The translations under genes were made by a program, and so were the position numbers. From assembly GCA_017640665.1 (NCBI GenBank), contig JAEPQE010000003.1, forward strand, positions 124,001 through 188,000: DNA of 64,000 nt. Direction: 5' to 3'. This DNA is from Balneolaceae bacterium. Lineage in GTDB: Bacteria; Bacteroidota; Rhodothermia; Balneolales; Balneolaceae. The notes beneath the pieces are model-generated. The model worked only from the letters and a program-made list of their open reading frames with translations. It was not told the origin of the DNA and did no database searches. Positions 1-64,000 of the stretch are shown here, piece by piece (the stretch's first letter is position 1; the number at the start of each line of letters is the position of its first letter).

Positions 1-397
1 GGTAATCGCCAAAAATCTTTAGCTGATCAATCGTTTGAGAAGCCCCGATATTTCGCTGATGCGGAGGACGGTCTGCACTGGTAATAATTACAGGGACACC
101 CGATTGAGTAGCTTCAATCACTGCAGGGTAATAATTAGCAACGGCTGTACCTGAGGTACACACTAAACATGCAGGAATACCAGATCCTTTTCCAATCCCC
201 AATGCGGTAAACGCAGCAGAGCGCTCATCAATTATAATATGTTTTTCGAAACCGGGGTGAGCTGCAAAAGCGAGAGTGAGGGGGGTAGATCTTGATCCCG
301 GAGAAATAACAGCATGTCGGACTCCCTGTTCGTACAACGCCCGGACAAACTGCGTACTCCAGTAAAAGTTTAGATTTTGGGGATCACGTTCCGGCAT
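1..397 (-). CDS. menD: MenD, 2-succinyl-5-enolpyruvyl-6-hydroxy-3-cyclohexene-1-carboxylate synthase (N-terminal part, runs off the left edge)
   Basis: Thiamine-diphosphate enzyme that joins isochorismate and 2-oxoglutarate in menaquinone synthesis. The translated N-terminus shows the family's landmarks: PGSRSTPLT near residue 36, DERSAAFTALG near 60, the CTSGTAVANYYPAVIEA stretch and SADRPP. About 132 residues are present and the remainder lies outside the window. The ATG at 397 overlaps the end of menF by 14 bases, so the two are almost certainly cotranscribed and translationally coupled (menF first). Identification rests on motifs and on the menF neighbour. Confidence 0.95.
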   Translation of the reverse strand, partial: MPERDPQNLNFYWSTQFVRALYEQGVRHAVISPGSRSTPLTLAFAAHPGFEKHIIIDERSAAFTALGIGKGSGIPACLVCTSGTAVANYYPAVIEATQSGVPVIITSADRPPHQRNIGASQTIDQLKIFGDY

Positions 398-1853
398 ATT
401 CCAGGGCAGTAAGCATGGGTATAAATTTTAGATTAGTCTCTTCCCATTCCTTTTCAGGATCGGAGTCCTGCACTATACCACATCCGGCGAAGAAACGCAC
501 TTCATTATGTTTGATTAAGCCACTTCTGATGGCTACAATAAATTCTCCATTGCCATGTGCGTTTATCCAGCCAATGGGTGAGGCATACCAGCCACGATTA
601 AAATCTTCGTGCTCTTTAATGAATTCTACTGCTTTATCTTTTGGAAACCCACCTACTGCAGGAGTTGGGTGCAATGTCTTTAATACTTCGGTTCTGGAAA
701 CACCTTCTTTAATCTTCGCAGTGATGGGAGTAAATAAATGTTGGACGTTAGACAGTTTTTTTATTTGAGGTGATTTAGGATGCTGAACTTCATCTGAATA
801 ATGCTCCAGATTTTCTTCAATAGCATCTAACACAATTTCATGCTCATGGAGATCTTTACTGCTATGTAGCAGATTGTATTCAAGTACGGCATCTTCAGAG
901 GCTGTTTTTCCACGGGACGTACTTCCTGCAAGTCCTTCTGTTAGCACATATTTTGAGTTGAAAGAAGCGAGTCGTTCAGGAGTACATCCTATAAAACTGG
1001 ATTCTCCATCCTGACGAATTAAAAACGAGTAACAATCCGGGTATTGAAATCGAAGTCGGTTAAGAATGTGAGTATCCTTGATTTTTTGATCAAGTTTGAT
1101 GCGAAGCTGCCGTGCAAATACAACTTTTTCGAATCGACCTTCCTTAATGGCATCCTTAGCGCGTTTAATGTTTTCGATCCACTGAAAATATTCTTTAGAA
1201 TCATTATCAGGTGGGTTAATCGAGAAACCCTGATCCAATACCGGGTTTAAAGAATATTGATCTGCGTTGGTGATGTGATCTAACTCAGCAAGTTTATTCG
1301 AGATTTCAGACTCAATTTCTGATATGGATGATGCTTGATCGTAATTAATGAGAAAAGTGAGAATACAGCATTTCCCTTCTCTGATTATCATCCATTCGGG
1401 TAGAGTGAAGGAGGAAGAATCAAACGAAGACCAGGAATCGGAATTGTTCTCATCAAAAAAAGAAAAACCCCCAAACAAATGAACCACCGCATTTTGATGC
1501 TTAATTCCTTTAAGGTGATGGATTCGGCTCAGTACTTCTTTCCCTTTCTTAGAAGAATCTCTGAAGCGAGATTCTCCGTGCGCGGTTAAACGTTCCATTT
1601 CTCCAGAGGCTGCCATAGCGAAGTCGTCAACAGGTTTTTCCCAGTAATATTGAAAACTGTTTTTAAGATGATCTTGCTCAACCACAGCAAGTAAATCCAC
1701 CGGGGAAAGCGAAATAGAAAAAGCCAGGTAATTGGGTGCGGAACCTGAATTTATGTTTTCAATGCCGGATAGAAATTGGTCTAGCTCCGAACGGCTTATC
1801 TGCTGTTGAAAGGAGGTAAAAAGCGCCGACTCTGAAGTAGTTTTATTGGGCAT
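384..1853 (-). CDS. menF: Isochorismate synthase MenF
   Basis: Converts chorismate to isochorismate, the first committed step of menaquinone synthesis. The product is 489 residues, normal for the family. The C-terminal chorismate-binding domain carries FIGCTPERL, EGLAGSTSRG, LHPTPAVGGFPKD, and the end motif RFFAGCGIVQDSDPEKEWEE with the metal-binding glutamates. A TTG lies one codon before the ATG, but the ATG at 1853 has AGGA seven bases upstream and is preferred. Cytoplasmic. The neighbouring overlapping menD separates it from the entC/pabB/trpE relatives that share this fold. Confidence 0.94.
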   Translation of the reverse strand: MPNKTTSESALFTSFQQQISRSELDQFLSGIENINSGSAPNYLAFSISLSPVDLLAVVEQDHLKNSFQYYWEKPVDDFAMAASGEMERLTAHGESRFRDSSKKGKEVLSRIHHLKGIKHQNAVVHLFGGFSFFDENNSDSWSSFDSSSFTLPEWMIIREGKCCILTFLINYDQASSISEIESEISNKLAELDHITNADQYSLNPVLDQGFSINPPDNDSKEYFQWIENIKRAKDAIKEGRFEKVVFARQLRIKLDQKIKDTHILNRLRFQYPDCYSFLIRQDGESSFIGCTPERLASFNSKYVLTEGLAGSTSRGKTASEDAVLEYNLLHSSKDLHEHEIVLDAIEENLEHYSDEVQHPKSPQIKKLSNVQHLFTPITAKIKEGVSRTEVLKTLHPTPAVGGFPKDKAVEFIKEHEDFNRGWYASPIGWINAHGNGEFIVAIRSGLIKHNEVRFFAGCGIVQDSDPEKEWEETNLKFIPMLTALEYAGT

Positions 1854-1940
1854 CAATTATTCCTGAATTTCTAACTTTCAATATAAATTGAAAATTGGCA
1901 AGAATAAAGTTTTTTGAGGGCTTTTTACAGGATTTGAAGA

Positions 1941-2216
1941 CTACTTGGCGTCGTCTTGTTGTCCGGTTTTGAAAGGATTGTGAATACCCAGAGCGTCAAG
2001 GTCAAACTCAGCAAGTTCGTAAAGAAAATCCCAGGCAGCCTGACTGGTTCCATCTTCGTTTACCCAGTTCGGGTGACTCTGTTTAATGAGCCCAACCACT
2101 CGTTTAGCATAATTGATACGTTCCTCGCCTTCAGGTAGTCGCGGAATGGCAGCGATCATTAAGTCCAGATTATAGCCGCAGTCGAAATCTTTTGGTTTTT
2201 GTTGTTCTATGAACAT
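1941..2216 (-). CDS. DUF4290-like small protein
   Basis: A 91-residue cytoplasmic protein without signal peptide or membrane segment. The stretch from residue 14 to 75 (YNLDLMIAAIPRLPEGEER, then WDFLYELAEFDLD) resembles the N-terminal half of DUF4290 proteins, a family known from Bacteroidota and relatives whose role is unknown; usual members are roughly twice as long, so this is a short version. It sits 88 bases upstream of menF on the same strand but need not be in that operon. Family assignment is from memory of the motif, not from a search. Confidence 0.6.
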   Translation of the reverse strand: MFIEQQKPKDFDCGYNLDLMIAAIPRLPEGEERINYAKRVVGLIKQSHPNWVNEDGTSQAAWDFLYELAEFDLDALGIHNPFKTGQQDDAK

Positions 2217-2500
2217 GAAATACGTTTCTTTTTATTCGCACCGAAGATACAGGGAATATGAATAAGCTGAAAGAATAGCTTTACTCTCAATTTTTGGAAT
2301 CATCTGCTACGAAATTTCGAGAAAACCCAGAATTCCCTTAGCGACATTTCTCTTATCAGGAATGCTAATCCTACGTTTAGAGGTATAGAAAGCTTTTTTT
2401 ACTTCTAACTTTATGCACAATAATAGTTTTGTGTTAAGAAGTTGCGAGTTTATTAAGATTTTTTAATGTTGATAAGGTGTAATAATTAACAAGAGATTTG

Positions 2501-5500
2501 ATGAATAAATATTTTTTTAAACTTGCCTTCCTATTAATGTTGTTATTTGAGTTTGACTTTGCATTTGCTCAAAATCAACAAGACATGATGAATGCTTTTC
2601 CTCCTTCTCCTGAAGCTGCTGCTCTTGGCAAATATGGGGAAATAGAATCAAATCTGTATGAGGGAAAAGCTAATATTTCAATTCCAATCTATGAGTATTC
2701 AGTTAATGGGTTCACGCTACCAATAAGCTTGGACTACACTACTTCGGCAATCCGTGTAGATCAGATTGCTACTAATGTAGGGCTTGGGTGGACATTGAAT
2801 GCTGGTGGGGTGGTTACTCAAACTGTGAATGGATTGAGTGATCTTTTTCATAATCGTACAAGCATACCTGACCCACCAAATACTTTTAACCCGGTAAAAT
2901 CCCAGAATCAAAGTGATTACGATACCGCGGAAGATGTTATTGCAGGTCTTACAGATATGGAAACAGACCTGTTTACTTATAATTTTCCCGGAGGTAGTGG
3001 AAAATTTATGTTTAGTAACGATGGAACTGAGATTCACACAATCCCGCACGATGCACTAAAAATTACTGAGAGCAGTAATACATTCGAAATCATTAATACT
3101 GATGGAACTAAATTTACATTCGATGTAGGTGCAGGAACCTATTACAGTGACGTGTGTACAGGAGGCGGGAGTGGTTCGCCTGTAAATCGATTTCCGTTTA
3201 CCGGGTTCTCAAACTTTCTTTCTGAAATTACTACAACAGATGGGAATGTAATAACCCTTACATACGGCACTTATACATACGAATATGATACTATTATTGA
3301 CCAAAAGTATCACAAGTTTTCTGGTCAGAGTGGATGTCCTTCCGTAGCTTCGCTAAATAGAATATGTACACGGACTAATACAGTAACGGAAAAAAGGCTT
3401 ACAGGAATATCTTCTACAAGTAGTGATATAAAAGTAGAATTTGAATACTCTGGAGTAAGAGATGATCTGGCCGACGCCGGAGTTGGGCAACCTTTAAAAT
3501 TAGATAAAATTATAATTCTAGGTGGCACAACGGCTTCACCTGAGACATTAAAAGTTTTTGATTTACATCAAAGTTATTTTAACAGTAGTGGAGGAGCTAG
3601 TTCGGATCTTAACAAGCGTTTAAAGCTTGATTCAGTTAACGAAGTAGGGTTACCGGGTTGGTCTTTTACTTATAACTCAACAACTTTACCCCCAAGAGAT
3701 AGCTACGCTGTTGACCATTGGGGACATTATAATGGTGAGACGTCAAACAGCACATTTATTCCTTATGATGCTAACTATTACACAAGTGGTGCGGACAGAG
3801 AACCAAACCTCTCATACATTTATACTGGTATTCTTGAGAAAGTAACTTACCCAACTGGAGGCTACACGGAGCTTGAATATGAAACTACCTCTAATAAATC
3901 TGCAGTCAGGATAAAAAAGTTAATTACCAAAGAAACAAGTACAAGCTCTAGTACTATTAAAGAGTTTGAGTATGTATCCGGTTTTGCCCCAAATAGCCCT
4001 GACTACATAGATGACTTTGAAATAGAAGAAGAAGTGGACGGAACTAGTCCACCACAAGTATATTCTTGCAACTATAAACTAATGACGTCTTCGCCTATAA
4101 TACCATTTGGTGGAGCTTCGAATAGTGTAGGGCATGGTGAAGTTATTGAACTACTTGGCACGGATGGGGAATATGGAAAAACCCGATACAAGTTTACTAC
4201 AGGTACTAATAGTTTGTCAGATGTCTCAATCCTAAATAATCCAGCTTCAGAACCCATTTATTCATGGACAGGTGGGAAGCTTCTGGAACAAGAAGCTATG
4301 GAGTTTGTTAGTGGTACAACGTTTAAGATGGATCAGGAATCGATCAATACTTATGGGCTATATCATGATACTGGCTCATCTTATACTTATAACGAAAGAT
4401 ACCCTTCTAAAAATGAAACTTATGTATTTGACATAAGGCTTACCCAATTATCTAAAGAAAGGAATAATGGGCTTCTTTATAAACCGGCTACTTTTCAGAA
4501 AGAAATACTTCGAAATGTTTCCGCCTGGTACCATCCAAAAACTACTAAAGTCAGGGTATATGATAATAATGGTACCAATTATATGGAGTCCCTTACTGAA
4601 TTTAAGTACGACGATCCCCTGCATATACAGCTTACCCAAAAAATTGAAACCAATTCGATAAGCTCAGAAAAGAGAGTGACAAATTACGAATATGCCAGTG
4701 AGCAAGATGGTACTGGAGGTAAGCCAAATTACTCAGGCATGAAAAATGCCAACATGCTGACTCAATTATATTCAGTAATGGTAGAGGATGATATTAATGG
4801 GGACGACCTTTCAAAATCATGGACAGAATGGACAAATAATGCGGCAATATCGCCAGGCCCAAAATGGAGGCCTTGGAAAAGTTGGGTTTGGAAAGGCACA
4901 GGTAGTTCTGCACCTACAACTCCTTTTACTTCGAATGCAATACTTCTTAGTGAGGTAATTAAATATAACTTTGCAGGAAGACCTGCTCATGTTAGAAGTG
5001 GTGGAGCAGTTTCGAGTGAAACGAAATTCTATTATGGAAGTTATGATTTTCCTTTAAGTCAGGTAGGTCATAACTCAAAACCTGATCTATACTTAACTGG
5101 GATTCAAAAAGAATTGAATGGAATAGATGGTACTGCCTGCAACAGTAATGACCTTTGCACGAAAGCCTTTTACGATAGTAAGGGGAGGCTAATAAAGCTA
5201 GAAGACGAAGCTGGAAATGATATAGAGTTTACCTACGACTCATTCAATAGGTTAAAAACAACGATCAACCAAAATCAGGAAACGGTTTCCACGATAAACT
5301 ATTTCAATAACTCAAGCTATTCTACATCAAACCCTCACTATGTAGAAACGCTTACTCATTATGACCCAAATAATAGCTCTAATGTGACCAAGTCAATCAA
5401 TTATTTTGATGGATTGGGAAGAGGTATTCAGAGTCAAACGATTGGAGATGGAAGGGCAATAATTACAGGGGTGGCCTATAATGACCGGGGTCAACCTTCT

Positions 5501-7471
5501 GCCAATACACGACCGATTGATATAACCGACCCATCAGGATACAAAACGAATCTTTTTTCGGGTTTCGATGCCAATACGGGTGAAGCATTGGATTCACCTT
5601 CTGCTGTAGAAGCGTATTACGATACCTATGTAAGTGCTAATGATGCAAATTATGCGTATTCCCACACGCAGCATGAGCCAAGTCCTTCAGCAAAAGCATT
5701 GAAGAGCACCTTACCAGGTTTTGATAACAAGTATGGATCCGGAAATGAGATTGAGGTTAGATACGATTTAAATACCGCTACAACCGATACCTTTCAAATC
5801 GACGGAAAAGTTTGGGATGCGAAAAAACTACTTAAAACGATTAATGAAGACCCTGAAGGGAATGAGTCCATCACCTATAGCGATGCCTGGGGAAGAACCA
5901 TTGTAAGTGGTGTTAATATGAATCCTCTTTCTGATGACCGATTAATTCAAAGTTCTGACGACTTAATTACCAGATATTCTTATGATGAATTGGGTAACCT
6001 TGTTAAAGTAATTGACCCCAGAGGATTTTCTACTGTTTATAAATACAACAAGCTTGGTCAACTGGAAGAGAAAAAATTACCAGATCAGGATTATTCGAAT
6101 CTATATTGCTATGATGATAAGGGAAGACTTCGTTTCCACGCGGCTCCTGCTCAGGCTTTTTATTACACCACTTCACTAATCCGAAACTATACTTATACAA
6201 AGTATGACGATCTGGATCGCCCCATAGAAGTTGGAGAACGAACAGGGCTGATATCATATACTACTGAATGCGATAATGAACGCAACGATGTAGATTTTCC
6301 GGAAAGTTCAGTTTCCGGGCACACTCCATTTATTAACTATTCCTATGATGGAGATAACAAGCTTACCGGTGCAAATAACTATGAGGGTAAACTTACAAGG
6401 GTTGAATACAAAGACTTTAACAGTTCCAGTAAAGGGTACACCTGGTACAGTTATAATAATCAAGGCTTAGTTGCATGGGTGGTGCAAGAGCTACCCGGTC
6501 TTGGCTCGGGGCAACGTAAACGGGTTGATTACACCTACGATGAATTAGGAAGATTAACCAAGCTTAGTTACCAGGCATCAGTAGAACTTGAACGGTTTTA
6601 CTTATGGTACAACTATGATGGCTTAGGAAGATTGGAATCCATTGAGTCCAATTCAGTAAATAATAAAGGAACTGCCCAGATGGAAGCTCAATTTACCTAT
6701 GAAGCTAGTGGGCAGGTAAAACGGTTGCGTTTCGGAGATGCGGTTGAGGATGTAGATTATACTTATACCATTCAAGGGTGGCTAGACAAGATCAACAATA
6801 ACAATGTATACTATTACACAACGGACAAATTTGGCATGGATTTGGATTATAACCTGAATGGTACCATCGAAGTTCAAAAATGGGTGCATTCCTCCCTGTC
6901 TCCGCTAGATTATGTGCAATATGAATATCTATATGACCGGGCCGGGCAGCTTACCGATGCCGACTATACCAATTCCAACGGAAGTGCTGCTGATGATAAC
7001 AATGGTGGATATGATGTTGTCTATGGATATGATAAAAATGGAAACATAACCACACTTACCAGAAAAGGAAAAGGGTCTGGTTCAACCTATCCCTATTACA
7101 GTTTATCGTCCATTGTTATCGATAATAATAGCAATCGGTTAGAAAGCTACAGACTTGGCTCCGGCCCGGTTCCTACAACACTTTATAATGTTCAATATGA
7201 CGCAAGTGGAAACACGACTGCCAATCGATTTTCCAATGCAGAATACGACTGGAGGAACTTGCCCACTTTGGTTGAAAAAGGAAGTAGCGATGTAGAATAT
7301 GCCTACGATGCAGAGGGCATGAGAGTGAAGAAAGAACTCGTAGGAGGAGAAACTATCTATTATGTGCGTGGAGCCGGAGGGCAAACCATAGCTGCTTACG
7401 ATGGCAGTGGTGACCTCCTCTTTCTGAATATTTTGGCGGGCAGTAACATCTTAGGCCAGGTAGTGAGGTAA
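2501..7471 (+). CDS. Secreted RHS/YD-repeat shell protein lacking the C-terminal core end and toxin
   Basis: Residues 1-24 are a signal peptide ending FAFAQ. Next comes the N-terminal region typical of Bacteroidota RHS proteins (PSPEAAALGKYGEIESNLYEG, then LPISLDYTTSAIRVDQIATN and VGLGWTLNAGGVV). Many YD/RHS repeats follow from about residue 870 to the end (YDSFNRL, YDELGNLVKVIDPRG, YDKNGNITTLTRKGKG), expected to wind into a hollow shell. The protein stops at ILAGSNILGQVVR, where complete homologues continue directly into a YYLKDHLGS-type segment; that missing segment is encoded by the tip gene at 9207. So the shell and the tip are split over two genes. The start is the ATG at 2501, not the TTG one codon before. 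GAGG near its stop serves the next gene 5 bases on. Role in contact or secreted antagonism is inferred from the family. Confidence 0.85.
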   Translation: MNKYFFKLAFLLMLLFEFDFAFAQNQQDMMNAFPPSPEAAALGKYGEIESNLYEGKANISIPIYEYSVNGFTLPISLDYTTSAIRVDQIATNVGLGWTLNAGGVVTQTVNGLSDLFHNRTSIPDPPNTFNPVKSQNQSDYDTAEDVIAGLTDMETDLFTYNFPGGSGKFMFSNDGTEIHTIPHDALKITESSNTFEIINTDGTKFTFDVGAGTYYSDVCTGGGSGSPVNRFPFTGFSNFLSEITTTDGNVITLTYGTYTYEYDTIIDQKYHKFSGQSGCPSVASLNRICTRTNTVTEKRLTGISSTSSDIKVEFEYSGVRDDLADAGVGQPLKLDKIIILGGTTASPETLKVFDLHQSYFNSSGGASSDLNKRLKLDSVNEVGLPGWSFTYNSTTLPPRDSYAVDHWGHYNGETSNSTFIPYDANYYTSGADREPNLSYIYTGILEKVTYPTGGYTELEYETTSNKSAVRIKKLITKETSTSSSTIKEFEYVSGFAPNSPDYIDDFEIEEEVDGTSPPQVYSCNYKLMTSSPIIPFGGASNSVGHGEVIELLGTDGEYGKTRYKFTTGTNSLSDVSILNNPASEPIYSWTGGKLLEQEAMEFVSGTTFKMDQESINTYGLYHDTGSSYTYNERYPSKNETYVFDIRLTQLSKERNNGLLYKPATFQKEILRNVSAWYHPKTTKVRVYDNNGTNYMESLTEFKYDDPLHIQLTQKIETNSISSEKRVTNYEYASEQDGTGGKPNYSGMKNANMLTQLYSVMVEDDINGDDLSKSWTEWTNNAAISPGPKWRPWKSWVWKGTGSSAPTTPFTSNAILLSEVIKYNFAGRPAHVRSGGAVSSETKFYYGSYDFPLSQVGHNSKPDLYLTGIQKELNGIDGTACNSNDLCTKAFYDSKGRLIKLEDEAGNDIEFTYDSFNRLKTTINQNQETVSTINYFNNSSYSTSNPHYVETLTHYDPNNSSNVTKSINYFDGLGRGIQSQTIGDGRAIITGVAYNDRGQPSANTRPIDITDPSGYKTNLFSGFDANTGEALDSPSAVEAYYDTYVSANDANYAYSHTQHEPSPSAKALKSTLPGFDNKYGSGNEIEVRYDLNTATTDTFQIDGKVWDAKKLLKTINEDPEGNESITYSDAWGRTIVSGVNMNPLSDDRLIQSSDDLITRYSYDELGNLVKVIDPRGFSTVYKYNKLGQLEEKKLPDQDYSNLYCYDDKGRLRFHAAPAQAFYYTTSLIRNYTYTKYDDLDRPIEVGERTGLISYTTECDNERNDVDFPESSVSGHTPFINYSYDGDNKLTGANNYEGKLTRVEYKDFNSSSKGYTWYSYNNQGLVAWVVQELPGLGSGQRKRVDYTYDELGRLTKLSYQASVELERFYLWYNYDGLGRLESIESNSVNNKGTAQMEAQFTYEASGQVKRLRFGDAVEDVDYTYTIQGWLDKINNNNVYYYTTDKFGMDLDYNLNGTIEVQKWVHSSLSPLDYVQYEYLYDRAGQLTDADYTNSNGSAADDNNGGYDVVYGYDKNGNITTLTRKGKGSGSTYPYYSLSSIVIDNNSNRLESYRLGSGPVPTTLYNVQYDASGNTTANRFSNAEYDWRNLPTLVEKGSSDVEYAYDAEGMRVKKELVGGETIYYVRGAGGQTIAAYDGSGDLLFLNILAGSNILGQVVR

Positions 7472-7476
7472 TAAAG

Positions 7477-9210
7477 ATGAATAACAACCAACACATACTT
7501 GCCCTCACCACCACTGTAATGAAAACCTCCGTTTCAGCTTCGATTCCTTTCGGAATAGTACCCTTGATCCTACTAATTCTTCTATTCTCGAATCCTGTTA
7601 TCGCTCAGGAACAAATAGTATTCCAGGTACACATGGAGTACGCCCATTTAAATCCCGGAGACCGGGTGTTAGTACGAGGTGGAAGCGCCGACTTGGGAAA
7701 CTGGACCGAGTCCACCGGTCTGGAATTAGTTCCGTCTATAGAAAATGAGGCAATTTTTACCGGGAGCATTCCCGCTAACACGGTTCCCGAAACCGGGCTT
7801 GAATATAAATTCGTTGTTCAACCCTCAGAAGGAGAACTCCTTTGGGAACACCGGGCCAACCGCATTATTAAGCCGGGAGAACAACCGGAACTGGTGTGGT
7901 TTGATGACCGGACCTCCCCTGGTATTCAGCAAACCATTATTACGCTTACCGTACGGTTAGACTTATCCAATTATTCCCTGAACGGGAGTCCGGTAGAAGG
8001 GGTACAGCTGATGGGAGGCAGGGCCCCGCTCACTTTTGATGAAGAGCAGGGTGGAACAGCAATGAATCAGGTTTCTGAAAACGTCTGGGAAGCCAGCATT
8101 GGTATTCCTTATGGTACACCGAACGATGTGCCATTTAAATTCAGATGGAAATACCTGGATGAATGGCACTGGGAATACCGCCCGGGGCATATCAATCATG
8201 TAGTATGGCTGGACGATACCGATAACCGTGAATTCATTGAATTAGTATTTGATTATGAGCGGGGAGGGATTGTAGCCTCCAACCCGTACACCGATAAGGT
8301 AGATAACTACTCCGAAGTGTTACGCAATCTGGGGGCAGAAGCCACAGGAAGCAGGTACCACTACGAAGAAGCAATTGCTTTTGTAATGGAAGGCAAGCTG
8401 GCACAGGCCCGGAAAAGCTATGACGCATATATAGCGGGGACTTCCTCAAAATCAGAAATCGATGACTTCCAGTACATCATGGCAGGGAAAATTGCAGAAG
8501 AGCGGGGGATAGACGCTGCTCATACCTACATAGATCAGGAAAAGCAATTTGAAACCAACCAAAACCGAAAAGCACATTTCGAATATCTGAAAGGAGAACT
8601 TCTGTTAAAAGAAGGCAGAGGAACAGAGGCTAGAGCCCACTTTAACAAAGTGCGAAATGAGTTTCCGCTGGAAGAAGATATAGCAGCGTATTCCGAAAAC
8701 GGGTTGATTGTGAGCTACCTGATGGAAGGAGATTCAGTAAGCCTTGGCGAAGCTAAAGCATTATTAGAACCCTATATGGAAAGCGGACACAAGGGTCGCT
8801 TAACACAATTAGCACGATTATATGGAATGCTGGAGGACCATTACAAGCAACGGGAAGTATTGGTAAAACTAACGCAGACCGGGAATGCAAAACAACGTAC
8901 ACGATCTCTGCTTAAGCTTGCGAGCTTTGATATACAAAACGAAGATTTTGAACAATCTCTTTCTCTGCTCAATACCTTACCCCAGGAAGCCACCCAACAG
9001 CAGCGAAAAGAATGGCAGGCTCTTAAAATTGACGTACTCACCAAACTGGGTAAAAGAGAACAACTGGTAGAAGAAGTAGCTGCTTTTGAACGCAGCTGGC
9101 CAAACGATGCACGCTTAAAACAGTTTAATAAAGACAAGAAACAGGCAGAAGAGAAAATAAAGAGCAAAAAAGCGCTAAAAGCCGCTGCACAAGAGGGGGG
9201 AGAACAATGA
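7477..9210 (+). CDS. Secreted CBM20-like/TPR protein between RHS shell and RHS tip
   Basis: A 577-residue protein with an extended N-region and a hydrophobic signal (PLILLILLFSNPVIAQ) at about residues 27-44. Two consecutive starch-binding-like beta domains follow: residues 45-150 (LVRGGSADLGNWTES, the CBM20 hallmark) and 155-265 (GVQLMGGRAPLTF, then FKFRWKYLDEWHWEYRPG). Residues 280-560 are helical TPR-like repeats, and the end is Lys/Ala-rich. It begins 5 bases after the shell gene with GAGG as ribosome-binding site, and its stop overlaps the tip gene start (ATGA), so the three genes form one operon. A truncated relative occupies the same place before another tip gene at 21226. I infer an adaptor or chaperone for the split RHS complex; carbohydrate binding is possible but unproven. 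Confidence 0.7.
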   Translation: MNNNQHILALTTTVMKTSVSASIPFGIVPLILLILLFSNPVIAQEQIVFQVHMEYAHLNPGDRVLVRGGSADLGNWTESTGLELVPSIENEAIFTGSIPANTVPETGLEYKFVVQPSEGELLWEHRANRIIKPGEQPELVWFDDRTSPGIQQTIITLTVRLDLSNYSLNGSPVEGVQLMGGRAPLTFDEEQGGTAMNQVSENVWEASIGIPYGTPNDVPFKFRWKYLDEWHWEYRPGHINHVVWLDDTDNREFIELVFDYERGGIVASNPYTDKVDNYSEVLRNLGAEATGSRYHYEEAIAFVMEGKLAQARKSYDAYIAGTSSKSEIDDFQYIMAGKIAEERGIDAAHTYIDQEKQFETNQNRKAHFEYLKGELLLKEGRGTEARAHFNKVRNEFPLEEDIAAYSENGLIVSYLMEGDSVSLGEAKALLEPYMESGHKGRLTQLARLYGMLEDHYKQREVLVKLTQTGNAKQRTRSLLKLASFDIQNEDFEQSLSLLNTLPQEATQQQRKEWQALKIDVLTKLGKREQLVEEVAAFERSWPNDARLKQFNKDKKQAEEKIKSKKALKAAAQEGGEQ

Positions 9211-10691
9211 GAAGGTTAACAACAATAAGTCTCTTAGCGGTGCTGTGTAGTCTGTATGTTTCAAATACGGCTACAGCAAATAATTTGCCACCTACCGCAG
9301 TTATTACCCCGAATTTTTCAGGTTCTCAAATATATAATGGCGAAATGGCCATATTTAGTGCTGCAAATAGTTATGACAACGATGAAGGTGGAGACTCTAT
9401 TACCAGCTACCGGTGGGCAGTACGGGTTGGGAGCGGCAGTTATGTGACCAAAAAATATGGTGGCGGTTCTACCTACCAAACCTATACTATTTGCTTTGAT
9501 CTGGACGCTACTTCTCATTCTCCAACCCCCGATGGATGTATGGGAACCTCCGGAAACTCATCCGTAACCATACGATTAGAAGTGTGGGACGATGAGGGCT
9601 CAAAAAGCAGTTATACTTATAAATCGTTAACAGTCATAGACCGCGCCAACCGCAAATACTTTATAAAAGACCACCTGGGCAGTATACGAAGCACCATAGA
9701 CCAAAATGGAGATGTAATTGGCTACGATGATTACTATCCCTTTGGATTGGGAATGCCCGGAAGAAGTAACAACACCTCCAACCCGAACGATACCTACAAA
9801 TTTACCGGGGCCGAGCTGGATACCGAGGGAAATTTAGGCATCTACCACATGAACGCGCGGGGGATGGACCCGGTTACGGGTCGGTTCTTACAGTTAGACC
9901 CGATGCAGGAATTTGCTTCTCCTTATGTATATGCCGGTAATAATCCGGTAAGCCTGACCGATCCCACGGGTATGTCGACAGAGTGTAATGAAGGTGAAAA
10001 AGAGGAAGATTGCCGGGCACGGCAACACCAGGAGAACGTAGAAGAAGATAACCAGCGGGCAAATCAAGATGCCCAGATGCTAGGAGCAGGTTGGGCAATG
10101 GGGAGTACTGCTGGAAGGAATCGAATCAAAAATAATTCAAAAAAAGAAGAGCAACAGACTGGCTATAACACTGATTATGATATTAGTATAGATGAAAGGT
10201 TTTTCGATGATCCTACTGGAGATTATCACTCTGACCAACAAAAAGAAGATATGATGCGCATGTTGGAAGTTTATGGTGATAGAATTAAAAAATTATTTGG
10301 TAAAGGAGGGCGTTTTGAGAATGTAGATGTCACATTTGAATTTGAAGCCTACCCATTAGAGTTAAGTAGAAACTTGAATGGTAATTCTGGAGTTGCTACT
10401 TATGGTAAAAAAGGGACTCCGGTGAGTGAATTTTATTCTTCGCTGAAAGCTCGGTTTGTTGATTTTGGAATTGATGAACTTGCATTATTTGTATACATTA
10501 GTCCAAATAATTCCGAAGGTACTCAAGCTAAAAGTACTCCAATGCATGAGCTTGCGCATGTATTATTAATTGCATCCCATGTAGCATTTCCATCACATCC
10601 AATACCTGTTGGAAATCCAAATCAGCATAATATTATCGGTAAAACTCCTGTAACTTTTCTAGACGATTACTTTGAAGCTTTAAATTATTGA
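9207..10691 (+). CDS. Secreted RHS tip protein with C-terminal HExxH metallopeptidase toxin
   Basis: Architecture: signal peptide (1-24, ends TATA); PKD-like beta domain (about 27-145, PPTAVITP to LTVIDR); RHS core end (about 150-255: KYFIKDHLGS, YYPFGLGMPGRS, MNARGMDPVTGRFLQLDP, YVYAGNNPVSLTDPTGM); acidic helical linker with two cysteines (255-310); toxin domain (about 320-494). The toxin contains HELAH at 447-451 and a later QH at 473-474 that is conserved in the paralogue at 13800, so His447, Glu448, His451 and His474 are candidate zinc-site residues. The ATG overlaps the stop of the CBM20/TPR gene. The next gene, one base downstream, is the likely immunity protein. Target unknown; the membrane immunity protein suggests action in the envelope. 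Confidence 0.82.
   Translation: MRRLTTISLLAVLCSLYVSNTATANNLPPTAVITPNFSGSQIYNGEMAIFSAANSYDNDEGGDSITSYRWAVRVGSGSYVTKKYGGGSTYQTYTICFDLDATSHSPTPDGCMGTSGNSSVTIRLEVWDDEGSKSSYTYKSLTVIDRANRKYFIKDHLGSIRSTIDQNGDVIGYDDYYPFGLGMPGRSNNTSNPNDTYKFTGAELDTEGNLGIYHMNARGMDPVTGRFLQLDPMQEFASPYVYAGNNPVSLTDPTGMSTECNEGEKEEDCRARQHQENVEEDNQRANQDAQMLGAGWAMGSTAGRNRIKNNSKKEEQQTGYNTDYDISIDERFFDDPTGDYHSDQQKEDMMRMLEVYGDRIKKLFGKGGRFENVDVTFEFEAYPLELSRNLNGNSGVATYGKKGTPVSEFYSSLKARFVDFGIDELALFVYISPNNSEGTQAKSTPMHELAHVLLIASHVAFPSHPIPVGNPNQHNIIGKTPVTFLDDYFEALNY
9819..10115 (+). repeat. Class-1 RHS core repeat, copies near 12432 and 13813
   Basis: The DNA from GATACCGAGGGAAATTTAGG onward is nearly identical by eye at 9819-9980 and 12432-12593; the later part (about 9940-10115) is nearly identical at about 13895-14075. 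A more diverged copy lies at 11100-11280. Homology ends where the toxin domains begin, which is the pattern expected for C-terminal exchange. Confidence 0.8.
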
Positions 10692-10692
10692 T

Positions 10693-11055
10693 ATGAAGAT
10701 TTTTATTCAAGATTTACTATTTGATGGCCAAATTATTATTTGGTTCTTTATCATAACAAATATCCTTTTAATTTTTATTTCAAATAGAAAGATATTTCTC
10801 GTATCTAATTTAACAAATACTCTATTCTTAATAGGTATGATTTTGTTAATGACATTATCAGAAAGATTTAATGAATACCCGACCTATTATGCTGGAGATC
10901 CTGGTATAACAGCGAAATTTTTCATGGATCTATTATATTTAAACTCAAATAAAATGATTAGTATTTGTGTGTATATCATAACTAATTCTATTGTCATATA
11001 TAAAAAATTAGTTTTCACAAAAGGCGAAGAAATCTCAAAAAAAACATCTGAATAG
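10693..11055 (+). CDS. Putative membrane immunity protein for the metallopeptidase toxin
   Basis: 120 residues with three hydrophobic segments (about 13-30, 36-54 and 88-106), so an inner-membrane protein. The gene starts one base after the toxin stop. It is clearly related to the protein at 14702, which follows the related toxin at 13800: both have a similar hydropathy pattern, an ERF motif near residue 58 (SERFNEYP here) and an LLYLNSNK/VLIYNSNR motif near 82. The matched pairing of two related toxins with two related membrane proteins is the evidence for immunity. No known family is recognised. AT-rich like all immunity genes here. Confidence 0.6.
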   Translation: MKIFIQDLLFDGQIIIWFFIITNILLIFISNRKIFLVSNLTNTLFLIGMILLMTLSERFNEYPTYYAGDPGITAKFFMDLLYLNSNKMISICVYIITNSIVIYKKLVFTKGEEISKKTSE

Positions 11056-11070
11056 TTTTGCATCGTTCTT

Positions 11071-11096
11071 CATCTAAGCTATGGAATGCTTAGATG
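11071..11096 (+). repeat. Hairpin at the 5' junction of an orphan RHS cassette
   Basis: CATCTAAGC (11071-11079) pairs perfectly with GCTTAGATG (11088-11096) around the loop TATGGAAT. The loop plus GC resembles the second half of the CTCGTTCC...GGAATGC type of REP element seen at 15087 and 27645. It marks where homology to the RHS core begins in the next cassette, and the only ATG for that cassette lies in the loop. Confidence 0.5.
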
Positions 11097-11859
11097 AGTT
11101 TCCCTCTCCCTACGTATATGCAGGTAATAATCCTATAAATTTATCTGATCCCACAGGGATGTCTACCGAATGTAACGAAGGAGAAGATGAGGAAGACTGC
11201 CGAGCACGGCAACACCAGGAGAACGAAGAAGAAGATAACCAGCGGGCAAATCAAGATGCCCAACGAATAGGAGCAGGCTGGGCGGCTAATTCTAATACAC
11301 AGCTAGCTTGTCCGGCTCCTTGTAACTATAGAAGTAAAAAGAAAGAAGAAGTAGTAAAAAAGAAAGAAGATGGAGAGATAGGAACTATAAACGAGGGGTT
11401 AATGCATCCGTTTTTGATGAGAGAGGACGAGAATTACTTGCACGATGGTTAAATGGATCAGGTGAGGATTTAATAGTTGAAGGTGGTGAATGGGGAGAAT
11501 ATATGAGTAATAATAAGTTATTAGAGGCTCAAATATTGGTGGTATTAACAGAAGATGCTGCTGAGAGAGAGCTCTCGGGAGATGTCTCTTTTGATCTAAG
11601 ACCCGAAATAGAAAATGGATATACAACTGGGTATGAAATGTTGCATGGACCTCATTCTTTCGAACTTTCTGGTACTGCAACTGTTCTTGAAGACGGAAAT
11701 ATTCGATATGACTTAACAGCTACATGGAATGATGTAATAGACCCAAATCTAACTTATCATAGTGATAAAGTTTTAGCAGATTTTTTGACGAAATACTATA
11801 CTCCCCAAGATTATAAAGTTTCAATCACATGGACGACTAGTTATACAATAAAAAAATGA
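11081..11859 (+). pseudogene. Orphan RHS tip cassette split by a -1 frame change
   Basis: The first frame (11081-11452) starts inside the RHS core (SPYVYAGNNPINLSDPTGM) and the acidic linker, then ends at a stop. The toxin continues in the -1 frame, which is open from about 11337 to 11859 and reads ASVFDERGRELLARWLNG..., ending TTSYTIKK. The change of frame can occur at A AAA AAG (11356-11362), which is in phase. The core lacks a signal peptide and everything before SPYVYAG, so the cassette cannot be secreted as it stands. It may be a silent spare toxin that needs recombination, a degraded gene, or a case of programmed frameshifting. Toxin type not recognised. Confidence 0.65.
11356..11362 (+). 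other. A AAA AAG heptamer in phase for -1 frameshifting
   Basis: The zero frame reads GTA AAA AAG at 11354-11362, placing the heptamer in the register used by dnaX and many IS elements. The -1 frame entered here is exactly the one that encodes the toxin end. No convincing downstream stem-loop or upstream Shine-Dalgarno stimulator is visible, so a plain indel in a poly-A tract is an equal alternative. Confidence 0.4.
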
Positions 11860-11869
11860 ATTAATTGAT

Positions 11870-12265
11870 ATGAAGAAAATTATAGTTTGTTTGTTAATTA
11901 TATTTTGTAATGATGAGAAAGAGATGAAGACTTATTTCGATTGGAATCATGAATTAATAGATAATTTTGGTATTTATGAAATTAATGATTTAAGACTGAG
12001 CGTTTATGATGATGAGAAGATTGTTAAATATTCTCTTCACGATAAAGAGAAAAACCTTTTAGTAGAGTCAGTTTCTAGAGCAAGTGTTTATCAATCTTGG
12101 TATTTATTGCTCGACGAATCTTATAATCTATGGTTTTATAGTTCTGATATAGGAGGAGAGGTTTGGCTTAAGAGTGAAGAGAATTTATATAAACATGAAT
12201 ATGTCAATTTCTTTAATCCATCTATTGAAATTCCAGAAAAGCTAAAAACCAAAGTAGATGGTTAG
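11870..12265 (+). CDS. Putative immunity protein, secreted or lipid-anchored
   Basis: 131 residues, starting 10 bases after the toxin frame ends. A short hydrophobic N-terminus (KKIIVCLLIIFCN) could be a signal with Cys13 as a weak lipobox cysteine (Phe at -1 is unusual). The rest is acidic and beta-rich (LRLSVYDDEKIVKYSL, LLLDESYNLWFYSSD). No family recognised. Position directly after a cassette toxin and low GC are the only support for immunity. Confidence 0.5.
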   Translation: MKKIIVCLLIIFCNDEKEMKTYFDWNHELIDNFGIYEINDLRLSVYDDEKIVKYSLHDKEKNLLVESVSRASVYQSWYLLLDESYNLWFYSSDIGGEVWLKSEENLYKHEYVNFFNPSIEIPEKLKTKVDG

Positions 12266-12350
12266 TTTATCACACCTTAACCCCTCAACTAGCGCATTCT
12301 ATGTTAAAATCAAGAGAAGTTAAGCTGCATACCTGGATATAATACGTAAG

Positions 12351-13295
12351 GTGTTTCGCCTCGTTCCGAAGGTCCACCTTCGGAATGGAGTCGGGAAGCT
12401 CCAGCTTCTTAATCCCGAATTACTTGAACTAGATACCGAGGGAAATTTAGGCATCTACCACATGAACGCGAGAGGTATGGACCCGGTTACGGGTCGGTTC
12501 TTACAGTTAGACCCGATGCAGGAATTTGCTTCTCCTTATGTATATGCCGGTAATAATCCGGTAAGCCTGACCGATCCCACGGGTATGTCTACCGAATGTA
12601 ATGAAGGAGAAAAAGAAGAAGATTGTAGAGTAAGAAAAGCAGCAAATGAAAGACGTGAACAACGCCAGCAGGAACATGAAGCTGAACTATTTTCCGGGCT
12701 GGGTTTTTCGGTTGGGCCAACTGGATCTACATCTGGTGGTAATGTAATTAAGAATGAGGGTTCGACAGATAAAGAAGAAAGTGGAGGAAAGAATATTGAA
12801 CAACCTAAGAAAATAAATTGGCATAGTTCTTCTGGTACAGAAAAGTTGAGACAAATTTTGCTATATCTAATTTTTTTAAACAATGCAGGTGTAGAAGGTG
12901 GGGACTTTAGAGATGTATTTGATTTTACCTTAGGGGGAAAAGAAGAAGGTCCAGTAACTGGGTTTTCGGGAGCGGAAGTAGCTGGAAAAGTTTATATAAA
13001 CGGAACTGAGATTGACTTAAGTTTTGATTTCAATTGGGCTAATTACGACGCATGGAGTGACGATCCAAACATTACAAAATTTACTTTTAATGACGCTGCT
13101 TTTCCAAGAAGAAGCCCTAAATTAGTTGGTAATAATATCTATGGTGGTCATGCAAGATTTGAATATAAACAGTCTTTAACATCTGATAGAAGAACTTTCT
13201 CAATAAAGTTTCATGGTGAGAATAAAATTTTACAAGCTAGCCTATTTAGAAAGTATTATGTTCCTAAACCAATTTTTACGATTAAAAATGATTAA
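12351..13295 (+). CDS. Orphan RHS tip cassette with unrecognised C-terminal toxin
   Basis: The reading frame is open from 12351, but residues 1-27 are only a translation of the REP element; real homology starts at 12432 (LDTEGNLGIYHMNARGMDP) and runs through DPTGMSTECNEGEKEEDCR. A charged linker follows, then a toxin-like domain from about residue 150 (KKINWHSSSGTEKLRQ) to the end (YYVPKPIFTIKND), rich in Asp, Phe and Gly with a beta pattern. There is no signal peptide or PKD domain. The core DNA is nearly identical to that of the tip gene at 9207, which would allow transfer of this toxin end to the complete gene. Toxin activity is inferred from position only. Confidence 0.6.
   Translation: MFRLVPKVHLRNGVGKLQLLNPELLELDTEGNLGIYHMNARGMDPVTGRFLQLDPMQEFASPYVYAGNNPVSLTDPTGMSTECNEGEKEEDCRVRKAANERREQRQQEHEAELFSGLGFSVGPTGSTSGGNVIKNEGSTDKEESGGKNIEQPKKINWHSSSGTEKLRQILLYLIFLNNAGVEGGDFRDVFDFTLGGKEEGPVTGFSGAEVAGKVYINGTEIDLSFDFNWANYDAWSDDPNITKFTFNDAAFPRRSPKLVGNNIYGGHARFEYKQSLTSDRRTFSIKFHGENKILQASLFRKYYVPKPIFTIKND
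12359..12418 (+). repeat. REP-like double hairpin (variant GAAGG) at a cassette junction
   Basis: Begins CCTCGTTCC. First hairpin TTCCGAAGG-TCCA-CCTTCGGAA (12364-12385), then a degenerate second one (GGGAAGCT/AGCTTC). The same element recurs at 24797 (truncated), 26205 and 26706. RHS core homology resumes about 14 bases after it, so it lies at the 5' boundary of the next toxin cassette. Confidence 0.8.
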
Positions 13296-13749
13296 GATAA
13301 GTTTCTACATATCAATGATTTCATTGATGTTACTATTCTCTTGTGATAGCAGTAATCTAAAATCTGATGCAGAAGTTAAGAAGGAAAATGGAGAATTAAT
13401 TATCTCTGAAGATTTAGAATATTTAGCAAGTCTCAATTATGGATATACTCTAAATGGAGAAATTATATTACGAATAAAAATTTTTCAAACTGATCCAATA
13501 TCTAAGACTTTGTTAGAATCCGAAGAAAAAAGAATTGATAGAGAAGACAGTCTTATTTCTGAAAATAAAATGGTTCAAATAGATGAACAAAAACCTATTG
13601 ATTTATCTACTTCAAAAGAGCTAAAAAATTTTCAAATTATTAGTAATTATATTGAGTTGGATGATTTGGGGGATCTCAATAAATCCTTTTTTGAATCTGA
13701 TGAACGAAGCTTATTCATTTCACCATTGAATATTGTTATTTATTTTTAG
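13288..13749 (+). CDS. Putative immunity lipoprotein
   Basis: The start is the ATG at 13288, overlapping the toxin stop by 8 bases; this gives a lipoprotein signal (KISFYISMISLMLLFSC) with Cys19 as the acylation site. The mature part (about 135 residues) is acidic with SLNYGYTLNGEIILRI-type beta segments. A longer upstream start at 13213 would bury the signal and overlap the toxin, so I reject it. A periplasmic lipid-anchored immunity protein fits a toxin acting in the envelope. No family recognised. Confidence 0.6.
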   Translation: MIKISFYISMISLMLLFSCDSSNLKSDAEVKKENGELIISEDLEYLASLNYGYTLNGEIILRIKIFQTDPISKTLLESEEKRIDREDSLISENKMVQIDEQKPIDLSTSKELKNFQIISNYIELDDLGDLNKSFFESDERSLFISPLNIVIYF

Positions 13750-13799
13750 CGTATCTGTAAACTAATTAGAACGATGAGGTCGGGCTGGGGATTAACCGC

Positions 13800-14681
13800 A
13801 TGAATGCTCGGGGGATGGACCCGGTCACGGGCCGGTTCCTTCAAATCGATCCGTTAATGCAATTTGCCTCTCCCTATGTATATGCAGGCAACAACCCGGT
13901 AAGCCTGACCGATCCCACGGGTATGTCGACAGAGTGTAATGAAGGTGAAAAAGAGGAAGATTGCCGGGCACGGCAATACCAGGAGAACGTAGAAGAAGAT
14001 AACCAGCGGGCAAATCAAGATGCCCAGATGCTAGGAGCAGGCTGGGCAATGGGGAGTACTGCTGGAAGGAATAAGATTAAGAATGCTAGTTCAGGAAACC
14101 CGGAGGAAGGTTCAACTCAATCTCAAACTTCATATAACACTGAATATGGAATATTTATTGAAAGTACATTCTTTGAATCTTCTGAAAATGATAGTTATGA
14201 GACCAAGGAACAAAAAAGGCAGATGTTACAGTTATTGAAAATCTTCGGAGAGGATATTAAAAAAGCTTTTGGTCCTGATGGAATTTATGAAAATGTGTTG
14301 GTTTTTTTCCATTTGAGCCAACCATTGACATTAGAACGAAGTTCTTCTAACGAAAATGCTACAGCATTGGTGTCTTGGGGTAATAGAGGTAGTAGTTATA
14401 AGGCCTTAAATAGCGGATCAGAAACTAAGACCGCTAATTTTGGAATAAGTGATTTAGTTATAGATGTAAGAATTAACCCGAATAAATTAAGAAGTGAATC
14501 AGGAAATACAGCAATGCACGAATTTGTGCATGTTCTTTTAATAGCGTCATTTGTTAATAATAATGAGCCAGTATTAAAAGGAGGAAGACATACTGATAAA
14601 GGAAACGATACTCAACATGGTATAATAAATTCATATACTTCATACCCTGCTGCGTTAAGAGATTTATTTGGTAAATTATAA
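13800..14681 (+). CDS. Orphan RHS tip cassette, paralogous HExxH metallopeptidase toxin
   Basis: Starts inside the RHS core (MNARGMDPVTGRFLQIDP) and continues through the same linker as the tip at 9207 (GAGWAMGSTAGRNKIKN). The toxin (about 120-293) aligns with that of the 9207 gene throughout: a YNTEYGIFIESTFFE start, FGEDIKKAFG, and HEFVH at 240-244 followed by QHGII at 272-276. The histidine 11 residues after the first in HELAHVLLIASH is not kept here (Phe), which argues against it as a zinc ligand and favours the QH histidine. No signal peptide; a spare copy. The immunity gene at 14702 follows by 20 bases. Confidence 0.68.
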   Translation: MNARGMDPVTGRFLQIDPLMQFASPYVYAGNNPVSLTDPTGMSTECNEGEKEEDCRARQYQENVEEDNQRANQDAQMLGAGWAMGSTAGRNKIKNASSGNPEEGSTQSQTSYNTEYGIFIESTFFESSENDSYETKEQKRQMLQLLKIFGEDIKKAFGPDGIYENVLVFFHLSQPLTLERSSSNENATALVSWGNRGSSYKALNSGSETKTANFGISDLVIDVRINPNKLRSESGNTAMHEFVHVLLIASFVNNNEPVLKGGRHTDKGNDTQHGIINSYTSYPAALRDLFGKL

Positions 14682-14701
14682 ATCAAAATAGCCTAATTAA
14701 T

Positions 14702-15055
14702 ATGGAAGATTTTCTGTTATTTTTCTCAAAAAGCCACATAATTTTTTGGATACTAATTATTTTTAATACATCGATAATTTTTTTTCAAAAACCAGAAAAG
14801 ATCATAATGTTCACAATTCTATCAAACATAGTTTTTTTATTATATATCCTTTCAGCAACGTTGATAGAAAGATTTACCTGGTTTCCAGATTTAGAACTTG
14901 CCGATAATTTAGGATTTGTATCTATTTTTTTAGATGTATTAATCTATAATTCTAATCGCTTTATATATACTTCTATCTTTATTTTAACAGATGTATTAAT
15001 CTTATTAAAAATGTTTAAATATATAAATAAGGATTTGGATTCAGCCGCGCATTAA
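14702..15055 (+). CDS. Putative membrane immunity protein, paralogue of that at 10693
   Basis: 117 residues with three hydrophobic segments (about 12-28, 35-53 and 86-104). Shares with the 10693 protein the ERF motif (LIERFTWFP), the IYNSNR motif and overall length, and sits after the related metallopeptidase toxin. The two pairs thus diverged together. Inner-membrane location predicted. Function inferred from pairing. Confidence 0.6.
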   Translation: MEDFLLFFSKSHIIFWILIIFNTSIIFFQKPEKIIMFTILSNIVFLLYILSATLIERFTWFPDLELADNLGFVSIFLDVLIYNSNRFIYTSIFILTDVLILLKMFKYINKDLDSAAH

Positions 15056-15086
15056 TACCAAGATGTTTTAAGTCGCCTCCCCTTCT

Positions 15087-15134
15087 CCTCGTTCCATAGC
15101 TGGGCTATGGAATGCCAACCAGAGGCACTGCCTC
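15087..15134 (+). repeat. REP-like double hairpin (variant ATAGC) at a cassette junction
   Basis: CCTCGTTCC, hairpin TTCCATAGC-TGG-GCTATGGAA (15092-15112), spacer, second hairpin GAGGC-ACT-GCCTC (15122-15134). The same stem variant occurs in inverse orientation at 27645, beside the RAYT relic. RHS core homology of the next cassette starts about 50 bases after it. Confidence 0.75.
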
Positions 15135-16353
15135 AACCTGCAAAGTGCGGGTAAAGATGAACAGGTGTAGCCTGAATGAAGGGTTCACTCAATATAGGTG
15201 GAGGGTGCTTTTACCCGGAGCAAGTTGGACCACACTCTACACGGGTTCTAATTCAACCTATACCTACACATTTGAAATATCTCCGGGCTTACACCAAGGG
15301 AATGTAAAGGTAGAATTACAGGTGCGCAATAACGCCAGCCCAAACCTATACGACACCGAGGAATATGATGTAACCGTATCCCGTCCCCAACGGGTCTATC
15401 ACCTCAAAGATCATTTAGGGAATGTGCGTACCAGTGTGGATGTAGATGGTGATGTGGTGGGTTATGATGATTACTATCCGTTTGGACTACCCATGCCCGG
15501 TCGCTCCAGCCAAACAGGGAGTAACCCCAACGATGACTATAAGTTTACCGGCTATGAACTGGATGAGGTAGCTGGAACAGATTTGAAGATGTACCATGCC
15601 AATGCCAGAGGCTATGATCCAATACTAGGCAGGTTTGGACAGATTGATCCACTTTCTTCAGAAAGGGCAGGATTAAGTCCTTACAATTATGTACAGAACA
15701 ATCCACTCAGCCGGATTGACCCTACAGGTTTATTGGATGATATAGTATTCAACTCTGTTGATGAAGAAGGAAATAAAAGAGAGATTGGCAGAATTGTAAC
15801 TGATAAGTATGATCAAGAAATTAATATCGACAGTGAACTAATTAGTAGTGCTATTCCTGATGACTATGATCCTATAAGTACAGATTTACCAAAAGCAATA
15901 GCTGATGGAACTCTCGACTATTTAGGAGTTCAGGCACTTTCTTTAGACATATCTGCTGAAGCTGCTTTCAAATTAGGTGTTCAAGGAGAACTGAGCTTAA
16001 TTGCTTTAGTAGGAGGTAAAAATCAAGGTGATTGGGGAGTTGCTTTGCAAGGAAATGCGTTACTTGGAGTTGAAGGTAGTTTTACAGGAAGTGTTTCGGC
16101 ATATTGGCCTATATCGGGTGGAGATTTATCTTTAGATAGATTGAGCGGTTTTGAATATGGTATACAAGGAAGTTTACTTGGACCTTCAGCTGCGTACTTT
16201 GAAGGAGTCGAGTTTAGTACATCTTATCCATATGTTAATCGATCATATGCAGGTGCTTCTATTGGTGGGTCAGCAGGTATCCCAGAATTAACGGGTAGTG
16301 GCTCTGGGTATCTTGGCTATAGTGGTTACTTATATAGATCAGATGGGAGATAA
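15112..16353 (+). CDS. Orphan class-2 RHS tip cassette, glycine-rich C-terminal domain
   Basis: Residues 1-23 derive from the REP region. From about residue 25 (FTQYRWRVLLPGASW) the protein follows the PKD-like domain and RHS core of the class-2 tips at 19326 and 21546 (VYHLKDHLGNVRTSVD, YYPFGLPMPGRSS, MYHANARGYDPILGRFGQ, then NNPLSRIDPTGLL). The signal peptide and the first half of the PKD domain are missing, so it is 5'-truncated at the REP. The C-terminal domain (about 205-413) is rich in Gly, Ser and Ala with alternating hydrophobics (LSLDISAEAAFKLGVQGELS, ASIGGSAGIPELTGSGSG) and looks like a membrane-active or beta-barrel-like sequence; no enzyme motif is visible. Confidence 0.62.
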   Translation: MPTRGTASTCKVRVKMNRCSLNEGFTQYRWRVLLPGASWTTLYTGSNSTYTYTFEISPGLHQGNVKVELQVRNNASPNLYDTEEYDVTVSRPQRVYHLKDHLGNVRTSVDVDGDVVGYDDYYPFGLPMPGRSSQTGSNPNDDYKFTGYELDEVAGTDLKMYHANARGYDPILGRFGQIDPLSSERAGLSPYNYVQNNPLSRIDPTGLLDDIVFNSVDEEGNKREIGRIVTDKYDQEINIDSELISSAIPDDYDPISTDLPKAIADGTLDYLGVQALSLDISAEAAFKLGVQGELSLIALVGGKNQGDWGVALQGNALLGVEGSFTGSVSAYWPISGGDLSLDRLSGFEYGIQGSLLGPSAAYFEGVEFSTSYPYVNRSYAGASIGGSAGIPELTGSGSGYLGYSGYLYRSDGR

Positions 16354-16358
16354 TATTT

Positions 16359-16820
16359 ATGCGATTTATTTTATTAACTTTTATTCTTTTCTCATGTTCA
16401 AAGTATGACGGGAACATTAATGATTTGAATTATGATAAAGTTGAAATTTATTTTTCTGGCTACTCTCTAGAATATCTGACTAGCGAAGAAATTGTAATTT
16501 CTAATGTAGATTCAAATAAGGTAGAAAAATTAAATGAGCTAAAAACCTTTAGGAATCCAATTTGGTTTGGAAATAAAAAAGGTACAGATTATACGATCGA
16601 CTTAGTCTATATCAATTCTTACTCAGGTGAAAAGTTATTGGTTCGTATCTTAAAAAGTGTCAACTCTGAGCCAACAATAATCTATGGTACAGGTACTATT
16701 TTTGATAGTTCTTATAGAAATGATAGCCTAGTAGAGTATGTAAATTCTATAATAGGTCTTGAAACTATTGAACAATATAATGGCAGTTTAAACCAGGAAG
16801 AGTACGATAACTTATTCTGA
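16359..16820 (+). CDS. Putative immunity lipoprotein
   Basis: 153 residues with a very short lipoprotein signal (RFILLTFILFSC, Cys13). The mature part is beta-rich with YIDLVYINSYSGEKLL-like segments. The gene begins 5 bases after the class-2 cassette at 15112. No family recognised; immunity is inferred from position and from the repeated pattern of lipoproteins after toxins in this locus. Confidence 0.55.
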   Translation: MRFILLTFILFSCSKYDGNINDLNYDKVEIYFSGYSLEYLTSEEIVISNVDSNKVEKLNELKTFRNPIWFGNKKGTDYTIDLVYINSYSGEKLLVRILKSVNSEPTIIYGTGTIFDSSYRNDSLVEYVNSIIGLETIEQYNGSLNQEEYDNLF

Positions 16821-16879
16821 AAAAATGCTTCCTAATAAAAGTATATAGTAAAAAAACTGTTTTAATCTTGTTTTCTTAA

Positions 16880-16930
16880 TTCCGAAGGCCTTCCAAGAAG
16901 GTACAACTTGGGTAGCTCAAGTTTGAATTA
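16880..16930 (+). repeat. Degenerate REP-like double hairpin
   Basis: TTCCGAAGGCCTTCCAAGAAGG resembles a decayed form of the 12359 hairpin, and AACTTG (16905-16910) pairs with CAAGTT (16918-16923). It lies in the 247-base gap after the immunity gene; the rest of the gap shows nothing recognisable. Confidence 0.4.
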
Positions 16931-17067
16931 GACTAAAGAAGAGCATAGCATAAGAGGTATAATTCCGGTATTTGAGTTATTCTGCCTATAGACTAGCCTG
17001 GCTTTCAGATACAAAATAAACAATCAGCATCCCTTCAATAACTCTATGAATTGTAGTATCATAGAGT

Positions 17068-17703
17068 GTGAGATGGGTTAAAGAAATAATTCAAAAAGAA
17101 GATGGTTCAGCACTGGCAACGGTACTGAATATCTCTGTGATTATTTCATTATTTATTGGGACTGTTCTTTCCGGGATATTACTTCAATCCCGTTTTATTC
17201 AGAGGGATATACATAGTTTTAAAGCTCTATACGTTGCTGAAGAAGGAGTATATCGTTTTCTTAATGAGTATTCCATTACAGAGAATCTTCAAACGAATCA
17301 GGAAATTATATTATCTGATGGATCAGAAGTTGAGGTAACAGTGTCCTTATTTGGTGGGTTTTTGGATGTAGAATCAACGGCCCAGGTTTCCAATCAACAA
17401 CGAACCATTCGGATTTTATCAGGGAAAAAAGGGTCTAATGTGGTTGAATATGCGCTTTTACTCAGTGAAGATGCGAATGTATCAGAGGATTCCGAAGTTT
17501 CTGAAAATCAGAGACAAGGAACAAGGGCCTCACAGAGGGAGAAAGGTCAACAATTTGAGGAAATAGAGGCTGTTCAGCGAACAAAAAGAAAACAAAATCA
17601 TAAAAGAAAGATTGATAATATTGAGAAAAGTAAGCAAAATGATAAAAAAGAGCTACGTGAAGCAGCGCTAGAAGCTCTGGAAAAATTAAAAAAGAATAAT
17701 TAG
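17068..17703 (+). CDS. PilX/minor-pilin-like protein with charged C-terminal tail
   Basis: Residues 8-60 look like the N-terminus of PilX/GspK-type minor pilins: EDGSALATVLNISVIISL, a hydrophobic helix to about 36, then ALYVAEEGVYRFL, matching the A-Y-AE-G signature. A short beta region follows (to about 120), and residues 145-211 are extremely Lys/Glu/Gln-rich and probably helical. The only usable start is a GTG at 17068 behind an in-frame stop, with no clear ribosome-binding site, so the 5' end may be altered. It abuts a TPR gene. It is out of place in a toxin array: possibly an insertion, or a toxin with a pilin-like secretion helix. Confidence 0.5.
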   Translation: MRWVKEIIQKEDGSALATVLNISVIISLFIGTVLSGILLQSRFIQRDIHSFKALYVAEEGVYRFLNEYSITENLQTNQEIILSDGSEVEVTVSLFGGFLDVESTAQVSNQQRTIRILSGKKGSNVVEYALLLSEDANVSEDSEVSENQRQGTRASQREKGQQFEEIEAVQRTKRKQNHKRKIDNIEKSKQNDKKELREAALEALEKLKKNN

Positions 17704-18459
17704 ATGGATGATATTCTTAATTTGGAATTATTAATGCTTCAAAAGAAAACTAAGGAGGAGCCAAATAATCCAATGTATTGGGTTGACTATGGTGATTTTC
17801 TTTTAGAGAAATTAGAACTATATCAGGATGCTATAAGTGCTTTTGAAAAAGCTTCTGAACTGCTACCAAATTCAGATCTTAGGTTAAGAATTGGAGAGGC
17901 ATTATTTTTGGATAACAGAGGAAAAGAAGCGATTGAAATTCTTAAGCAAAGTGTTACTGCTAATCCAAGAGAAGAAGCGTATACGATATTAGCAAATTGT
18001 TTTATTAGCACAGAAAACTATAAAAATGCAAGGGAAGCTTTAGAAAAAGCATTAACTCTTAATGAAAACTACGAAGAAGCACTTTATTTACTTGGCGAAA
18101 TAGAAGAGGATCCTTTAAAAGCAATTAGTAATTTTAAAAAAGCTATTACTATTGATACTGACTATCAATTAGCATGGGGGAGCTTAGGACGAGTCTATCT
18201 CAAACAAAAAAAGTTTGATCAAGCTATTGAAGCCCTTAAAACTGCTATTGAGCTTGACGAAAATGATATTTGGGCAACTGTATATTTAGCTAATACTTAT
18301 TGGAATATAGGAGAAATAAAAAAAGCAGAGTTGTTTTATTCAAAAGCGTTATTATTAGATCCTAACTCAGAAGAGATTAAAGTATGGTACTTAGAATTTT
18401 TAGAATCAACAGGTAAATCTGAAAAAGCCAAAGCTATTGGATTGATTGGAAAAAACTAA
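17704..18459 (+). CDS. TPR-repeat protein
   Basis: 251 residues, no signal peptide, composed of about six TPR units with the usual spacing (YQDAISAFEKASELLPNS, YKNAREALEKALTLNENY, FDQAIEALKTAIELDEND, IKKAELFYSKALLLDPNS). It starts immediately after the stop of the pilin-like gene (TAGATG), so the two are translationally linked and may work together. Probably cytoplasmic binding protein. A paired partner for the pilin-like protein is inferred; nothing indicates enzymatic activity. Confidence 0.65.
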   Translation: MDDILNLELLMLQKKTKEEPNNPMYWVDYGDFLLEKLELYQDAISAFEKASELLPNSDLRLRIGEALFLDNRGKEAIEILKQSVTANPREEAYTILANCFISTENYKNAREALEKALTLNENYEEALYLLGEIEEDPLKAISNFKKAITIDTDYQLAWGSLGRVYLKQKKFDQAIEALKTAIELDENDIWATVYLANTYWNIGEIKKAELFYSKALLLDPNSEEIKVWYLEFLESTGKSEKAKAIGLIGKN

Positions 18460-18473
18460 AAAACTGGTTCAAG

Positions 18474-18856
18474 TGTCCCAACTTGGCGCAAGGAAAGGAT
18501 TTAGGTAATGCCCTAACTGATATTGATGGAAAATCTCTTCTTGTTTCTGCAGGTGCGGGAGCTGTAGGTGCTAGTGTAGTGAGCAAAAGTGGAAAGTTGC
18601 TCAATTTGGTTAGAGGGGGTACAAAAGCACTTGAAAATAATAGACTTCTCGTAAATACTTAGGAAAATACAATCTCCCTTTTAATGTCCCAACGGTTGTT
18701 GGAGGAGGTTTTTCAGGGAAAAGAATGAGCATAAGAATGGTAAAAAATATTGGAACTATTACAGGAAGAGCTGTACCTGTCTTGGGATGGGGTATTCTTG
18801 CTTGGGATGCATATAAGATTGGGGAGTGTACCTACCAATGCATGAATGAGGATTAG
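18474..18856 (+). pseudogene. Decayed toxin C-terminus preceding a DUF1493 gene
   Basis: Two overlapping reading frames carry one toxin end. The first (18474-18662) reads AQGKDLGNALTDIDGKSLL then GAGAVGASVVSKSGKLL. The second (about 18640-18856) reads YLGKYNLPFNVPTVVGGG, FSGKRMSIRMVKNIG, GRAVPVLGWGILAWDAYKIG and ends ECTYQCMNED. A frame change near 18650 separates them, and no RHS core precedes the fragment. Glycine-rich hydrophobic segments suggest a membrane-acting toxin. The DUF1493 gene follows by 9 bases, a pairing I recall for this toxin type in other RHS loci. Confidence 0.6.
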
Positions 18857-18865
18857 TCTATTATT

Positions 18866-19240
18866 ATGGAAACTAAACTTGATAAAAAGGTTTATAATTT
18901 TGTTGAAAGAAGAACCGGTATTTCTAGAGATAACCTCAATAAAGAAACTACACTAAGTAAAGATTTGCATATAGCGGGCTCTGAGGCAATATATTTTATA
19001 AATGAATTTAGTGAAGAATTCGATGTAGATCTGGCAGAATTTAATTTTGATGATCATTTTCTTCCTGAAGCTAATTCATTGTTACTCCCAATAACTATTC
19101 CAGTTTATTTGTTTGAGTTAATTTTTAAAAGGAATAAAAAAGACCCTGATGATGAGTTAATACAAATAAGCATAAAAGACTTAATTTATTTTGCCAAAAC
19201 TGGAAGGTGGATGACGCTCTCACCTGCTCCAAGTAAATAA
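18866..19240 (+). CDS. DUF1493-like (acyl-carrier-like) immunity protein
   Basis: 124 residues. The pattern KVYNFVERRTGISRDNLN, TTLSKDLHIAGSEA, FSEEFDVDLAEFNFDDHF and the closing ISIKDLIYFAKTGRW is that of DUF1493, an acyl-carrier-protein-like fold often found beside RHS toxins. A hydrophobic stretch (LLLPITIPVYLFELIF, about 73-88) is unusual for a soluble carrier. It seems intact although its toxin partner upstream is broken, so it could be an orphan immunity gene kept for protection. Confidence 0.65.
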   Translation: METKLDKKVYNFVERRTGISRDNLNKETTLSKDLHIAGSEAIYFINEFSEEFDVDLAEFNFDDHFLPEANSLLLPITIPVYLFELIFKRNKKDPDDELIQISIKDLIYFAKTGRWMTLSPAPSK

Positions 19241-19325
19241 AATAAAGCAAAAACTGGTTTCTGTGTCCTCGGAGACCTTTCAACCCATTCTAGTGAGATG
19301 TGAATATAGACTCTAGAAATCAATA

Positions 19326-20681
19326 ATGAAGCAATCGTACATATTCTTAATAGTATGCACGGTGGTGATAAGTCAGCAAGCCTTAGCAGAAGTCCGGTGT
19401 AACCTGGCTCCCACAGCTAAGATTACAGGAATAACAGATAACGGAACCTACCGAAGTGGAGTTACGGTCCAACTTTCGGGAGCTACAAGCACCCCTAACA
19501 ATTGTAGCGGTTCTATTACACAATACAGGTGGAGGGTATATATACCCGGCATAGGTTGGTCTACACTATATACAGGTCCAAGTTCAACTTATATGTATAC
19601 CTTTGAGACATCTCCTACGGTATACCAGGGATCGGTAAAAGTAGAACTACAGGTGCGCAATAACGCCTCTCCCAATAAGTACGATATAGAAGAATTTGAT
19701 ATTACCGTAACCCGCCCCCAACGAGTATACCACCTTAAAGATCATTTAGGGAATGTGCGTACCAGTGTGGATACCGATGGAGACGTGGTAGGCTATGATG
19801 ATTACTATCCCTTTGGACTACCCATGCCCGGGCGATCCAGCAACACAGGGAGTAACCCCAACGATGATTACAAGTTTACGGGATATGAACTGGATGAGGT
19901 AGCTGGAACAGATTTGAAGATGTACCACGCCAATGCACGGGGTTACGATCCAATATTAGGTAGGTTTGGACAGATTGATCCATTGTCTGATCAGTTTCCT
20001 GCTTTGTCCCCATACCATTATACACATAATAATCCCTTGAATATGATTGATCCTACAGGGATGTTTAGTACATTAGTAGAGGAAAATGAAGATGGGACAT
20101 ATTCAGTTATTGAAGGAGGAGACCCGAATGATGGAGATAACGGTATTTATGTGGGAAGCTTAGATGGCGAGAGGATCGGTGAATCTGTCACATCTCATTC
20201 TTTTTATGACGATAATGGTAATGCAGTAGAAGGTGCTGTTATAGATTTAAATAGTACTGAAGGACAAGATTTTTTGGATACTAAAATCTTAGATGAGAAT
20301 CTTAGCTTGGATGAGTACATGCTAAAAGCTAGGTCGGGTAAAGAGCTTGATTTCAAAGATGAAGGGTTAAGTGATAGGGACCCTGGAAGTTCAAGGTTAC
20401 AACACAGAACGCGTGGAAGCGTACTTAAAGGAGGAAAGATTGCTTCTGCAAGAGATGTTGGGAATATGGCAGCAGGCTTTGTCGCAAGGTCGCGCGGGTT
20501 ATCTTGGGGTGTGGCTAGGTTAGGTTTTGATGGATATGAAAGGTTGTCCAAATTTACATTTAAACCTGAATCAGTTACTACTCAAAAAGCACAAAGAGTA
20601 GGATGGGGATCAAAGAAGGCTGTAGAGATTGCAAACAGAAATTTGAAAAATATTAAAACTATAAAACAATATCGCCATTAA
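19326..20681 (+). CDS. Complete class-2 secreted RHS tip with toxin-44-like domain
   Basis: Signal peptide 1-22 (ends QALA), PKD-like domain (about 24-135), class-2 RHS core (about 138-245: VYHLKDHLGNVRTSVD, YYPFGLPMPGRSS, ANARGYDPILGRFGQIDP, NNPLNMIDPTGM), acidic linker, and toxin domain (about 330-451). The toxin's core ASARDVGNMAAGFVARSRG, followed by LSWGVARLGFDGYERL and TTQKAQRVGWG, resembles polymorphic toxin type 44, for which a nuclease-like function has been proposed. This is one of the few cassettes here with its own signal peptide. No RHS shell gene is near it, so it would rely on the shell at 2501. A lipoprotein gene overlaps its stop. Confidence 0.7.
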   Translation: MKQSYIFLIVCTVVISQQALAEVRCNLAPTAKITGITDNGTYRSGVTVQLSGATSTPNNCSGSITQYRWRVYIPGIGWSTLYTGPSSTYMYTFETSPTVYQGSVKVELQVRNNASPNKYDIEEFDITVTRPQRVYHLKDHLGNVRTSVDTDGDVVGYDDYYPFGLPMPGRSSNTGSNPNDDYKFTGYELDEVAGTDLKMYHANARGYDPILGRFGQIDPLSDQFPALSPYHYTHNNPLNMIDPTGMFSTLVEENEDGTYSVIEGGDPNDGDNGIYVGSLDGERIGESVTSHSFYDDNGNAVEGAVIDLNSTEGQDFLDTKILDENLSLDEYMLKARSGKELDFKDEGLSDRDPGSSRLQHRTRGSVLKGGKIASARDVGNMAAGFVARSRGLSWGVARLGFDGYERLSKFTFKPESVTTQKAQRVGWGSKKAVEIANRNLKNIKTIKQYRH

Positions 20682-21159
20682 ATCTTTTCTATATATAGTA
20701 ATATGCAGTTGCTTAATTGCAGGTTGTGTGAACAGAAATAACAAAGTTATAATTGAATCCCCTTTGGGATCTGGGTTAATAACTATTATCACTTACAATA
20801 ATTTGAGATATATAATCGAAGGTGACAAAGAAACTATACCTGACTCAAATTATGTATTGCTAGATATAAGTGAAATACCTGAACTTGGGGATGAGATTGG
20901 AATTTGTTGGGAAGTTGAGAATTTAAAATGGAGAGTGGTTAATTATAACGCAAAAGTTATTGAAAATAAGTTAAGTGTAATTGATTTTGAGTACCAGGAA
21001 GATACCGATCGTACAAAGATAGGAGTTCCAACAATGATAAATTATATGAACGATAATTGTATAAGAGCGGAGCTATATGATAATATTTGGGTAAGACTTG
21101 GTTTAGATAATGGATATCAAATTGATGCGATAAATGGAAAATTTATAGAAAATAACTAA
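20677..21159 (+). CDS. Putative immunity lipoprotein, probable ATT start
   Basis: The first conventional start is GTG at 20728, but the in-frame codons just before it encode a lipoprotein signal: KSFLYIVICSCLIAGC with a textbook lipobox. Extending upstream, the reading frame meets ATT AAA TCT at 20677, overlapping the toxin stop (CATTAA). An ATT start, or an ATG mutated to ATT, is therefore likely. The mature part (about 144 residues) is acidic and beta-rich (YVLLDISEIPELGDEIG). No family recognised; immunity inferred from the overlap with the toxin. Confidence 0.55.
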   Translation: MKSFLYIVICSCLIAGCVNRNNKVIIESPLGSGLITIITYNNLRYIIEGDKETIPDSNYVLLDISEIPELGDEIGICWEVENLKWRVVNYNAKVIENKLSVIDFEYQEDTDRTKIGVPTMINYMNDNCIRAELYDNIWVRLGLDNGYQIDAINGKFIENN

Positions 21160-21176
21160 CTGTTTGATAAAGCTCT

Positions 21177-21242
21177 GATGACTTTGTAACTGGTCGAAGT
21201 GCAGGGAACTATTTAGCAGGCCGAAATGCGCTTACAGGATGA
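21177..21242 (+). pseudogene. Remnant of a second toxin-44-like domain
   Basis: One short frame reads DDFVTGRSAGNYLAGRNALTG and then a stop. The SAGNYLAGRNA segment matches the RDxGN-xAG core of the toxin at 19326. It is the only piece left and runs straight into the truncated TPR gene, so a deletion or recombination joint lies at about 21200-21240. Confidence 0.5.
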
Positions 21243-21546
21243 ACAACTGATGGACTCCACCCTTGCCGATGACCTGCAATGGCTGGAATGGACGGTGGAA
21301 GCCCCGGAAAAGAAAGATAAAGTACTGCTGCTGAAAGCTGACCTGCAGCTGCGGATGGGACTCCGCCAGGAAGCCATGCAAACCTTGTTACGCGTGGAAG
21401 GAGATGGCAAGGAAAGCCCGAATGCGGAGCTGGCGCGTATAAAGCTCAAAGATCTGGATGAAGACTGGAAAGTGAAACGTGACAGAGAAAAAAGAAAAGC
21501 GGTTCCCTCCAACCAGGTTAAAGCAGATTCTACCGGAGGCAGGTAA
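21226..21546 (+). pseudogene. 3' fragment of a second CBM20/TPR gene
   Basis: 106 residues corresponding to a C-terminal TPR-like end: KVLLLKADLQLRMGLRQEAM, then a Lys/Arg-rich tail (KVKRDREKRKAVPSNQVK). It occupies the same place relative to the tip gene at 21546 as the complete gene at 7477 does to the tip at 9207, including the overlapping stop/start. The CBM20-like domains and signal peptide are missing. GC content is higher than in the flanking toxin ends. I read it as the remains of a second shell-adaptor-tip operon. Confidence 0.6.
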
Positions 21547-22925
21547 TGAAACATTTGCACGTTTCCATATTCTTAATAGTATGCACGGTGGTGATAAGCC
21601 AGCCAGCCTTAGCAGAAGCCCGGTGTAACCTGGCTCCCACGGCCAAAATCACCGGAATAACAGATAACGGAACCTACCGAAGTGGAGTTACAGTCCAACT
21701 TTCGGGAGCCACAAGCACCCCTAACAATTGTAGTGGTTCAATCACTCAATATAGGTGGAGGGTGCTTTTACCCGGAGCAAGTTGGACCACGCTCTACACG
21801 GGTTCTAATTCAACCTATACCTACACATTTGAAATATCTCCGGGCTTACACCAGGGGAATGTAAAAGTAGAATTACAGGTGCGCAATAACGCCAGCCCAA
21901 ACCTATACGACACCGAGGAATATGATGTAACCGTATCCCGTCCTCAGCGGGTGTACCACCTTAAAGATCATTTAGGGAATGTACGCACCAGTGTGGATGT
22001 AGATGGCGATGTAGTAGGCTACGATGATTACTATCCCTTTGGCCTACCCATGCCCGGGCGCTCCAGCCATACAGGAAGCAACCCGAATTCGGATTACAAG
22101 TTTACCGGCTACGAGTTGGATGAGGTAGCCGGAACGGATTTGAAGATGTACCATGCCAATGCGAGAGGATACGATCCAATATTAGGCAGGTTTGGGCAGG
22201 TTGATCCACATTATGATAGCTATCCGGAATGGGCACCATATACTTATACCTTCAATAATCCGTTGATATTTACCGATCCTACAGGTAAAGATGGTGATTA
22301 CTTTGCAGAAGATGGACAATATATCGGGAATGATGGAATTGATGATGATAAAGTTTATGTAGTTAGCGATCCAAAGGCCGTATCAACTGGAGAAGATGGA
22401 AATATAGTTGTAAATGCAGAAAGAGGTAACAACCCAAGTGGGACTTATAATCCGAATGTCACTTATGTTGGGCAAAGAGGTGATTTACTGAATTTGAATG
22501 GAAACACAATTTCCTCGGTAAACACTAAAAATGGGTTAATTGGATTATCCATATATATGAAAACTGAAGGTATTACTGATAATTACTCGACTATTGTGGT
22601 AACTGGTGGAGATAGGACAGCTGCAGTAAACACCGATGTAGGAGGAGTGACAGGTAGTAGGCACATTGTTGGGGATGGGGCTGATATAAAAAGTAATCAG
22701 GTTGATAACTTAACTCTTTCAAGGGCTGCAAATAGTTCAAATCTCTTTAGTACATCAATTTATTATCCAAATATTGATGCAATAGGAGCGTTGAAACCTC
22801 ATGTTCATGTTGATCTTAGGCCAAGAAATACAAACGCCTTGTTTAAATATACACCTAGAATTCAAAATTTTTCATATCCATTTAATGGTAGTATAGTTAC
22901 AAGGCACAATTACTCTAGTTTTTAA
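21546..22925 (+). CDS. Complete class-2 secreted RHS tip with M15-like metallopeptidase toxin
   Basis: Signal peptide 1-23 (ends PALA), PKD-like domain (25-135), class-2 core (138-245, ending NNPLIFTDPTGK), linker, and toxin domain (about 315-459). The toxin contains SRHIVGDGADI and later HVHVDLR, the S-H-(6)-D and H-x-H/D pattern of M15-type zinc carboxypeptidases and endopeptidases that cut peptidoglycan stem peptides. So the predicted target is the cell wall in the periplasm, which fits a secreted immunity protein next door. The ATG overlaps the stop of the TPR fragment. Its PKD/core DNA is nearly identical to that of the cassette at 15112. Confidence 0.72.
   Translation: MKHLHVSIFLIVCTVVISQPALAEARCNLAPTAKITGITDNGTYRSGVTVQLSGATSTPNNCSGSITQYRWRVLLPGASWTTLYTGSNSTYTYTFEISPGLHQGNVKVELQVRNNASPNLYDTEEYDVTVSRPQRVYHLKDHLGNVRTSVDVDGDVVGYDDYYPFGLPMPGRSSHTGSNPNSDYKFTGYELDEVAGTDLKMYHANARGYDPILGRFGQVDPHYDSYPEWAPYTYTFNNPLIFTDPTGKDGDYFAEDGQYIGNDGIDDDKVYVVSDPKAVSTGEDGNIVVNAERGNNPSGTYNPNVTYVGQRGDLLNLNGNTISSVNTKNGLIGLSIYMKTEGITDNYSTIVVTGGDRTAAVNTDVGGVTGSRHIVGDGADIKSNQVDNLTLSRAANSSNLFSTSIYYPNIDAIGALKPHVHVDLRPRNTNALFKYTPRIQNFSYPFNGSIVTRHNYSSF
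21746..22230 (+). repeat. Class-2 PKD/RHS core repeat, copies near 15184 and 19520
   Basis: CACTCAATATAGGTGGAGGG onward is nearly identical by eye at 15184-15665 and 21746-22210, and similar at about 19520-19985. The copies diverge shortly after GGTTTGG-CAG-TTGATCC, just before the DPTG motif and toxin. Confidence 0.8.
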
Positions 22926-22942
22926 TCGAACCTAAAAATGTT

Positions 22943-23521
22943 ATGAAATATTTAATTTTATTCATCTTTTTTATTCATATACAGTTAAATGTGGAAGCTC
23001 AGGATTGGAATATAAAAGATATGGATGGTAGCTATTTGATATTCGATAATGGAAAAAAAATTAATACCAAATTATACGAGCTTAAAGTTTTGGACAAAAT
23101 CAAAATAAATTCTAAACATTTCTTAATTCTTTCTGGAAAAGGATGTAATGAATGTGATGCTGAAAAATCAATTTACATACATTCTCCTGAAGATGGAGAT
23201 ATGCTAGATGAGAATGAACAAACTAGATATACATATCCCGGGTCTATCTATGATCCATTTACTAATGAAACAATTTTTAGTTCTAAATTTTATTATGGAG
23301 AATGTTTATCGGTAGGAGAAAAAAATTGGATATGGATACAAAAGAGCCAAGCCGAAACGGGGGTAGTTGAAGAATCAATATTTATATTAGAATATAAGGA
23401 GGGAGAATTAGTAGGGAAATTTATAGAACAAAAAATTGAAAAGATAAAAAAAGAAATAGAAACACAAACTAAGGATTGTTGCAAGTTCATAAAAGGTATT
23501 GAACAAGCGGCAAGCATGTGA
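22943..23521 (+). CDS. Putative periplasmic immunity protein for the M15-like toxin
   Basis: 192 residues with a cleavable signal (KYLILFIFFIHIQLNVEAQ). The mature part has a pair CNECD near residue 69, a KDCCKF near the end, and a helical Lys/Glu-rich C-terminus. It starts 18 bases after the toxin stop. Export to the periplasm matches a peptidoglycan-acting toxin. No family recognised. Confidence 0.58.
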   Translation: MKYLILFIFFIHIQLNVEAQDWNIKDMDGSYLIFDNGKKINTKLYELKVLDKIKINSKHFLILSGKGCNECDAEKSIYIHSPEDGDMLDENEQTRYTYPGSIYDPFTNETIFSSKFYYGECLSVGEKNWIWIQKSQAETGVVEESIFILEYKEGELVGKFIEQKIEKIKKEIETQTKDCCKFIKGIEQAASM

Positions 23522-23581
23522 TTATCTACACTATTAGTACAAGCATATAGAGATTAAAACTATAGAAACTGGCATCAGTAT

Positions 23582-24271
23582 TTGTTCTCGTGCGGAACCG
23601 GAGAAGCTGGCGTTGCTGAATGCACAGATGAACAGAAACAGCTAGTAGCAGACATGTATAATTCTCGGAATTCCCGGGGTAGCGATCCACCTTCATTTGC
23701 AAACTATAGTATCGATGCAATTGAAGCAATGTTTTATAATGCCGGTGGAGTAGCAGAAGGGGCTGGTCTCTTTACTGGAATTTTGGATGGAGCTGGATAT
23801 ACTCTAAACTCAATGGGAGATAATGCAATTGAGGGAATTTCAAGTCTGAATTCGTTGCAAGGTTGGAAAAACTTGGGAAATTCAATGCTTGATAATATGC
23901 TTTGGTGGAGAGCTTTACCTAACGCTTGGGAAGGCCTTAAAAGCGCGGGCCAATTTTGGTTAAATGCGCCAAATATGTCTGCCTACGAATTTGGTTATGG
24001 CTACGCTAATATGCAGACTCCTTATTTAGTAGAAGCAGGATTGTTATATGGAGGATATAAAACGGTTATGTTTGCTAGATATGGTGGAGAGTTGAGTTTT
24101 GGTAAGAACTTTAGGATAGCACCTTTTGGAAACCGTACTGGGCATCCTACCGGAAGATTTCCACATTATCATCGTAGATCTGGTCCAAATCCACGTGATG
24201 GGCAAGGTATTGGGAGACATAGACCGTGGGATACAAATACTTATGACAAAACATTTTGGGATAGATTCTAA
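23582..24271 (+). pseudogene. Orphan toxin end without RHS core, Arg/His-rich domain
   Basis: The frame opens at a TTG and carries no RHS core, so it is a displaced C-terminus. Residues 100-155 (MLDNMLWWRALPNAWEGL, YEFGYGYANMQTP) are a pre-toxin segment that recurs at 26319. The last 60 residues read SFGKNFRIAPFGNRTGHPTG, then PHYHRRSGPNPRDGQ and GRHRPWDTNTYDKTFWDRF, rich in His, Arg and Asp. I have seen RIAPFGNR...RHRPW ends in other RHS toxins but cannot name the family; a nuclease-like domain is plausible. The immunity candidate begins on the stop codon. Confidence 0.6.
23891..24021 (+). repeat. Pre-toxin repeat, second copy at 26319-26449
   Basis: 131 bases beginning GATAATATGCTTTGGTGGAG, with only about seven differences by eye between the copies and no gaps. 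It encodes MLWWRALPNAWEGLKSAGQF and YEFGYGYANMQTP. A second exchange point, closer to the toxin than the RHS core. Confidence 0.8.
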
Positions 24272-24600
24272 TGAAAGAACCAATTATCGCTATCGAGCAA
24301 GGAAATATTTATGCTTTTCCAACAAAAAAGGAAGCAGAAGTAGGATTAGAGCCAATTGATATTGAAAATGAGGAATACGAAATATTCGATTCTGAAGGAC
24401 TTGAACTTGCAGCCAAAGTATCCAATCACTGGAGTCCAATTACTCTAAAAGATTCAGACCCTAACACCTACAAGGTTGAGTATCTTAAATCGATGTTAGT
24501 TAAATTTTTAGAAAGGCGAGGGGATAGCCCCGAAAAATGGATAAATCAGACAATAGATAATATTGTGAAGGAAATAGTAGATAAATACCCTACAAAATAG
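24271..24600 (+). CDS. Putative cytoplasmic immunity protein
   Basis: 109 residues, no signal peptide. Residues 1-55 (MKEPIIAIEQGNIYAFPTKK, then YEIFDSEGLEL) form a small unit also present in the next gene; the C-terminal half (VEYLKSMLVKFLERRGDS) is helical. The ATG shares a base with the upstream toxin stop. A soluble cytoplasmic immunity protein fits a toxin that acts inside the cell, such as a nuclease. Similar short proteins after RHS genes are familiar, but I cannot give a family name. Confidence 0.58.
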   Translation: MKEPIIAIEQGNIYAFPTKKEAEVGLEPIDIENEEYEIFDSEGLELAAKVSNHWSPITLKDSDPNTYKVEYLKSMLVKFLERRGDSPEKWINQTIDNIVKEIVDKYPTK

Positions 24601-24604
24601 TTTC

Positions 24605-24796
24605 GTGAAAGAGCCAATTATAGAAGCCTCAGAACATAATGATATACTTGTATTCGAAACCAAAGAGAAGGCGGAGAGGTACATTGAAGCAATTGATCTG
24701 CAAAATGGAGAAGTTATTTTGTATGATTCAGAAGGTCGACTATTGAGTGCAAAGCCACATCCTAATGGTTCAATAATCATAGAACCAAACAATTAA
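24605..24796 (+). CDS. Short paralogue of the preceding immunity protein
   Basis: 63 residues from a GTG start 5 bases after the previous gene. MKEPIIEASEHNDILVFETK, AERYIEAIDLQNGEVILYDS and EGRLLSAKP repeat the N-terminal unit of the 24271 protein. It lacks the helical half. Either a second immunity protein with different specificity or the remaining domain of a duplicated gene. A truncated REP starts right after its stop. Confidence 0.55.
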   Translation: MKEPIIEASEHNDILVFETKEKAERYIEAIDLQNGEVILYDSEGRLLSAKPHPNGSIIIEPNN

Positions 24797-24819
24797 CCTC
24801 GTTCCGAAGGTCCACCTTC
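24797..24819 (+). repeat. REP-like hairpin (variant GAAGG), 3'-truncated
   Basis: CCTCGTTCCGAAGG-TCCA-CCTTC, then divergence. It directly adjoins the toxin remnant at 24820, so this cassette has lost its RHS core up to the REP. Confidence 0.7.
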
Positions 24820-25153
24820 ATCTGATTTCAAAGGATTTAATAGTAGGAGCAATGCAGGTTTTAAAATTCCTTTTGGTGGTAATTTGCTTTCACTAAAAGT
24901 AAAAAATAATGAAAATTATAATTCATTTGTTCCTATTGTTTCTAAATTATTAAATGTGCAAACGAATGATGTTTATAATGGGATTTCCAATTCTAATGCC
25001 TACCTGAAAAATTCTAAGGTATCTATTGATAGAGGTAGATATATTTCCATTTATGCACGAGAGCAATATCGGTCACTAGGTTCTATTGGAAATATTACTT
25101 TTAAAATACAGGTAGTTTTAATGTCTGAAATATCGAAAATACCTAAAAAATGA
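24820..25153 (+). pseudogene. Orphan toxin C-terminus joined to a REP
   Basis: The frame is open through the REP (RSEGPPSSDFKG) and reads FNSRSNAGFKIPFGGNLL, SLKVKNNENYNSFVPIVS, KLLNVQTNDVYNGI and ends ISKIPKK. There is no core, no start with a ribosome-binding site, and no recognised motif. The following lipoprotein gene overlaps the stop by four bases (ATGA), the usual toxin-immunity spacing here, which is why I regard it as a toxin end rather than noise. Confidence 0.5.
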
Positions 25154-25620
25154 AAAAAGCCAATCTAATTGTTTTTTTCACATTGCTTATGTGTTTTAAT
25201 TCTTGTTCCAATAAGGAAAAAGAAAATCTTATTTATATAACGTTCGATTCAAGCGTTGATCAAATTGAGTCTGATATAGTAATAAAATATAATGAAGTTG
25301 AAGTTGGTAGAATTATAGCAATTGGTACAGACTCAGTTAATCTAACGGCTAAAGCGAAGATAAAAGAAAATATATTTATTCCTTTTGGAACTATTTTTAT
25401 TATTTCGGAGAAAAATTTTTTTGACGACTACTATATCTATTTAGAACTAAGTGATGTAAGGATTCAAGAGGGAAGGCAAATTTATTTTAGTGGAAGAAAA
25501 CAACATACAGTTCTACAACGATCTATAAATAATATGGGAATAGATAGTGTTAAAAACTTTGATGATATTGAGTATATATGGAAAATTGATTCATTATTAA
25601 AATCCTTGGAATCACAATGA
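25150..25620 (+). CDS. Lipoprotein with an MCE/MlaD-like domain (putative immunity)
   Basis: Lipoprotein signal KKANLIVFFTLLMCFNSC with Cys19. Residues 29-105 (ITFDSSVDQIESDIVIKYNE, VEVGRIIAIGTDSVNL, KENIFIPFGTIFIIS) follow the MCE/MlaD pattern of a small beta-barrel seen in lipid-transfer proteins: shape 'V-G-I-x-I' then 'IP-GT-I'. A helix-rich tail follows. MCE proteins normally hexamerise for lipid transport; here a single domain follows a toxin remnant, so an immunity or decoy role is possible. The stop overlaps the next gene's start by four bases. Confidence 0.55.
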   Translation: MKKANLIVFFTLLMCFNSCSNKEKENLIYITFDSSVDQIESDIVIKYNEVEVGRIIAIGTDSVNLTAKAKIKENIFIPFGTIFIISEKNFFDDYYIYLELSDVRIQEGRQIYFSGRKQHTVLQRSINNMGIDSVKNFDDIEYIWKIDSLLKSLESQ

Positions 25621-26165
25621 TTGTTTCCAATCAATCCGAAATATTGGGGAAAAACTACTCAGTAATGGAAAACACTCTAATAAAAGAAATCGATAGGTAC
25701 CTTCAAGAAATTAAAGAATCAGGATTTTTCTACAAAGTTGGAATTGAGTTAGCAAATAATTTAAAAAAATTAAATCAAGATTTGGTGATTCAAAGTTACA
25801 ATATAGATGCTCCATATTTCAACTTAGAAATCGATGATACTCAAGATGAAGAATGGTTTCTATCTATAAATCTGGATCATAGAAGTATTGAGTTTAGGGG
25901 TAGGAATTTTGAGATTATTTCATTCTTTGATTTCAAAAACTTTGAAACTTATTATGAAATGATAATTAAATCTTTTTTTAAAGGAGCGTATAAGATAATA
26001 CCTCTTGTGAACGCAGATGACAAAATTGTTACTTATTCATTTAAGTGGGATGATATTCAGTTGAGGGAATTCAATCAGGAAAATGATAAAACAATATTTA
26101 ATCGCTCCTTAATATCTAACACCGATAAGGTTGAAAATGGGAAAAATCTAATTTTCCTTCGTTAA
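25617..26165 (+). CDS. Unrecognised cytoplasmic protein in a toxin-immunity cassette
   Basis: 182 residues, no signal peptide or membrane segment; mixed alpha/beta with SEILGKNYSVMENTLIKE at the start and FYKVGIELANNLKKLNQD after it. The ATG overlaps the stop of the MCE-like lipoprotein gene (ATGA), so it is cotranscribed. Could be a second immunity protein or a small effector accessory. Nothing in the sequence suggests an enzyme. Confidence 0.5.
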   Translation: MIVSNQSEILGKNYSVMENTLIKEIDRYLQEIKESGFFYKVGIELANNLKKLNQDLVIQSYNIDAPYFNLEIDDTQDEEWFLSINLDHRSIEFRGRNFEIISFFDFKNFETYYEMIIKSFFKGAYKIIPLVNADDKIVTYSFKWDDIQLREFNQENDKTIFNRSLISNTDKVENGKNLIFLR

Positions 26166-26167
26166 GT

Positions 26168-26705
26168 ACTTATCAGTACACGGCTAATAATCCGGTTAAC
26201 TTAACCTCGTTCCGAAGGTCCACCTTCGGAATGAAGTACTTCTTTTGGAATAACATCACTGGTCGGTTGGCCAGGGGCAATTATATCTACTGGTTATTTT
26301 GCACCTAAAGCAATGTTTGATAATATGCTTTGGTGGAGAGCTTTACCTAATGCTTGGGAAGGCCTTAAAAGCGCTGGCCAATTTTGGGCAAATGCGCCAA
26401 ATATGTCTGCTTACGAATTTGGTTATGGCTACGCAAATATGCAAACTCCGGCGGTTGTTGAAGCAGGGTTGATGGCTATTGGGTACAAGGGATATTCCGC
26501 AGGTTATTTGAAACCATCAAACTATCAAATATTAAGAAAACCATTAGTTTTTAGAGATGCTGGATTACGTACAGGGCTAGGTGAAACGACATTTAGACTG
26601 GCTGTTGGTAATAATCCAAGATTCTATCCAGCTACAACACCTCTAGGATTGAAAATAAGATTAAATTGGATTTACTTAAAGTGCCAGCTAGTTTTTAATG
26701 CTTCA
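26168..26705 (+). pseudogene. RHS core and pre-toxin remnants interrupted by REP elements
   Basis: 26168-26206 reads TYQYTANNPVNLT, the end of an RHS core, cut by a REP exactly before the expected DPTG. After the REP, a frame from about 26240 reads SFGITSLVGWPGAIIS, then the pre-toxin segment shared with 23582 (MLWWRALPNAWEGL) and a short unique end (LGETTFRLAVGNNPRFYP) that runs into the next REP at 26706. No immunity gene follows. The unit is non-functional. Confidence 0.65.
26205..26233 (+). repeat. REP-like hairpin (variant GAAGG) inside an RHS core remnant
   Basis: CCTCGTTCCGAAGG-TCCA-CCTTCGGAATG. It follows NNPVNLT without a gap, so it interrupts the core. AAGTACTT occurs just before the core remnant (26164) and just after the REP (26234); the meaning of this short direct repeat is unclear. 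Confidence 0.75.
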
Positions 26706-26757
26706 CCTCGTTCCGAAGGTCCACCTTCGGAATGGAGTCGGGAAGCTCCAGCTTCCA
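26706..26757 (+). repeat. REP double hairpin flanking the RAYT gene, left copy
   Basis: CCTCGTTCCGAAGG-TCCA-CCTTCGGAATGG followed by GGGAAGCTCCAGCTTCC. Its reverse complement design is mirrored at 27368 on the other side of the transposase gene, with the same second hairpin but a different, compensated first stem. Confidence 0.8.
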
Positions 26758-26819
26758 TTTATACACTAAAATTCATACGCTTCAAAAACTTTGTAAGGAA
26801 TGTACCGCTATAAGGTCTT

Positions 26820-27362
26820 ATGGATATGGGACGCAGCCGATTCAAATTCCAAGAAAACCATTATCCTTACTTTATTACAAGTTCTGTAATAAATGGAATC
26901 CCACTCTTTTCTGATCCTGAACTAGCAGATATAATCTTACAATCACTACAATTTATACAAGAGCAAAAAGGAGCGATTCTATATGGGTATGTAATCATGG
27001 AGAATCATATTCACGCAGTGTTAGAATCTGATGACATCTCAAGGGTTATTCAAAGCTTTAAATCCTATACTGCAAAAAAGATTATCCAGTCTCTAGAAGA
27101 ACGGGAAAGATTGTTACTACTCAAAAGACTACGGTTCAATAAGAAGAAACATAAAATACAAAGTGAGTATCAGGTTTGGCAGGAGGGGGTACATCCAAAA
27201 CAAATTGATAGTACAAAGAAAATGATCTCCTGTCTTGAGTATATCCATTATAATCCTGTTAAGGTTGGTTATATAGACGATCCGGTTCACTGGAGATATT
27301 CTTCAGCGAGAAAGTATCAGAATCTACCGGGTCTAATTGGGATTACAATTTTTGATGGGTAG
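26820..27362 (+). CDS. REP-associated tyrosine transposase (RAYT, Y1/IS200-like)
   Basis: 180 residues. Y1 transposase features: HxH metal site in VIMENHIHAVLES (about 59-71), the catalytic tyrosine probably in FKSYTAKKI (Tyr 83 or so), and the RAYT C-terminus EYIHYNPVKVGYIDDPVHW then RYSSARKY. RAYTs process single-stranded REP hairpins. The gene is bracketed by inverted REP double hairpins (26706 and 27368), as expected of a REPtron unit. The start is the ATG at 26820. Apparently intact. Two relics of other RAYTs occur at 27494 and 56801. Confidence 0.88.
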   Translation: MDMGRSRFKFQENHYPYFITSSVINGIPLFSDPELADIILQSLQFIQEQKGAILYGYVIMENHIHAVLESDDISRVIQSFKSYTAKKIIQSLEERERLLLLKRLRFNKKKHKIQSEYQVWQEGVHPKQIDSTKKMISCLEYIHYNPVKVGYIDDPVHWRYSSARKYQNLPGLIGITIFDG

Positions 27363-27367
27363 AGGTG

Positions 27368-27418
27368 GGGAAGCTGGAGCTTCCCGACTGCATTCCCAAG
27401 CAGGAGCTTGGGAACGAG
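27368..27418 (-). repeat. REP double hairpin flanking the RAYT gene, right copy
   Basis: Read on the minus strand: CTCGTTCCCAAGC-TCCT-GCTTGGGAATGCAG and then GGGAAGCTCCAGCTTCCC. Compared with the left copy the first stem changes from CCGAAGG to CCCAAGC on both arms, so pairing is kept while sequence differs. Confidence 0.8.
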
Positions 27419-27493
27419 ATAAAAAAGGTCATTGCGAGGAGGCAGGTTTTTAGGTGTGAGTAGGAACTATTCGAAATTAATTCGCATAAAGCC

Positions 27494-27634
27494 ATGAGTC
27501 AGAAATTGGAATATATACATTATAATCCTGTCAAAGCAGGCTTCGTAGACAAAGCAGAGCACTGGCGATGTTCCTCAGCCAGAAATTACTTAGGCATAGA
27601 TGGGATTATTCCAGTTACTTTGTTTGATGGATAG
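27494..27634 (+). pseudogene. RAYT C-terminal relic
   Basis: 46 codons: MSQKLEYIHYNPVKAGFVDK, AEHWRCSSARNYLGIDGIIP, VTLFDG. This is the conserved RAYT end; the catalytic HxH and tyrosine parts are gone. It follows the intact RAYT by 130 bases and is followed by its own REP variant (27645). The rest of the 27363-27845 gap holds these REPs and no gene. Confidence 0.75.
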
Positions 27635-27644
27635 TTGGTTATCT

Positions 27645-27692
27645 TGAGGCAGGGCCTCAGAGTTGCATTCCATAGCGGAGCTATGGAATGAG
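27645..27692 (-). repeat. REP double hairpin (variant ATAGC) beside the RAYT relic
   Basis: Plus-strand order: TGAGGC-AGG-GCCTCA (27645-27659), then CATTCCATAGC-GGA-GCTATGGAATG (27666-27690). It is the inverse of the element at 15087, with the same stem variant. Confidence 0.75.
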
Positions 27693-27845
27693 AAGAAAAC
27701 TGTAGAACAGTAAGACTCTGTCTTGGATTAAGGTTGAGGTTGGTGCCTGATTTTGAGAATCCAAATCTTCCCAATCTCTTAATGCCCCTCGGTGATTTAT
27801 TTCGTAGTTTTGGAGCCTAGAAATTAATCCATTCAAATAGAGTAC

Positions 27846-28829
27846 ATGTACCTTAATTCAATTATTGAAGCAACGGGGAATACCCCTTTAGTAAAACTTC
27901 AAAAAGTAAATGGCGGAGCGGCTGGAACCGTGCTGGCCAAAGTAGAATATTTCAATCCTGGCAACAGTATTAAAGATCGAATTGGAATTAAAATGATTGA
28001 AGATGCCGAAAAAGCAGGTTTAATTACTCCGGGAGGAACTATTATTGAAGGTACCTCAGGAAATACCGGAATGGGGCTGGCTCTGGCTGCTATCGCGAAA
28101 GGATATAAATGTGTATTCACCACTACCGACAAACAAAGTCAGTCTAAAGTAGATATTCTGAAAGCCGTTGGAGCAGAAGTAATTATTTGTCCAACAAACG
28201 TGGAGCCTGAAGACCCAAGAAGTTATTACTCGATGGCTAAGAGACTGAGTGAGGAAACTCCAAATTCTTATTACCCAAATCAGTACGACAATAAGAGCAA
28301 CTTACAGGCTCATTACGAAACAACCGGGCCTGAAATCTGGGAACAGACAGAAGGGAAGATCACTCATTATGTAGCTGGAATGGGAACCGGAGGAACCATC
28401 TCAGGAGTAGGGAAATATCTGAAAGAGCAAAATCCGGATGTAAAAGTGATTGGGATTGATTCCTATGGTTCGGTATACAAAAAGTATTTCGAAACCGGAG
28501 AGTTTGATAAGAACGAGATTAAGCCTTATATGACTGAAGGTATAGGTGAAGATATCATTCCCGGTACGATAGATTTCGAATTTATTGATGAAGTACTACA
28601 GGTTGGGGATAAAGATTCGGCACTTACCACACGTAGACTTGCCAAAGAAGAAGGCTTGTTTGTGGGCTGGTCTTGTGGAGCAGCAGTGGAAGGAGCCATC
28701 AAATACATGAAAGAAAATCCGCTTGGACCTGATGATATGATGGTGATTATACTACCAGATAGCGGAACCCGATATATTGGGAAAGTGTATAATGATGATT
28801 GGATGAAAGAGCACGGGTTTTTAGAATAA
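27846..28829 (+). CDS. Cystathionine beta-synthase/cysteine synthase catalytic protein
   Basis: PLP enzyme of 327 residues. Lys in NPGNSIKDRIG (about residue 44) is the PLP lysine, EGTSGNTGMGLALAA binds the substrate and phosphate, GMGTGGTISGVGKYLK is the phosphate loop, and ILPDSGTRYIGK closes the domain. Several stretches (MIEDAEKAGLITPGGTIIEG, PNSYYPNQYDN, SAL-TTRRLAKEEGL) are closer to cystathionine beta-synthase than to CysK, but the C-terminal CBS domains are absent. Makes cystathionine or cysteine from serine (or O-acetylserine) in sulfur metabolism. First gene after the RHS locus. Confidence 0.87.
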   Translation: MYLNSIIEATGNTPLVKLQKVNGGAAGTVLAKVEYFNPGNSIKDRIGIKMIEDAEKAGLITPGGTIIEGTSGNTGMGLALAAIAKGYKCVFTTTDKQSQSKVDILKAVGAEVIICPTNVEPEDPRSYYSMAKRLSEETPNSYYPNQYDNKSNLQAHYETTGPEIWEQTEGKITHYVAGMGTGGTISGVGKYLKEQNPDVKVIGIDSYGSVYKKYFETGEFDKNEIKPYMTEGIGEDIIPGTIDFEFIDEVLQVGDKDSALTTRRLAKEEGLFVGWSCGAAVEGAIKYMKENPLGPDDMMVIILPDSGTRYIGKVYNDDWMKEHGFLE

Positions 28830-28834
28830 TAACT

Positions 28835-28929
28835 GCCATTTCGAAGGAGTGAAGCGACTGAGAAATCTAAAGAGTGCATAAAAGAAAAATTTAGATTTCT
28901 CATCCCGAATTCTCGGGATTCGAAATGAC
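28835..28929. repeat. MITE-like inverted repeat
   Basis: GCCATTTCGAAGG...GAGAAATCTAAA pairs with TTTAGATTTCTC...TTCGAAATGAC at the far end. Non-coding, 95 bases, of the GTCATT...AATGAC kind found again at 57935 and 58559-58905. Confidence 0.7.
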
Positions 28930-28955
28930 AAATACAAAATAGTAGAAAAGAAATT

Positions 28956-29273
28956 ATGGCAAAGAACAATCAAACAGGAAATCCGGGAAAGATGGAAATC
29001 GAACTCCCGGAAACAGAAGCAAACGGTACCTATTCAAACTTAGTGATGATCACGCATTCACCTTCAGAATTCATTCTGGATTTTATAGCGGTGATGCCGG
29101 GTGTTCCTAAAGCAAAAGTAGCTAAGAGAATGATTTTAACTCCGGATCACGCAAAAAGACTGGCAACTGCTTTAAACGATAATGTGAAGCGTTTTGAAGA
29201 TGAGCATGGTGTTATTAATACCAGAGAGAAAGTTGAAATTCCTATGTATCGCGGACCACAGCCCGAAGCTTGA
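28956..29273 (+). CDS. DUF3467 protein
   Basis: 105 residues, cytoplasmic. MEIELPETEANGTYSNLVMI, THSPSEFILDFIAVMPGVPK and MILTPDHAKRLATALNDN are the hallmark of DUF3467, a small conserved family of unknown function in Bacteroidota and relatives. Full length for the family. It stands alone between the MITE-like repeat and the convergent lptG gene. Confidence 0.88.
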   Translation: MAKNNQTGNPGKMEIELPETEANGTYSNLVMITHSPSEFILDFIAVMPGVPKAKVAKRMILTPDHAKRLATALNDNVKRFEDEHGVINTREKVEIPMYRGPQPEA

Positions 29274-29274
29274 T

Positions 29275-30357
29275 TTACTTCCGGGCCTTAATTAATAGTC
29301 CGATTCCTATCAGGAAAAAGAATACATGGGGAAGTGTGGCTGCTAGTTCCGGAGAAATAGTACCGTGAGCTCCAAATGGCTCGGCGATTTTCATGAATGC
29401 CAGATACAAGAAGCTGGTAGCCAATCCTGCGGCAATATATAATCCTTTTCCTCCGCGCCTACGAACTGCTGCAACCGAAAATCCCACGATAATTACCACA
29501 ATAATAGACAGGGGATAAGCCAGTCTTCCGTAATAATGTACTTTTGGGATATTTACTCCCCCGGCACCGCTTCGTTCAATGGCGGCGATGTATTGTTTTG
29601 CTTCGGGATAAGTGAGTTGATAGACATCTGAAGTGGTTCGGGATAAATCCTGAGGAAGAATGGCTAAAGTGGTATCAACTCCGGCAAAGGATTGTTCCAC
29701 GTATCCGGTATCCGAGTAGGTACGTTCACGAACAGAGATCATTCGCCACTTTTCGGTGTCTTCTCTCCACGACATGTTGGTAGCTACGATCGTTTTTTTG
29801 AGGGTAAGGCTGTCAAAATAAGATAAACGAACCCGATAGGCGGTTTTTTGATCGTTGTCAAAATAGTTTATCTGGAGGATAGTATTTCCTGAAAGTTCAC
29901 GGTAGATATCGTTGCGATCTATGCGTTCATTTTTTTGTTTGATGTACTTATCCTCAAAAGAAATCCGGGTTTTGTTGGAGGTTGGGATAACGTAAGCATC
30001 CAGTACGCTAATCGTTGCAGCTGCAACAATTGCAAAAGCCAGGTAAGGAAATAACAAACGATATAAACTAACACCCGCAGCCTTCAAGGCGGTTATTTCG
30101 AGTCGTTCTGATAATTGTCCGGTAAGGAAAAGACAAGCAGAGAACACCGCTACCGGAATAACTAAACGAATCATTTCCGGGATATAATTGAGGTAGTAAT
30201 CTCCCCAGATTTCTGAGAACGTAGCACCACGATCTGTGAAGTCATCGCTGTTCTCTGAGAAATCGATCATGACGAAAATGAAAATCAGGATCAAAAGCAC
30301 AAAGAGAGTTATGCTGAGCAAACGGGTAAAAACGTATTTATCGAAATGCTTAATCAC
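29275..30357 (-). CDS. lptG: LptG, LPS export ABC transporter permease
   Basis: YjgP/YjgQ-family permease of 360 residues. One N-terminal helix region (about 13-33), then helices near 60-85 and 100-125, a periplasmic beta-rich domain (130-270: ILQINYFDNDQKTAYRVRLS), and three C-terminal helices (about 277-355). Extracts LPS from the inner membrane together with LptF and LptB. GTG start; its first 8 bases overlap the end of lptF, so the two permeases are coupled. The stop lies 1 base from the convergent DUF3467 gene. Confidence 0.87.
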   Translation of the reverse strand: MIKHFDKYVFTRLLSITLFVLLILIFIFVMIDFSENSDDFTDRGATFSEIWGDYYLNYIPEMIRLVIPVAVFSACLFLTGQLSERLEITALKAAGVSLYRLLFPYLAFAIVAAATISVLDAYVIPTSNKTRISFEDKYIKQKNERIDRNDIYRELSGNTILQINYFDNDQKTAYRVRLSYFDSLTLKKTIVATNMSWREDTEKWRMISVRERTYSDTGYVEQSFAGVDTTLAILPQDLSRTTSDVYQLTYPEAKQYIAAIERSGAGGVNIPKVHYYGRLAYPLSIIVVIIVGFSVAAVRRRGGKGLYIAAGLATSFLYLAFMKIAEPFGAHGTISPELAATLPHVFFFLIGIGLLIKARK

Positions 30358-31789
30358 TGTTTCTTTTCCAGAGTTTGGAAGGGGTTAGATCGGTAGTAAG
30401 ATGAATAATCAGAATTATCCCAATGATAGAAAAAACGATATTGAAGCTCCACATCCCCCAAAAGGGTGTAATAAACAAGCGATCGGCCAGTTTTTCCCCT
30501 TGAATGATGGAAATCCAGTAGACGGTTAAAATTACTGAGCTGATGATGGCTGCATATCCAAAATTTCCTCTTTTCGTCATAATCCCAATAGGTGCTCCTA
30601 ATAAGACAAAAACAATACAGGCAAATGGAATCGAGAATTTTTTATAGATCTCAACCAAAAACTTATTGACCCTTTTTAAGCGCCAGAGCATGTTAGAACT
30701 TACATTCTCAATCTTTGATTTATGTTCTTCCAAGCGAGTATTGCTTACTCCCATTAATCGCTTACGGTAAGAATTATCCTGTATTTGGTTTAAGATAAAT
30801 AGCGAAGTTGTGAGAGTTTCTTCTGTAGAGTCCACTTCTGAAAAATCGGTAAATACATTTCGGTTGAGCTCTTCGGGATTGGTGTTAAGGAGGGAGAGTG
30901 TGATATAACTGCTTGAATTGGTTGATGTTTCTGAATATTCCAGAATCTCTTGTTCCAGCGTATCCACTACCACGTTCATAGCCTGAATACTCATTGTACG
31001 GTCGCTACGGTTTCTGCGATTCGGATCTGAGCGGGAAAAAGCTAAATCGGATAAGTCAAAGGACAAACGATATTTCGAAAATAACGTCCGTTCCATATTG
31101 TCTTTAGAAGCCGATGCTGTTCGGTCGAGATAGCGTAGCATTTCCCCGTCTTCTAAAAACAGAGAGAGCCCCTGAGTTCCCTCGCTGCTTAGAAACCCGC
31201 GTTCTGCTTTAATATATGCCCGGTTTCTGGCACTGGTTGGGTTTTGAAAAAGGGTAATGTCATGCAGACTATCGGTCTCATTATCTATATGCTTCACTAA
31301 AAAAGTATAGCCCTCTATGCCATCGTAGAATACATTGGGTTGGAGTTCGAATCCAGGTTTTTTCAGACGAATATCGATAAAAAGAGAGCGGGCCTGATTG
31401 TTAGCCTCGGGTAGAACGCTGTTCGAGAACCAAACCAGAAATATGAACATAAATACCGATGCCAGAAGTACCGGACGGATAATGGATAAAGGGTTAACTC
31501 CCGACGAACGGAGGGCGGTTAACTCATTTAACTCAGAAAATTTTCCAAAAGCCATTAAAGTTGCCACCAATACAGCCATAGGTGCAGCTAATACCACCAT
31601 GTAGGCAAGGTTAGTGAGAACCAGTTCAATAATGACAGAAACAGGAATATCTTTTCCAATCAGTTTATCTACATGAAGAATCAGAAATTGCATGAGCAAT
31701 AAAAACATCAAAGTGAAAAAGCAGAAAAGAAAAGGCCCAACATGCCTTTTTAGCAGATCGAGTTGTATTTTATTTTTCCAGAAATTCAA
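30350..31789 (-). CDS. lptF: LptF, LPS export ABC transporter permease
   Basis: 479 residues, YjgP/YjgQ family, transcribed first of the pair. Transmembrane helices near 15-35, 58-85, 105-125 and three near the C-terminus (380-470), enclosing a large periplasmic domain. ELTALRSSGVNPLSIIRP is the cytoplasmic coupling motif that contacts LptB. The periplasmic domain is longer than in proteobacterial LptF (about 250 residues). Starts at TTG 31789; no better start is visible. No lptB or lptC gene is in the window. Confidence 0.87.
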   Translation of the reverse strand: MNFWKNKIQLDLLKRHVGPFLFCFFTLMFLLLMQFLILHVDKLIGKDIPVSVIIELVLTNLAYMVVLAAPMAVLVATLMAFGKFSELNELTALRSSGVNPLSIIRPVLLASVFMFIFLVWFSNSVLPEANNQARSLFIDIRLKKPGFELQPNVFYDGIEGYTFLVKHIDNETDSLHDITLFQNPTSARNRAYIKAERGFLSSEGTQGLSLFLEDGEMLRYLDRTASASKDNMERTLFSKYRLSFDLSDLAFSRSDPNRRNRSDRTMSIQAMNVVVDTLEQEILEYSETSTNSSSYITLSLLNTNPEELNRNVFTDFSEVDSTEETLTTSLFILNQIQDNSYRKRLMGVSNTRLEEHKSKIENVSSNMLWRLKRVNKFLVEIYKKFSIPFACIVFVLLGAPIGIMTKRGNFGYAAIISSVILTVYWISIIQGEKLADRLFITPFWGMWSFNIVFSIIGIILIIHLTTDLTPSKLWKRNSD

Positions 31790-32014
31790 TAGAGAAAATT
31801 AATCTGTTAGCTGTACACTAATACGAGTTGAAAACCGTATTTATTGAGTCCGGGGTGTACAATAATCCATGTTGATTTGGGTTCATTTCACTTTCAACAT
31901 ACTCAAATATATGGTATTATCGGTGCTCATTTGTACTAAATCTACCATCACAGAAAAACTGCCTATCGACCACAGCTACTAAAACATTCAAAAACCGAGA
32001 TTTACTAAGCTTCG

Positions 32015-35000
32015 GTGAGCATCTTTTATAAGCTATTTAATTTACTCCTGTTGGCATTGCTTTGTAATGTTGTAGTTGGAATCTGTACTGCTCAGGCTCA
32101 GGGGAATTCTGACTCAACCCAAGTCGAGTTAGTGCCCGATAGTTTACTGGAAGGAATTAAGTTCTACTACAACACTCCTTCTTCAAAAGTTAGTGCACTT
32201 CAGGGCTCTCGGAAAAGCAGGCTATACGGTCCGGTTCCTTCTTTCCAAAATACATCGGTTAGTTGGGACACTCTCTCCACTTTTAAAATCAGCAAAACCA
32301 TTTATGGCCGTGATTACTATTTCCCAACCATAGTAGATTTTGATGAATATGCCAATCTCAGTAAAGAGCAGCAAAAAGAGAGCATCAGGCTTCTTTTGGT
32401 TGAGGAGTCTAAAGCACAGCAATCAGAAGGGCGCGGTTTACTGGATTTCAAGATTAGTGTGCCCGGTGGTGAAAACTCGGCATTCACCACCATTTTCGGA
32501 ACCAATGAGGTAAACCTTCGGGTAAATGGTTCTGCGAATATGAACATCGGAGCTTCTGTCCAAAAACTTGATGACGGTACATTGCCTCCTGATCTGAGGA
32601 CCCAGGTTGATCCTACCTTTAATCAAAACCTGCAGTTGAATATCCAGGGAACCATTGGAGATAAGTTAACTATAGCCACCGATTGGGATACCGAGCGACA
32701 ATTTGACTTTGAGAACCGACTGAGCATTGTTTACAGGGGGTACGAGGATGAGATTATCAAAAGTATTGAGATGGGAAACGTTTCTATGGAAACGGGGAAC
32801 TCTTTGGTTAGTGGTGGTAAATCGTTGTTTGGGATAAAAGCAGTATCTGAACTGGGACCTCTAAAGGTGACTTCGGTAGTCTCTCAACAAGAGGGAAAGA
32901 ATAATTCTCAAAGTATTACCGGGGGTTCCCAGGAAACGGAAATCGATTTGGCACCGGCTGATTATGAAGATGGAAGACACTTTTTCCTGGATTTTTACAA
33001 CAGAGCTGTTTTTGAGCAAGCCTTGGCTGATCCTCAAAATATTCTTCAGCCGTATCAGGTTTCGGAACTATATGTATATGTTAGAAAGGCAGAACAGATT
33101 CCTGGTGACCGAACCGTCCAGGCAATAGCGCTTCTTGATTTGGGAGTGAATGAGAATCCTTCAGGAAGACCGGGTAACAATGTGGATCGTTTCGAGGACG
33201 CAAAACTCGACTCGTTAAGACCAACTGATAGTAATGCTACGAACGATGATTTTGAAGCAGGATCTCAGGAGTATGTAGATGCTATATTTGAGTTATTGGA
33301 AGAAGGTGTTGATTATACCTTTAACCGGGCTTTGGGATTTATCAGTATGAGAAGTTATATAAATTCCGGAGATGCTATTGCGGTTTCCTTCGTCTACACT
33401 GATCCTTCTACTGGTGTACCAGTACAGGTCGGGGAATTGAATACAACCGAAGGAAACCGAATGTATTTAAAGCTGCTCCGCCCGGGTGGAATGACTACCC
33501 AAGACAGAGCATGGCCATTGACCATGCGGAATATTTATTCTTTGGGAGTTTCTGGTATAACTCCTGAAGGTTTTGAACTTCAGATATCTGACACCCGGGG
33601 AAATCAACCGGTTTTCACTCTGCCTGGCAGGAGTCAGGATATACTCGAAGACCTGGGGCTGGATAGAGTGGATTCTGAAGGAGCAATTGGGTCGGACAAC
33701 ATCATCGATTTTACCGGGATTACGTTGGACGCGGGTACTGGGAGACTGATGTTTCCATATTTAGAACCCTTTGGAGATCGGGTAATTGATGTGCTAAGTA
33801 ATGCAAATGTTGCAGATTCAGTAATAAACGCCTATGCATTTACAGAGTTGTACGACCTGAAACAATCCGATGCCCGAGACAATTCGAAAAACAGGAATTA
33901 TGGAATAACAGGGGTTTCAAGTGGAGGAGTATCCGGTTCATTTACACTGGGATTCGGGCTTGTAGAAGGTTCTGTAAAAGTATTTGCAAATAATGTAGAA
34001 CTGACGGAGGGAGTAGATTATGAAGTGGATTACTCGTTTGGTAGCCTCACCATTCTAAATGATAAATATTTAGCCTCTGGTCAGGAGATAGAAGTTGAAT
34101 ATGAGAATAATCAGTTCAGTATTATTGGCCAGAAAAACTTTACGGGGGTTAGGGCAGAGTACACTGTTAACGAAGACATCAAGTTTGGGAGCACCTTTTT
34201 TCGATTAAAGGAACAGCCCTTATCTGATAAAATTCGAATCGGAAACGAACCTATTAACAACACGGTGTTGGGTTTAGACGGATCAGCACGCTTTGATACT
34301 CCCTGGCTAACAAGATTTATTGATAAAGTTCCCCTGCTTCAAACAAAGGCTCCATCCAATTTTACATTTACAGGTGAGTTTGCTCAAATACGACCCGGAG
34401 TTGCTCAGACTAATGCGGTTCAGGAAGCTATTGAAAATGGAGAGTTATACAGCGATGAGGAAAACGGATTAGTTTTTATCGACGATTTTGAAGGTGCAGA
34501 GTACAGTATCAGTTTTGTAAACCCAACGAGATGGAACCTTGCAGCAGCACCCGGTGCTATTCCCGGATATGATAGCGATATAACCTATTTTCAGGATCCA
34601 AATAACTCCCCTCCTCAATCTATAACTGATAGAAAAGCACGATCCGATTTGCGTTCACAATTCTCCTGGTACTCTATTCCAAGAAATATCCAGTCTATTC
34701 GCAATGCAATTTTGACAGAAGAATCAAGGCCGATAAGCGTGGATGAAGTGTTCAGAGGTAGAGAAATTGTCAATGCCAGTGAAGCTCAATTAACTCCATT
34801 GGATATTTACTATAATCCGAGTCAGAGAGGCCCTTACAACTACAATCAGGATTTAAAAAACGTACTTGAAAATGAGCCCGAGAGAATGTGGGGCGGGATG
34901 ACTGCTGTGATTCCTCCGGGTCAGGAAGATTTAGTACAGAACAATATTGAATTCCTTGAATTTTGGGTGCAACCTGTACTTCCGGGTGGGCAGGACCCGG

Positions 35001-38000
35001 CAGGTCAGGAGTCATTTTATGAAGGTAAAATTTATCTGGATTTAGGAATTATTTCTGAAGATGTGGTACCAAATGTACGTCTTAACACGGAAGACGGTCT
35101 TTCAACAGTACTTAATAATCTTACCGAAGATGATCCTGAAGGTGATCCCAGATCGTATATTCCGCCATCGCCGCCTGTACCACTTGGACAGTTTTCAAAT
35201 TCAAACAGGCAGTTAGAGGATGTAGGTTTAGATGGGGCTCCAAATCCTGGAACTGAAGGAGCAAATGGCAGAGATGAAGGGGCATTGTTCCAGAGTTTTA
35301 TCGAATCGATTCGCGCAAGTTATGGGGATGGAAGTGAAATGCTGGAACAGGTTGAGGCAGATCCATCCAATGACGACTACGTGTATTATGGTGAATCTAA
35401 GGTAAGAGAACTTAATCTGAATGAGCGTTTCTTCAGAATGCTGGGATATCACGATGGAAATACTCCCGAGAGCTCATCAAACAGCGATAAAACAGCTATT
35501 ACTTTAAAACCAGATACAGAAGGACTGGTGAGCTCGTCTTCCATTCAACAATCAAACTCTTATTACCAATATGAAATCGATTTTAATCCGGCAGATCGTG
35601 ATAACCTTCAAATAGCTAGTGAAGGCACATATATCGTCGATAAAGTAGATGTAGTAAGTCCGATCACGAGTGAAGAACTATCATGGTATCTTGTTCGTGT
35701 TCCGATTACCGATTTTAAGAGAAAATTTGGCGAAGTAGAAAGTTTTCAAAACATCTCATACATGCGTTTATGGATGTCTGGATATGAGCGCCCATTCACC
35801 CTGCGTTTTGCAACCTTCGAGTTTATTGGTAGTCAATGGAGAAAGGTAACTGAGCTATCGGAGTCTCCAAACACCCTGGATAATTTTGAGATTTCGACCA
35901 TCAATATCGAAGAGAATGCCAGCCGTGAACCGTTCCCATACCGCCAGCCTGATGGATCGATCAGGGCATTAAATCGTGGAGCTCAAGTTCAGGCGTTAGA
36001 AAATGAACAGTCGTTGGTGTTAAAAGTAGAGAACCTTGGCCCACAGGAAATTCACATGGTGAAGAGAGTGTACCCTGGTAAACTAAATCTGCTGAATTAC
36101 TCGAATGTTAGGATGTTTGTTCATGGGGAAGGATACACCAATACCGGAGATGCAGAGTTGGTAGTTCGCTTTGGAAACGACCTGGAAAACAACTTCTACG
36201 AGTACCGTCAACCAGTTACACCTTCCCAACCCAGAAATTTTGAATACGATATCACCGATAAAGGCAGATTGCAAGAAGAGGCGCAGGAAATCTGGAGGTA
36301 TGATGAAAATAGTATGAACATCATTATTTCGGCGTTTAATGTACTTAAACAGGAAAGAGATGAGAGGGGAGAAGACCCCGCCGAATTGTACAATGATGCA
36401 ACACTTCTGCAGCGCCTGGGGGGAGAAAACGTGGTAGACGGAGCGGTACTCGCTATTAAAGGAAATCCATCATTAGACCGGGTTTCAGAAATCGGGCTGG
36501 GCATTCGCAATCCATTTGAAATGGGGGGAGAATCTCAGGGTACAGCCAATTTGAATGCTGAATTCTGGCTAAATGAGTTGCGGGTTTCAGGGTTTGATAA
36601 TGAATTTGGTTGGGCAGCAAATGCGAAGTCATCGGTTAAATTAGCGGATTTTGCTACTGTGAATGCAAACCTTACAAGGCGCACAAATGGTTTTGGGGGA
36701 TTAGACTCACGGCTTGGAGAGCGCTCAGTGGCCGATCAGGTTGGTTATGGCTTAAGCACGACGGTAAATCTACACAAACTGATACCGGATCGGTTTGGAT
36801 GGAATTTCCCGGTAAATATTTCTACCCGAAGAAATACTCAAACTCCAAAATTTCTTCCGGATCAGGGAGATATCAGGCTCACTGATTTCGAGAATAGTAT
36901 TAATTCCGATGAAAATTTAACCGCCGGTGAAAAGAAGAATATTATTGATTCTAAGATTAATGATATCCAAACGGTGAGTGAGAATTTCTCATTCAATATG
37001 TCGAACATATCTAAAACGGGTTCTAAGAGTAAACTCGCACAATATACCGTAGACAATATCCGCTTAAGCTATGTGTACAACAAAGGGTTTGCTAAAAACC
37101 CACAACTTATTTTCCAAAACAAATGGGATTACAAAGCTTCACTTCAATACAATCTGAGGCTGCAACGCACCAAACTATTCCGTCCTTTTGGTTTTACTGA
37201 AAATATCCCGATAGCAAAGGTGCTTTCCGGACTACGACTTGGCTATCTCCCGTCCTCTATTTCCACCTCAACTACCTTCACCCGAAGATATAGCGAAGAT
37301 CGGAGGCGTAACCTTACAGATCCCGGGAATCTTCAGGCTATAAATCAGCAACACGCATTTACAAATCAGAACAATTTTTCTCTTAATTATCCGCTAACTC
37401 CATCTATTCCAATTACTTTTAATACTAGTACCAGTTTTGATTTATCCAGTGCAGGGATTCAGAACCGAAATGCTACTGGTGTAGACAGCTCTTCTTTTGA
37501 TGTAATTCCCACTTTCGAAGTTCTTAATGGAGTAGTCTCTGATACGCTCACAGCTAGAAGGTCAACTTATTCGGAGCGATTTACTGCTTCGTGGCGACCT
37601 GATCTTACAAAAGTAGGAGGTATTAATTGGCTAACTTATACAGCTTCTTATGGCGGTGGGTATCAGTGGAATAACAGCCCGAGAGGATCAAATTTGGGAG
37701 CAAGTGTCGCAAATAGTTTTCAGCTCGATAATTCGCTCAGGCTTAATACAGATCGTATTTTTAATAAGTTTGGCTTCTTCACTAAAATTAAGGAATCTGA
37801 TCAACAGGAAACCTCAGATCGAAAAGCCGAAAAACAGGCAAGAGCCCGCGAGGCTGAGACCGTAGCAGACAGTTTAAGAACACCCAGACCAGAACCTGAT
37901 TTACTAAAGGATGTTCGTTATTTGAGTAGAAAAGTATTTCTGGCAATTTTTAGTATGAAAGATATCTCTGCTAGTTATAAGAGATCTAAAAGCGGAAGTC

Positions 38001-39298
38001 AGCCCGGTTATAGTGGTCAATCGCAAATCTATTATGCATTTAACAACCCGGGTTCAGATAATTTCTCGCCACCGATTGGGTACCGTTTGGGTCTTAAAGA
38101 AAGAATACCTCGTGAGCAATTAGTTGGAAATATAAATGCAATAAATGAAGTTCGATTCCCTGCAAACAACAGGTATTCTGACAACATATCTGCCAGCACA
38201 AGAATTAATCCGCTTCAGAATATTACTGTTGACTTAGATTGGACAATGTCTATCTCAAATAATAGGACTGAAAATATTATTGCAGCAACAGATGGGACTT
38301 ACACATCAACTAGAACGGAGTCTGGAAATTATAATACTTCTGTTTGGGCATTTGGTACGGGTTATGAAGACCTACTAAGAAGTCAACTTGAAACAGCCTA
38401 TTCCGACATAGTGGAAGGAAGCACAGTGCTTAGAGATTCTCTTGGAAATAATGACGGAAGAAGTGTACTAAACAGGAATACACTACAGGACGATTTCAGA
38501 AGGGCTTACCTCGGTGCTGGAAGTAATGGAATTGGAAGCAAGGGCTTTATGGCATTTCCGTTACCTCAGTGGAGAATAAACTGGAATCAATTCCATCGCT
38601 TTATTCCCTTTATTGGGAAAAGAATGAACTCAGCTACGTTATCTCATTCATATCGGGGTACATATCGTGTAGATTGGAGTTTGAATGCAGTTACCGGAGA
38701 GCAGCCGGGCAAATCTTTGGGTGATTTTTCTGTGATTGATGAACGTGGATTGTATGAGCCAACTACAATCAGAGTGGAACAGCGTTTTTCTCCATTAGCG
38801 AAACTAAATGTAACCTGGGAATCGAACCTGAGAACTGAGCTGGGCTATGATCGGGGTAATATTTCAACCTTTGCAGTAAACAGTAACAGGGTAACAGAAA
38901 CTCTGACCCGTGGATTCGATTTTGGGGTTAATTACACATTTAGAAATGTCCGGATTTCTTTTCTCCCGAAAATCAAAAACAACATTGATATGAGCTTGAG
39001 AGGGAGTTTTGATAGTGATACAGAAAACAGTTTTAAACTGGATACCGATCTGAATAACGCTCTTAGTGATGCGAATGCCCTTCCAAGTATTAATCAGGCC
39101 ATTCAGGATAGTAGAGATACAAAGCGTACGACAGAAAGGATTAGAATAAACGGGTCTTTCACACTAGGCTATCAAATTTCCAGAACCATATCATCAAACT
39201 TCGTATATACCTACAGTCGGATTGAATCGAATAACTTACCAACCAGAACCAATCACGATATCCGGTTCAATGTAAGAATAGCGATTAGTTCGAGATAG
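32015..39298 (+). CDS. sprA: SprA, type IX secretion system outer-membrane translocon
   Basis: 2427 residues with a signal peptide (LLLLALLCNVVVGICTAQAQ, about 10-29). SprA/Sov proteins form a giant 36-stranded beta-barrel that carries CTD-tagged proteins across the outer membrane. Features seen: GGENSAFTTIFGTNEVNLRV and LNIQGTIGDKLTIATDWDTE near the start, EYTVNEDIKFGSTFFRLKEQ in the middle, and many alternating beta strands to a C-terminal RFNVRIAISS ending, as for outer-membrane proteins. Length matches the family (about 2400). GTG start 32015, weak ribosome-binding site. Its 3' end overlaps the convergent lnt by 14 bases. Its presence means this organism can secrete through T9SS, although the RHS tips show no T9SS C-terminal signal. 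Confidence 0.93.
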   Translation: MSIFYKLFNLLLLALLCNVVVGICTAQAQGNSDSTQVELVPDSLLEGIKFYYNTPSSKVSALQGSRKSRLYGPVPSFQNTSVSWDTLSTFKISKTIYGRDYYFPTIVDFDEYANLSKEQQKESIRLLLVEESKAQQSEGRGLLDFKISVPGGENSAFTTIFGTNEVNLRVNGSANMNIGASVQKLDDGTLPPDLRTQVDPTFNQNLQLNIQGTIGDKLTIATDWDTERQFDFENRLSIVYRGYEDEIIKSIEMGNVSMETGNSLVSGGKSLFGIKAVSELGPLKVTSVVSQQEGKNNSQSITGGSQETEIDLAPADYEDGRHFFLDFYNRAVFEQALADPQNILQPYQVSELYVYVRKAEQIPGDRTVQAIALLDLGVNENPSGRPGNNVDRFEDAKLDSLRPTDSNATNDDFEAGSQEYVDAIFELLEEGVDYTFNRALGFISMRSYINSGDAIAVSFVYTDPSTGVPVQVGELNTTEGNRMYLKLLRPGGMTTQDRAWPLTMRNIYSLGVSGITPEGFELQISDTRGNQPVFTLPGRSQDILEDLGLDRVDSEGAIGSDNIIDFTGITLDAGTGRLMFPYLEPFGDRVIDVLSNANVADSVINAYAFTELYDLKQSDARDNSKNRNYGITGVSSGGVSGSFTLGFGLVEGSVKVFANNVELTEGVDYEVDYSFGSLTILNDKYLASGQEIEVEYENNQFSIIGQKNFTGVRAEYTVNEDIKFGSTFFRLKEQPLSDKIRIGNEPINNTVLGLDGSARFDTPWLTRFIDKVPLLQTKAPSNFTFTGEFAQIRPGVAQTNAVQEAIENGELYSDEENGLVFIDDFEGAEYSISFVNPTRWNLAAAPGAIPGYDSDITYFQDPNNSPPQSITDRKARSDLRSQFSWYSIPRNIQSIRNAILTEESRPISVDEVFRGREIVNASEAQLTPLDIYYNPSQRGPYNYNQDLKNVLENEPERMWGGMTAVIPPGQEDLVQNNIEFLEFWVQPVLPGGQDPAGQESFYEGKIYLDLGIISEDVVPNVRLNTEDGLSTVLNNLTEDDPEGDPRSYIPPSPPVPLGQFSNSNRQLEDVGLDGAPNPGTEGANGRDEGALFQSFIESIRASYGDGSEMLEQVEADPSNDDYVYYGESKVRELNLNERFFRMLGYHDGNTPESSSNSDKTAITLKPDTEGLVSSSSIQQSNSYYQYEIDFNPADRDNLQIASEGTYIVDKVDVVSPITSEELSWYLVRVPITDFKRKFGEVESFQNISYMRLWMSGYERPFTLRFATFEFIGSQWRKVTELSESPNTLDNFEISTINIEENASREPFPYRQPDGSIRALNRGAQVQALENEQSLVLKVENLGPQEIHMVKRVYPGKLNLLNYSNVRMFVHGEGYTNTGDAELVVRFGNDLENNFYEYRQPVTPSQPRNFEYDITDKGRLQEEAQEIWRYDENSMNIIISAFNVLKQERDERGEDPAELYNDATLLQRLGGENVVDGAVLAIKGNPSLDRVSEIGLGIRNPFEMGGESQGTANLNAEFWLNELRVSGFDNEFGWAANAKSSVKLADFATVNANLTRRTNGFGGLDSRLGERSVADQVGYGLSTTVNLHKLIPDRFGWNFPVNISTRRNTQTPKFLPDQGDIRLTDFENSINSDENLTAGEKKNIIDSKINDIQTVSENFSFNMSNISKTGSKSKLAQYTVDNIRLSYVYNKGFAKNPQLIFQNKWDYKASLQYNLRLQRTKLFRPFGFTENIPIAKVLSGLRLGYLPSSISTSTTFTRRYSEDRRRNLTDPGNLQAINQQHAFTNQNNFSLNYPLTPSIPITFNTSTSFDLSSAGIQNRNATGVDSSSFDVIPTFEVLNGVVSDTLTARRSTYSERFTASWRPDLTKVGGINWLTYTASYGGGYQWNNSPRGSNLGASVANSFQLDNSLRLNTDRIFNKFGFFTKIKESDQQETSDRKAEKQARAREAETVADSLRTPRPEPDLLKDVRYLSRKVFLAIFSMKDISASYKRSKSGSQPGYSGQSQIYYAFNNPGSDNFSPPIGYRLGLKERIPREQLVGNINAINEVRFPANNRYSDNISASTRINPLQNITVDLDWTMSISNNRTENIIAATDGTYTSTRTESGNYNTSVWAFGTGYEDLLRSQLETAYSDIVEGSTVLRDSLGNNDGRSVLNRNTLQDDFRRAYLGAGSNGIGSKGFMAFPLPQWRINWNQFHRFIPFIGKRMNSATLSHSYRGTYRVDWSLNAVTGEQPGKSLGDFSVIDERGLYEPTTIRVEQRFSPLAKLNVTWESNLRTELGYDRGNISTFAVNSNRVTETLTRGFDFGVNYTFRNVRISFLPKIKNNIDMSLRGSFDSDTENSFKLDTDLNNALSDANALPSINQAIQDSRDTKRTTERIRINGSFTLGYQISRTISSNFVYTYSRIESNNLPTRTNHDIRFNVRIAISSR

Positions 39299-40838
39299 GT
39301 TTCTGAAAGAATCTTCCATAAAACCATCCTCCAAAAACAAGAATCAGACAGAGGTAAGAAAGCCAGTCTCCGAATCGGGCATATAAAGTTCTGGTTATTC
39401 TTTTTGGGATGGATGAGTTAAATCCGGTACGAACCCAGTATTCTGTTTTCTGCTCGATGGTTCCATCCGGACGGATAATGCCAGAGGTACCGTTGTTAGC
39501 ACTTCGAACCACCCAACGATCAAATTCAATGGCACGAAGACGGGCATACGCAAAATGTTGATGATGTCCACTGGAATTTCCCCACCAGCCATCGTTTGTA
39601 ATAATGGTGATAAAATCTGCTTCATTATTCACAAACTCCCGAATCCAGCCAGGGTAAACTGAATCATAGCAAACCAAGCCAGGAGTGGTAAAGGAATTCG
39701 TTTGCAGCATATCGGTGGTAGTCCCTTTTCCATAATTAGGAATCCCACCCCAATCAATCCATCCAAAAACATCTATTCTGTTGAAGAAATCCAAAAAAGG
39801 GGTTCGTTCTACAATAGGTACCAGATTTGCTTTATTGTAGTAAGTGAGGGCTCCATCAGAATCAGCAAAAAGGGTGGAATTGAAGATATTGTAGTTGGTT
39901 CCATTGCGGCTGGTTCGATAAGTGATAGGTAGATCTTCCTCATCATAAACGATCATCAACCCTGTGCCAATAAGTAAATTTGTGTTCCATGAATTCGCTG
40001 AGTCCGCAATTCTTGTTGAAACATAATTACCAATTCTTGTTGCCTGATCAATTGCATTTTCCGGCCAAACAATCAATTCAGTTTCATCGGTTCTGATTTT
40101 TTCTGTGATTGAAAAAAGGCTATCCAAAACCTCAGAAACTCCACTCATCCCGCCATAATCCTCATAAGAATCGTGGTTGGGTTGAATAACGGTTACCGAG
40201 ACAGGTTCAGAATCTGTTTCGAGAGGGTTAGTTACTCCAAAATAAATTAATGATACCAGAGGAAGTAATAGCAAAGAAACTGTTGTTGAAATTGCTAAGA
40301 ACCGGGTTTTAAAACGAAATGCCTGAACCGCCAATGCCGAGGTAAAAACAACCCAGAACGAAATACCCAAATGTCCGGTGATAGAAATAAATTGAATCAG
40401 ACTCACCTGATTACTCCATGCATTTCCTATAGCAAGCCATGGCCAGGCTAAATCCCAGTTATGATGTAGATATTCATAGCTTACCCAAGCGGCGGCCTGT
40501 AATAGAGCAATTAGAACCGGATTGCTGAATCTTTTATCAAAAAACCGTGCCAGGCATAATGGAATGGTCATCAAAACACTGTTTGCTAAGATCGCAGCAA
40601 CTCCGGCCCCCACACTTGCCATCATTAACCAATAGGTTGTGGCAATATTCCAGATCAAAAAACCGGCATAACTGAAATAGGCAGCCTGTTTGTAGCTTGT
40701 ACTTTTATCAGCAGTTAGAAACAGCAAAATAAAAGCCGGAAAACTTAAAAATGTGAGATTAACAGGCGGGAAACTCAGTCCCAGAAGAAGTCCTGCAGTA
40801 ATTGAAAGTGCCCATTTGTTTTCTAAGAACTTGTTCAT
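39285..40838 (-). CDS. lnt: Apolipoprotein N-acyltransferase
   Basis: 517 residues. Six to seven N-terminal membrane helices (1-195) and a periplasmic nitrilase domain (about 215-490) with the catalytic triad: Glu in IVWPENAI, Lys in YYNKANLVPIVE, and Cys in LVCYDSVYPG; also IITNDGWWGNSSGHHQHF and RSANNGTSGIIRPDG. Adds the third acyl chain to lipoproteins, consistent with the several lipoproteins in this window. Overlaps rsmI by 4 bases upstream (ATGA) and sprA tail-to-tail. Confidence 0.93.
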   Translation of the reverse strand: MNKFLENKWALSITAGLLLGLSFPPVNLTFLSFPAFILLFLTADKSTSYKQAAYFSYAGFLIWNIATTYWLMMASVGAGVAAILANSVLMTIPLCLARFFDKRFSNPVLIALLQAAAWVSYEYLHHNWDLAWPWLAIGNAWSNQVSLIQFISITGHLGISFWVVFTSALAVQAFRFKTRFLAISTTVSLLLLPLVSLIYFGVTNPLETDSEPVSVTVIQPNHDSYEDYGGMSGVSEVLDSLFSITEKIRTDETELIVWPENAIDQATRIGNYVSTRIADSANSWNTNLLIGTGLMIVYDEEDLPITYRTSRNGTNYNIFNSTLFADSDGALTYYNKANLVPIVERTPFLDFFNRIDVFGWIDWGGIPNYGKGTTTDMLQTNSFTTPGLVCYDSVYPGWIREFVNNEADFITIITNDGWWGNSSGHHQHFAYARLRAIEFDRWVVRSANNGTSGIIRPDGTIEQKTEYWVRTGFNSSIPKRITRTLYARFGDWLSYLCLILVFGGWFYGRFFQKPISN

Positions 40839-41518
40839 TCCGAATATCCTTTACCAGCTACCACTACCACAATTTCACCTTTAATAGAATCTCTGGAACT
40901 AAACTCTTCTTTTATTTCTGATATTGTGCCGCGCTGAATTTCTTCGAATGTTTTAGTGAGTTCCCGGGCTACAGCCATCAGCCGGTTTGCGCCAAAATAT
41001 TTTTCTAATTCATCCAGGAGTTTTAACAACCGATTCGGGCTCTCATAAATCACCAATGTTCGATCCTCTTCAGCAAGTTGTCCAAGTCTTTTTTGCCTTC
41101 CTTTTTTATGAGGGAGAAATCCCTCGAAAGAATACCGATCGCAAGGAAGTCCGCTCGCAACTAGTGCGGTAGTGGCAGCATCGGGACCGGGAATCACACA
41201 AATAGTATGTCCTTCTTGTTGAGCAGCCCGCGCGGCCAGAAAACCGGGGTCAGAAATCCCAGGCATACCTGCATCACTAATTAAAGCAACATCCTGATTG
41301 GCATTCAGGATATTAAGTAGATGTCCAACTTTTTTATGCTCGTTATGTAGATGGAAAGAGAATGTTTGCTTATCAATTCCAAAATGCTTCAATAGCTTGC
41401 CGGATGTTCGGGTGTCTTCGCACGCGATGTACTCAACACTTTTCAGTGTTTCAACCGCTCTTGGGGAGAAATCACCAAGGTTTCCGATAGGCGTAGCAAC
41501 GATAAAAAAAGTAGACAA
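40835..41518 (-). CDS. rsmI: RsmI, 16S rRNA (cytidine-1402 2'-O)-methyltransferase
   Basis: 227 residues, SAM-dependent tetrapyrrole-methylase fold. FIVATPIGNLGDFSPRAVET, CEDTRTSGKLLKHFGI, LISDAGMPGISDPG and VIPGPDAATTALVASGLP are diagnostic. Modifies C1402 in the decoding centre. TTG start at 41518. Shorter than the proteobacterial form (about 285) because the C-terminal extension is lacking, common outside Proteobacteria. Coupled to lnt. Confidence 0.93.
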   Translation of the reverse strand: MSTFFIVATPIGNLGDFSPRAVETLKSVEYIACEDTRTSGKLLKHFGIDKQTFSFHLHNEHKKVGHLLNILNANQDVALISDAGMPGISDPGFLAARAAQQEGHTICVIPGPDAATTALVASGLPCDRYSFEGFLPHKKGRQKRLGQLAEEDRTLVIYESPNRLLKLLDELEKYFGANRLMAVARELTKTFEEIQRGTISEIKEEFSSRDSIKGEIVVVVAGKGYSE

Positions 41519-41655
41519 TATCTTGGTTTTTAAATTCAGACTAACTTCTCACTTTATCGGCAAAAAAGTAAGTAGTTTAATTTTTCAGCATTAAGAATGA
41601 TTTAATAAAAATGTTAGTTTCTTTAGCGAAAGTTAAAAACAACTAAATAAACGAA

Positions 41656-42039
41656 ATGAAATTTACGCCAACAGGACTCAATCACATTACCATAAGGGTA
41701 AACCGTATCGATGCTTCAAAAGAATTTTATGGTGATATTCTCGGCTTCGAGCTTGTTAAAACCATGGGACAAAGTATGGCTGTGTATGATGTAGGTAACG
41801 GAGATACATTGGTAATTGTAGAGGCAGAAACCAGTTATGATCCTACGTCCAGAGATTTTAGGGTTGATCATTTTGGCTTTTATGTGAATACGCCAAAAGA
41901 AGTAGATGAAATTGCTGAGTTTTTGAGATCTAAGGAAGTGACTATTATGAGCGGACCTGCAAACAGGAAAAAAGGTCGTTTTGTTTTCGCAGCAGATCCG
42001 GATGGAAATATGATTGAGTTTTTCTACGAAGAATCCTGA
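41656..42039 (+). CDS. VOC (glyoxalase/bleomycin-resistance) superfamily protein
   Basis: 127 residues: two beta-alpha-beta-beta-beta units, LNHITIRVNRIDASKEFYGD then GFELVK in the first, DHFGFYVNTPKEVDEIAEFL and FAADPDGNMIEFFYEE in the second. Candidate metal ligands are His9, His77 region (RVDHFGF) and Glu near the C-terminus (MIEFF). Substrate cannot be told; these proteins include lyases, dioxygenases and resistance proteins. Good ATG; convergent with the LCIB gene, 2 bases apart. Confidence 0.82.
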   Translation: MKFTPTGLNHITIRVNRIDASKEFYGDILGFELVKTMGQSMAVYDVGNGDTLVIVEAETSYDPTSRDFRVDHFGFYVNTPKEVDEIAEFLRSKEVTIMSGPANRKKGRFVFAADPDGNMIEFFYEES

Positions 42040-42041
42040 GC

Positions 42042-42734
42042 TTAGAACTCTAGATATTCCACATTTCTCACTTCAAATAAATCCTCAATAGTCCAGTCGG
42101 TATTAATCACAATTCCCCCGATAAGATATAATTTAATATCATCTAGTTCTGGCTTAATGATGTCTAAAATGCGATTCATTTTTGTATGTATGGCTTCATA
42201 AGCAGAATCCGTTGCTTCTTTTAAAGGAAATTGACTCTCTAGAATATTGCTTCTGTTTTTATGTAGATGTTCAATCACCCGTGCCTGTTGATAATCAAGC
42301 GGGTTATCCAAAGGCATGTGTTCATCTTTTTTAATAGATTCGAGTGCCGCAACTAAGGAACCACAACAAGTTGAAGAAGCAAACTGATTCTGACGATTAA
42401 CCTGCCCAATCTTTCCGTCTTCAGAAATCCCGATGTGAGGTCCATATAAAACCAAAACAGCTCCATGAGAAGGAGCATGACTAAGAAACGCTTTCATGCC
42501 TGTAATCCCTGAGAATGGCAAACCGGAGATTCCGCCTAACATAAAAGGACCGGGACCTGCAAACAGATCATAAAAAGGGGAGAATAAATTATTTACTTCA
42601 TCACTACAAAATGAAGTTGCCCAGATTGTTGATTTTAAATCTAGTTTTTTTTGAACGAGATCAGTAATTATTTTGGTTTCCAGATCAGTAATTCGAATTG
42701 CCTCTGGATAATGTTTTGGTATAGTTTTGTACAT
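42042..42734 (-). CDS. LCIB/LCIC-type carbonic anhydrase-like protein
   Basis: 230 residues. The pattern ATSFCSDEVN (Cys43, Asp45), LGGISGLPFSGITGMKAF, LSHAPSHGAVLVLYGPHIG (His86, His90, His100), VNRQNQ and SSTCCGS (Cys123, Cys124) matches the low-CO2-inducible LCIB family, whose active members are beta-like (theta) carbonic anhydrases with a Cys-His-Cys zinc site. The ligand set is present. It is divergent from sbtA-sbtB, with 113 bases between, supporting a role in CO2/bicarbonate balance. Activity must be tested since some LCIB proteins lack it. Confidence 0.8.
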   Translation of the reverse strand: MYKTIPKHYPEAIRITDLETKIITDLVQKKLDLKSTIWATSFCSDEVNNLFSPFYDLFAGPGPFMLGGISGLPFSGITGMKAFLSHAPSHGAVLVLYGPHIGISEDGKIGQVNRQNQFASSTCCGSLVAALESIKKDEHMPLDNPLDYQQARVIEHLHKNRSNILESQFPLKEATDSAYEAIHTKMNRILDIIKPELDDIKLYLIGGIVINTDWTIEDLFEVRNVEYLEF

Positions 42735-42847
42735 AGTCTATAAAAAGGTATAAAAAGATCGAACGGTAAAAGATACTTAGCTGATTTGTTTTATCTTGAA
42801 AATACAAAACTCAGGGACTTCTCAGACTCTAAATTAAACTTTAATCA

Positions 42848-43804
42848 ATGGAATCATTACTCTCTAATTTTGCATCACCGGTTGTATTAGCTTTTGTATT
42901 GGGGATTTTAGCAAAAGTACTTAAAAGTGACCTCGAAATTCCAAAACCTCTTTACCAAGGGTTATCCATTTACCTATTATTAGCAATTGGGTTAAAAGGT
43001 GGAGTTGAGTTAAGTAAAACACCAATGAGTGAATTTGTGCTACCCGCAGGAGCAACTCTCCTGTTAGGCTGTGTAACTCCTCTTATCGCTTTTGCAGTAC
43101 TTAAGTATATCGGAAAGATGGATATAGTTAATTCCTCCGCAATAGCTGCCCATTATGGATCGGTTTCAGCAGTAACATTTATTGCTTCAATTAGCTATCT
43201 GGAAACGCTTGGGGTTGATTCAGAAGGGTTCATGCCTACTTTGGTTGCTTTGCTCGAGGTGCCCGGTATTATAGTGGCGCTTATGATTCCACAACTAATG
43301 AGCAATGGCGGTGGGTCTTTCAAGAAAGCTTTACACGAAGTGGTGACAGGAAGCAGTATTATTTTATTATTGGGTGGTTTGATTATCGGGTACATAGCCG
43401 GGCCCGTAAAATTTGAAGCAGTATCACCTTTTTTTGTTAGCGGGTTTAAAGGTGCACTTGTACTATTCTTGTTAGAACTCGGAATGGTAACGGCCCGAAG
43501 ACTTCAGGATTTTAAAAAAGTAGGCTTCTTTTTATTTGGTTTCGCCATTATCATTCCAATTTTTCATGGATTTATAGCCGTTTGGTTAGGATTACTATCC
43601 GGTCTAAGTATTGCCGGAGCAACAGTTTTAGCGGCAATGGTTTCAAGCGGTTCTTACATTGCAGCTCCCGCAGCGGTAAGAATTGCGTTGCCTAAAGCAA
43701 GTCCTTCGCTATATCTTACTGCTTCACTAGGAATCACATTTCCTTTTAACATTACACTTGGAATTCCACTTTATTACATAATTGCACAATGGATGGGAGG
43801 TTGA
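42848..43804 (+). CDS. sbtA: SbtA-family sodium-dependent bicarbonate transporter
   Basis: 318 residues with about ten membrane helices in two inverted halves. Family signs: IPKPLYQGLSIYLLLAIGLK, GGVELSKTP, AAHYGSVSAVTFIA (the bicarbonate-binding first half) and GATVLAAMVSSGSYIAAPAA with VRIALPKASPSLYLTASLG (second half). Imports HCO3- with Na+ across the inner membrane. The downstream sbtB gene starts one base after its stop, the standard SbtAB arrangement, and an LCIB carbonic anhydrase gene is divergent upstream. Confidence 0.9.
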   Translation: MESLLSNFASPVVLAFVLGILAKVLKSDLEIPKPLYQGLSIYLLLAIGLKGGVELSKTPMSEFVLPAGATLLLGCVTPLIAFAVLKYIGKMDIVNSSAIAAHYGSVSAVTFIASISYLETLGVDSEGFMPTLVALLEVPGIIVALMIPQLMSNGGGSFKKALHEVVTGSSIILLLGGLIIGYIAGPVKFEAVSPFFVSGFKGALVLFLLELGMVTARRLQDFKKVGFFLFGFAIIIPIFHGFIAVWLGLLSGLSIAGATVLAAMVSSGSYIAAPAAVRIALPKASPSLYLTASLGITFPFNITLGIPLYYIIAQWMGG

Positions 43805-43805
43805 T

Positions 43806-44108
43806 ATGAAATTGACAGAATTATACCTGGTTACCATTATTACTGAAAGATATTTCAGAGATGAAATTCTTGAAAAACTAAAAGAATTCGGAGCAACAGG
43901 ATTTACCCTTACCGATACAACCGGGGAAGGTTCAAGGGGGATGCGAGCCAGTGATTTTGAAGGAAAGAATGTTAAAATAGAAGTAGTAGTTAGTAAAGAC
44001 GTAGGCAATAACATTATTGACTACATAGCTGATGTATACTTCGAGAACTATTCTGTAATTGCCTACGCCTATCCTGTAAGTGTGGTGCGAGGAGATAAAT
44101 ATGTTTAG
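43806..44108 (+). CDS. sbtB: SbtB-like PII regulator
   Basis: 100 residues from the ATG at 43806 (a longer form starting at 43782 would overlap sbtA). Ferredoxin-like PII fold: LVTIITERYFRDEILEKLKE, FGATGFTLTDTTGEGSRGM (T-loop region) and SVIAYAYPVSVVRGDKYV. In cyanobacteria SbtB binds cAMP/AMP/ADP and blocks SbtA; the same is inferred here from the TGA-T-ATG junction with sbtA. The C-terminal CGPEGC redox loop of cyanobacterial SbtB is absent. Confidence 0.85.
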   Translation: MKLTELYLVTIITERYFRDEILEKLKEFGATGFTLTDTTGEGSRGMRASDFEGKNVKIEVVVSKDVGNNIIDYIADVYFENYSVIAYAYPVSVVRGDKYV

Positions 44109-44159
44109 ATCTTATTGAGCCGAATCTTTTCCAAAAAAGTTCGTAGAGGAGAGCATAGT

Positions 44160-44205
44160 GGTCTCAAAATGCTGATTTGATACGTCTCATATTATACTGA
44201 GCCGA
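44160..44205 (+). promoter_or_regulatory. Candidate operator, copy 1 (of 46 bp)
   Basis: GGTCTCAAAA, 3 variable bases, TGATTTGA-ACGTCTCA, then CTGAG-CGA. It matches the element at 46038-46083 at 36 of 46 positions without gaps and ends 59 bases before the ATG of the GIN-like gene. Half-sites GTCTCA and TGAG(A)C suggest a dimeric regulator, most simply the AraC-type protein encoded at 44873. Confidence 0.65.
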
Positions 44206-44264
44206 TTTCACATGTTTGAAATCTGATCTTTGTGGCGTAATCATAATCAAACACAAGGTTCGCC

Positions 44265-44822
44265 ATGAGAAATTTAATAATCACCACTATCACTGTTCTC
44301 GCTTTAACTCTCACAACGAGTATACAAGCACAAGAGACAGATGTTCTTATGAATTATCAAATCTCCCCATTTACAGAGTTACAGTCTGAGCTAAATACCG
44401 AAATAATTATTATAAAGAGTACCAGAAATAATATTCTGGTGCAGGGTAGCGAGGAGTCTCAGAGAGAAATAGAGATAATTGAAGAAGATGGAAGACTAGC
44501 CGTTTTTTTAAAGGATGGTAGCAATGAGCAGCCAAAGCGGATAGTAATCGAAACAACAGGGTTTAATTCACTGGTAAGTGGAGGAACAGGAAACTATTTC
44601 GTTCTTGGTTTAGAACAAGAGAGTTTCAACCTTTTAAATCCATCTGCGAATGTATTGCTATCTGGCACATTAGAAAGCATCTATCTGTCCTCAGAAAACG
44701 GGCATTCGGATTTGAGCAGCATTTATACAGAAAAAGAATGGATTTCAATCTCTGAGTCAGCCAGCTACATCGAAAGTAAATATTCAGGAAAAAACTTGTT
44801 CGCCAGAAATCTGAATAAGTAA
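44265..44822 (+). CDS. Secreted GIN/DUF2807-like protein
   Basis: 185 residues with a signal peptide (ending TSIQAQ). The mature part has the short beta-strand repeats of head-GIN (DUF2807) domains: PFTELQSELNTEIIIIKSTR, IVIETTGFNSLVSGGTGNYF, LNPSANVLLSGTLESIYLSS. Related to the protein at 47991 (same IILIKSTRN segment) and to the C-terminal part of the DoxX fusion at 46139. Likely periplasmic or surface; role unknown. Preceded by a candidate operator and followed by the AraC gene. Confidence 0.65.
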   Translation: MRNLIITTITVLALTLTTSIQAQETDVLMNYQISPFTELQSELNTEIIIIKSTRNNILVQGSEESQREIEIIEEDGRLAVFLKDGSNEQPKRIVIETTGFNSLVSGGTGNYFVLGLEQESFNLLNPSANVLLSGTLESIYLSSENGHSDLSSIYTEKEWISISESASYIESKYSGKNLFARNLNK

Positions 44823-44872
44823 GAATCGAAATTTTGAATTTGATTTTTCTTAAATAGATACGATCATTCGCT

Positions 44873-46036
44873 ATGGCTTTTCTGCAGACGTTCCCAAATT
44901 TCAATATTTACAGTATGCCCTTGATTATTTTGGTTGGTCAGGGGTATTTATTTGCGCTGATTTTATTTTTCAGATACTTCAAAAAGAAAAAAGCTTCTGA
45001 CTTAATTCTTGGAGTTTTCCTGGTAATAACCGGGTTACGATGTACCGCTTATATGATAGGGTTTATGGGTTGGTACGATGTTAATCCAAATACAAAAATC
45101 AATTACTTTCTGGTTGACTATTCGTTGATTCTGGGGCCACTGGTTTATTTTTATGTGAAAAGCATTACCCATCCGAATTTTCGATTTAAAAAGAAGGATA
45201 CATGGCATGCTGTACCTTGGTTAATCTATGTATCATTACAGATATTTATTTACCTGTACGATGTTCAACAATCAGGTTTTTATGATGTACAGGACGGGGT
45301 TTTGTACGTAAAAATAAACTACAGTATCGGGATTTATATGGTGATTCTGGGGATCATCTCGCGATCAATTTATTTCTATCATGCAGCGAAAACCTTTTAC
45401 AAATTCAGAGGAAAGATCCGTCAATTTTTTTCAAATACGTATAAAGTTGAACTCAATTGGCTTCGCTACTTCCTGATCGTGTATTTGGGATTATTCATCC
45501 TCCGGATTGGTTTTATTTTCACCAATCAGTTTTTTTATCAGATGACCTGGACCCAAAATTGGTGGTGGTACCTTATTGCTTCTATGGTATTGGTTTATCT
45601 TGGAATGATGGGGATTTTTGCGGACCTGGGGAAGCTTTCGGAATTGGAGTTTGTAGAGCCCAAAGAAACCAAACAGGATGAAGAGATCAAAGAATTGGCT
45701 CCTTTCAAAGAAAAAGTGGAAGAGTTTATGGAAGATGAAAAAGCATTTCTCAATCCGGATCTAACACTAGCAGAACTTTCGAAAATGGTTGAACTTCCAA
45801 CCAACCAGCTTTCCAAAGTAATAAATACTGGATTTGGTAAAAACTTCAACGATTTCATAAACGCTTACCGTGTTGAAGAAGTCAAGAATGCATTATCAGA
45901 TCCTGCATACTCGCATTTTTCTGTTCTGGGTATCGCCTTCGAATGTGGTTTTAATAGTAAAGCCACCTTTAACCGAGTTTTCAAGCGTGTAACAGGGCAT
46001 TCGCCTACCGAATATATCAGTCTCGAAAAAAGATAG
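44873..46036 (+). CDS. Membrane-anchored AraC-family transcriptional regulator
   Basis: 387 residues. Seven hydrophobic helices in residues 15-245 (IILVGQGYLFALILFF to YLGMMGIFADLG), then a cytoplasmic linker and a C-terminal AraC/XylS DNA-binding domain (about 285-385): DLTLAELSKMVELPTNQLSK, FNDFINAYRVEEVKNAL, VLGIAFECGFNSKATFNRVF and HSPTEYI. This 7TM-AraC layout is common in Bacteroidota-like genomes and senses membrane or envelope signals. It lies between two genes that share a 46-bp upstream element, so it is the best candidate for binding it. Confidence 0.87.
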   Translation: MAFLQTFPNFNIYSMPLIILVGQGYLFALILFFRYFKKKKASDLILGVFLVITGLRCTAYMIGFMGWYDVNPNTKINYFLVDYSLILGPLVYFYVKSITHPNFRFKKKDTWHAVPWLIYVSLQIFIYLYDVQQSGFYDVQDGVLYVKINYSIGIYMVILGIISRSIYFYHAAKTFYKFRGKIRQFFSNTYKVELNWLRYFLIVYLGLFILRIGFIFTNQFFYQMTWTQNWWWYLIASMVLVYLGMMGIFADLGKLSELEFVEPKETKQDEEIKELAPFKEKVEEFMEDEKAFLNPDLTLAELSKMVELPTNQLSKVINTGFGKNFNDFINAYRVEEVKNALSDPAYSHFSVLGIAFECGFNSKATFNRVFKRVTGHSPTEYISLEKR

Positions 46037-46037
46037 A

Positions 46038-46083
46038 GGTCTCAAAAGTATGATTTGAGACGTCTCAATATCTGCTGAGACGA
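46038..46083 (+). promoter_or_regulatory. Candidate operator, copy 2 (of 46 bp)
   Basis: GTCTCA (46039), TGAGACGTCTCA (46056-46067, a perfect palindrome) and TGAGAC (46076): four half-sites in inverted pairs. It ends 55 bases before the ATG of the DoxX fusion gene, almost the same distance as copy 1 to its gene. It begins 1 base after the AraC stop. Confidence 0.65.
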
Positions 46084-46138
46084 ATACTCAACCTGGTGTT
46101 TCGATACTTGTGTAAACCTTAACACAAAGTATCTCACC

Positions 46139-47584
46139 ATGGAACATACAAACACAGCAACTATTTCAACTAAGATCTATTCTTTATTGCTCAAAGTTAC
46201 TCAACCAAAAGAAATTGAAGGCTTTTTCTCAAATTTTATATTAGCGGTTCCCAGAATTCTAGCTGGATTTTTTTTAGCCACAATGTTCGGTGGAGATAAA
46301 TTCGGAGTTCCCTGGTCTGTAGCAGATACCGGACTTAGACTTTTTGAAGTAGCGGCTTGGTTCCCGGAAGATGTAGCCACTTTTGGATTTCCCTTTTCTG
46401 CAGCTCCTGTTTTCTTTGCATGGATGGGAGCTGCAAGTGAAGCTATTGGCGGAATATTTCTACTTCTAGGGCTTCAAACCCGTATCTCTGGGTTTCTTAT
46501 TTCCAGCACTATGATAGTTGCCATTTTTTTGCAACAGTGGGGGGGACCATTGTGGAATATGCTCCCTGCAATGGGATTTCTTTGGATAGGATTATACGCG
46601 ACTATCTTCGGGTCTGGGAAATTTGGAATAGACTATGTAATAGCAAAAAAAATAAAGTCAAATAAGTGGAATGAGTCAGTTTTAAAAACAGCCTCAACAG
46701 CTGGGTTGATTCTTTTTATAACTCTGGCAGTATCTCAAGAGGGTAAAGCACAAGTAAAAGGAAATAGAAACATCATTTCAACGAATGTTCAAGTAGAGCC
46801 GTTTACAAAGATCAAAAATGGATTATCAAGTGACTTATATATCACAGTAGGGGCTAGAACAGAAGTGAAAGTAACGGCAGATGAAAACCTTATGGATCTT
46901 ATTGATGTGGAAGTGATTGATGGGGAACTGGATATCAATCAAAAAGAATGGATTTCTTCAAGCAAACGAATACGAATTGATATTACTACTCCTGAGCTAA
47001 CTAAGTTCAACAATTCAGCACACGGCAAATACACCATTTCAGGAGTTGATGCAGATTATTTTAATTTGATGTCACCGGTTGGAGATGTGATTCTTTCAGG
47101 GAATGTAAAAGGGATAAGTATAGGTACAGAAACGGGCAACGTTGACGCTTCAGCATTAACCGTTTCAGAAGCTCGTGTGAAAATATGGAGTTTTGGTACC
47201 GTTAAAATTCATGCACTGGATCGTTTAGAAGCCGAAGTATCTGACAATGGAAAAGTTGTGTATATAGAAGAACCTGAAGTATTGAAGATCAAGTCTAAAG
47301 AAGGAGGGAAGGTTATTTCTTTAGAAGAGAATAATGCCCCCGCAAAAGAAATTGTATATGTAAGTGTAAAGCTGAAGAACAACTCAAGTGAACGAGTAAA
47401 TGTGGTAATCAAAGGACCAGAAGGGGCACGTTTTGGATATGGAGCACCATTTGGTAGATTTCAAACAAGAAAAGAACGGTTTCCTGTGGGAACTCAAATC
47501 TATCTCGAACGTCAACTTTGGAAGAATCAACTTCTGTTAACTATAAAAGAAGAACACGCAGGTAAAACAGTTGAGCTATTCTAG
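46139..47584 (+). CDS. DoxX-like membrane domain fused to a GIN/DUF2807 domain
   Basis: 481 residues. Residues 25-165 are a DoxX-like four-helix membrane domain (ILAVPRILAGFFLATMFGGD, ASEAIGGIFLLLGLQTRISG, TMIVAIFLQQWGGPLWNMLP). A further hydrophobic helix (185-200) leads to GKAQ and then a DUF2807 beta-solenoid-like domain (about 205-400: VEPFTKIKNGLSSDLYITVG, ITTPELTKFNNSAHGKYTIS, SFGTVKIHALDRLEAEVSDN). The end is basic. The domains usually occur separately. The AQ at 204-205 looks like a signal-peptidase site, so the outer domain might be released or the fusion may reflect two genes joined. Confidence 0.75.
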   Translation: MEHTNTATISTKIYSLLLKVTQPKEIEGFFSNFILAVPRILAGFFLATMFGGDKFGVPWSVADTGLRLFEVAAWFPEDVATFGFPFSAAPVFFAWMGAASEAIGGIFLLLGLQTRISGFLISSTMIVAIFLQQWGGPLWNMLPAMGFLWIGLYATIFGSGKFGIDYVIAKKIKSNKWNESVLKTASTAGLILFITLAVSQEGKAQVKGNRNIISTNVQVEPFTKIKNGLSSDLYITVGARTEVKVTADENLMDLIDVEVIDGELDINQKEWISSSKRIRIDITTPELTKFNNSAHGKYTISGVDADYFNLMSPVGDVILSGNVKGISIGTETGNVDASALTVSEARVKIWSFGTVKIHALDRLEAEVSDNGKVVYIEEPEVLKIKSKEGGKVISLEENNAPAKEIVYVSVKLKNNSSERVNVVIKGPEGARFGYGAPFGRFQTRKERFPVGTQIYLERQLWKNQLLLTIKEEHAGKTVELF

Positions 47585-47672
47585 AGACTATTATGAATAG
47601 GCTACTTTGTTAAGGTAGTTTATTTCGTATCTCGCTCTCAAAACATCTCCTATTTACCCAAAAACAACATTT

Positions 47673-47700
47673 ATGGAACCGCTTTGAGAAGCGATTCCAT
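47673..47700. repeat. Intergenic palindrome in the 47585-47990 gap
   Basis: ATGGAACCGCTT-TGAG-AAGCGATTCCAT, a 12-base stem with one mismatch, followed by no T-run. Could act as a terminator of the DoxX fusion gene but is not typical. The rest of this 406-base gap is AT-rich and holds no gene that I can see; no copy of the 46-bp operator is found. Confidence 0.5.
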
Positions 47701-47990
47701 CAGGTTATTTAATATTAAATTACTGTAAACGGTGCATTAATATTGCTCTTTGGTACCGCTTTTTAATCCTATCTGGTTAATCATAGAGAAATCGGAGTAA
47801 GAATATAGATTTCATCAATGCTCAAATATCCCTTTTTATTTAAAAAAGAGCGATAACTTTTCATTGTAATAGAAAACTGATTTACAAACAGACGAAATCA
47901 AAAAAAGAAGACTAGAGAAACCAGAAAAAAAGAGGGTATGGTTATTTAGCCATAATCAAGCTTCTCCAATTATTCATCAAACCAATACTT

Positions 47991-48539
47991 ATGAAAATAA
48001 TATATAGAGCCATTTGCATGGTGCTTATAGCACTTGGTACATTCACATCACTAAACGCTCAATCAGCAAATCATATCAGAAGCGTTGAGTTGAAACCTTT
48101 TAATCATGTTCAACTTCAGAATAATTCAGAAATAATTCTGATTAAAAGTACCAGAAACTACATGTTTATACAGGGAGATTCTGCTGAAATTAATGATATA
48201 GCTTTTGTGGAGGAAGATGGAATCCTAGGAATTGATATACTTGATTCTGCTTTTAACTCAAACAGAATTGTAATTGAGTTTACTGAGTTGAATTATGCAA
48301 CTACTGGAGGGAATGGCGAATATTATATTTTAAATATAGACGAAGATTTTCTTTCAATACTAAATCCACAGGCCACACTTACTATTTCCGGGAGTGCTAA
48401 CAATTTCAGACTTACTTCAGATAATGGATACAATGATCTAAGTTCTCTGGAGACAAAGAAAGACATCATTTTTGTTGAAGATGTCGCGAATTTGGTAAGT
48501 CCGACTAAAAAAGGTTGGTTCTTTGCCCGAAGGGATTAA
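47991..48539 (+). CDS. Secreted GIN/DUF2807-like protein, paralogue of 44265
   Basis: 182 residues, signal peptide ending SLNAQ. SVELKPFNHVQLQNNSEIIL, IKSTRNYMFIQGD, VIEFTELNYATTGGNGEYYI and LNPQATLTISGSANNFRLTS follow the 44265 protein strand by strand. The operator copies found for the other two genes are missing here. Function unknown; the three related genes suggest an envelope stress or surface-modification response. Confidence 0.62.
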   Translation: MKIIYRAICMVLIALGTFTSLNAQSANHIRSVELKPFNHVQLQNNSEIILIKSTRNYMFIQGDSAEINDIAFVEEDGILGIDILDSAFNSNRIVIEFTELNYATTGGNGEYYILNIDEDFLSILNPQATLTISGSANNFRLTSDNGYNDLSSLETKKDIIFVEDVANLVSPTKKGWFFARRD

Positions 48540-48598
48540 TTAGCACATTCCAATGAGAGGTTTGGGATAAATATTCCGTACCTTTAGCACTTATTAAA

Positions 48599-48765
48599 AT
48601 CGTGAGCTCACGATAAGACTGGATAATTGATACTGATGCCCTTTCAGAGGGAGTATTGTAAAGAACCTTTCAGGTTTAGAATGTGCTGGCCTCGCACCGA
48701 GGCAGTCTAAATCAAGCAGTCGCGCTTGTATCTTGTCCCCGGCTCACCTAATCATTCCGGGCAAG
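48599..48765 (+). ncRNA. Hairpin-rich leader before the DEAD-box helicase gene (candidate structured RNA)
   Basis: Consecutive foldable elements: ATCGTGAGCTCACGAT (perfect 16-base palindrome, 48599-48614); CCCT/AGGG (48639-48651); AACC/GGTT (48664-48676); GCCTCG-CAC-CGAGGC (48689-48703); CAAGC/GCTTG (48713-48728); CTTG..CCCGG/CCGGGCAAG (48732-48765). No protein signal is seen here. Such structure just before an RNA-helicase gene suggests cis-regulation, for example cold-responsive. It does not match an RNA class that I recognise. Confidence 0.45.
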
Positions 48766-48813
48766 ATTTCTTACAGCGCTAGTTTTTTGAACGGGATAAC
48801 AACGGATAATATA

Positions 48814-50568
48814 TTGTCGACCTTTAAAGAACTTGGGCTGCAGCAGGAACTGCTTGAAGCCGTGGAACTTCTGGGCTTTGAAACCCCTACACAAATACAA
48901 CAGGAAGCAATTCCTATCATTTTAGATTCTCAGAGAGATCTGGTGGCACTGGCTCAAACAGGAACCGGTAAAACCGGTGCCTTTGGTTTGCCAAGCATCC
49001 AGAAAGTAGATCCTGAATTAAAAACCGTTCAGGTGCTAATACTTTCACCAACCAGAGAACTGGCCATTCAGATTGCTAAAGACATGAAATCTTATGCGAA
49101 AAAAGTAAAAGGCTTAACCTCTGTAGCAGTTTACGGTGGGGCTAATATTTCTACTCAAATTAAAGCTCTGAATAACGGAGCACAGGTTGTAATCGGAACT
49201 CCGGGCCGAACACTGGACCTCATCAAACGCAGAAAACTTGATGTAAGGCATATCCGAACTTTAGTTCTGGATGAAGCCGATGAAATGCTGAACATGGGAT
49301 TTCAGGACGATCTGGATGCCATTCTTGCAGACACTCCTCAGGAAAAGCAAACCTTACTGTTCTCAGCTACGATGCCAAAAGGAATCTCCAAGATTGCTAA
49401 GAAATACATGCACAATGCTCAGGAAGTGGAAGTGGGTGAACGTAATTCAGGTGCGAAGAATGTAGAACATCACTTTTATATGGTGCAGGCTAAAGACAGG
49501 TTCGAAGCACTGAAGCGAACTGTGGACATGAATCCTGAGATTTATGGAATCATTTTCTGCCGTACAAGACGCGAAACACAGGATATCTCCAAAAAACTTA
49601 CCAAAGACGGCTACGATGTAGATTTATTAAATGGTGATTTGTCTCAATCGCAACGCGATGAGGTGATGGATCGCTTCAGAACAAAAGACTTGCAATTGCT
49701 GGTTGCAACCGATGTGGCTGCACGTGGACTGGATGTAGATAGTCTTACTCACGTAATCAATTTTAACCTTCCGGATGATCTGGAAGTGTATGTTCACCGT
49801 AGCGGTAGAACAGGTAGAGCAGGAAACAGTGGTATTTCGATTTCCATAGTTCACACAAGAGAGATGAGAAGGATTAAATCTCTTGAAAAGATGGTAAACA
49901 AGGAATTCATCAAAAAAGAGATGCCGAGTGGCGAAGAAATCTGTGCTATTCGTATGCTCGATTTAATTGACACCGTGAAAGAAACCAAAGTGAATGAAGA
50001 ACAGATGCAGAAGTTCCTTCCTCAGGCGTTGGAAAAACTGGCTGACCTGGAAAGGGAAGACCTGATAAAGCATTTTCTCTCCGTAGAATTCAATCAGTTT
50101 TTAGAGTATTACAAAGACTCAAGAGACCTGAACGCTTCTGCAAAAGGTGGTCGTGACCGGGGTGGAAGAGATGGCGGTAGGAATTCAGGAGGAAGTGATA
50201 GAAAATATGATGATGCCAGCTCCTTTGACCGCTATTTTATCAATGTTGGTCGCCGTGATGGACTAAATCCTGTTCGCCTGATGGGACTTATCAACGAATC
50301 ACTAAATGGTCAGAAGCCAGATTTCGGCAAAATCGATATCCAGAATAACTTCTCCTTTTTTGAAGTAGAGCCCGGCTATGAAAATAGTTTGATTCAAAGT
50401 GTGAAAGGCGTGAAATTTGAAGGGCGTGATGTAGCCATTGAAACCTCCGATAAAGATCCCGGTCGTAAAGGTGGCGGTGGCGGAGGGAGAAAGTCTTCCG
50501 GACGAAAAAAAGGGAAGGGCGGGGGCGGCTTCCGTAAAAGTAGTGGTAAAACCAGAAAAAGAAGATAA
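48814..50568 (+). CDS. DeaD/CsdA-like DEAD-box RNA helicase
   Basis: About 584 residues. Q-motif (GFETPTQIQ), AQTGTGKTGA (Walker A), PTRELAIQ, TPGRTLDL, DEADEMLNMGF, SATMP, ATDVAARGLDV and HRSGRTGRAG are all present. A Gly/Arg-rich linker (about 470-490) leads to a DbpA/CsdA RNA-binding domain (RYFINVGRRDGLNPVRLMGL) and a basic Gly/Lys tail. ATP-dependent unwinding in ribosome assembly or mRNA turnover. The frame opens at 48733, but that would translate the last hairpin of the leader; homologues begin a few residues before STFKELGL, so the TTG at 48814 is preferred. Confidence 0.88.
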   Translation: MSTFKELGLQQELLEAVELLGFETPTQIQQEAIPIILDSQRDLVALAQTGTGKTGAFGLPSIQKVDPELKTVQVLILSPTRELAIQIAKDMKSYAKKVKGLTSVAVYGGANISTQIKALNNGAQVVIGTPGRTLDLIKRRKLDVRHIRTLVLDEADEMLNMGFQDDLDAILADTPQEKQTLLFSATMPKGISKIAKKYMHNAQEVEVGERNSGAKNVEHHFYMVQAKDRFEALKRTVDMNPEIYGIIFCRTRRETQDISKKLTKDGYDVDLLNGDLSQSQRDEVMDRFRTKDLQLLVATDVAARGLDVDSLTHVINFNLPDDLEVYVHRSGRTGRAGNSGISISIVHTREMRRIKSLEKMVNKEFIKKEMPSGEEICAIRMLDLIDTVKETKVNEEQMQKFLPQALEKLADLEREDLIKHFLSVEFNQFLEYYKDSRDLNASAKGGRDRGGRDGGRNSGGSDRKYDDASSFDRYFINVGRRDGLNPVRLMGLINESLNGQKPDFGKIDIQNNFSFFEVEPGYENSLIQSVKGVKFEGRDVAIETSDKDPGRKGGGGGGRKSSGRKKGKGGGGFRKSSGKTRKRR

Positions 50569-51477
50569 ATGAAGTCTTTTGATGTAGTCATTTTAACGGA
50601 ATCGAGGTATCTAAACCCGACGAAGTCGAATGACTACATACAAAATATACTTATCGAAGACGGCCTTCTTCAGGCAGCCTTAGAAAAGCTTGGATTAAGA
50701 GTTACAAGAAAAGACTGGGCCGACCCGGATTTTGACTGGAGTTCAACAAAGTGTGCAATATTCAGAACAACCTGGGATTATTTTGATCGCTTTGAGGAAT
50801 TCAAAGCCTGGCTTAAACGTGTAGAATCACAGACTCAGTTTATTAATCCGATTCCTCAGGTTCGATGGAACATGGATAAGTGGTACTTGAAGGATTTAAA
50901 CGAGAAAGGAATACATGTTGTAGAGACTAAGTATATCCAACAAGGAGAGACAAAGACCTTAGCAGAATGTATAACTGATACCGGATGGAAAGAAGTGATT
51001 CTTAAACCCACAATAGCTGCTACTGCAAGACACACCTATCGGTTGAATTCCGAGAATATAGATACCCATGAGGAAATCTTTTCGAAGTTGATCTCGGAAG
51101 AAGATTTGATGCTTCAACCTTTTCAAAAGAATATCATGACTAAAGGAGAAGTATCTTTTGTGGTGATTGGAGGCAAATACACTCATTCTGTTTTAAAAAA
51201 GGGAAAAGCTGGAGATTTCCGTGTGCAGGACGATTTTGGTGGAACACTTCATGCGTATGAAGCATCTTCGAAAGAGATAGCCTTTGTAGAACATGTAACC
51301 AAAGCATGTAATCCACTTCCTGCATATGCCCGTGTAGATGTAATGTGGGATAATGAAGGTAATCTTGCAATTTCTGAAGTTGAACTTTTTGAACCGGAAC
51401 TGTGGTTTCGGAGGAATAAGAAGGCTGTAGACCAGTTTGCACAGGTTATTGCTGAGCGGCTAGGTAGTGATCTCTGA
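50569..51477 (+). CDS. ATP-grasp enzyme, RimK/glutathione-synthetase-like
   Basis: 302 residues. N-terminal pre-ATP-grasp fold (FDVVILTESRYLNP; CAIFRTTWDYFDRFEEF, a motif of the DcsG-like group), then an ATP-grasp domain: LKPTIAATARHTYRL, LMLQPFQKNIMTKGEVSFVV, KKGKAGDFRVQDDFGG (substrate loop) and the Mg-binding end VDVMWDNEGNLAISEVELFEP. Makes an amide or peptide bond via acyl phosphate; substrates unknown. Its ATG follows the helicase stop without a gap, so it is cotranscribed with it. Confidence 0.8.
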   Translation: MKSFDVVILTESRYLNPTKSNDYIQNILIEDGLLQAALEKLGLRVTRKDWADPDFDWSSTKCAIFRTTWDYFDRFEEFKAWLKRVESQTQFINPIPQVRWNMDKWYLKDLNEKGIHVVETKYIQQGETKTLAECITDTGWKEVILKPTIAATARHTYRLNSENIDTHEEIFSKLISEEDLMLQPFQKNIMTKGEVSFVVIGGKYTHSVLKKGKAGDFRVQDDFGGTLHAYEASSKEIAFVEHVTKACNPLPAYARVDVMWDNEGNLAISEVELFEPELWFRRNKKAVDQFAQVIAERLGSDL

Positions 51478-51525
51478 ATTATTAAAGTTTTCCCTGTCTT
51501 TGGAAGATGATATTAAGGTATCTTT

Positions 51526-52674
51526 TCATGGTGCCGACTTTGAAAGTTCAGCAATAAAATCAGCGATGAGATTTAAGTTAGCTTTTTCAATTCTCCAGGG
51601 ACCTCCTCCATGTTGAGCCCGCAACGGATCAGCGGTAAGTACAATAACCATATTTTGTTTTTCAAGTAAAGCGATTTGTTGTCCGCCGTGTCCCCAGGCA
51701 AGATTATAGAATTGATCATCAGCCCGAATAGACCACCATTGGTAGCCGTACCCGATATCTTTGAAGTTTCTTCCAACCCGATACTGCCATGCATCTTCGC
51801 TGTACCTTTGAAGTGAATCAAACACCCATTGTTTAGATACCAATTGAGCTGAGTCTTGCTTTTCTTCATTAAGATAAAGCAATGCGAATTTTGCGAGATC
51901 ACGAGCGGAGAGATGCAGCTCCGCAAAGCCAAGATAATACGCTTCCCAATCTTTTATCCATTTTCCAATCTCAATTCCCAGTGGATAGGCAAGCTCTTGC
52001 TCGGCAAAGGTTTTTAAGTCTTTTCCTGTTGATCGGGTTATAATGATTCCTAGCAAATGAGCAGAAAAATTACTGTATTGAAATTTAGTTCCGGGATCAG
52101 CAGTGAGCGGAATCTGGAGAATGGTTGAAGGTCGGAAACCGGTATATAGAATTTCAAAGAGCTCATCAGAAGATTCCTCCCAGGCAAATCCCGCTCTCAT
52201 TTGGAGTAAGTGTTCAATGGTGATATCGAATTTCCTTTCATCACGTACCTGATCTTTAAGTTCCGGGAAATAATTCATCATTTTATCTTCAAGAGCTAGG
52301 TAACCTTGTTCGATGGCTATTCCAACTAAGGCAGATGTGAAACTTTTGGTGACCGACTGGAGATTGTATTTCTGACCAGTAGTAGCTCCGTTGAAATAAT
52401 CCTCAGCAATAAGAAAACCATTTTTTATGACGAGCAGTGAGAATGTGGTTTCCAGTCTTGTTGCCTTGTAATACAGCTTTGCTAGTAATAAAGAATCTAT
52501 ACCTTGCTCAGCTGGTGTTGAAACCGGCCAGTCTTCCTGAACCAGGGGTGTATAGGAGACGGATCGTAACTCTTCTTCGCTAGGCATACACCCTGAAAGC
52601 GAACCACAACCTGTGAGGAAAAGTAGAATAAGAAAAGAGAATAAAGTGGATGACTTCTTTAGGGAAAAAGACAT
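51526..52674 (-). CDS. Serine hydrolase lipoprotein, class C beta-lactamase family
   Basis: 382 residues. Lipoprotein signal FSFLILLFLTGC (Cys22). Catalytic SxxK in QSVTKSFTSALVGIA, Tyr of the YxN motif in KFQYSNFSAHLLG, and HGG in WGHGGQQIALLEKQ. The fold covers esterases, D-amino peptidases and PBP4-like enzymes; substrates cannot be told apart from sequence. Outer or inner membrane anchored, facing the periplasm. Convergent with the ATP-grasp gene. Confidence 0.85.
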   Translation of the reverse strand: MSFSLKKSSTLFSFLILLFLTGCGSLSGCMPSEEELRSVSYTPLVQEDWPVSTPAEQGIDSLLLAKLYYKATRLETTFSLLVIKNGFLIAEDYFNGATTGQKYNLQSVTKSFTSALVGIAIEQGYLALEDKMMNYFPELKDQVRDERKFDITIEHLLQMRAGFAWEESSDELFEILYTGFRPSTILQIPLTADPGTKFQYSNFSAHLLGIIITRSTGKDLKTFAEQELAYPLGIEIGKWIKDWEAYYLGFAELHLSARDLAKFALLYLNEEKQDSAQLVSKQWVFDSLQRYSEDAWQYRVGRNFKDIGYGYQWWSIRADDQFYNLAWGHGGQQIALLEKQNMVIVLTADPLRAQHGGGPWRIEKANLNLIADFIAELSKSAP

Positions 52675-52980
52675 AGAACATCACCTGTTAGCTAAAGGTT
52701 ATGCAGTTTACTTATTGATGCTAATACTTTATGAAGAGATTATGTAGAAAATCTAAGGATTCGATAACTTTTCAATTGGCTGAAGCTATATTTTTTCAGC
52801 TCTCATATGGATCTCCCAGAGGTTAATTCAGATTTTTTTTAGCGAAAGGGTTCAACTAAAAATTATTTCATTTCTTTGTTTCGGGCTTGAGAAATATGTC
52901 TCCCCTCGCCAAAAGAGAGACAGTTCTGGATAAAATGCCAAAGCTAGCTTAGCCCATATTTATGGATGAGAGCAAACTTT
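52675..52980. other. Intergenic stretch, no gene seen
   Basis: 306 bases of AT-rich sequence between two minus-strand genes. No open frame of note, no REP and no clear terminator; it should contain the promoter of the serine hydrolase. Confidence 0.5.
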
Positions 52981-54720
52981 CTAAATCCTGCTTTGATAGG
53001 TATACAGCTCAAAATATCTACCTTCTTTGGCTATCAGCTCGTCATGAGTGCCCCGCTCAACAATCTTACCATCTTCAATCACCAATATCTGATCGGCTTT
53101 TCGAATAGTACTTAGTCTGTGGGCAATTACAAAAGTAGTTCGGTTTTTCATTAAACCGTCCAAACTCTTCTGAATAAAGGTTTCACTTTCAGTATCTAAA
53201 TTTGAAGTAGCCTCATCCAGAATGATCACTTTAGGATTTGCTAGTAATGCCCGCGCAATAGAGATCCGTTGCTTTTGTCCACCTGATAGCTTTACTCCAC
53301 GCTCTCCAATTATTGTTTCCAGACCATCTTCAAAACGGTCGGTAAACTCATTTACATAAGCTCCTTTTACGGCTTCTTGCAATTCTGATTCCGAAGCATC
53401 AGGTCGTGGAAAAAGAATATTCTCTCTGATGGTTCCTTCAAAAAGAAAGTCATCTTGAAGCACAACACCCAAATGTTTTCTATAGCTTGAAAGGTTTACT
53501 TTAGAAATATCATATCCATCTATGGTGATCAATCCTTTTCTTGGAATAAGAAAGGTAGCTGCCAAGCTAGCTGTAGTAGATTTTCCAGAGCCTGAGCTCC
53601 CCACCAAAGCCGTAACCGAACCTGGTGGTGCTTTGAATGAGATTTCTTTTAGTACTTCTTTGTCTTTTTCATACGCAAAAGAGACATTGTTAAACTCAAT
53701 GTCTCCATCCACTTTTTCCAGCATGATGGGGCGATTTTCTATCAAATCTTCCGGATTCATTTTCATGATTTCCTCGGTTCTGTCAAGTCCTGCAAATGCC
53801 TCAGTTAGCTGACTTCCGATATTACTCATCTGAACAATTGGGGCAATCATAAAAGCGAGTAAAGAAATGAAAGAAATCAATTCACCAGCAGTAAGCTTAT
53901 CCTCAATCATATAATACCCACCCATTGCGAGAATACCGGCACTTGCAAGACCGATCAGAAAAGTTCCGGCACTGGTTACAAAAGCAGTTGCTGTTAAGCT
54001 GGATTTTACATTTTCATATAATTTCCTGGCTCCCGCTTCAAAAGTAGTGTTTTCTGATGCTTCTGCATTAAAGCCTTTGATAACGCGTACACCGTTTAAT
54101 GTCTCAGTCAAACGTCCGGTAACTTCCGCATTCAATTTTCCACGCTCTCTGAATATGGGTCTTATTTTTCCAAAAGCCTTCAAGGCGATAAAGGCAAACA
54201 ATCCAACAGGAACTAAAGTGAAGATGGTCATAGTTGGACTGATTTGGAGTAAAAGGATTAGAGCAAGAATAGAAGTGATACTTCCACCAATCAATTGAAC
54301 TAAGCCTGTTCCTACAAGATTTCGAACCCCTTCAACATCTGTCATGATTCTGGAGACCAAGGCCCCGGATTTATTATTGTCAAAAAAGTTGATAGGTAGT
54401 GAGAGAATTTTCTTTTGCACTTTCACTCTTAATTCTGAAATAAGAAATTGTGCTTCCACACTCAAAATTCGAGTTAGAAGGAAGGAAGAGACAGCTTGTA
54501 CAATCAGTGAGATCACAATGACAATCACAATAAGCTTAAGCATTTGAAAGTCTTTATTGGGAACAGCGTCATCCAAAAGATATTTGGTTGCTGCCGGAAG
54601 TACCAAGCCCGCAGGTCTGCTTATAATGATAAGTAGGAGGCCAATAAAGAGGGTTTTTCTTCTTGGCCAGATGATATTTTTAACAGCCCAGCCAAAGGTA
54701 ACATTTTTGTTTTTACTCAT
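52981..54720 (-). CDS. MsbA-like ABC exporter (fused permease and ATPase)
   Basis: 579 residues. Six membrane helices in the first 310 residues with the exporter coupling region, then the nucleotide-binding domain: Walker A GSSGSGKSTTASLAA, Q-loop VVLQDDFLFEGTIREN, signature KLSGGQKQRISIARAL, Walker B KVIILDEATSNLD and H-loop VIAHRLSTI. A single gene that dimerises; lipid or drug export is likely, and MsbA-type lipid flipping fits the LPS-producing host, but substrate is unproven. No accessory transporter genes adjoin. Confidence 0.87.
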   Translation of the reverse strand: MSKNKNVTFGWAVKNIIWPRRKTLFIGLLLIIISRPAGLVLPAATKYLLDDAVPNKDFQMLKLIVIVIVISLIVQAVSSFLLTRILSVEAQFLISELRVKVQKKILSLPINFFDNNKSGALVSRIMTDVEGVRNLVGTGLVQLIGGSITSILALILLLQISPTMTIFTLVPVGLFAFIALKAFGKIRPIFRERGKLNAEVTGRLTETLNGVRVIKGFNAEASENTTFEAGARKLYENVKSSLTATAFVTSAGTFLIGLASAGILAMGGYYMIEDKLTAGELISFISLLAFMIAPIVQMSNIGSQLTEAFAGLDRTEEIMKMNPEDLIENRPIMLEKVDGDIEFNNVSFAYEKDKEVLKEISFKAPPGSVTALVGSSGSGKSTTASLAATFLIPRKGLITIDGYDISKVNLSSYRKHLGVVLQDDFLFEGTIRENILFPRPDASESELQEAVKGAYVNEFTDRFEDGLETIIGERGVKLSGGQKQRISIARALLANPKVIILDEATSNLDTESETFIQKSLDGLMKNRTTFVIAHRLSTIRKADQILVIEDGKIVERGTHDELIAKEGRYFELYTYQSRI

Positions 54721-54804
54721 AGCGGTTCTTTTACGAAAATGGTACCCAAAAAAGTCCCTCGGTCAAATAGGCAGTTTTTTTTTAAAATAGGGAAGTATGA
54801 TCAA

Positions 54805-55263
54805 TTACCGATCAAAACTCTTATCTGCCCAGTTCTTCTCAGCAGCAGGATAGAGGTTGGCTTCATCTTTATTCCATTTCGGGAGTGTATTGGTAAACAG
54901 TTTATTGTAGAATAGCAGCAGCTTTCCATCCACAATTTTGTAGGTTTTAGGATTGATATCCGCTGTGTAGCCTTTACCCATCGCATAAGCACACCAACCT
55001 CCATACGCAGGCTCATATTTAACCGGATCGGCTTTGAAAGTATCCAGATTAGCTTGTGTAGTAAATCGGTAAGTAGCACCATTGTAAGAGTAAGTTAGAG
55101 TCTTTTGTCCTTCCAGAGGTTCATCATTTACAAAATAGCTAACCGGGTCGTAGCCTTTAATAGCGAGATTGTCTTTGTCAAGGTTGAAATACTCCGCTTC
55201 TGAAGATTGGCTAAAACCTGTAACGGGAAAAAAAAGGAATAGGGAGAATAGTAGTGCTTTCAT
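54805..55263 (-). CDS. Secreted YHS-domain protein
   Basis: 152 residues with signal peptide (ALLFSLFLFFPVTGFSQ). The YHS-like unit is KGYDPVSYFVNDEPLEGQKT, YSYNGATYRFTTQANLDTFK, ADPVKYEPAYGGWCAYAMGK. Cys in GGWCAYAM and nearby residues could bind metal. Similar proteins are common in Bacteroidota and marine bacteria; role unknown. No operon partner within 60 bases. Confidence 0.82.
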   Translation of the reverse strand: MKALLFSLFLFFPVTGFSQSSEAEYFNLDKDNLAIKGYDPVSYFVNDEPLEGQKTLTYSYNGATYRFTTQANLDTFKADPVKYEPAYGGWCAYAMGKGYTADINPKTYKIVDGKLLLFYNKLFTNTLPKWNKDEANLYPAAEKNWADKSFDR

Positions 55264-55330
55264 GATTTTTTATTTAATGATACAATCATATTAGGATGGA
55301 AGTATCACATAAGAATAAAATAGCCTGATT

Positions 55331-56599
55331 TTATCTGTTCTTATTGCTTCTGGAAGATGGTTTTCGAGTATTCCATCTGCGACTTTTTCCTTCTCGATAG
55401 TTTTTCTTTTTAGAAGCAGGTCTGCTCGATTTTTTTTGAGGAGCGGTTAGTACCTCTATTCCGTCATCCGGATATATATGATCTTCAACCACCTCAATCT
55501 CTTGCTTAATCAGTTTTTGAATGTCTCTCAGAAACGGACGTTCATCCACCGCACAAAACGACAAAGCAAGTCCGCTTGAACCTGCTCTTCCGGTTCTCCC
55601 GATACGATGTACATAAGTTTCGGGCACATTGGGTAAGTCGTAGTTAATGATGTGGGAAATATCGTCCACATCAATCCCACGGGCAGCGATATCTGTGGCG
55701 ATCAGGACTTTCAGGGAACCTTCTCTGAAGCTGTTCAGGGCGCGCTGGCGTGCTGGCTGTGATTTATTCCCATGAATGGCATCGGCATTAATTCCTGCGT
55801 TAGCGAGTTGCTTTACAATTTTATTCGCTCCATGTTTAGTTCTTGAAAACACAATGGAAGAAGTAATCTCGTCTTCTTCAAGCAGGTTAATGAGTAATTT
55901 AGTCTTATTCCCTTTGCTCACATAGTACAGTTTCTGGCTCACTTTCTCGGCGGTAGTTTGCTGTGGTTTTATAGTCACTGTTTTGTGATTGCCCAGAATA
56001 TTAGCCGATAACTCCACGATAGCAGGAGGCATTGTGGCAGAGAAAAACAAAGACTGACGTTTTTGTGGTAATTTAGCAATCAACTTTTTGATGTCATGTA
56101 TAAAGCCCATATCCAGCATTTGGTCGGCTTCGTCCAGTACAAAATATTCCACATCTTTTAAGGAAATAAACCCCTGATTCATCAAATCTAACAACCTGCC
56201 GGGAGTTGCAACCAAAATGTCTATCCCTGCCTGAATTCTTCTTACCTGTTTCTGTTGCTTAACTCCACCGAAAATGACGGTGTTCTTTAAGCCAGTGAAT
56301 TTTCCATACGTCGTAAAACTATCAGCGATTTGAATAGCCAGTTCACGAGTAGGAGTAACAACAAGTGCTTTTATGTTAGATTTTCTGTTTTGATTAGCAT
56401 GGTTGGTATACAAATGCTGAAGAATCGGAATGGCAAATGCAGCTGTTTTTCCGGTTCCGGTTTGGGCACAGCCCAGCAGATCGTGGTGGTCTAATAAAAT
56501 CGGGATAGATTGTTGCTGAATAGGAGTTGGGTGCTTGTATCCTTCGGCTTTAAGTGCTTTCAGGATAGGTTCCGCAATATGTAAATCGTTGAAGGTCAT
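55331..56599 (-). CDS. RhlE-like DEAD-box RNA helicase
   Basis: 422 residues from the ATG at 56599 (MTFNDLHIAEPILKALKAEG, the usual start). The frame stays open 37 codons further upstream but that part has no resemblance to the family. Motifs: GYKHPTPIQQQSIP, AQTGTGKTAAFAIP, PTRELAIQI, TPGRLLDLM, DEADQMLDMGF, SATMP, ATDIAARGIDV and HRIGRTGRAG. A short Lys/Arg/Ser-rich tail replaces the DbpA domain. Second RNA helicase of the window, likely in ribosome assembly. Confidence 0.9.
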   Translation of the reverse strand: MTFNDLHIAEPILKALKAEGYKHPTPIQQQSIPILLDHHDLLGCAQTGTGKTAAFAIPILQHLYTNHANQNRKSNIKALVVTPTRELAIQIADSFTTYGKFTGLKNTVIFGGVKQQKQVRRIQAGIDILVATPGRLLDLMNQGFISLKDVEYFVLDEADQMLDMGFIHDIKKLIAKLPQKRQSLFFSATMPPAIVELSANILGNHKTVTIKPQQTTAEKVSQKLYYVSKGNKTKLLINLLEEDEITSSIVFSRTKHGANKIVKQLANAGINADAIHGNKSQPARQRALNSFREGSLKVLIATDIAARGIDVDDISHIINYDLPNVPETYVHRIGRTGRAGSSGLALSFCAVDERPFLRDIQKLIKQEIEVVEDHIYPDDGIEVLTAPQKKSSRPASKKKNYREGKSRRWNTRKPSSRSNKNR

Positions 56600-56800
56600 A
56601 GTAGTTTTATATAAAAAAAGAGGAGGGAGTTGAAGATAGAGCTCAGAAAGATCCCAAATTGTGATTATGTGAGCATACATGTGCCGGGAGGCAACTCTAT
56701 TCTTATACACTACAATCGAAACTCTAAGGTACCACTATTTAAACTGGTAAGTGCAATAGCTGTCGATTTATTAGAGCCCGTTCCTAAGCTCCAGCTTCCT

Positions 56801-56917
56801 TCAAGCCTGAAAAACCGTAACCGGAATCAAACCGTTATTCACGGCATAATTTGTAGCAGAGGAATATCTCCAATGCTCTGGATCATCCACAAACCCTGTT
56901 TTAACAGGATTGCTATG
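56801..56917 (-). pseudogene. RAYT C-terminal relic
   Basis: Minus strand: HSNPVKTGFVDDPEHWRYSS, ATNYAVNNGLIPVTVFQA and a stop. This matches the ends of the RAYT at 26820 and the relic at 27494. Weak continuity upstream (KRVLTHF) suggests a few more codons. A decayed REP (CGTTCCTAAGCTCCAGCTTCC, 56779-56800) sits at its 3' side, so this was once a RAYT-REP unit too. Confidence 0.7.
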
Positions 56918-57310
56918 AAAGTGTGTCAGCACTCTCTTCTTACTTTTGGCTTGACCTCCCGTTTGTCAACGGGACAGGCGTCAGTAACAAGAGGTCAAGG
57001 CTACGAATTCTTGTCGGGTTCACAATGCTTTCGCTGAAGAATTCCAATGGTCTAAGTTCTTATGTCTATGTGTACTAGCTCGAGCCTGTGTGGAATTCTT
57101 CATCCTGCGGATACGCTTCGATCATTAGTTCACTAATTCCGACAACAATTCTAAGGCCGTTTATTTTGTGGTAGATCGATAATCTTTTTGTTAAAAAGCA
57201 TATTCGACATCCTGAGGATGCTTCCGAAGGATCTGCACATCTGCTTCAAGCGTCCGCTTGGAGCAAATTCAGATAAGGCACAAGCGGACGCTTGCGCTAG
57301 TTGGTGGACC
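56918..57310. repeat. Palindrome-rich non-coding stretch
   Basis: Contains TTGACCTC...GAGGTCAAG (about 56952-57003), AAGAATTCCA...TGGAATTCTT (about 57038-57102), and two mirrored palindromes CAAGCGTCCGCTTG (57247-57260) and CAAGCGGACGCTTG (57281-57294). No gene is supported. The density of inverted repeats beside a RAYT relic suggests old REP-type insertions. Confidence 0.6.
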
Positions 57311-57319
57311 ACAGAAAAA

Positions 57320-57727
57320 TTAGTTGCCTTCAATCCAAACCTCCTTTATCCACGAAGCTAAATTTGCCCAAGTTTCGTTAGTTGTGCCATTGTGTGACCA
57401 AAACAAAATTTCACCCAGATTATTTATACAGTAATAATCACCATTGTCTTCACAGATTGGAAAAAGTGTTTCTGGAATACCATTTTCTCGAGCTTGTCTA
57501 ACAATATATACTATGTAATTTGGATCGTCCTGGATGGCTACGGCTGGTTCTAATACTCCAAAGACGGCATCGCTACCTTCCAATAAATATTGTTTGAAAT
57601 CTGGGTGCAATTTTGTTTCAAGTACCTTTTCAATGGTGGCTATATCTGCAGAGGTTGGCAATCGAAGAGGTTTGGGTACCTCCTCACTAATTTTTTTGAG
57701 TTCACTTATTACTTTCTCTAGAGTCAT
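57320..57727 (-). CDS. SMI1/KNR4 (SUKH) family protein
   Basis: 135 residues, cytoplasmic. LPTSADIATIEKVLETKLHP, DFKQYLLEGSDAVFG, FPICEDNGDYYCINNLGEIL and FWSHNGTTNETWANLASWIK follow the SUKH pattern (start helix, 'DFK-YL', the D-GD-Y strand). SUKH proteins are a frequent immunity superfamily in polymorphic-toxin systems. No toxin gene is beside it: it is an orphan in the repeat-rich stretch with a RAYT relic, 29 kb from the RHS locus. Either a stray immunity gene or a SUKH protein with another job. Confidence 0.75.
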   Translation of the reverse strand: MTLEKVISELKKISEEVPKPLRLPTSADIATIEKVLETKLHPDFKQYLLEGSDAVFGVLEPAVAIQDDPNYIVYIVRQARENGIPETLFPICEDNGDYYCINNLGEILFWSHNGTTNETWANLASWIKEVWIEGN

Positions 57728-57768
57728 ATTTCGAACCTCACTAATGGAGCCTAGCTATTTCGCACGTT

Positions 57769-57802
57769 GGAGAAGAAGAGCGAAGCGAATTCTTCTCCAA
57801 CA
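57769..57802. repeat. Hairpin upstream of the SUKH gene
   Basis: TTGGAGAAGAA ... TTCTTCTCCAA around GAGCGAAGCGAA, an 11-base perfect stem. Non-coding. Confidence 0.65.
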
Positions 57803-57934
57803 ACAGAGTAAAGTGAACTCTATTCACTTTATCCTATTAATTCTTAGGAATAAAGCTAATAAACTGCATATATCCATTAACAGCAAGGTACTCCTATTCT
57901 TAGCTGAAGATAAAAGGTAGGTAAAAGAAAGTTA

Positions 57935-58026
57935 GTCATTCCGCGGCGAATGCCCGGAATCCAGATTTTTTAAATAAATAAAGAGCTTTAAAAGACAATC
58001 CGGATTCCTACCTTCGCAGGAATGAC
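57935..58026. repeat. MITE-like element with GTCATTCC ends
   Basis: GTCATTCC (57935-57942) and GGAATGAC (58019-58026) are perfect terminal inverted repeats; inner arms CCGGAATCC and GGATTCC also pair. 92 bases, no coding. Same class as 28835 and 58559-58905. Confidence 0.75.
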
Positions 58027-58059
58027 ATATAAATTAAAAATACTTGGAATGTATTTCCC

Positions 58060-58545
58060 TTAAAGCTTCGTAGGATTCGGAGCATCTCCATAGACTTCTT
58101 CCGGATCGAAAACTTTTTCGGATTCTTCGAAGGCGAGTTCTCCATCTTTTTCGAAGAAGTCTTTACCGGTAGGCACGCTGCGGTAGAAGCAGGAGCGGTA
58201 ACCAACGTGACAGCTGGCCCCATTGCCCTGTACTTCCACACGAAGCCAAACACAATCCTGGTCGTCGTCAATACGCATTTCTTTCACGATCTGGGTCAGT
58301 CCGGAAGTAGCGCCTTTATGCCATAAGGTTTCCCTACTACGGCTGTAGTACACGGCTTCACCCAACTCAATGGTTTTTTTGAGGGCTTCTTCGTTCATGT
58401 AGCCATGCATGAGGAGTTCACCGGAGGTGTAATCGGTGGTGACCACAGGGATAAGTCCGTCTTCCTGGAATTTAGGCGCCAAGTCTTTTTCTTCTTCTAC
58501 CTGGTAGATGGAAACGCGTTTTTTGAATGTGATATCTGACATCAT
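58060..58545 (-). CDS. hisI: Phosphoribosyl-AMP cyclohydrolase
   Basis: About 161 residues from the ATG at 58545 or 58542; the frame is open further but would translate a MITE-like repeat. [60 protein letters not shown] and [10 protein letters not shown] are diagnostic; the Asp cluster binds Mg and the cysteines bind zinc. Third step of histidine synthesis. Only the HisI domain is present, so HisE must be encoded elsewhere. It stands outside any his operon. Confidence 0.92.
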
Positions 58546-58558
58546 ATATAAATAAAAG

Positions 58559-58905
58559 GTCATTCTGAGCGAGAGCGAAGAACCTTGGCGGATATCCGAC
58601 AAGATCCTTCGGCGGTAGCCTCAGGATGACATGTTCAATTTTTCAATTTTTATTGTCACTCTGAGCAAACCGAAGTGAAGCCGAAGAGTCTCAAATGTAT
58701 TTTCTACTGAGGTAGAGCTATACTTGAGATCCCTCGACAAGCTCGGGATGACAGTAGTTGTTCAATAAGTTAAGTAACACACCCCTGAATCCCCTCTCAA
58801 GAGGGGATATAAGGGTCTGATTTATTATGGTCATCCTGAGGCTACTGCCGAAGGATCTGCACAAGTATTTAGCTGTGTAGATTCTTCGCATTCGCTCAGA
58901 ATGAC
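58559..58905. repeat. Cluster of MITE-like inverted repeats
   Basis: Three elements in a row with GTCA-TCTGAG and GATGAC/AATGAC ends: 58559-58630, 58655-58752 and 58830-58905 (GATTCTTCGCATTCGCTCAG near the end). Between the last two lies ATCCCCTC-TCAA-GAGGGGAT (about 58791-58810), a perfect hairpin. The whole hisI-yidD gap is repeats; I see no gene. Confidence 0.7.
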
Positions 58906-58906
58906 T

Positions 58907-59167
58907 TCATGATTTCAATTTCTTCTTATCAGGATTCTCAGGAACCGGGTCGTAGCCATCGCTACCCCAGGGGTGACACCGGCCAATGCGTTTTAATCCC
59001 AACCAGAATCCTTTCAATGGTCCCCATTCGTTCACTGCTTCAATCATGTAGTGCGAACAAGTGGGGGAGTACCGGCAGCTGCTTCCCAACCATGGGGAAA
59101 TCGCTAACTGGTAAAATCGTACAATTCCAATAATCAATTTGCTGAATATGAATTTCAGCGCTTTCAT
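58907..59167 (-). CDS. yidD: YidD, membrane protein insertion efficiency factor
   Basis: 86 residues. [40 protein letters not shown] and [17 protein letters not shown] are the full family signature, with three conserved cysteines. Small peripheral membrane protein that helps YidC insertion. Its start overlaps the cysS stop (TGATG), so it is coupled to cysS rather than to rpmH-rnpA-yidC as in many bacteria. Confidence 0.93.
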
Positions 59168-60624
59168 CAGTCGATACTAAACGTAGTGCCGTCTTTTCCG
59201 TCCATCAACTGCACGCCTAATTCCTTCAAATCATCCCGGATTTTATCCGAAAGAGCAAAATCTTTATTAGCTCTGGCTTCTTTTCTGATTTCAATAAAGA
59301 GCTCAACCAGTCCGGAGGTCAATTCACTATTCCCTGGTCCGCCTTCTCCATTTGGCCAGATGCCCAATACTTCTTCTATAACGGTGTGAAGAAATATCCT
59401 CAGCTCTCCAAGGTTAGAAGGAGCCTGATTTGCAGTAATTTGTTTTCGGATTTCCTTCAGGTTTTCAAACAGCACTGCAATAGCCTGAGCTGAGTTGAAA
59501 TCATCGTTCATTACTTCCTCAAAAGAAACTTTGAAACCTTCAATATCAAATGTTTCTCCGTTTCCCGGCTCCGCTTTTTCAATAGAAGTAATCATTGAAT
59601 GCAGGTTCTTCAATCCGGTTTCAGCAGCTTCGAGTGCATCTTCAGAAAAGTCGGTCGTGCTTCTATAGTGACTTTGTAGCAGGAAGAAGCGAATTACCTG
59701 CGGATCCCATGATCTTGTTAACAGGTCGTGCTTTCCGGTAAAAAACTGCTCCAGGTTAATCGCGTTACCAAGCGATTTTCCCATTTTCTGTCCTTCCAGA
59801 GTCACCATGTTGTTATGCATCCAGTATTTTACAAACTGAGCATCATGTGCACACTCGGATTGAGCAATTTCACATTCGTGATGAGGGAACTGATTTTCCA
59901 ATCCGCCACCGTGAATGTCAAAGCTTTCCCCCAGATATTTGGTGCTCATCACCGAACATTCAATATGCCAGCCTGGATAACCAACTCCCCATGGAGAATC
60001 CCATTTCATGAGATGCTCACCATCGGCTTTCTTCCAGAGTGCAAAATCTTTCGGGTCTTTTTTATCGGATGCAGTTTCAACACGGGTTCCGGATTCAGAC
60101 TCTTCTACATTTCTTCCACTTAGCTTTCCGTAATCAGGATCAGAACTTACATCAAAATACACATTGCCATCTGAATTGTAGGCGTGACCTTTTTTAATCA
60201 GTGTTTTGATCATTGCGATTTGCTCTGGAATATGACCGGTTGCACGTGGGGCAATATCAGGTCGAAGCACATTTAGTGCATCCATATCCCGGAAATAAGT
60301 ATAGGTATACTTTTCAGCTACCTGCATGGGATCAACTTGCTCTAGACGAGCCTTTTTGGCGAGTTTGTCTTCGCCTTCTTCACCATCACCAACTAAATGT
60401 CCTACATCAGTGATATTCTGAACATAGCGTACGTTAAAACCGAGATAACGGAGGTAACGAAGTACTACATCAAAGGAAACGTAACTTTTTGCATGTCCTA
60501 AATGAGCATCTCCATATACGGTTGGACCGCACACATACATCCCCACAAAAGGAGGATTGAGTGGTTCGAAGAGTTCTTTTTCCCGGGTAAGTGTATTGTA
60601 AACGTGAAGTTTTTGTTCAGCCAA
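59167..60624 (-). CDS. cysS: Cysteinyl-tRNA synthetase
   Basis: 485 residues. [20 protein letters not shown] holds the HIGH-type motif (HLGH), [15 protein letters not shown] is the KMSKS loop (as KMGKS), and [13 protein letters not shown] plus [11 protein letters not shown] carry the zinc ligands. A class I synthetase of usual length with a helical C-terminal anticodon-binding part. TTG start at 60624; no in-frame ATG would keep the N-terminal strand. Follows folE by 7 bases. Confidence 0.94.
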
Positions 60625-60631
60625 AACGTGC

Positions 60632-61333
60632 TTAAAGCTCGGTGTTAGTTCTGATGAAATCGATGAATTTCTGTTGGGTCTCTTTCTCTTTGAAAGCTCC
60701 CCGGAATTCGGAGGTGATGGTACTACTTGTGGTATCTTTTATTCCACGGGTAGACACACATAAGTGCTTACTGTCAATGAATACAGCTACATCATCGGTT
60801 TGCATTGCTTCTGATAGTGCATCCGCAATTTGAAGCGTCAATCGCTCCTGAACCTGTGGTCTTCTGGAGAAGTAGTCTACCAATCGGTTGATCTTAGATA
60901 ATCCGATTACCTTTCCCTTTGAGATATAAGCAACATGTGCTTTCCCAATGAAAGGAAGGAAGTGATGTTCACAAAAAGAAGTCACCTGAATATTTTTTTC
61001 GATTACCATATCGCTGTAATCATATCCGTTACTAAATGTACGTGCTTCCGGCCGGTTTTTAGGATCGAGACCGTGAAAGATCTCTTTTACATACATTTTA
61101 GCGACACGGTAAGGAGTACCGCGAAGGCTGTCATCGGTCAGGTCCAGCCCCAAAGTTTCCATTATTTTAGCAAAGTGCTCCTGGATAATCTCAATTTTCT
61201 CTGAATCAGAGAGATCGAAAGCGTCGTCTCGGATTGGAGTAAGTTCTGAAGAACCGAAATGAGCGTCACCAACTTCGTCTGCTGTAATTTGATCTAAGTC
61301 TAAATTTTCCAATATGGGATTGTTTTCTTTCAT
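60632..61333 (-). CDS. folE: GTP cyclohydrolase I
   Basis: 233 residues. TPYRVAKMYVKEIFHGLDP, VTSFCEHHFLPFIGKAHVAY (zinc Cys and catalytic His), VIGLSKINRLVDYFSRRPQV and VFIDSKHLCVSTRGIKD are diagnostic of the FolE1 type. Makes dihydroneopterin triphosphate for folate. An acidic 35-residue N-terminal extension precedes the core. First gene of a folE-cysS-yidD run. Confidence 0.94.
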   Translation of the reverse strand: MKENNPILENLDLDQITADEVGDAHFGSSELTPIRDDAFDLSDSEKIEIIQEHFAKIMETLGLDLTDDSLRGTPYRVAKMYVKEIFHGLDPKNRPEARTFSNGYDYSDMVIEKNIQVTSFCEHHFLPFIGKAHVAYISKGKVIGLSKINRLVDYFSRRPQVQERLTLQIADALSEAMQTDDVAVFIDSKHLCVSTRGIKDTTSSTITSEFRGAFKEKETQQKFIDFIRTNTEL

Positions 61334-61424
61334 GGAGAAACAGGATAATCCTGCAGATATTAAAACCGAGCCTTAAAAATAAGAGTTCCTGAGATCAATT
61401 AACAGTCGGAGAAGCTGGTTATTG

Positions 61425-61470
61425 GTTAATGGTTATTGGATATTTGGGCTTTCTACCAATAACCATTAAC
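61425..61470. repeat. 15-bp perfect inverted repeat between folE and the Dabb gene
   Basis: GTTAATGGTTATTGG (61425-61439) and CCAATAACCATTAAC (61456-61470), loop 16 bases. Ends 15 bases before the Dabb ATG. A possible terminator for nothing in particular (no T-run) or an operator-sized palindrome; the unit recalls the heptamer repeat at 61860. Confidence 0.65.
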
Positions 61471-61485
61471 GACTAACAGATAACA

Positions 61486-61794
61486 ATGATCAAACATATT
61501 GTAATGTGGAAGCTTCTGGATGAAGCAAATGGGAAACCGAAGCAGGGAAATGCAGAGGAATTTAAATCCCGACTGGAGGCTTTGATCCCGAAAATAGATG
61601 CGATTAAATCGATGGAAGTAGGGATCGGATACTTGGAAGCTGAGGGTGCAGTTTTTGATATGGTTTTGACGACAACTCATGATTCGAAGGAGAAATTACA
61701 GGAATATGCGGAACATCCGGAGCATCAGAAAGTGGTGGCTTTTGCCGGAGGTATTGTGGCGGAGAGGAGAGTGGTGGATTATGAGGTGAATTAG
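61486..61794 (+). CDS. Dabb-family stress-responsive protein
   Basis: 102 residues with a ferredoxin-like Dabb fold: MIKHIVMWKL at the start (the family's HIVxxK), EEFKSRLEALIPKIDAIKSM, FDMVLTTTHDSKEKLQEYAE, HPEHQKVVAF. Dimeric alpha/beta barrel proteins, sometimes with a small-molecule function; role unknown here. Divergent from folE with an inverted repeat between them. Confidence 0.85.
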   Translation: MIKHIVMWKLLDEANGKPKQGNAEEFKSRLEALIPKIDAIKSMEVGIGYLEAEGAVFDMVLTTTHDSKEKLQEYAEHPEHQKVVAFAGGIVAERRVVDYEVN

Positions 61795-61859
61795 GAATTA
61801 AAAATGATTCAATTATCAATTAAAAATTAGGAATAGTTGAATTAGGAATAAATTCTTTC

Positions 61860-61951
61860 TTAACGAATAACGAATAACGAATAACGAATAACGAATAACG
61901 AATAACGAATAACGAATAACGAATAACGAATAACGAATAACGAATAACGAA
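61860..61951 (+). repeat. Heptanucleotide tandem repeat (AATAACG) n, about 13 copies
   Basis: Uninterrupted perfect 7-base units that end 1-2 bases before the TTG start of the Smr gene. The unit is not a multiple of three and includes stop codons on the plus strand. Slippage would shift the spacing between any upstream promoter or ribosome-binding site and the gene. Confidence 0.9.
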
Positions 61952-62260
61952 TTGAACGAATCCGAACCCATAGAACTACCGATTAACGGAATTCTGGACT
62001 TACACTTCTTCAGTCCCAAAGATGTAAAAGAGCTGGTACCGGATTATATCGAAGCTTGTCTGGAGAAAGAGATTTATTCTCTGCGTATTATTCACGGGAA
62101 GGGGAAAGGGGTACTTCGGAGATTGGTACATAATATGTTAGATAAACACGATGCTGTGATTTCCTATCGTCTTGCGGACGACAGCAGCAGCTGGGGAGCA
62201 ACACTTGTAGAATTGAACAAATCAAAGAATGACAAAAGAAGAACAGAAGTTATCTCTTGA
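61952..62260 (+). CDS. Smr-domain protein
   Basis: 102 residues. LDLHFFSPKDVKELVPDYIE (LDLH motif), RIIHGKGKGVLRRLVHNML (HGxGxG) and YRLADDSSSWGATLVEL are the Smr core found at the C-terminus of MutS2 and in stand-alone endonuclease-like proteins. Start TTG at 61952, right after the heptamer repeat; there is no room for a normal ribosome-binding site. Its end overlaps the MutS-family gene by 32 bases, a suggestive pairing since MutS2 unites both domains in other bacteria. Confidence 0.82.
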   Translation: MNESEPIELPINGILDLHFFSPKDVKELVPDYIEACLEKEIYSLRIIHGKGKGVLRRLVHNMLDKHDAVISYRLADDSSSWGATLVELNKSKNDKRRTEVIS

Positions 62261-64000
62261 GAGGCATATTGCCAGAATTGAGCGAATAATAGAGCAAAGA
62301 CAAAAGCGTAGTGATCTCTTTTCAAAAGTGCGTTTCAGTTATTTTCTAACCGCATTATTCGGAGTTTATTTTACTTATGGATTGCTTCCGGACGTTATTT
62401 ATTTAATTAGTCTGATTGTTTGGGTAGCAGGATTTCTGGTTCTGATAGACCGTCACCGAAGTGTCTATCAGTCACAGGAAAAAGTTGAGCACCTCAGAGA
62501 TATAAAGAAGGAGCATATTGCGAGGATGGATTTGGACTGGGATTCGATTAAATATCAGCCAATTGATAAAGAAACTAAAAATCATCCCTTTGCCAATGAT
62601 CTGGACATTCTAGGAAAGCATTCGTTACATCATTTGATTGACACCTCGATTTACAAAGCCAGCGCTGAAAAGCTCACCGAATGGTTTCTTTCTGATTCTC
62701 CAAATAAAGATGAAATAACAACAAGGCAACAACAGGTTAAAGAGTTGGTACCGCTGAATGCTTTTCGGGATAAGCTCAGGGTAATCGGTTTATTCACAGC
62801 GAAACATACGTTACAAAAAGATTGGAGCATAGAAGATATGTTGATCTGGCTTCGGTTACCGAAAAAGATAGGGCTTAAAATTCCCTTACTTGTTTTGAGT
62901 ATGCTTTCAGCCTGGAACATTACTTTTGGGATACTGCTTCTGAATGGAGTATTAAGCCCGCTTCCTTTTGTTATAGGATTAATAGTTTACTTGGCATTTT
63001 TTAAACTAAACGATCAAAAAATTGTTGATCTGTTTGATTCTTCTTATCAGATAGAGAAAATACTGAATCAGTTTAAAGCAATTCTCTTCCATGTTGAGGG
63101 ATTTAAAACTCAAAAGGGAAGTGAGCTAGAAATGTTATTAACATCTTTTCAGGCAGGAGATGAACGACCATCCCAATTTATTAAAAAGACGCAGGGTTTA
63201 CTTAATCGTGCGGCATTAAAGGCAAATCGAATACTCCATCTCGTAATTAACTTTATTGTACCATGGGACTTTTATTATGCACTAAGAATAGAAGAGCTTA
63301 AACAGGAGTTGGAACCAAAACTCACAAACTGGCTTGATACTTTCTATGAACTGGAAGCTCTTAACTCTTTGGCTAACTTTGCGATGCTGAACCCGGAGTA
63401 CACCTGGCCTGAGTTCGAAAAAGATTCAGATCAGGTTTTCAGTGCCAAAGGTCTTGGTCATCCTCTGATTCCTTCACAACTACGGATAGCGAATGATTTT
63501 GAAGTAAGAAAAGGTAAAGACCTCTTCCTTATAACCGGCTCTAATATGGCAGGAAAGAGCACCTTTTTGAGAACCGTAGGGATTAATTTAGTACTGACCT
63601 ATTCGGGAGCACCAGTTTGTGCTAAATCATTTAACACCCGGTTTTTCAGAGTATTCTCAAGTATTAATATTACGGATTCTCTGGACGATGGATTATCACA
63701 TTTCTATACTGAAGTGAAAAGACTTCGCTTTCTTCTGGATGAGCTTCTCAAAAAAGATGAACTTCCTTTATTCTTTTTTGTGGATGAGATTTATCGTGGT
63801 ACCAACAACCGGGAGCGTTACACCGGAAGCGCAGCATTTTTGAAGGAAGTAGCAGGTAAGAATGGGGTAGGATTGGTCTCCTCTCACGATCTGGAACTGG
63901 CCGACTTGGAATCAGAAATACCTGAGTTAAGTAACTGGCACTTTGTGGAATCTATCGAGGAGGGAAAGATGAATTTTGAGTACAAACTCCGCTCAGGTCC
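62229..64000 (+). CDS. MutS-family ATPase with membrane helices (C-terminus beyond the right edge)
   Basis: At least 590 residues are visible. Hydrophobic segments near residues 38-75 and 215-260 (PLLVLSMLSAWNITFGILLL) indicate membrane attachment, not found in MutS1. The MutS core lies in 95-480 and the ATPase domain after about 425: Walker A ITGSNMAGKSTFLRT, SHFYTEVKRL, Walker B FFVDEIYRGTNNRER and SSHDLELADL. The mismatch-recognition domain is absent. This type (sometimes annotated 'DNA mismatch repair protein MutS') is frequent in Bacteroidota-like genomes; role unknown. It starts inside the Smr gene (ATG 62229). Confidence 0.85.
   Translation, partial: MTKEEQKLSLERHIARIERIIEQRQKRSDLFSKVRFSYFLTALFGVYFTYGLLPDVIYLISLIVWVAGFLVLIDRHRSVYQSQEKVEHLRDIKKEHIARMDLDWDSIKYQPIDKETKNHPFANDLDILGKHSLHHLIDTSIYKASAEKLTEWFLSDSPNKDEITTRQQQVKELVPLNAFRDKLRVIGLFTAKHTLQKDWSIEDMLIWLRLPKKIGLKIPLLVLSMLSAWNITFGILLLNGVLSPLPFVIGLIVYLAFFKLNDQKIVDLFDSSYQIEKILNQFKAILFHVEGFKTQKGSELEMLLTSFQAGDERPSQFIKKTQGLLNRAALKANRILHLVINFIVPWDFYYALRIEELKQELEPKLTNWLDTFYELEALNSLANFAMLNPEYTWPEFEKDSDQVFSAKGLGHPLIPSQLRIANDFEVRKGKDLFLITGSNMAGKSTFLRTVGINLVLTYSGAPVCAKSFNTRFFRVFSSINITDSLDDGLSHFYTEVKRLRFLLDELLKKDELPLFFFVDEIYRGTNNRERYTGSAAFLKEVAGKNGVGLVSSHDLELADLESEIPELSNWHFVESIEEGKMNFEYKLRSG

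Follow-up and report, generated by a model that had tools for sequence, protein, structure and literature searches.

Predicted operators of a membrane-integral AraC-family regulator precede GIN and DoxX genes in Balneolaceae and are conserved with it in Bacteroidota

The window analysed here is a stretch of 64,000 nucleotides from the genome of a Balneolaceae bacterium, in which the gene of an AraC-family regulator with seven predicted transmembrane helices (7-TM) lies between two GIN-domain (DUF2807) genes, each preceded by a copy of a 46-bp repeat (Table 1). The first GIN gene encodes a small, secreted protein and likely heads a GIN-araC operon, 50 bp before araC. The initial annotation had described two GIN-domain genes around the regulator; the GIN domains are real, since all three GIN genes of the locus score above the PF10988 cut-off and the GIN part of the fusion matches solved GIN proteins (Foldseek, 3pet, E 4.5e-12), but the second gene proved to be a fusion of DoxX, GIN and a C-terminal domain, and the locus contains a third GIN gene, paralogous to the first. 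The region upstream of this third gene contains no operator-like sequence, and the gene is predicted to lie outside the regulon. A bicarbonate-uptake cluster (42042-44108), comprising an LCIB-type carbonic anhydrase, an SbtA-type bicarbonate transporter and an adjoining PII-like (SbtB-like) gene, terminates immediately before operator 1.

Table 1 Features of the locus, in window coordinates.
Feature	Position	Strand	Remarks
Operator 1 (predicted)	44160..44205	+	GTCTCA at 44161; TGATACGTCTCA at 44178-44189; proximal half-site TGAGCCG at 44198-44204
Predicted -7 box GATCTTTG	44225..44232	+	20 bp past TGAGCCG; predicted start ~44237
GIN-domain protein (DUF2807), small, secreted, 185 aa	44265..44822	+	Pfam
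7-TM AraC-family regulator, 387 aa	44873..46036	+	Pfam HTH_18; no named N-terminal domain
Operator 2 (predicted)	46038..46083	+	GTCTCA at 46039; TGAGACGTCTCA at 46056-46067; proximal half-site TGAGACG at 46076-46082
Predicted -7 box GATACTTG	46103..46110	+	20 bp past TGAGACG; predicted start ~46115
DoxX + GIN (DUF2807) + C-terminal domain fusion, 481 aa	46139..47584	+	Pfam; putative target of operator 2
C-terminal beta domain, fusion residues 396-477	47324..47569	+	No Pfam family
Third GIN gene (DUF2807), paralogue of the first	47991..48539	+	Pfam

The reported match between the two repeats was reproduced on recomputation, with 36 of 46 positions identical without gaps and distances of 59 and 55 bases to the ATG codons at 44265 and 46139, respectively. 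Sixty shuffles of the two intergenic regions gave a top identity of 25 and a mean of 22.2, and the similarity between the operators stretches to 58 nt at 76%. The GTCTCA and TGAGAC half-sites from which the operators had been said to be built are present: GTCTCA-N5-13-TGAGAC occurs twice in the window, both times inside operator 2, against 0.01 expected, and TGAGACGTCTCA has its single occurrence in the window at 46056. The palindromic reading yields, however, to another, in which the operator units are best described as TGAGnCG direct repeats with a period of 20-22 bp.

Within the 3.8 Mb genome, TGAGACGTCTCA-N8-TGAGAC with up to three mismatches matched only operators 1 and 2, and its reversed control matched once. 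The initial annotation had proposed a genome scan for GGTCTCAAAA-N3-TGATTTGA and held that wide occurrence beyond the regulon would speak against it; exact matches were restricted to the two operators, so that the genome-wide search did not refute the proposal, and at 2-3 mismatches the matches were not clearly above control. No further regulon member was found in this genome, matches to TGAGnCG-N20-box elsewhere being at the level of the control. A third GTCTCA...TGAGAC palindrome (L153, G000:C3:231697-231720) was rejected as an operator on account of its flanking A- and T-runs; it resembles a terminator that has nothing to do with the operators.

Relatives of the 7-TM AraC protein share 81 and 65% identity with it in Balneolaceae and 41-48% in Flavobacteriaceae, Saprospiraceae and Chitinophagales, and nearly all of them have a TTTGAGACGTCTCAAATCGTATTTGAGAC variant 3' of the gene, followed by DoxX and often by GIN genes. 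The operator accompanies AraC orthologues in Flavobacteriaceae, Saprospiraceae, Spirosoma-type Cytophagales and Balneolaceae, where it nearly always precedes a DoxX, GIN, TonB-barrel or S41-peptidase gene; mononucleotide-shuffled controls contained 0 sites in 0.97 Mb. In Aquimarina an alpha-amylase gene is located between AraC and DoxX, and the operator remains before DoxX. With the more distant AraC homologues (~33% identity) of Spirosoma, Larkinella and other Saprospiraceae, the operator heads differently ordered operons, which end in AraC and contain either DoxX and GIN genes or a gene for a TonB-type barrel; this suggests autoregulation at those loci. A tree of 50 AraC proteins has the operator clustered in one group of 42 rows; L006 and L010, scored as operator-less in that analysis, actually carry it. 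Two loci of Saprospiraceae fit less neatly, L024 lacking a site and L043 having a weak one. The predicted operator-regulator circuit is conserved over Bacteroidota and Balneolota. At many operator loci a small conserved lipoprotein with weak CBM48 similarity, absent from the window, adjoins DoxX (L014:8309-8707, L050:5465-5833). A link to polysaccharide use through this lipoprotein and the Aquimarina amylase was considered and rejected, as it is inconsistent from locus to locus.

Promoters could be anchored at 47 loci, and they share a constant order of TGAGnCG, 20 bp and YAnnTTTG. At the 20-bp spacing 43 of the 47 reach a score of at least 10/12, and at nearly all other spacings 0-13 loci do so; the exception is 8 bp, reached by 22 loci, which probably reflects the operator matching its own TTTG. 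The boxes in Balneola are imperfect, as in GATACTTG. The shared box fits the sigma-A -7 box of Flavobacterium, TAnnTTTG at -12 to -5 (PMC9723704), so that the last half-site would span -39 to -33. In the aligned loci upstream TGAGnCG copies lie 20-22 bp apart, and the motifs of AraC-type HTCS in Bacteroides are direct repeats with a mean distance of 21 bp (PMC3878776).

The position of the last half-site makes activation through polymerase contact the natural reading, and we consider it highly probable that both sites serve the 7-TM AraC protein, whose gene lies between them, as activator operators. In the mechanism that we propose, the seven-helix domain, with its N-terminus outside and the DNA-binding domain in the cytoplasm, would sense a cue from the periplasm or the membrane. 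AraC domains, at least two of them, would bind the tandem TGAGnCG repeats, whose spacing of 20-22 bp, corresponding to two helix turns, would put them on one face of the DNA; at the last copy an activator of the AraC type would take the place of the -33 element, and the bound protein would bring sigma-A polymerase to a promoter whose -7 box is of the TAnnTTTG type. The regulator would target the DoxX-GIN fusion gene and also, in a positive feedback, the GIN-araC operon. The protein could conversely repress both promoters until released by a signal, as the binding-site and co-occurrence evidence is silent on the sign of regulation and the proximal half-site, overlapping the -33 region, could block polymerase. 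We regard repression as rather unlikely, given that the -7 box stands at a rigid distance of 20 bp in different phyla, as polymerase contact needs, and that AraC-family proteins whose sites overlap -35 are usually activators.

The association between operator and regulator was examined in 299 Flavobacteriaceae genomes from 203 genera, a strict operator being defined as AGACGTCTCAAATCGTATTTGAGAC with at most three mismatches. Twenty-two genomes contain a strict operator, one each (reversed control, 0), and all of them are among the 28 that encode an AraC orthologue (hypergeometric P 3e-28, a value that treats related genomes as independent); the 271 genomes without AraC contain 0 strict operators. 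The strict operator lies directly 3' of the AraC stop codon in 21 of the 22 cases, and at a contig end in the other. Of the six AraC genomes without a strict operator, five show a diverged one at the corresponding position; the sixth, G578, has one before a DoxX gene on a different contig, with a score of 22 against a top score of 20 in 200 shuffles. In the phylum-wide sample the operator was found in 2 of 392 genomes, both with AraC. The DoxX subfamily is present in 31 genomes, five of which lack AraC and are all operator-free; in G357 and G709, which have no DoxX, the operator is kept and precedes a secreted protein with the C-terminal domain of the fusion. Thus the operator tracks AraC and not DoxX. 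The co-occurrence is partly linkage, as operator and gene mostly lie side by side and are passed on as a unit, and the cases that break the linkage are few: the one gene in trans, the five DoxX genomes without AraC, and Aquimarina.

These genomes also bear on whether the sites are bound by some other regulator, encoded elsewhere, with araC merely adjoining them. Such a regulator might be sought among the 15 matches to the AraC protein in the own genome, which include many full-length 7-TM paralogues; the operator-free DoxX genomes without AraC, the trans operator in an AraC genome and the lack of strict operators in AraC-less genomes make this very unlikely. A reading of the repeats as terminators of transcription, or as RNA hairpins, at the ends of the PII-like and araC genes, which their partly palindromic sequence close behind a stop codon might suggest, is hardly credible and was rejected, because neither is followed by a T-run, the element accompanies the DoxX promoter where this lies apart from araC (Aquimarina and the trans case), its spacing to the -7 box is fixed, and the one other such palindrome of the genome, with its A- and T-runs, looks different. 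Co-occurrence, the tracking of AraC and not DoxX, the trans case, the rigid -7-box spacing and the sites at the ~33% homologues lead us to predict that the sites are operators of the membrane AraC protein, an assignment strongly supported by comparative genomics, and the regulatory reading of the operators is very probably right. From these data we infer AraC binding, activation over repression, a signal and an envelope function.

The AlphaFold2 model of the regulator (50 homologues, mean pLDDT 89.8) comprises seven membrane helices within residues 14-249, a linker helix (268-289) and a DNA-binding domain (299-386). The latter belongs to the AraC/XylS family by its double helix-turn-helix (PF12833, E 3e-16, above cut-off), matches 3oou, 6swi and 3mkl (probability 1.00, E 0.003-0.006), and is accompanied by the tandem direct-repeat sites on one DNA face typical of that family (TGAGnCG, period 20-22 bp). 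Positive residues are located in the inner loops, and the outer face displays a conserved aromatic and polar cluster (W67, Y68, K75, N77, Y78, D130, Q140, Q228, W230 and W231). Pfam gave no match for residues 1-260 at E 0.1, and no 7TM family, except a sub-threshold holin; in the whole 387-aa protein it found the helix-turn-helix only, with no kinase, receiver or periplasmic sensor of the HTCS kind.

In structural comparisons with VIA-align the 50 best matches of the sensor are all eukaryotic GPCRs, class A receptors reaching Z 15-16.3 (rmsd 3.3-4.8, 215-238 residues aligned), which we take as resemblance and not as demonstrated kinship, as a common arrangement alone can lift helical bundles to Z 13-14. 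Foldseek matches to GPCRs are weak (E 0.04 or worse, 4-10% identity), and the sensor lacks DRY at the end of TM3, which ends FYVKSITH, and NPxxY in TM7, which reads WWWYLIASMVLVYLGMMGIF. Rhodopsins also appear among the Foldseek matches; a rhodopsin reading was rejected because TM7 has no lysine and the best structural matches are GPCRs. It is a tentative idea, on balance doubtful, that a GPCR-like seven-helix receptor and an AraC domain form on one chain a complete receptor-to-promoter pathway, in which the receptor would read a periplasmic ligand through the conserved outer cluster and switch on a GIN/DoxX envelope module of ancient standing in Bacteroidota and Balneolota.

Among the collected loci, an iterative profile identified the C-terminal domain of the fusion (~98 residues), to which Pfam assigns no family, in 34 proteins, each of them encoded at a locus with the operator. 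This domain stands alone in Spirosoma, some Saprospiraceae, G357 and G709. At L043, beside the AraC homologue with the weak operator, a DoxX-S41 peptidase fusion is encoded (L043:1145-3442). Taken with the DoxX-GIN fusion of Balneolaceae, it suggests that the DoxX, GIN and S41 peptidase parts may work together. The initial annotation had proposed a regulon of the membrane AraC protein for an envelope response; comparative genomics strongly supports the former part, and the latter we infer solely from where the targets reside, namely the membrane, the periplasm or the outer membrane.

Bacteroidota commonly encode GIN/DUF2807 and DoxX proteins, of whose function little is known. A literature search that covered few subscription papers returned no account of a link between DUF2807, DoxX and AraC, nor a regulon description for 7-TM AraC proteins. 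The predicted regulon is new and widely conserved; its regulator family is known and the membrane sensor is unusual. With a precise site, predicted starts and a modelled sensor, this single-operator regulon could serve as a system to study the receptor signal and GIN function.

Several known systems share parts of this design. The AraC-type HTCS of Bacteroides (PMC3878776) likewise place an AraC domain in a membrane-spanning regulator acting on direct repeats of ~21 bp; here, in contrast, no kinase or receiver was found, the sensor is a seven-helix membrane bundle, and the targets are DoxX and GIN genes instead of polysaccharide utilization loci. With the one-component activators AraC, XylS and MelR the regulator has in common the HTH_18 domain with its near-invariant recognition segment and tandem sites of which the last reaches the -33/-35 region, whereas their sensor is soluble and cupin-type and the present one is membrane-integral. 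The GIN parts resemble the DUF2807/GIN putative adhesins (3pet, 3lyc, 3ljy) in fold, by model and sequence, and differ in being fused to DoxX and an unnamed C-terminal domain behind an AraC operator. Finally, 7TMR-DISM proteins such as RgsP (PMC6107284) also combine a seven-helix sensory module with a cytoplasmic output domain, but in the regulator described here, which matches no Pfam 7TM family, the output is DNA-binding and carried on the same chain.
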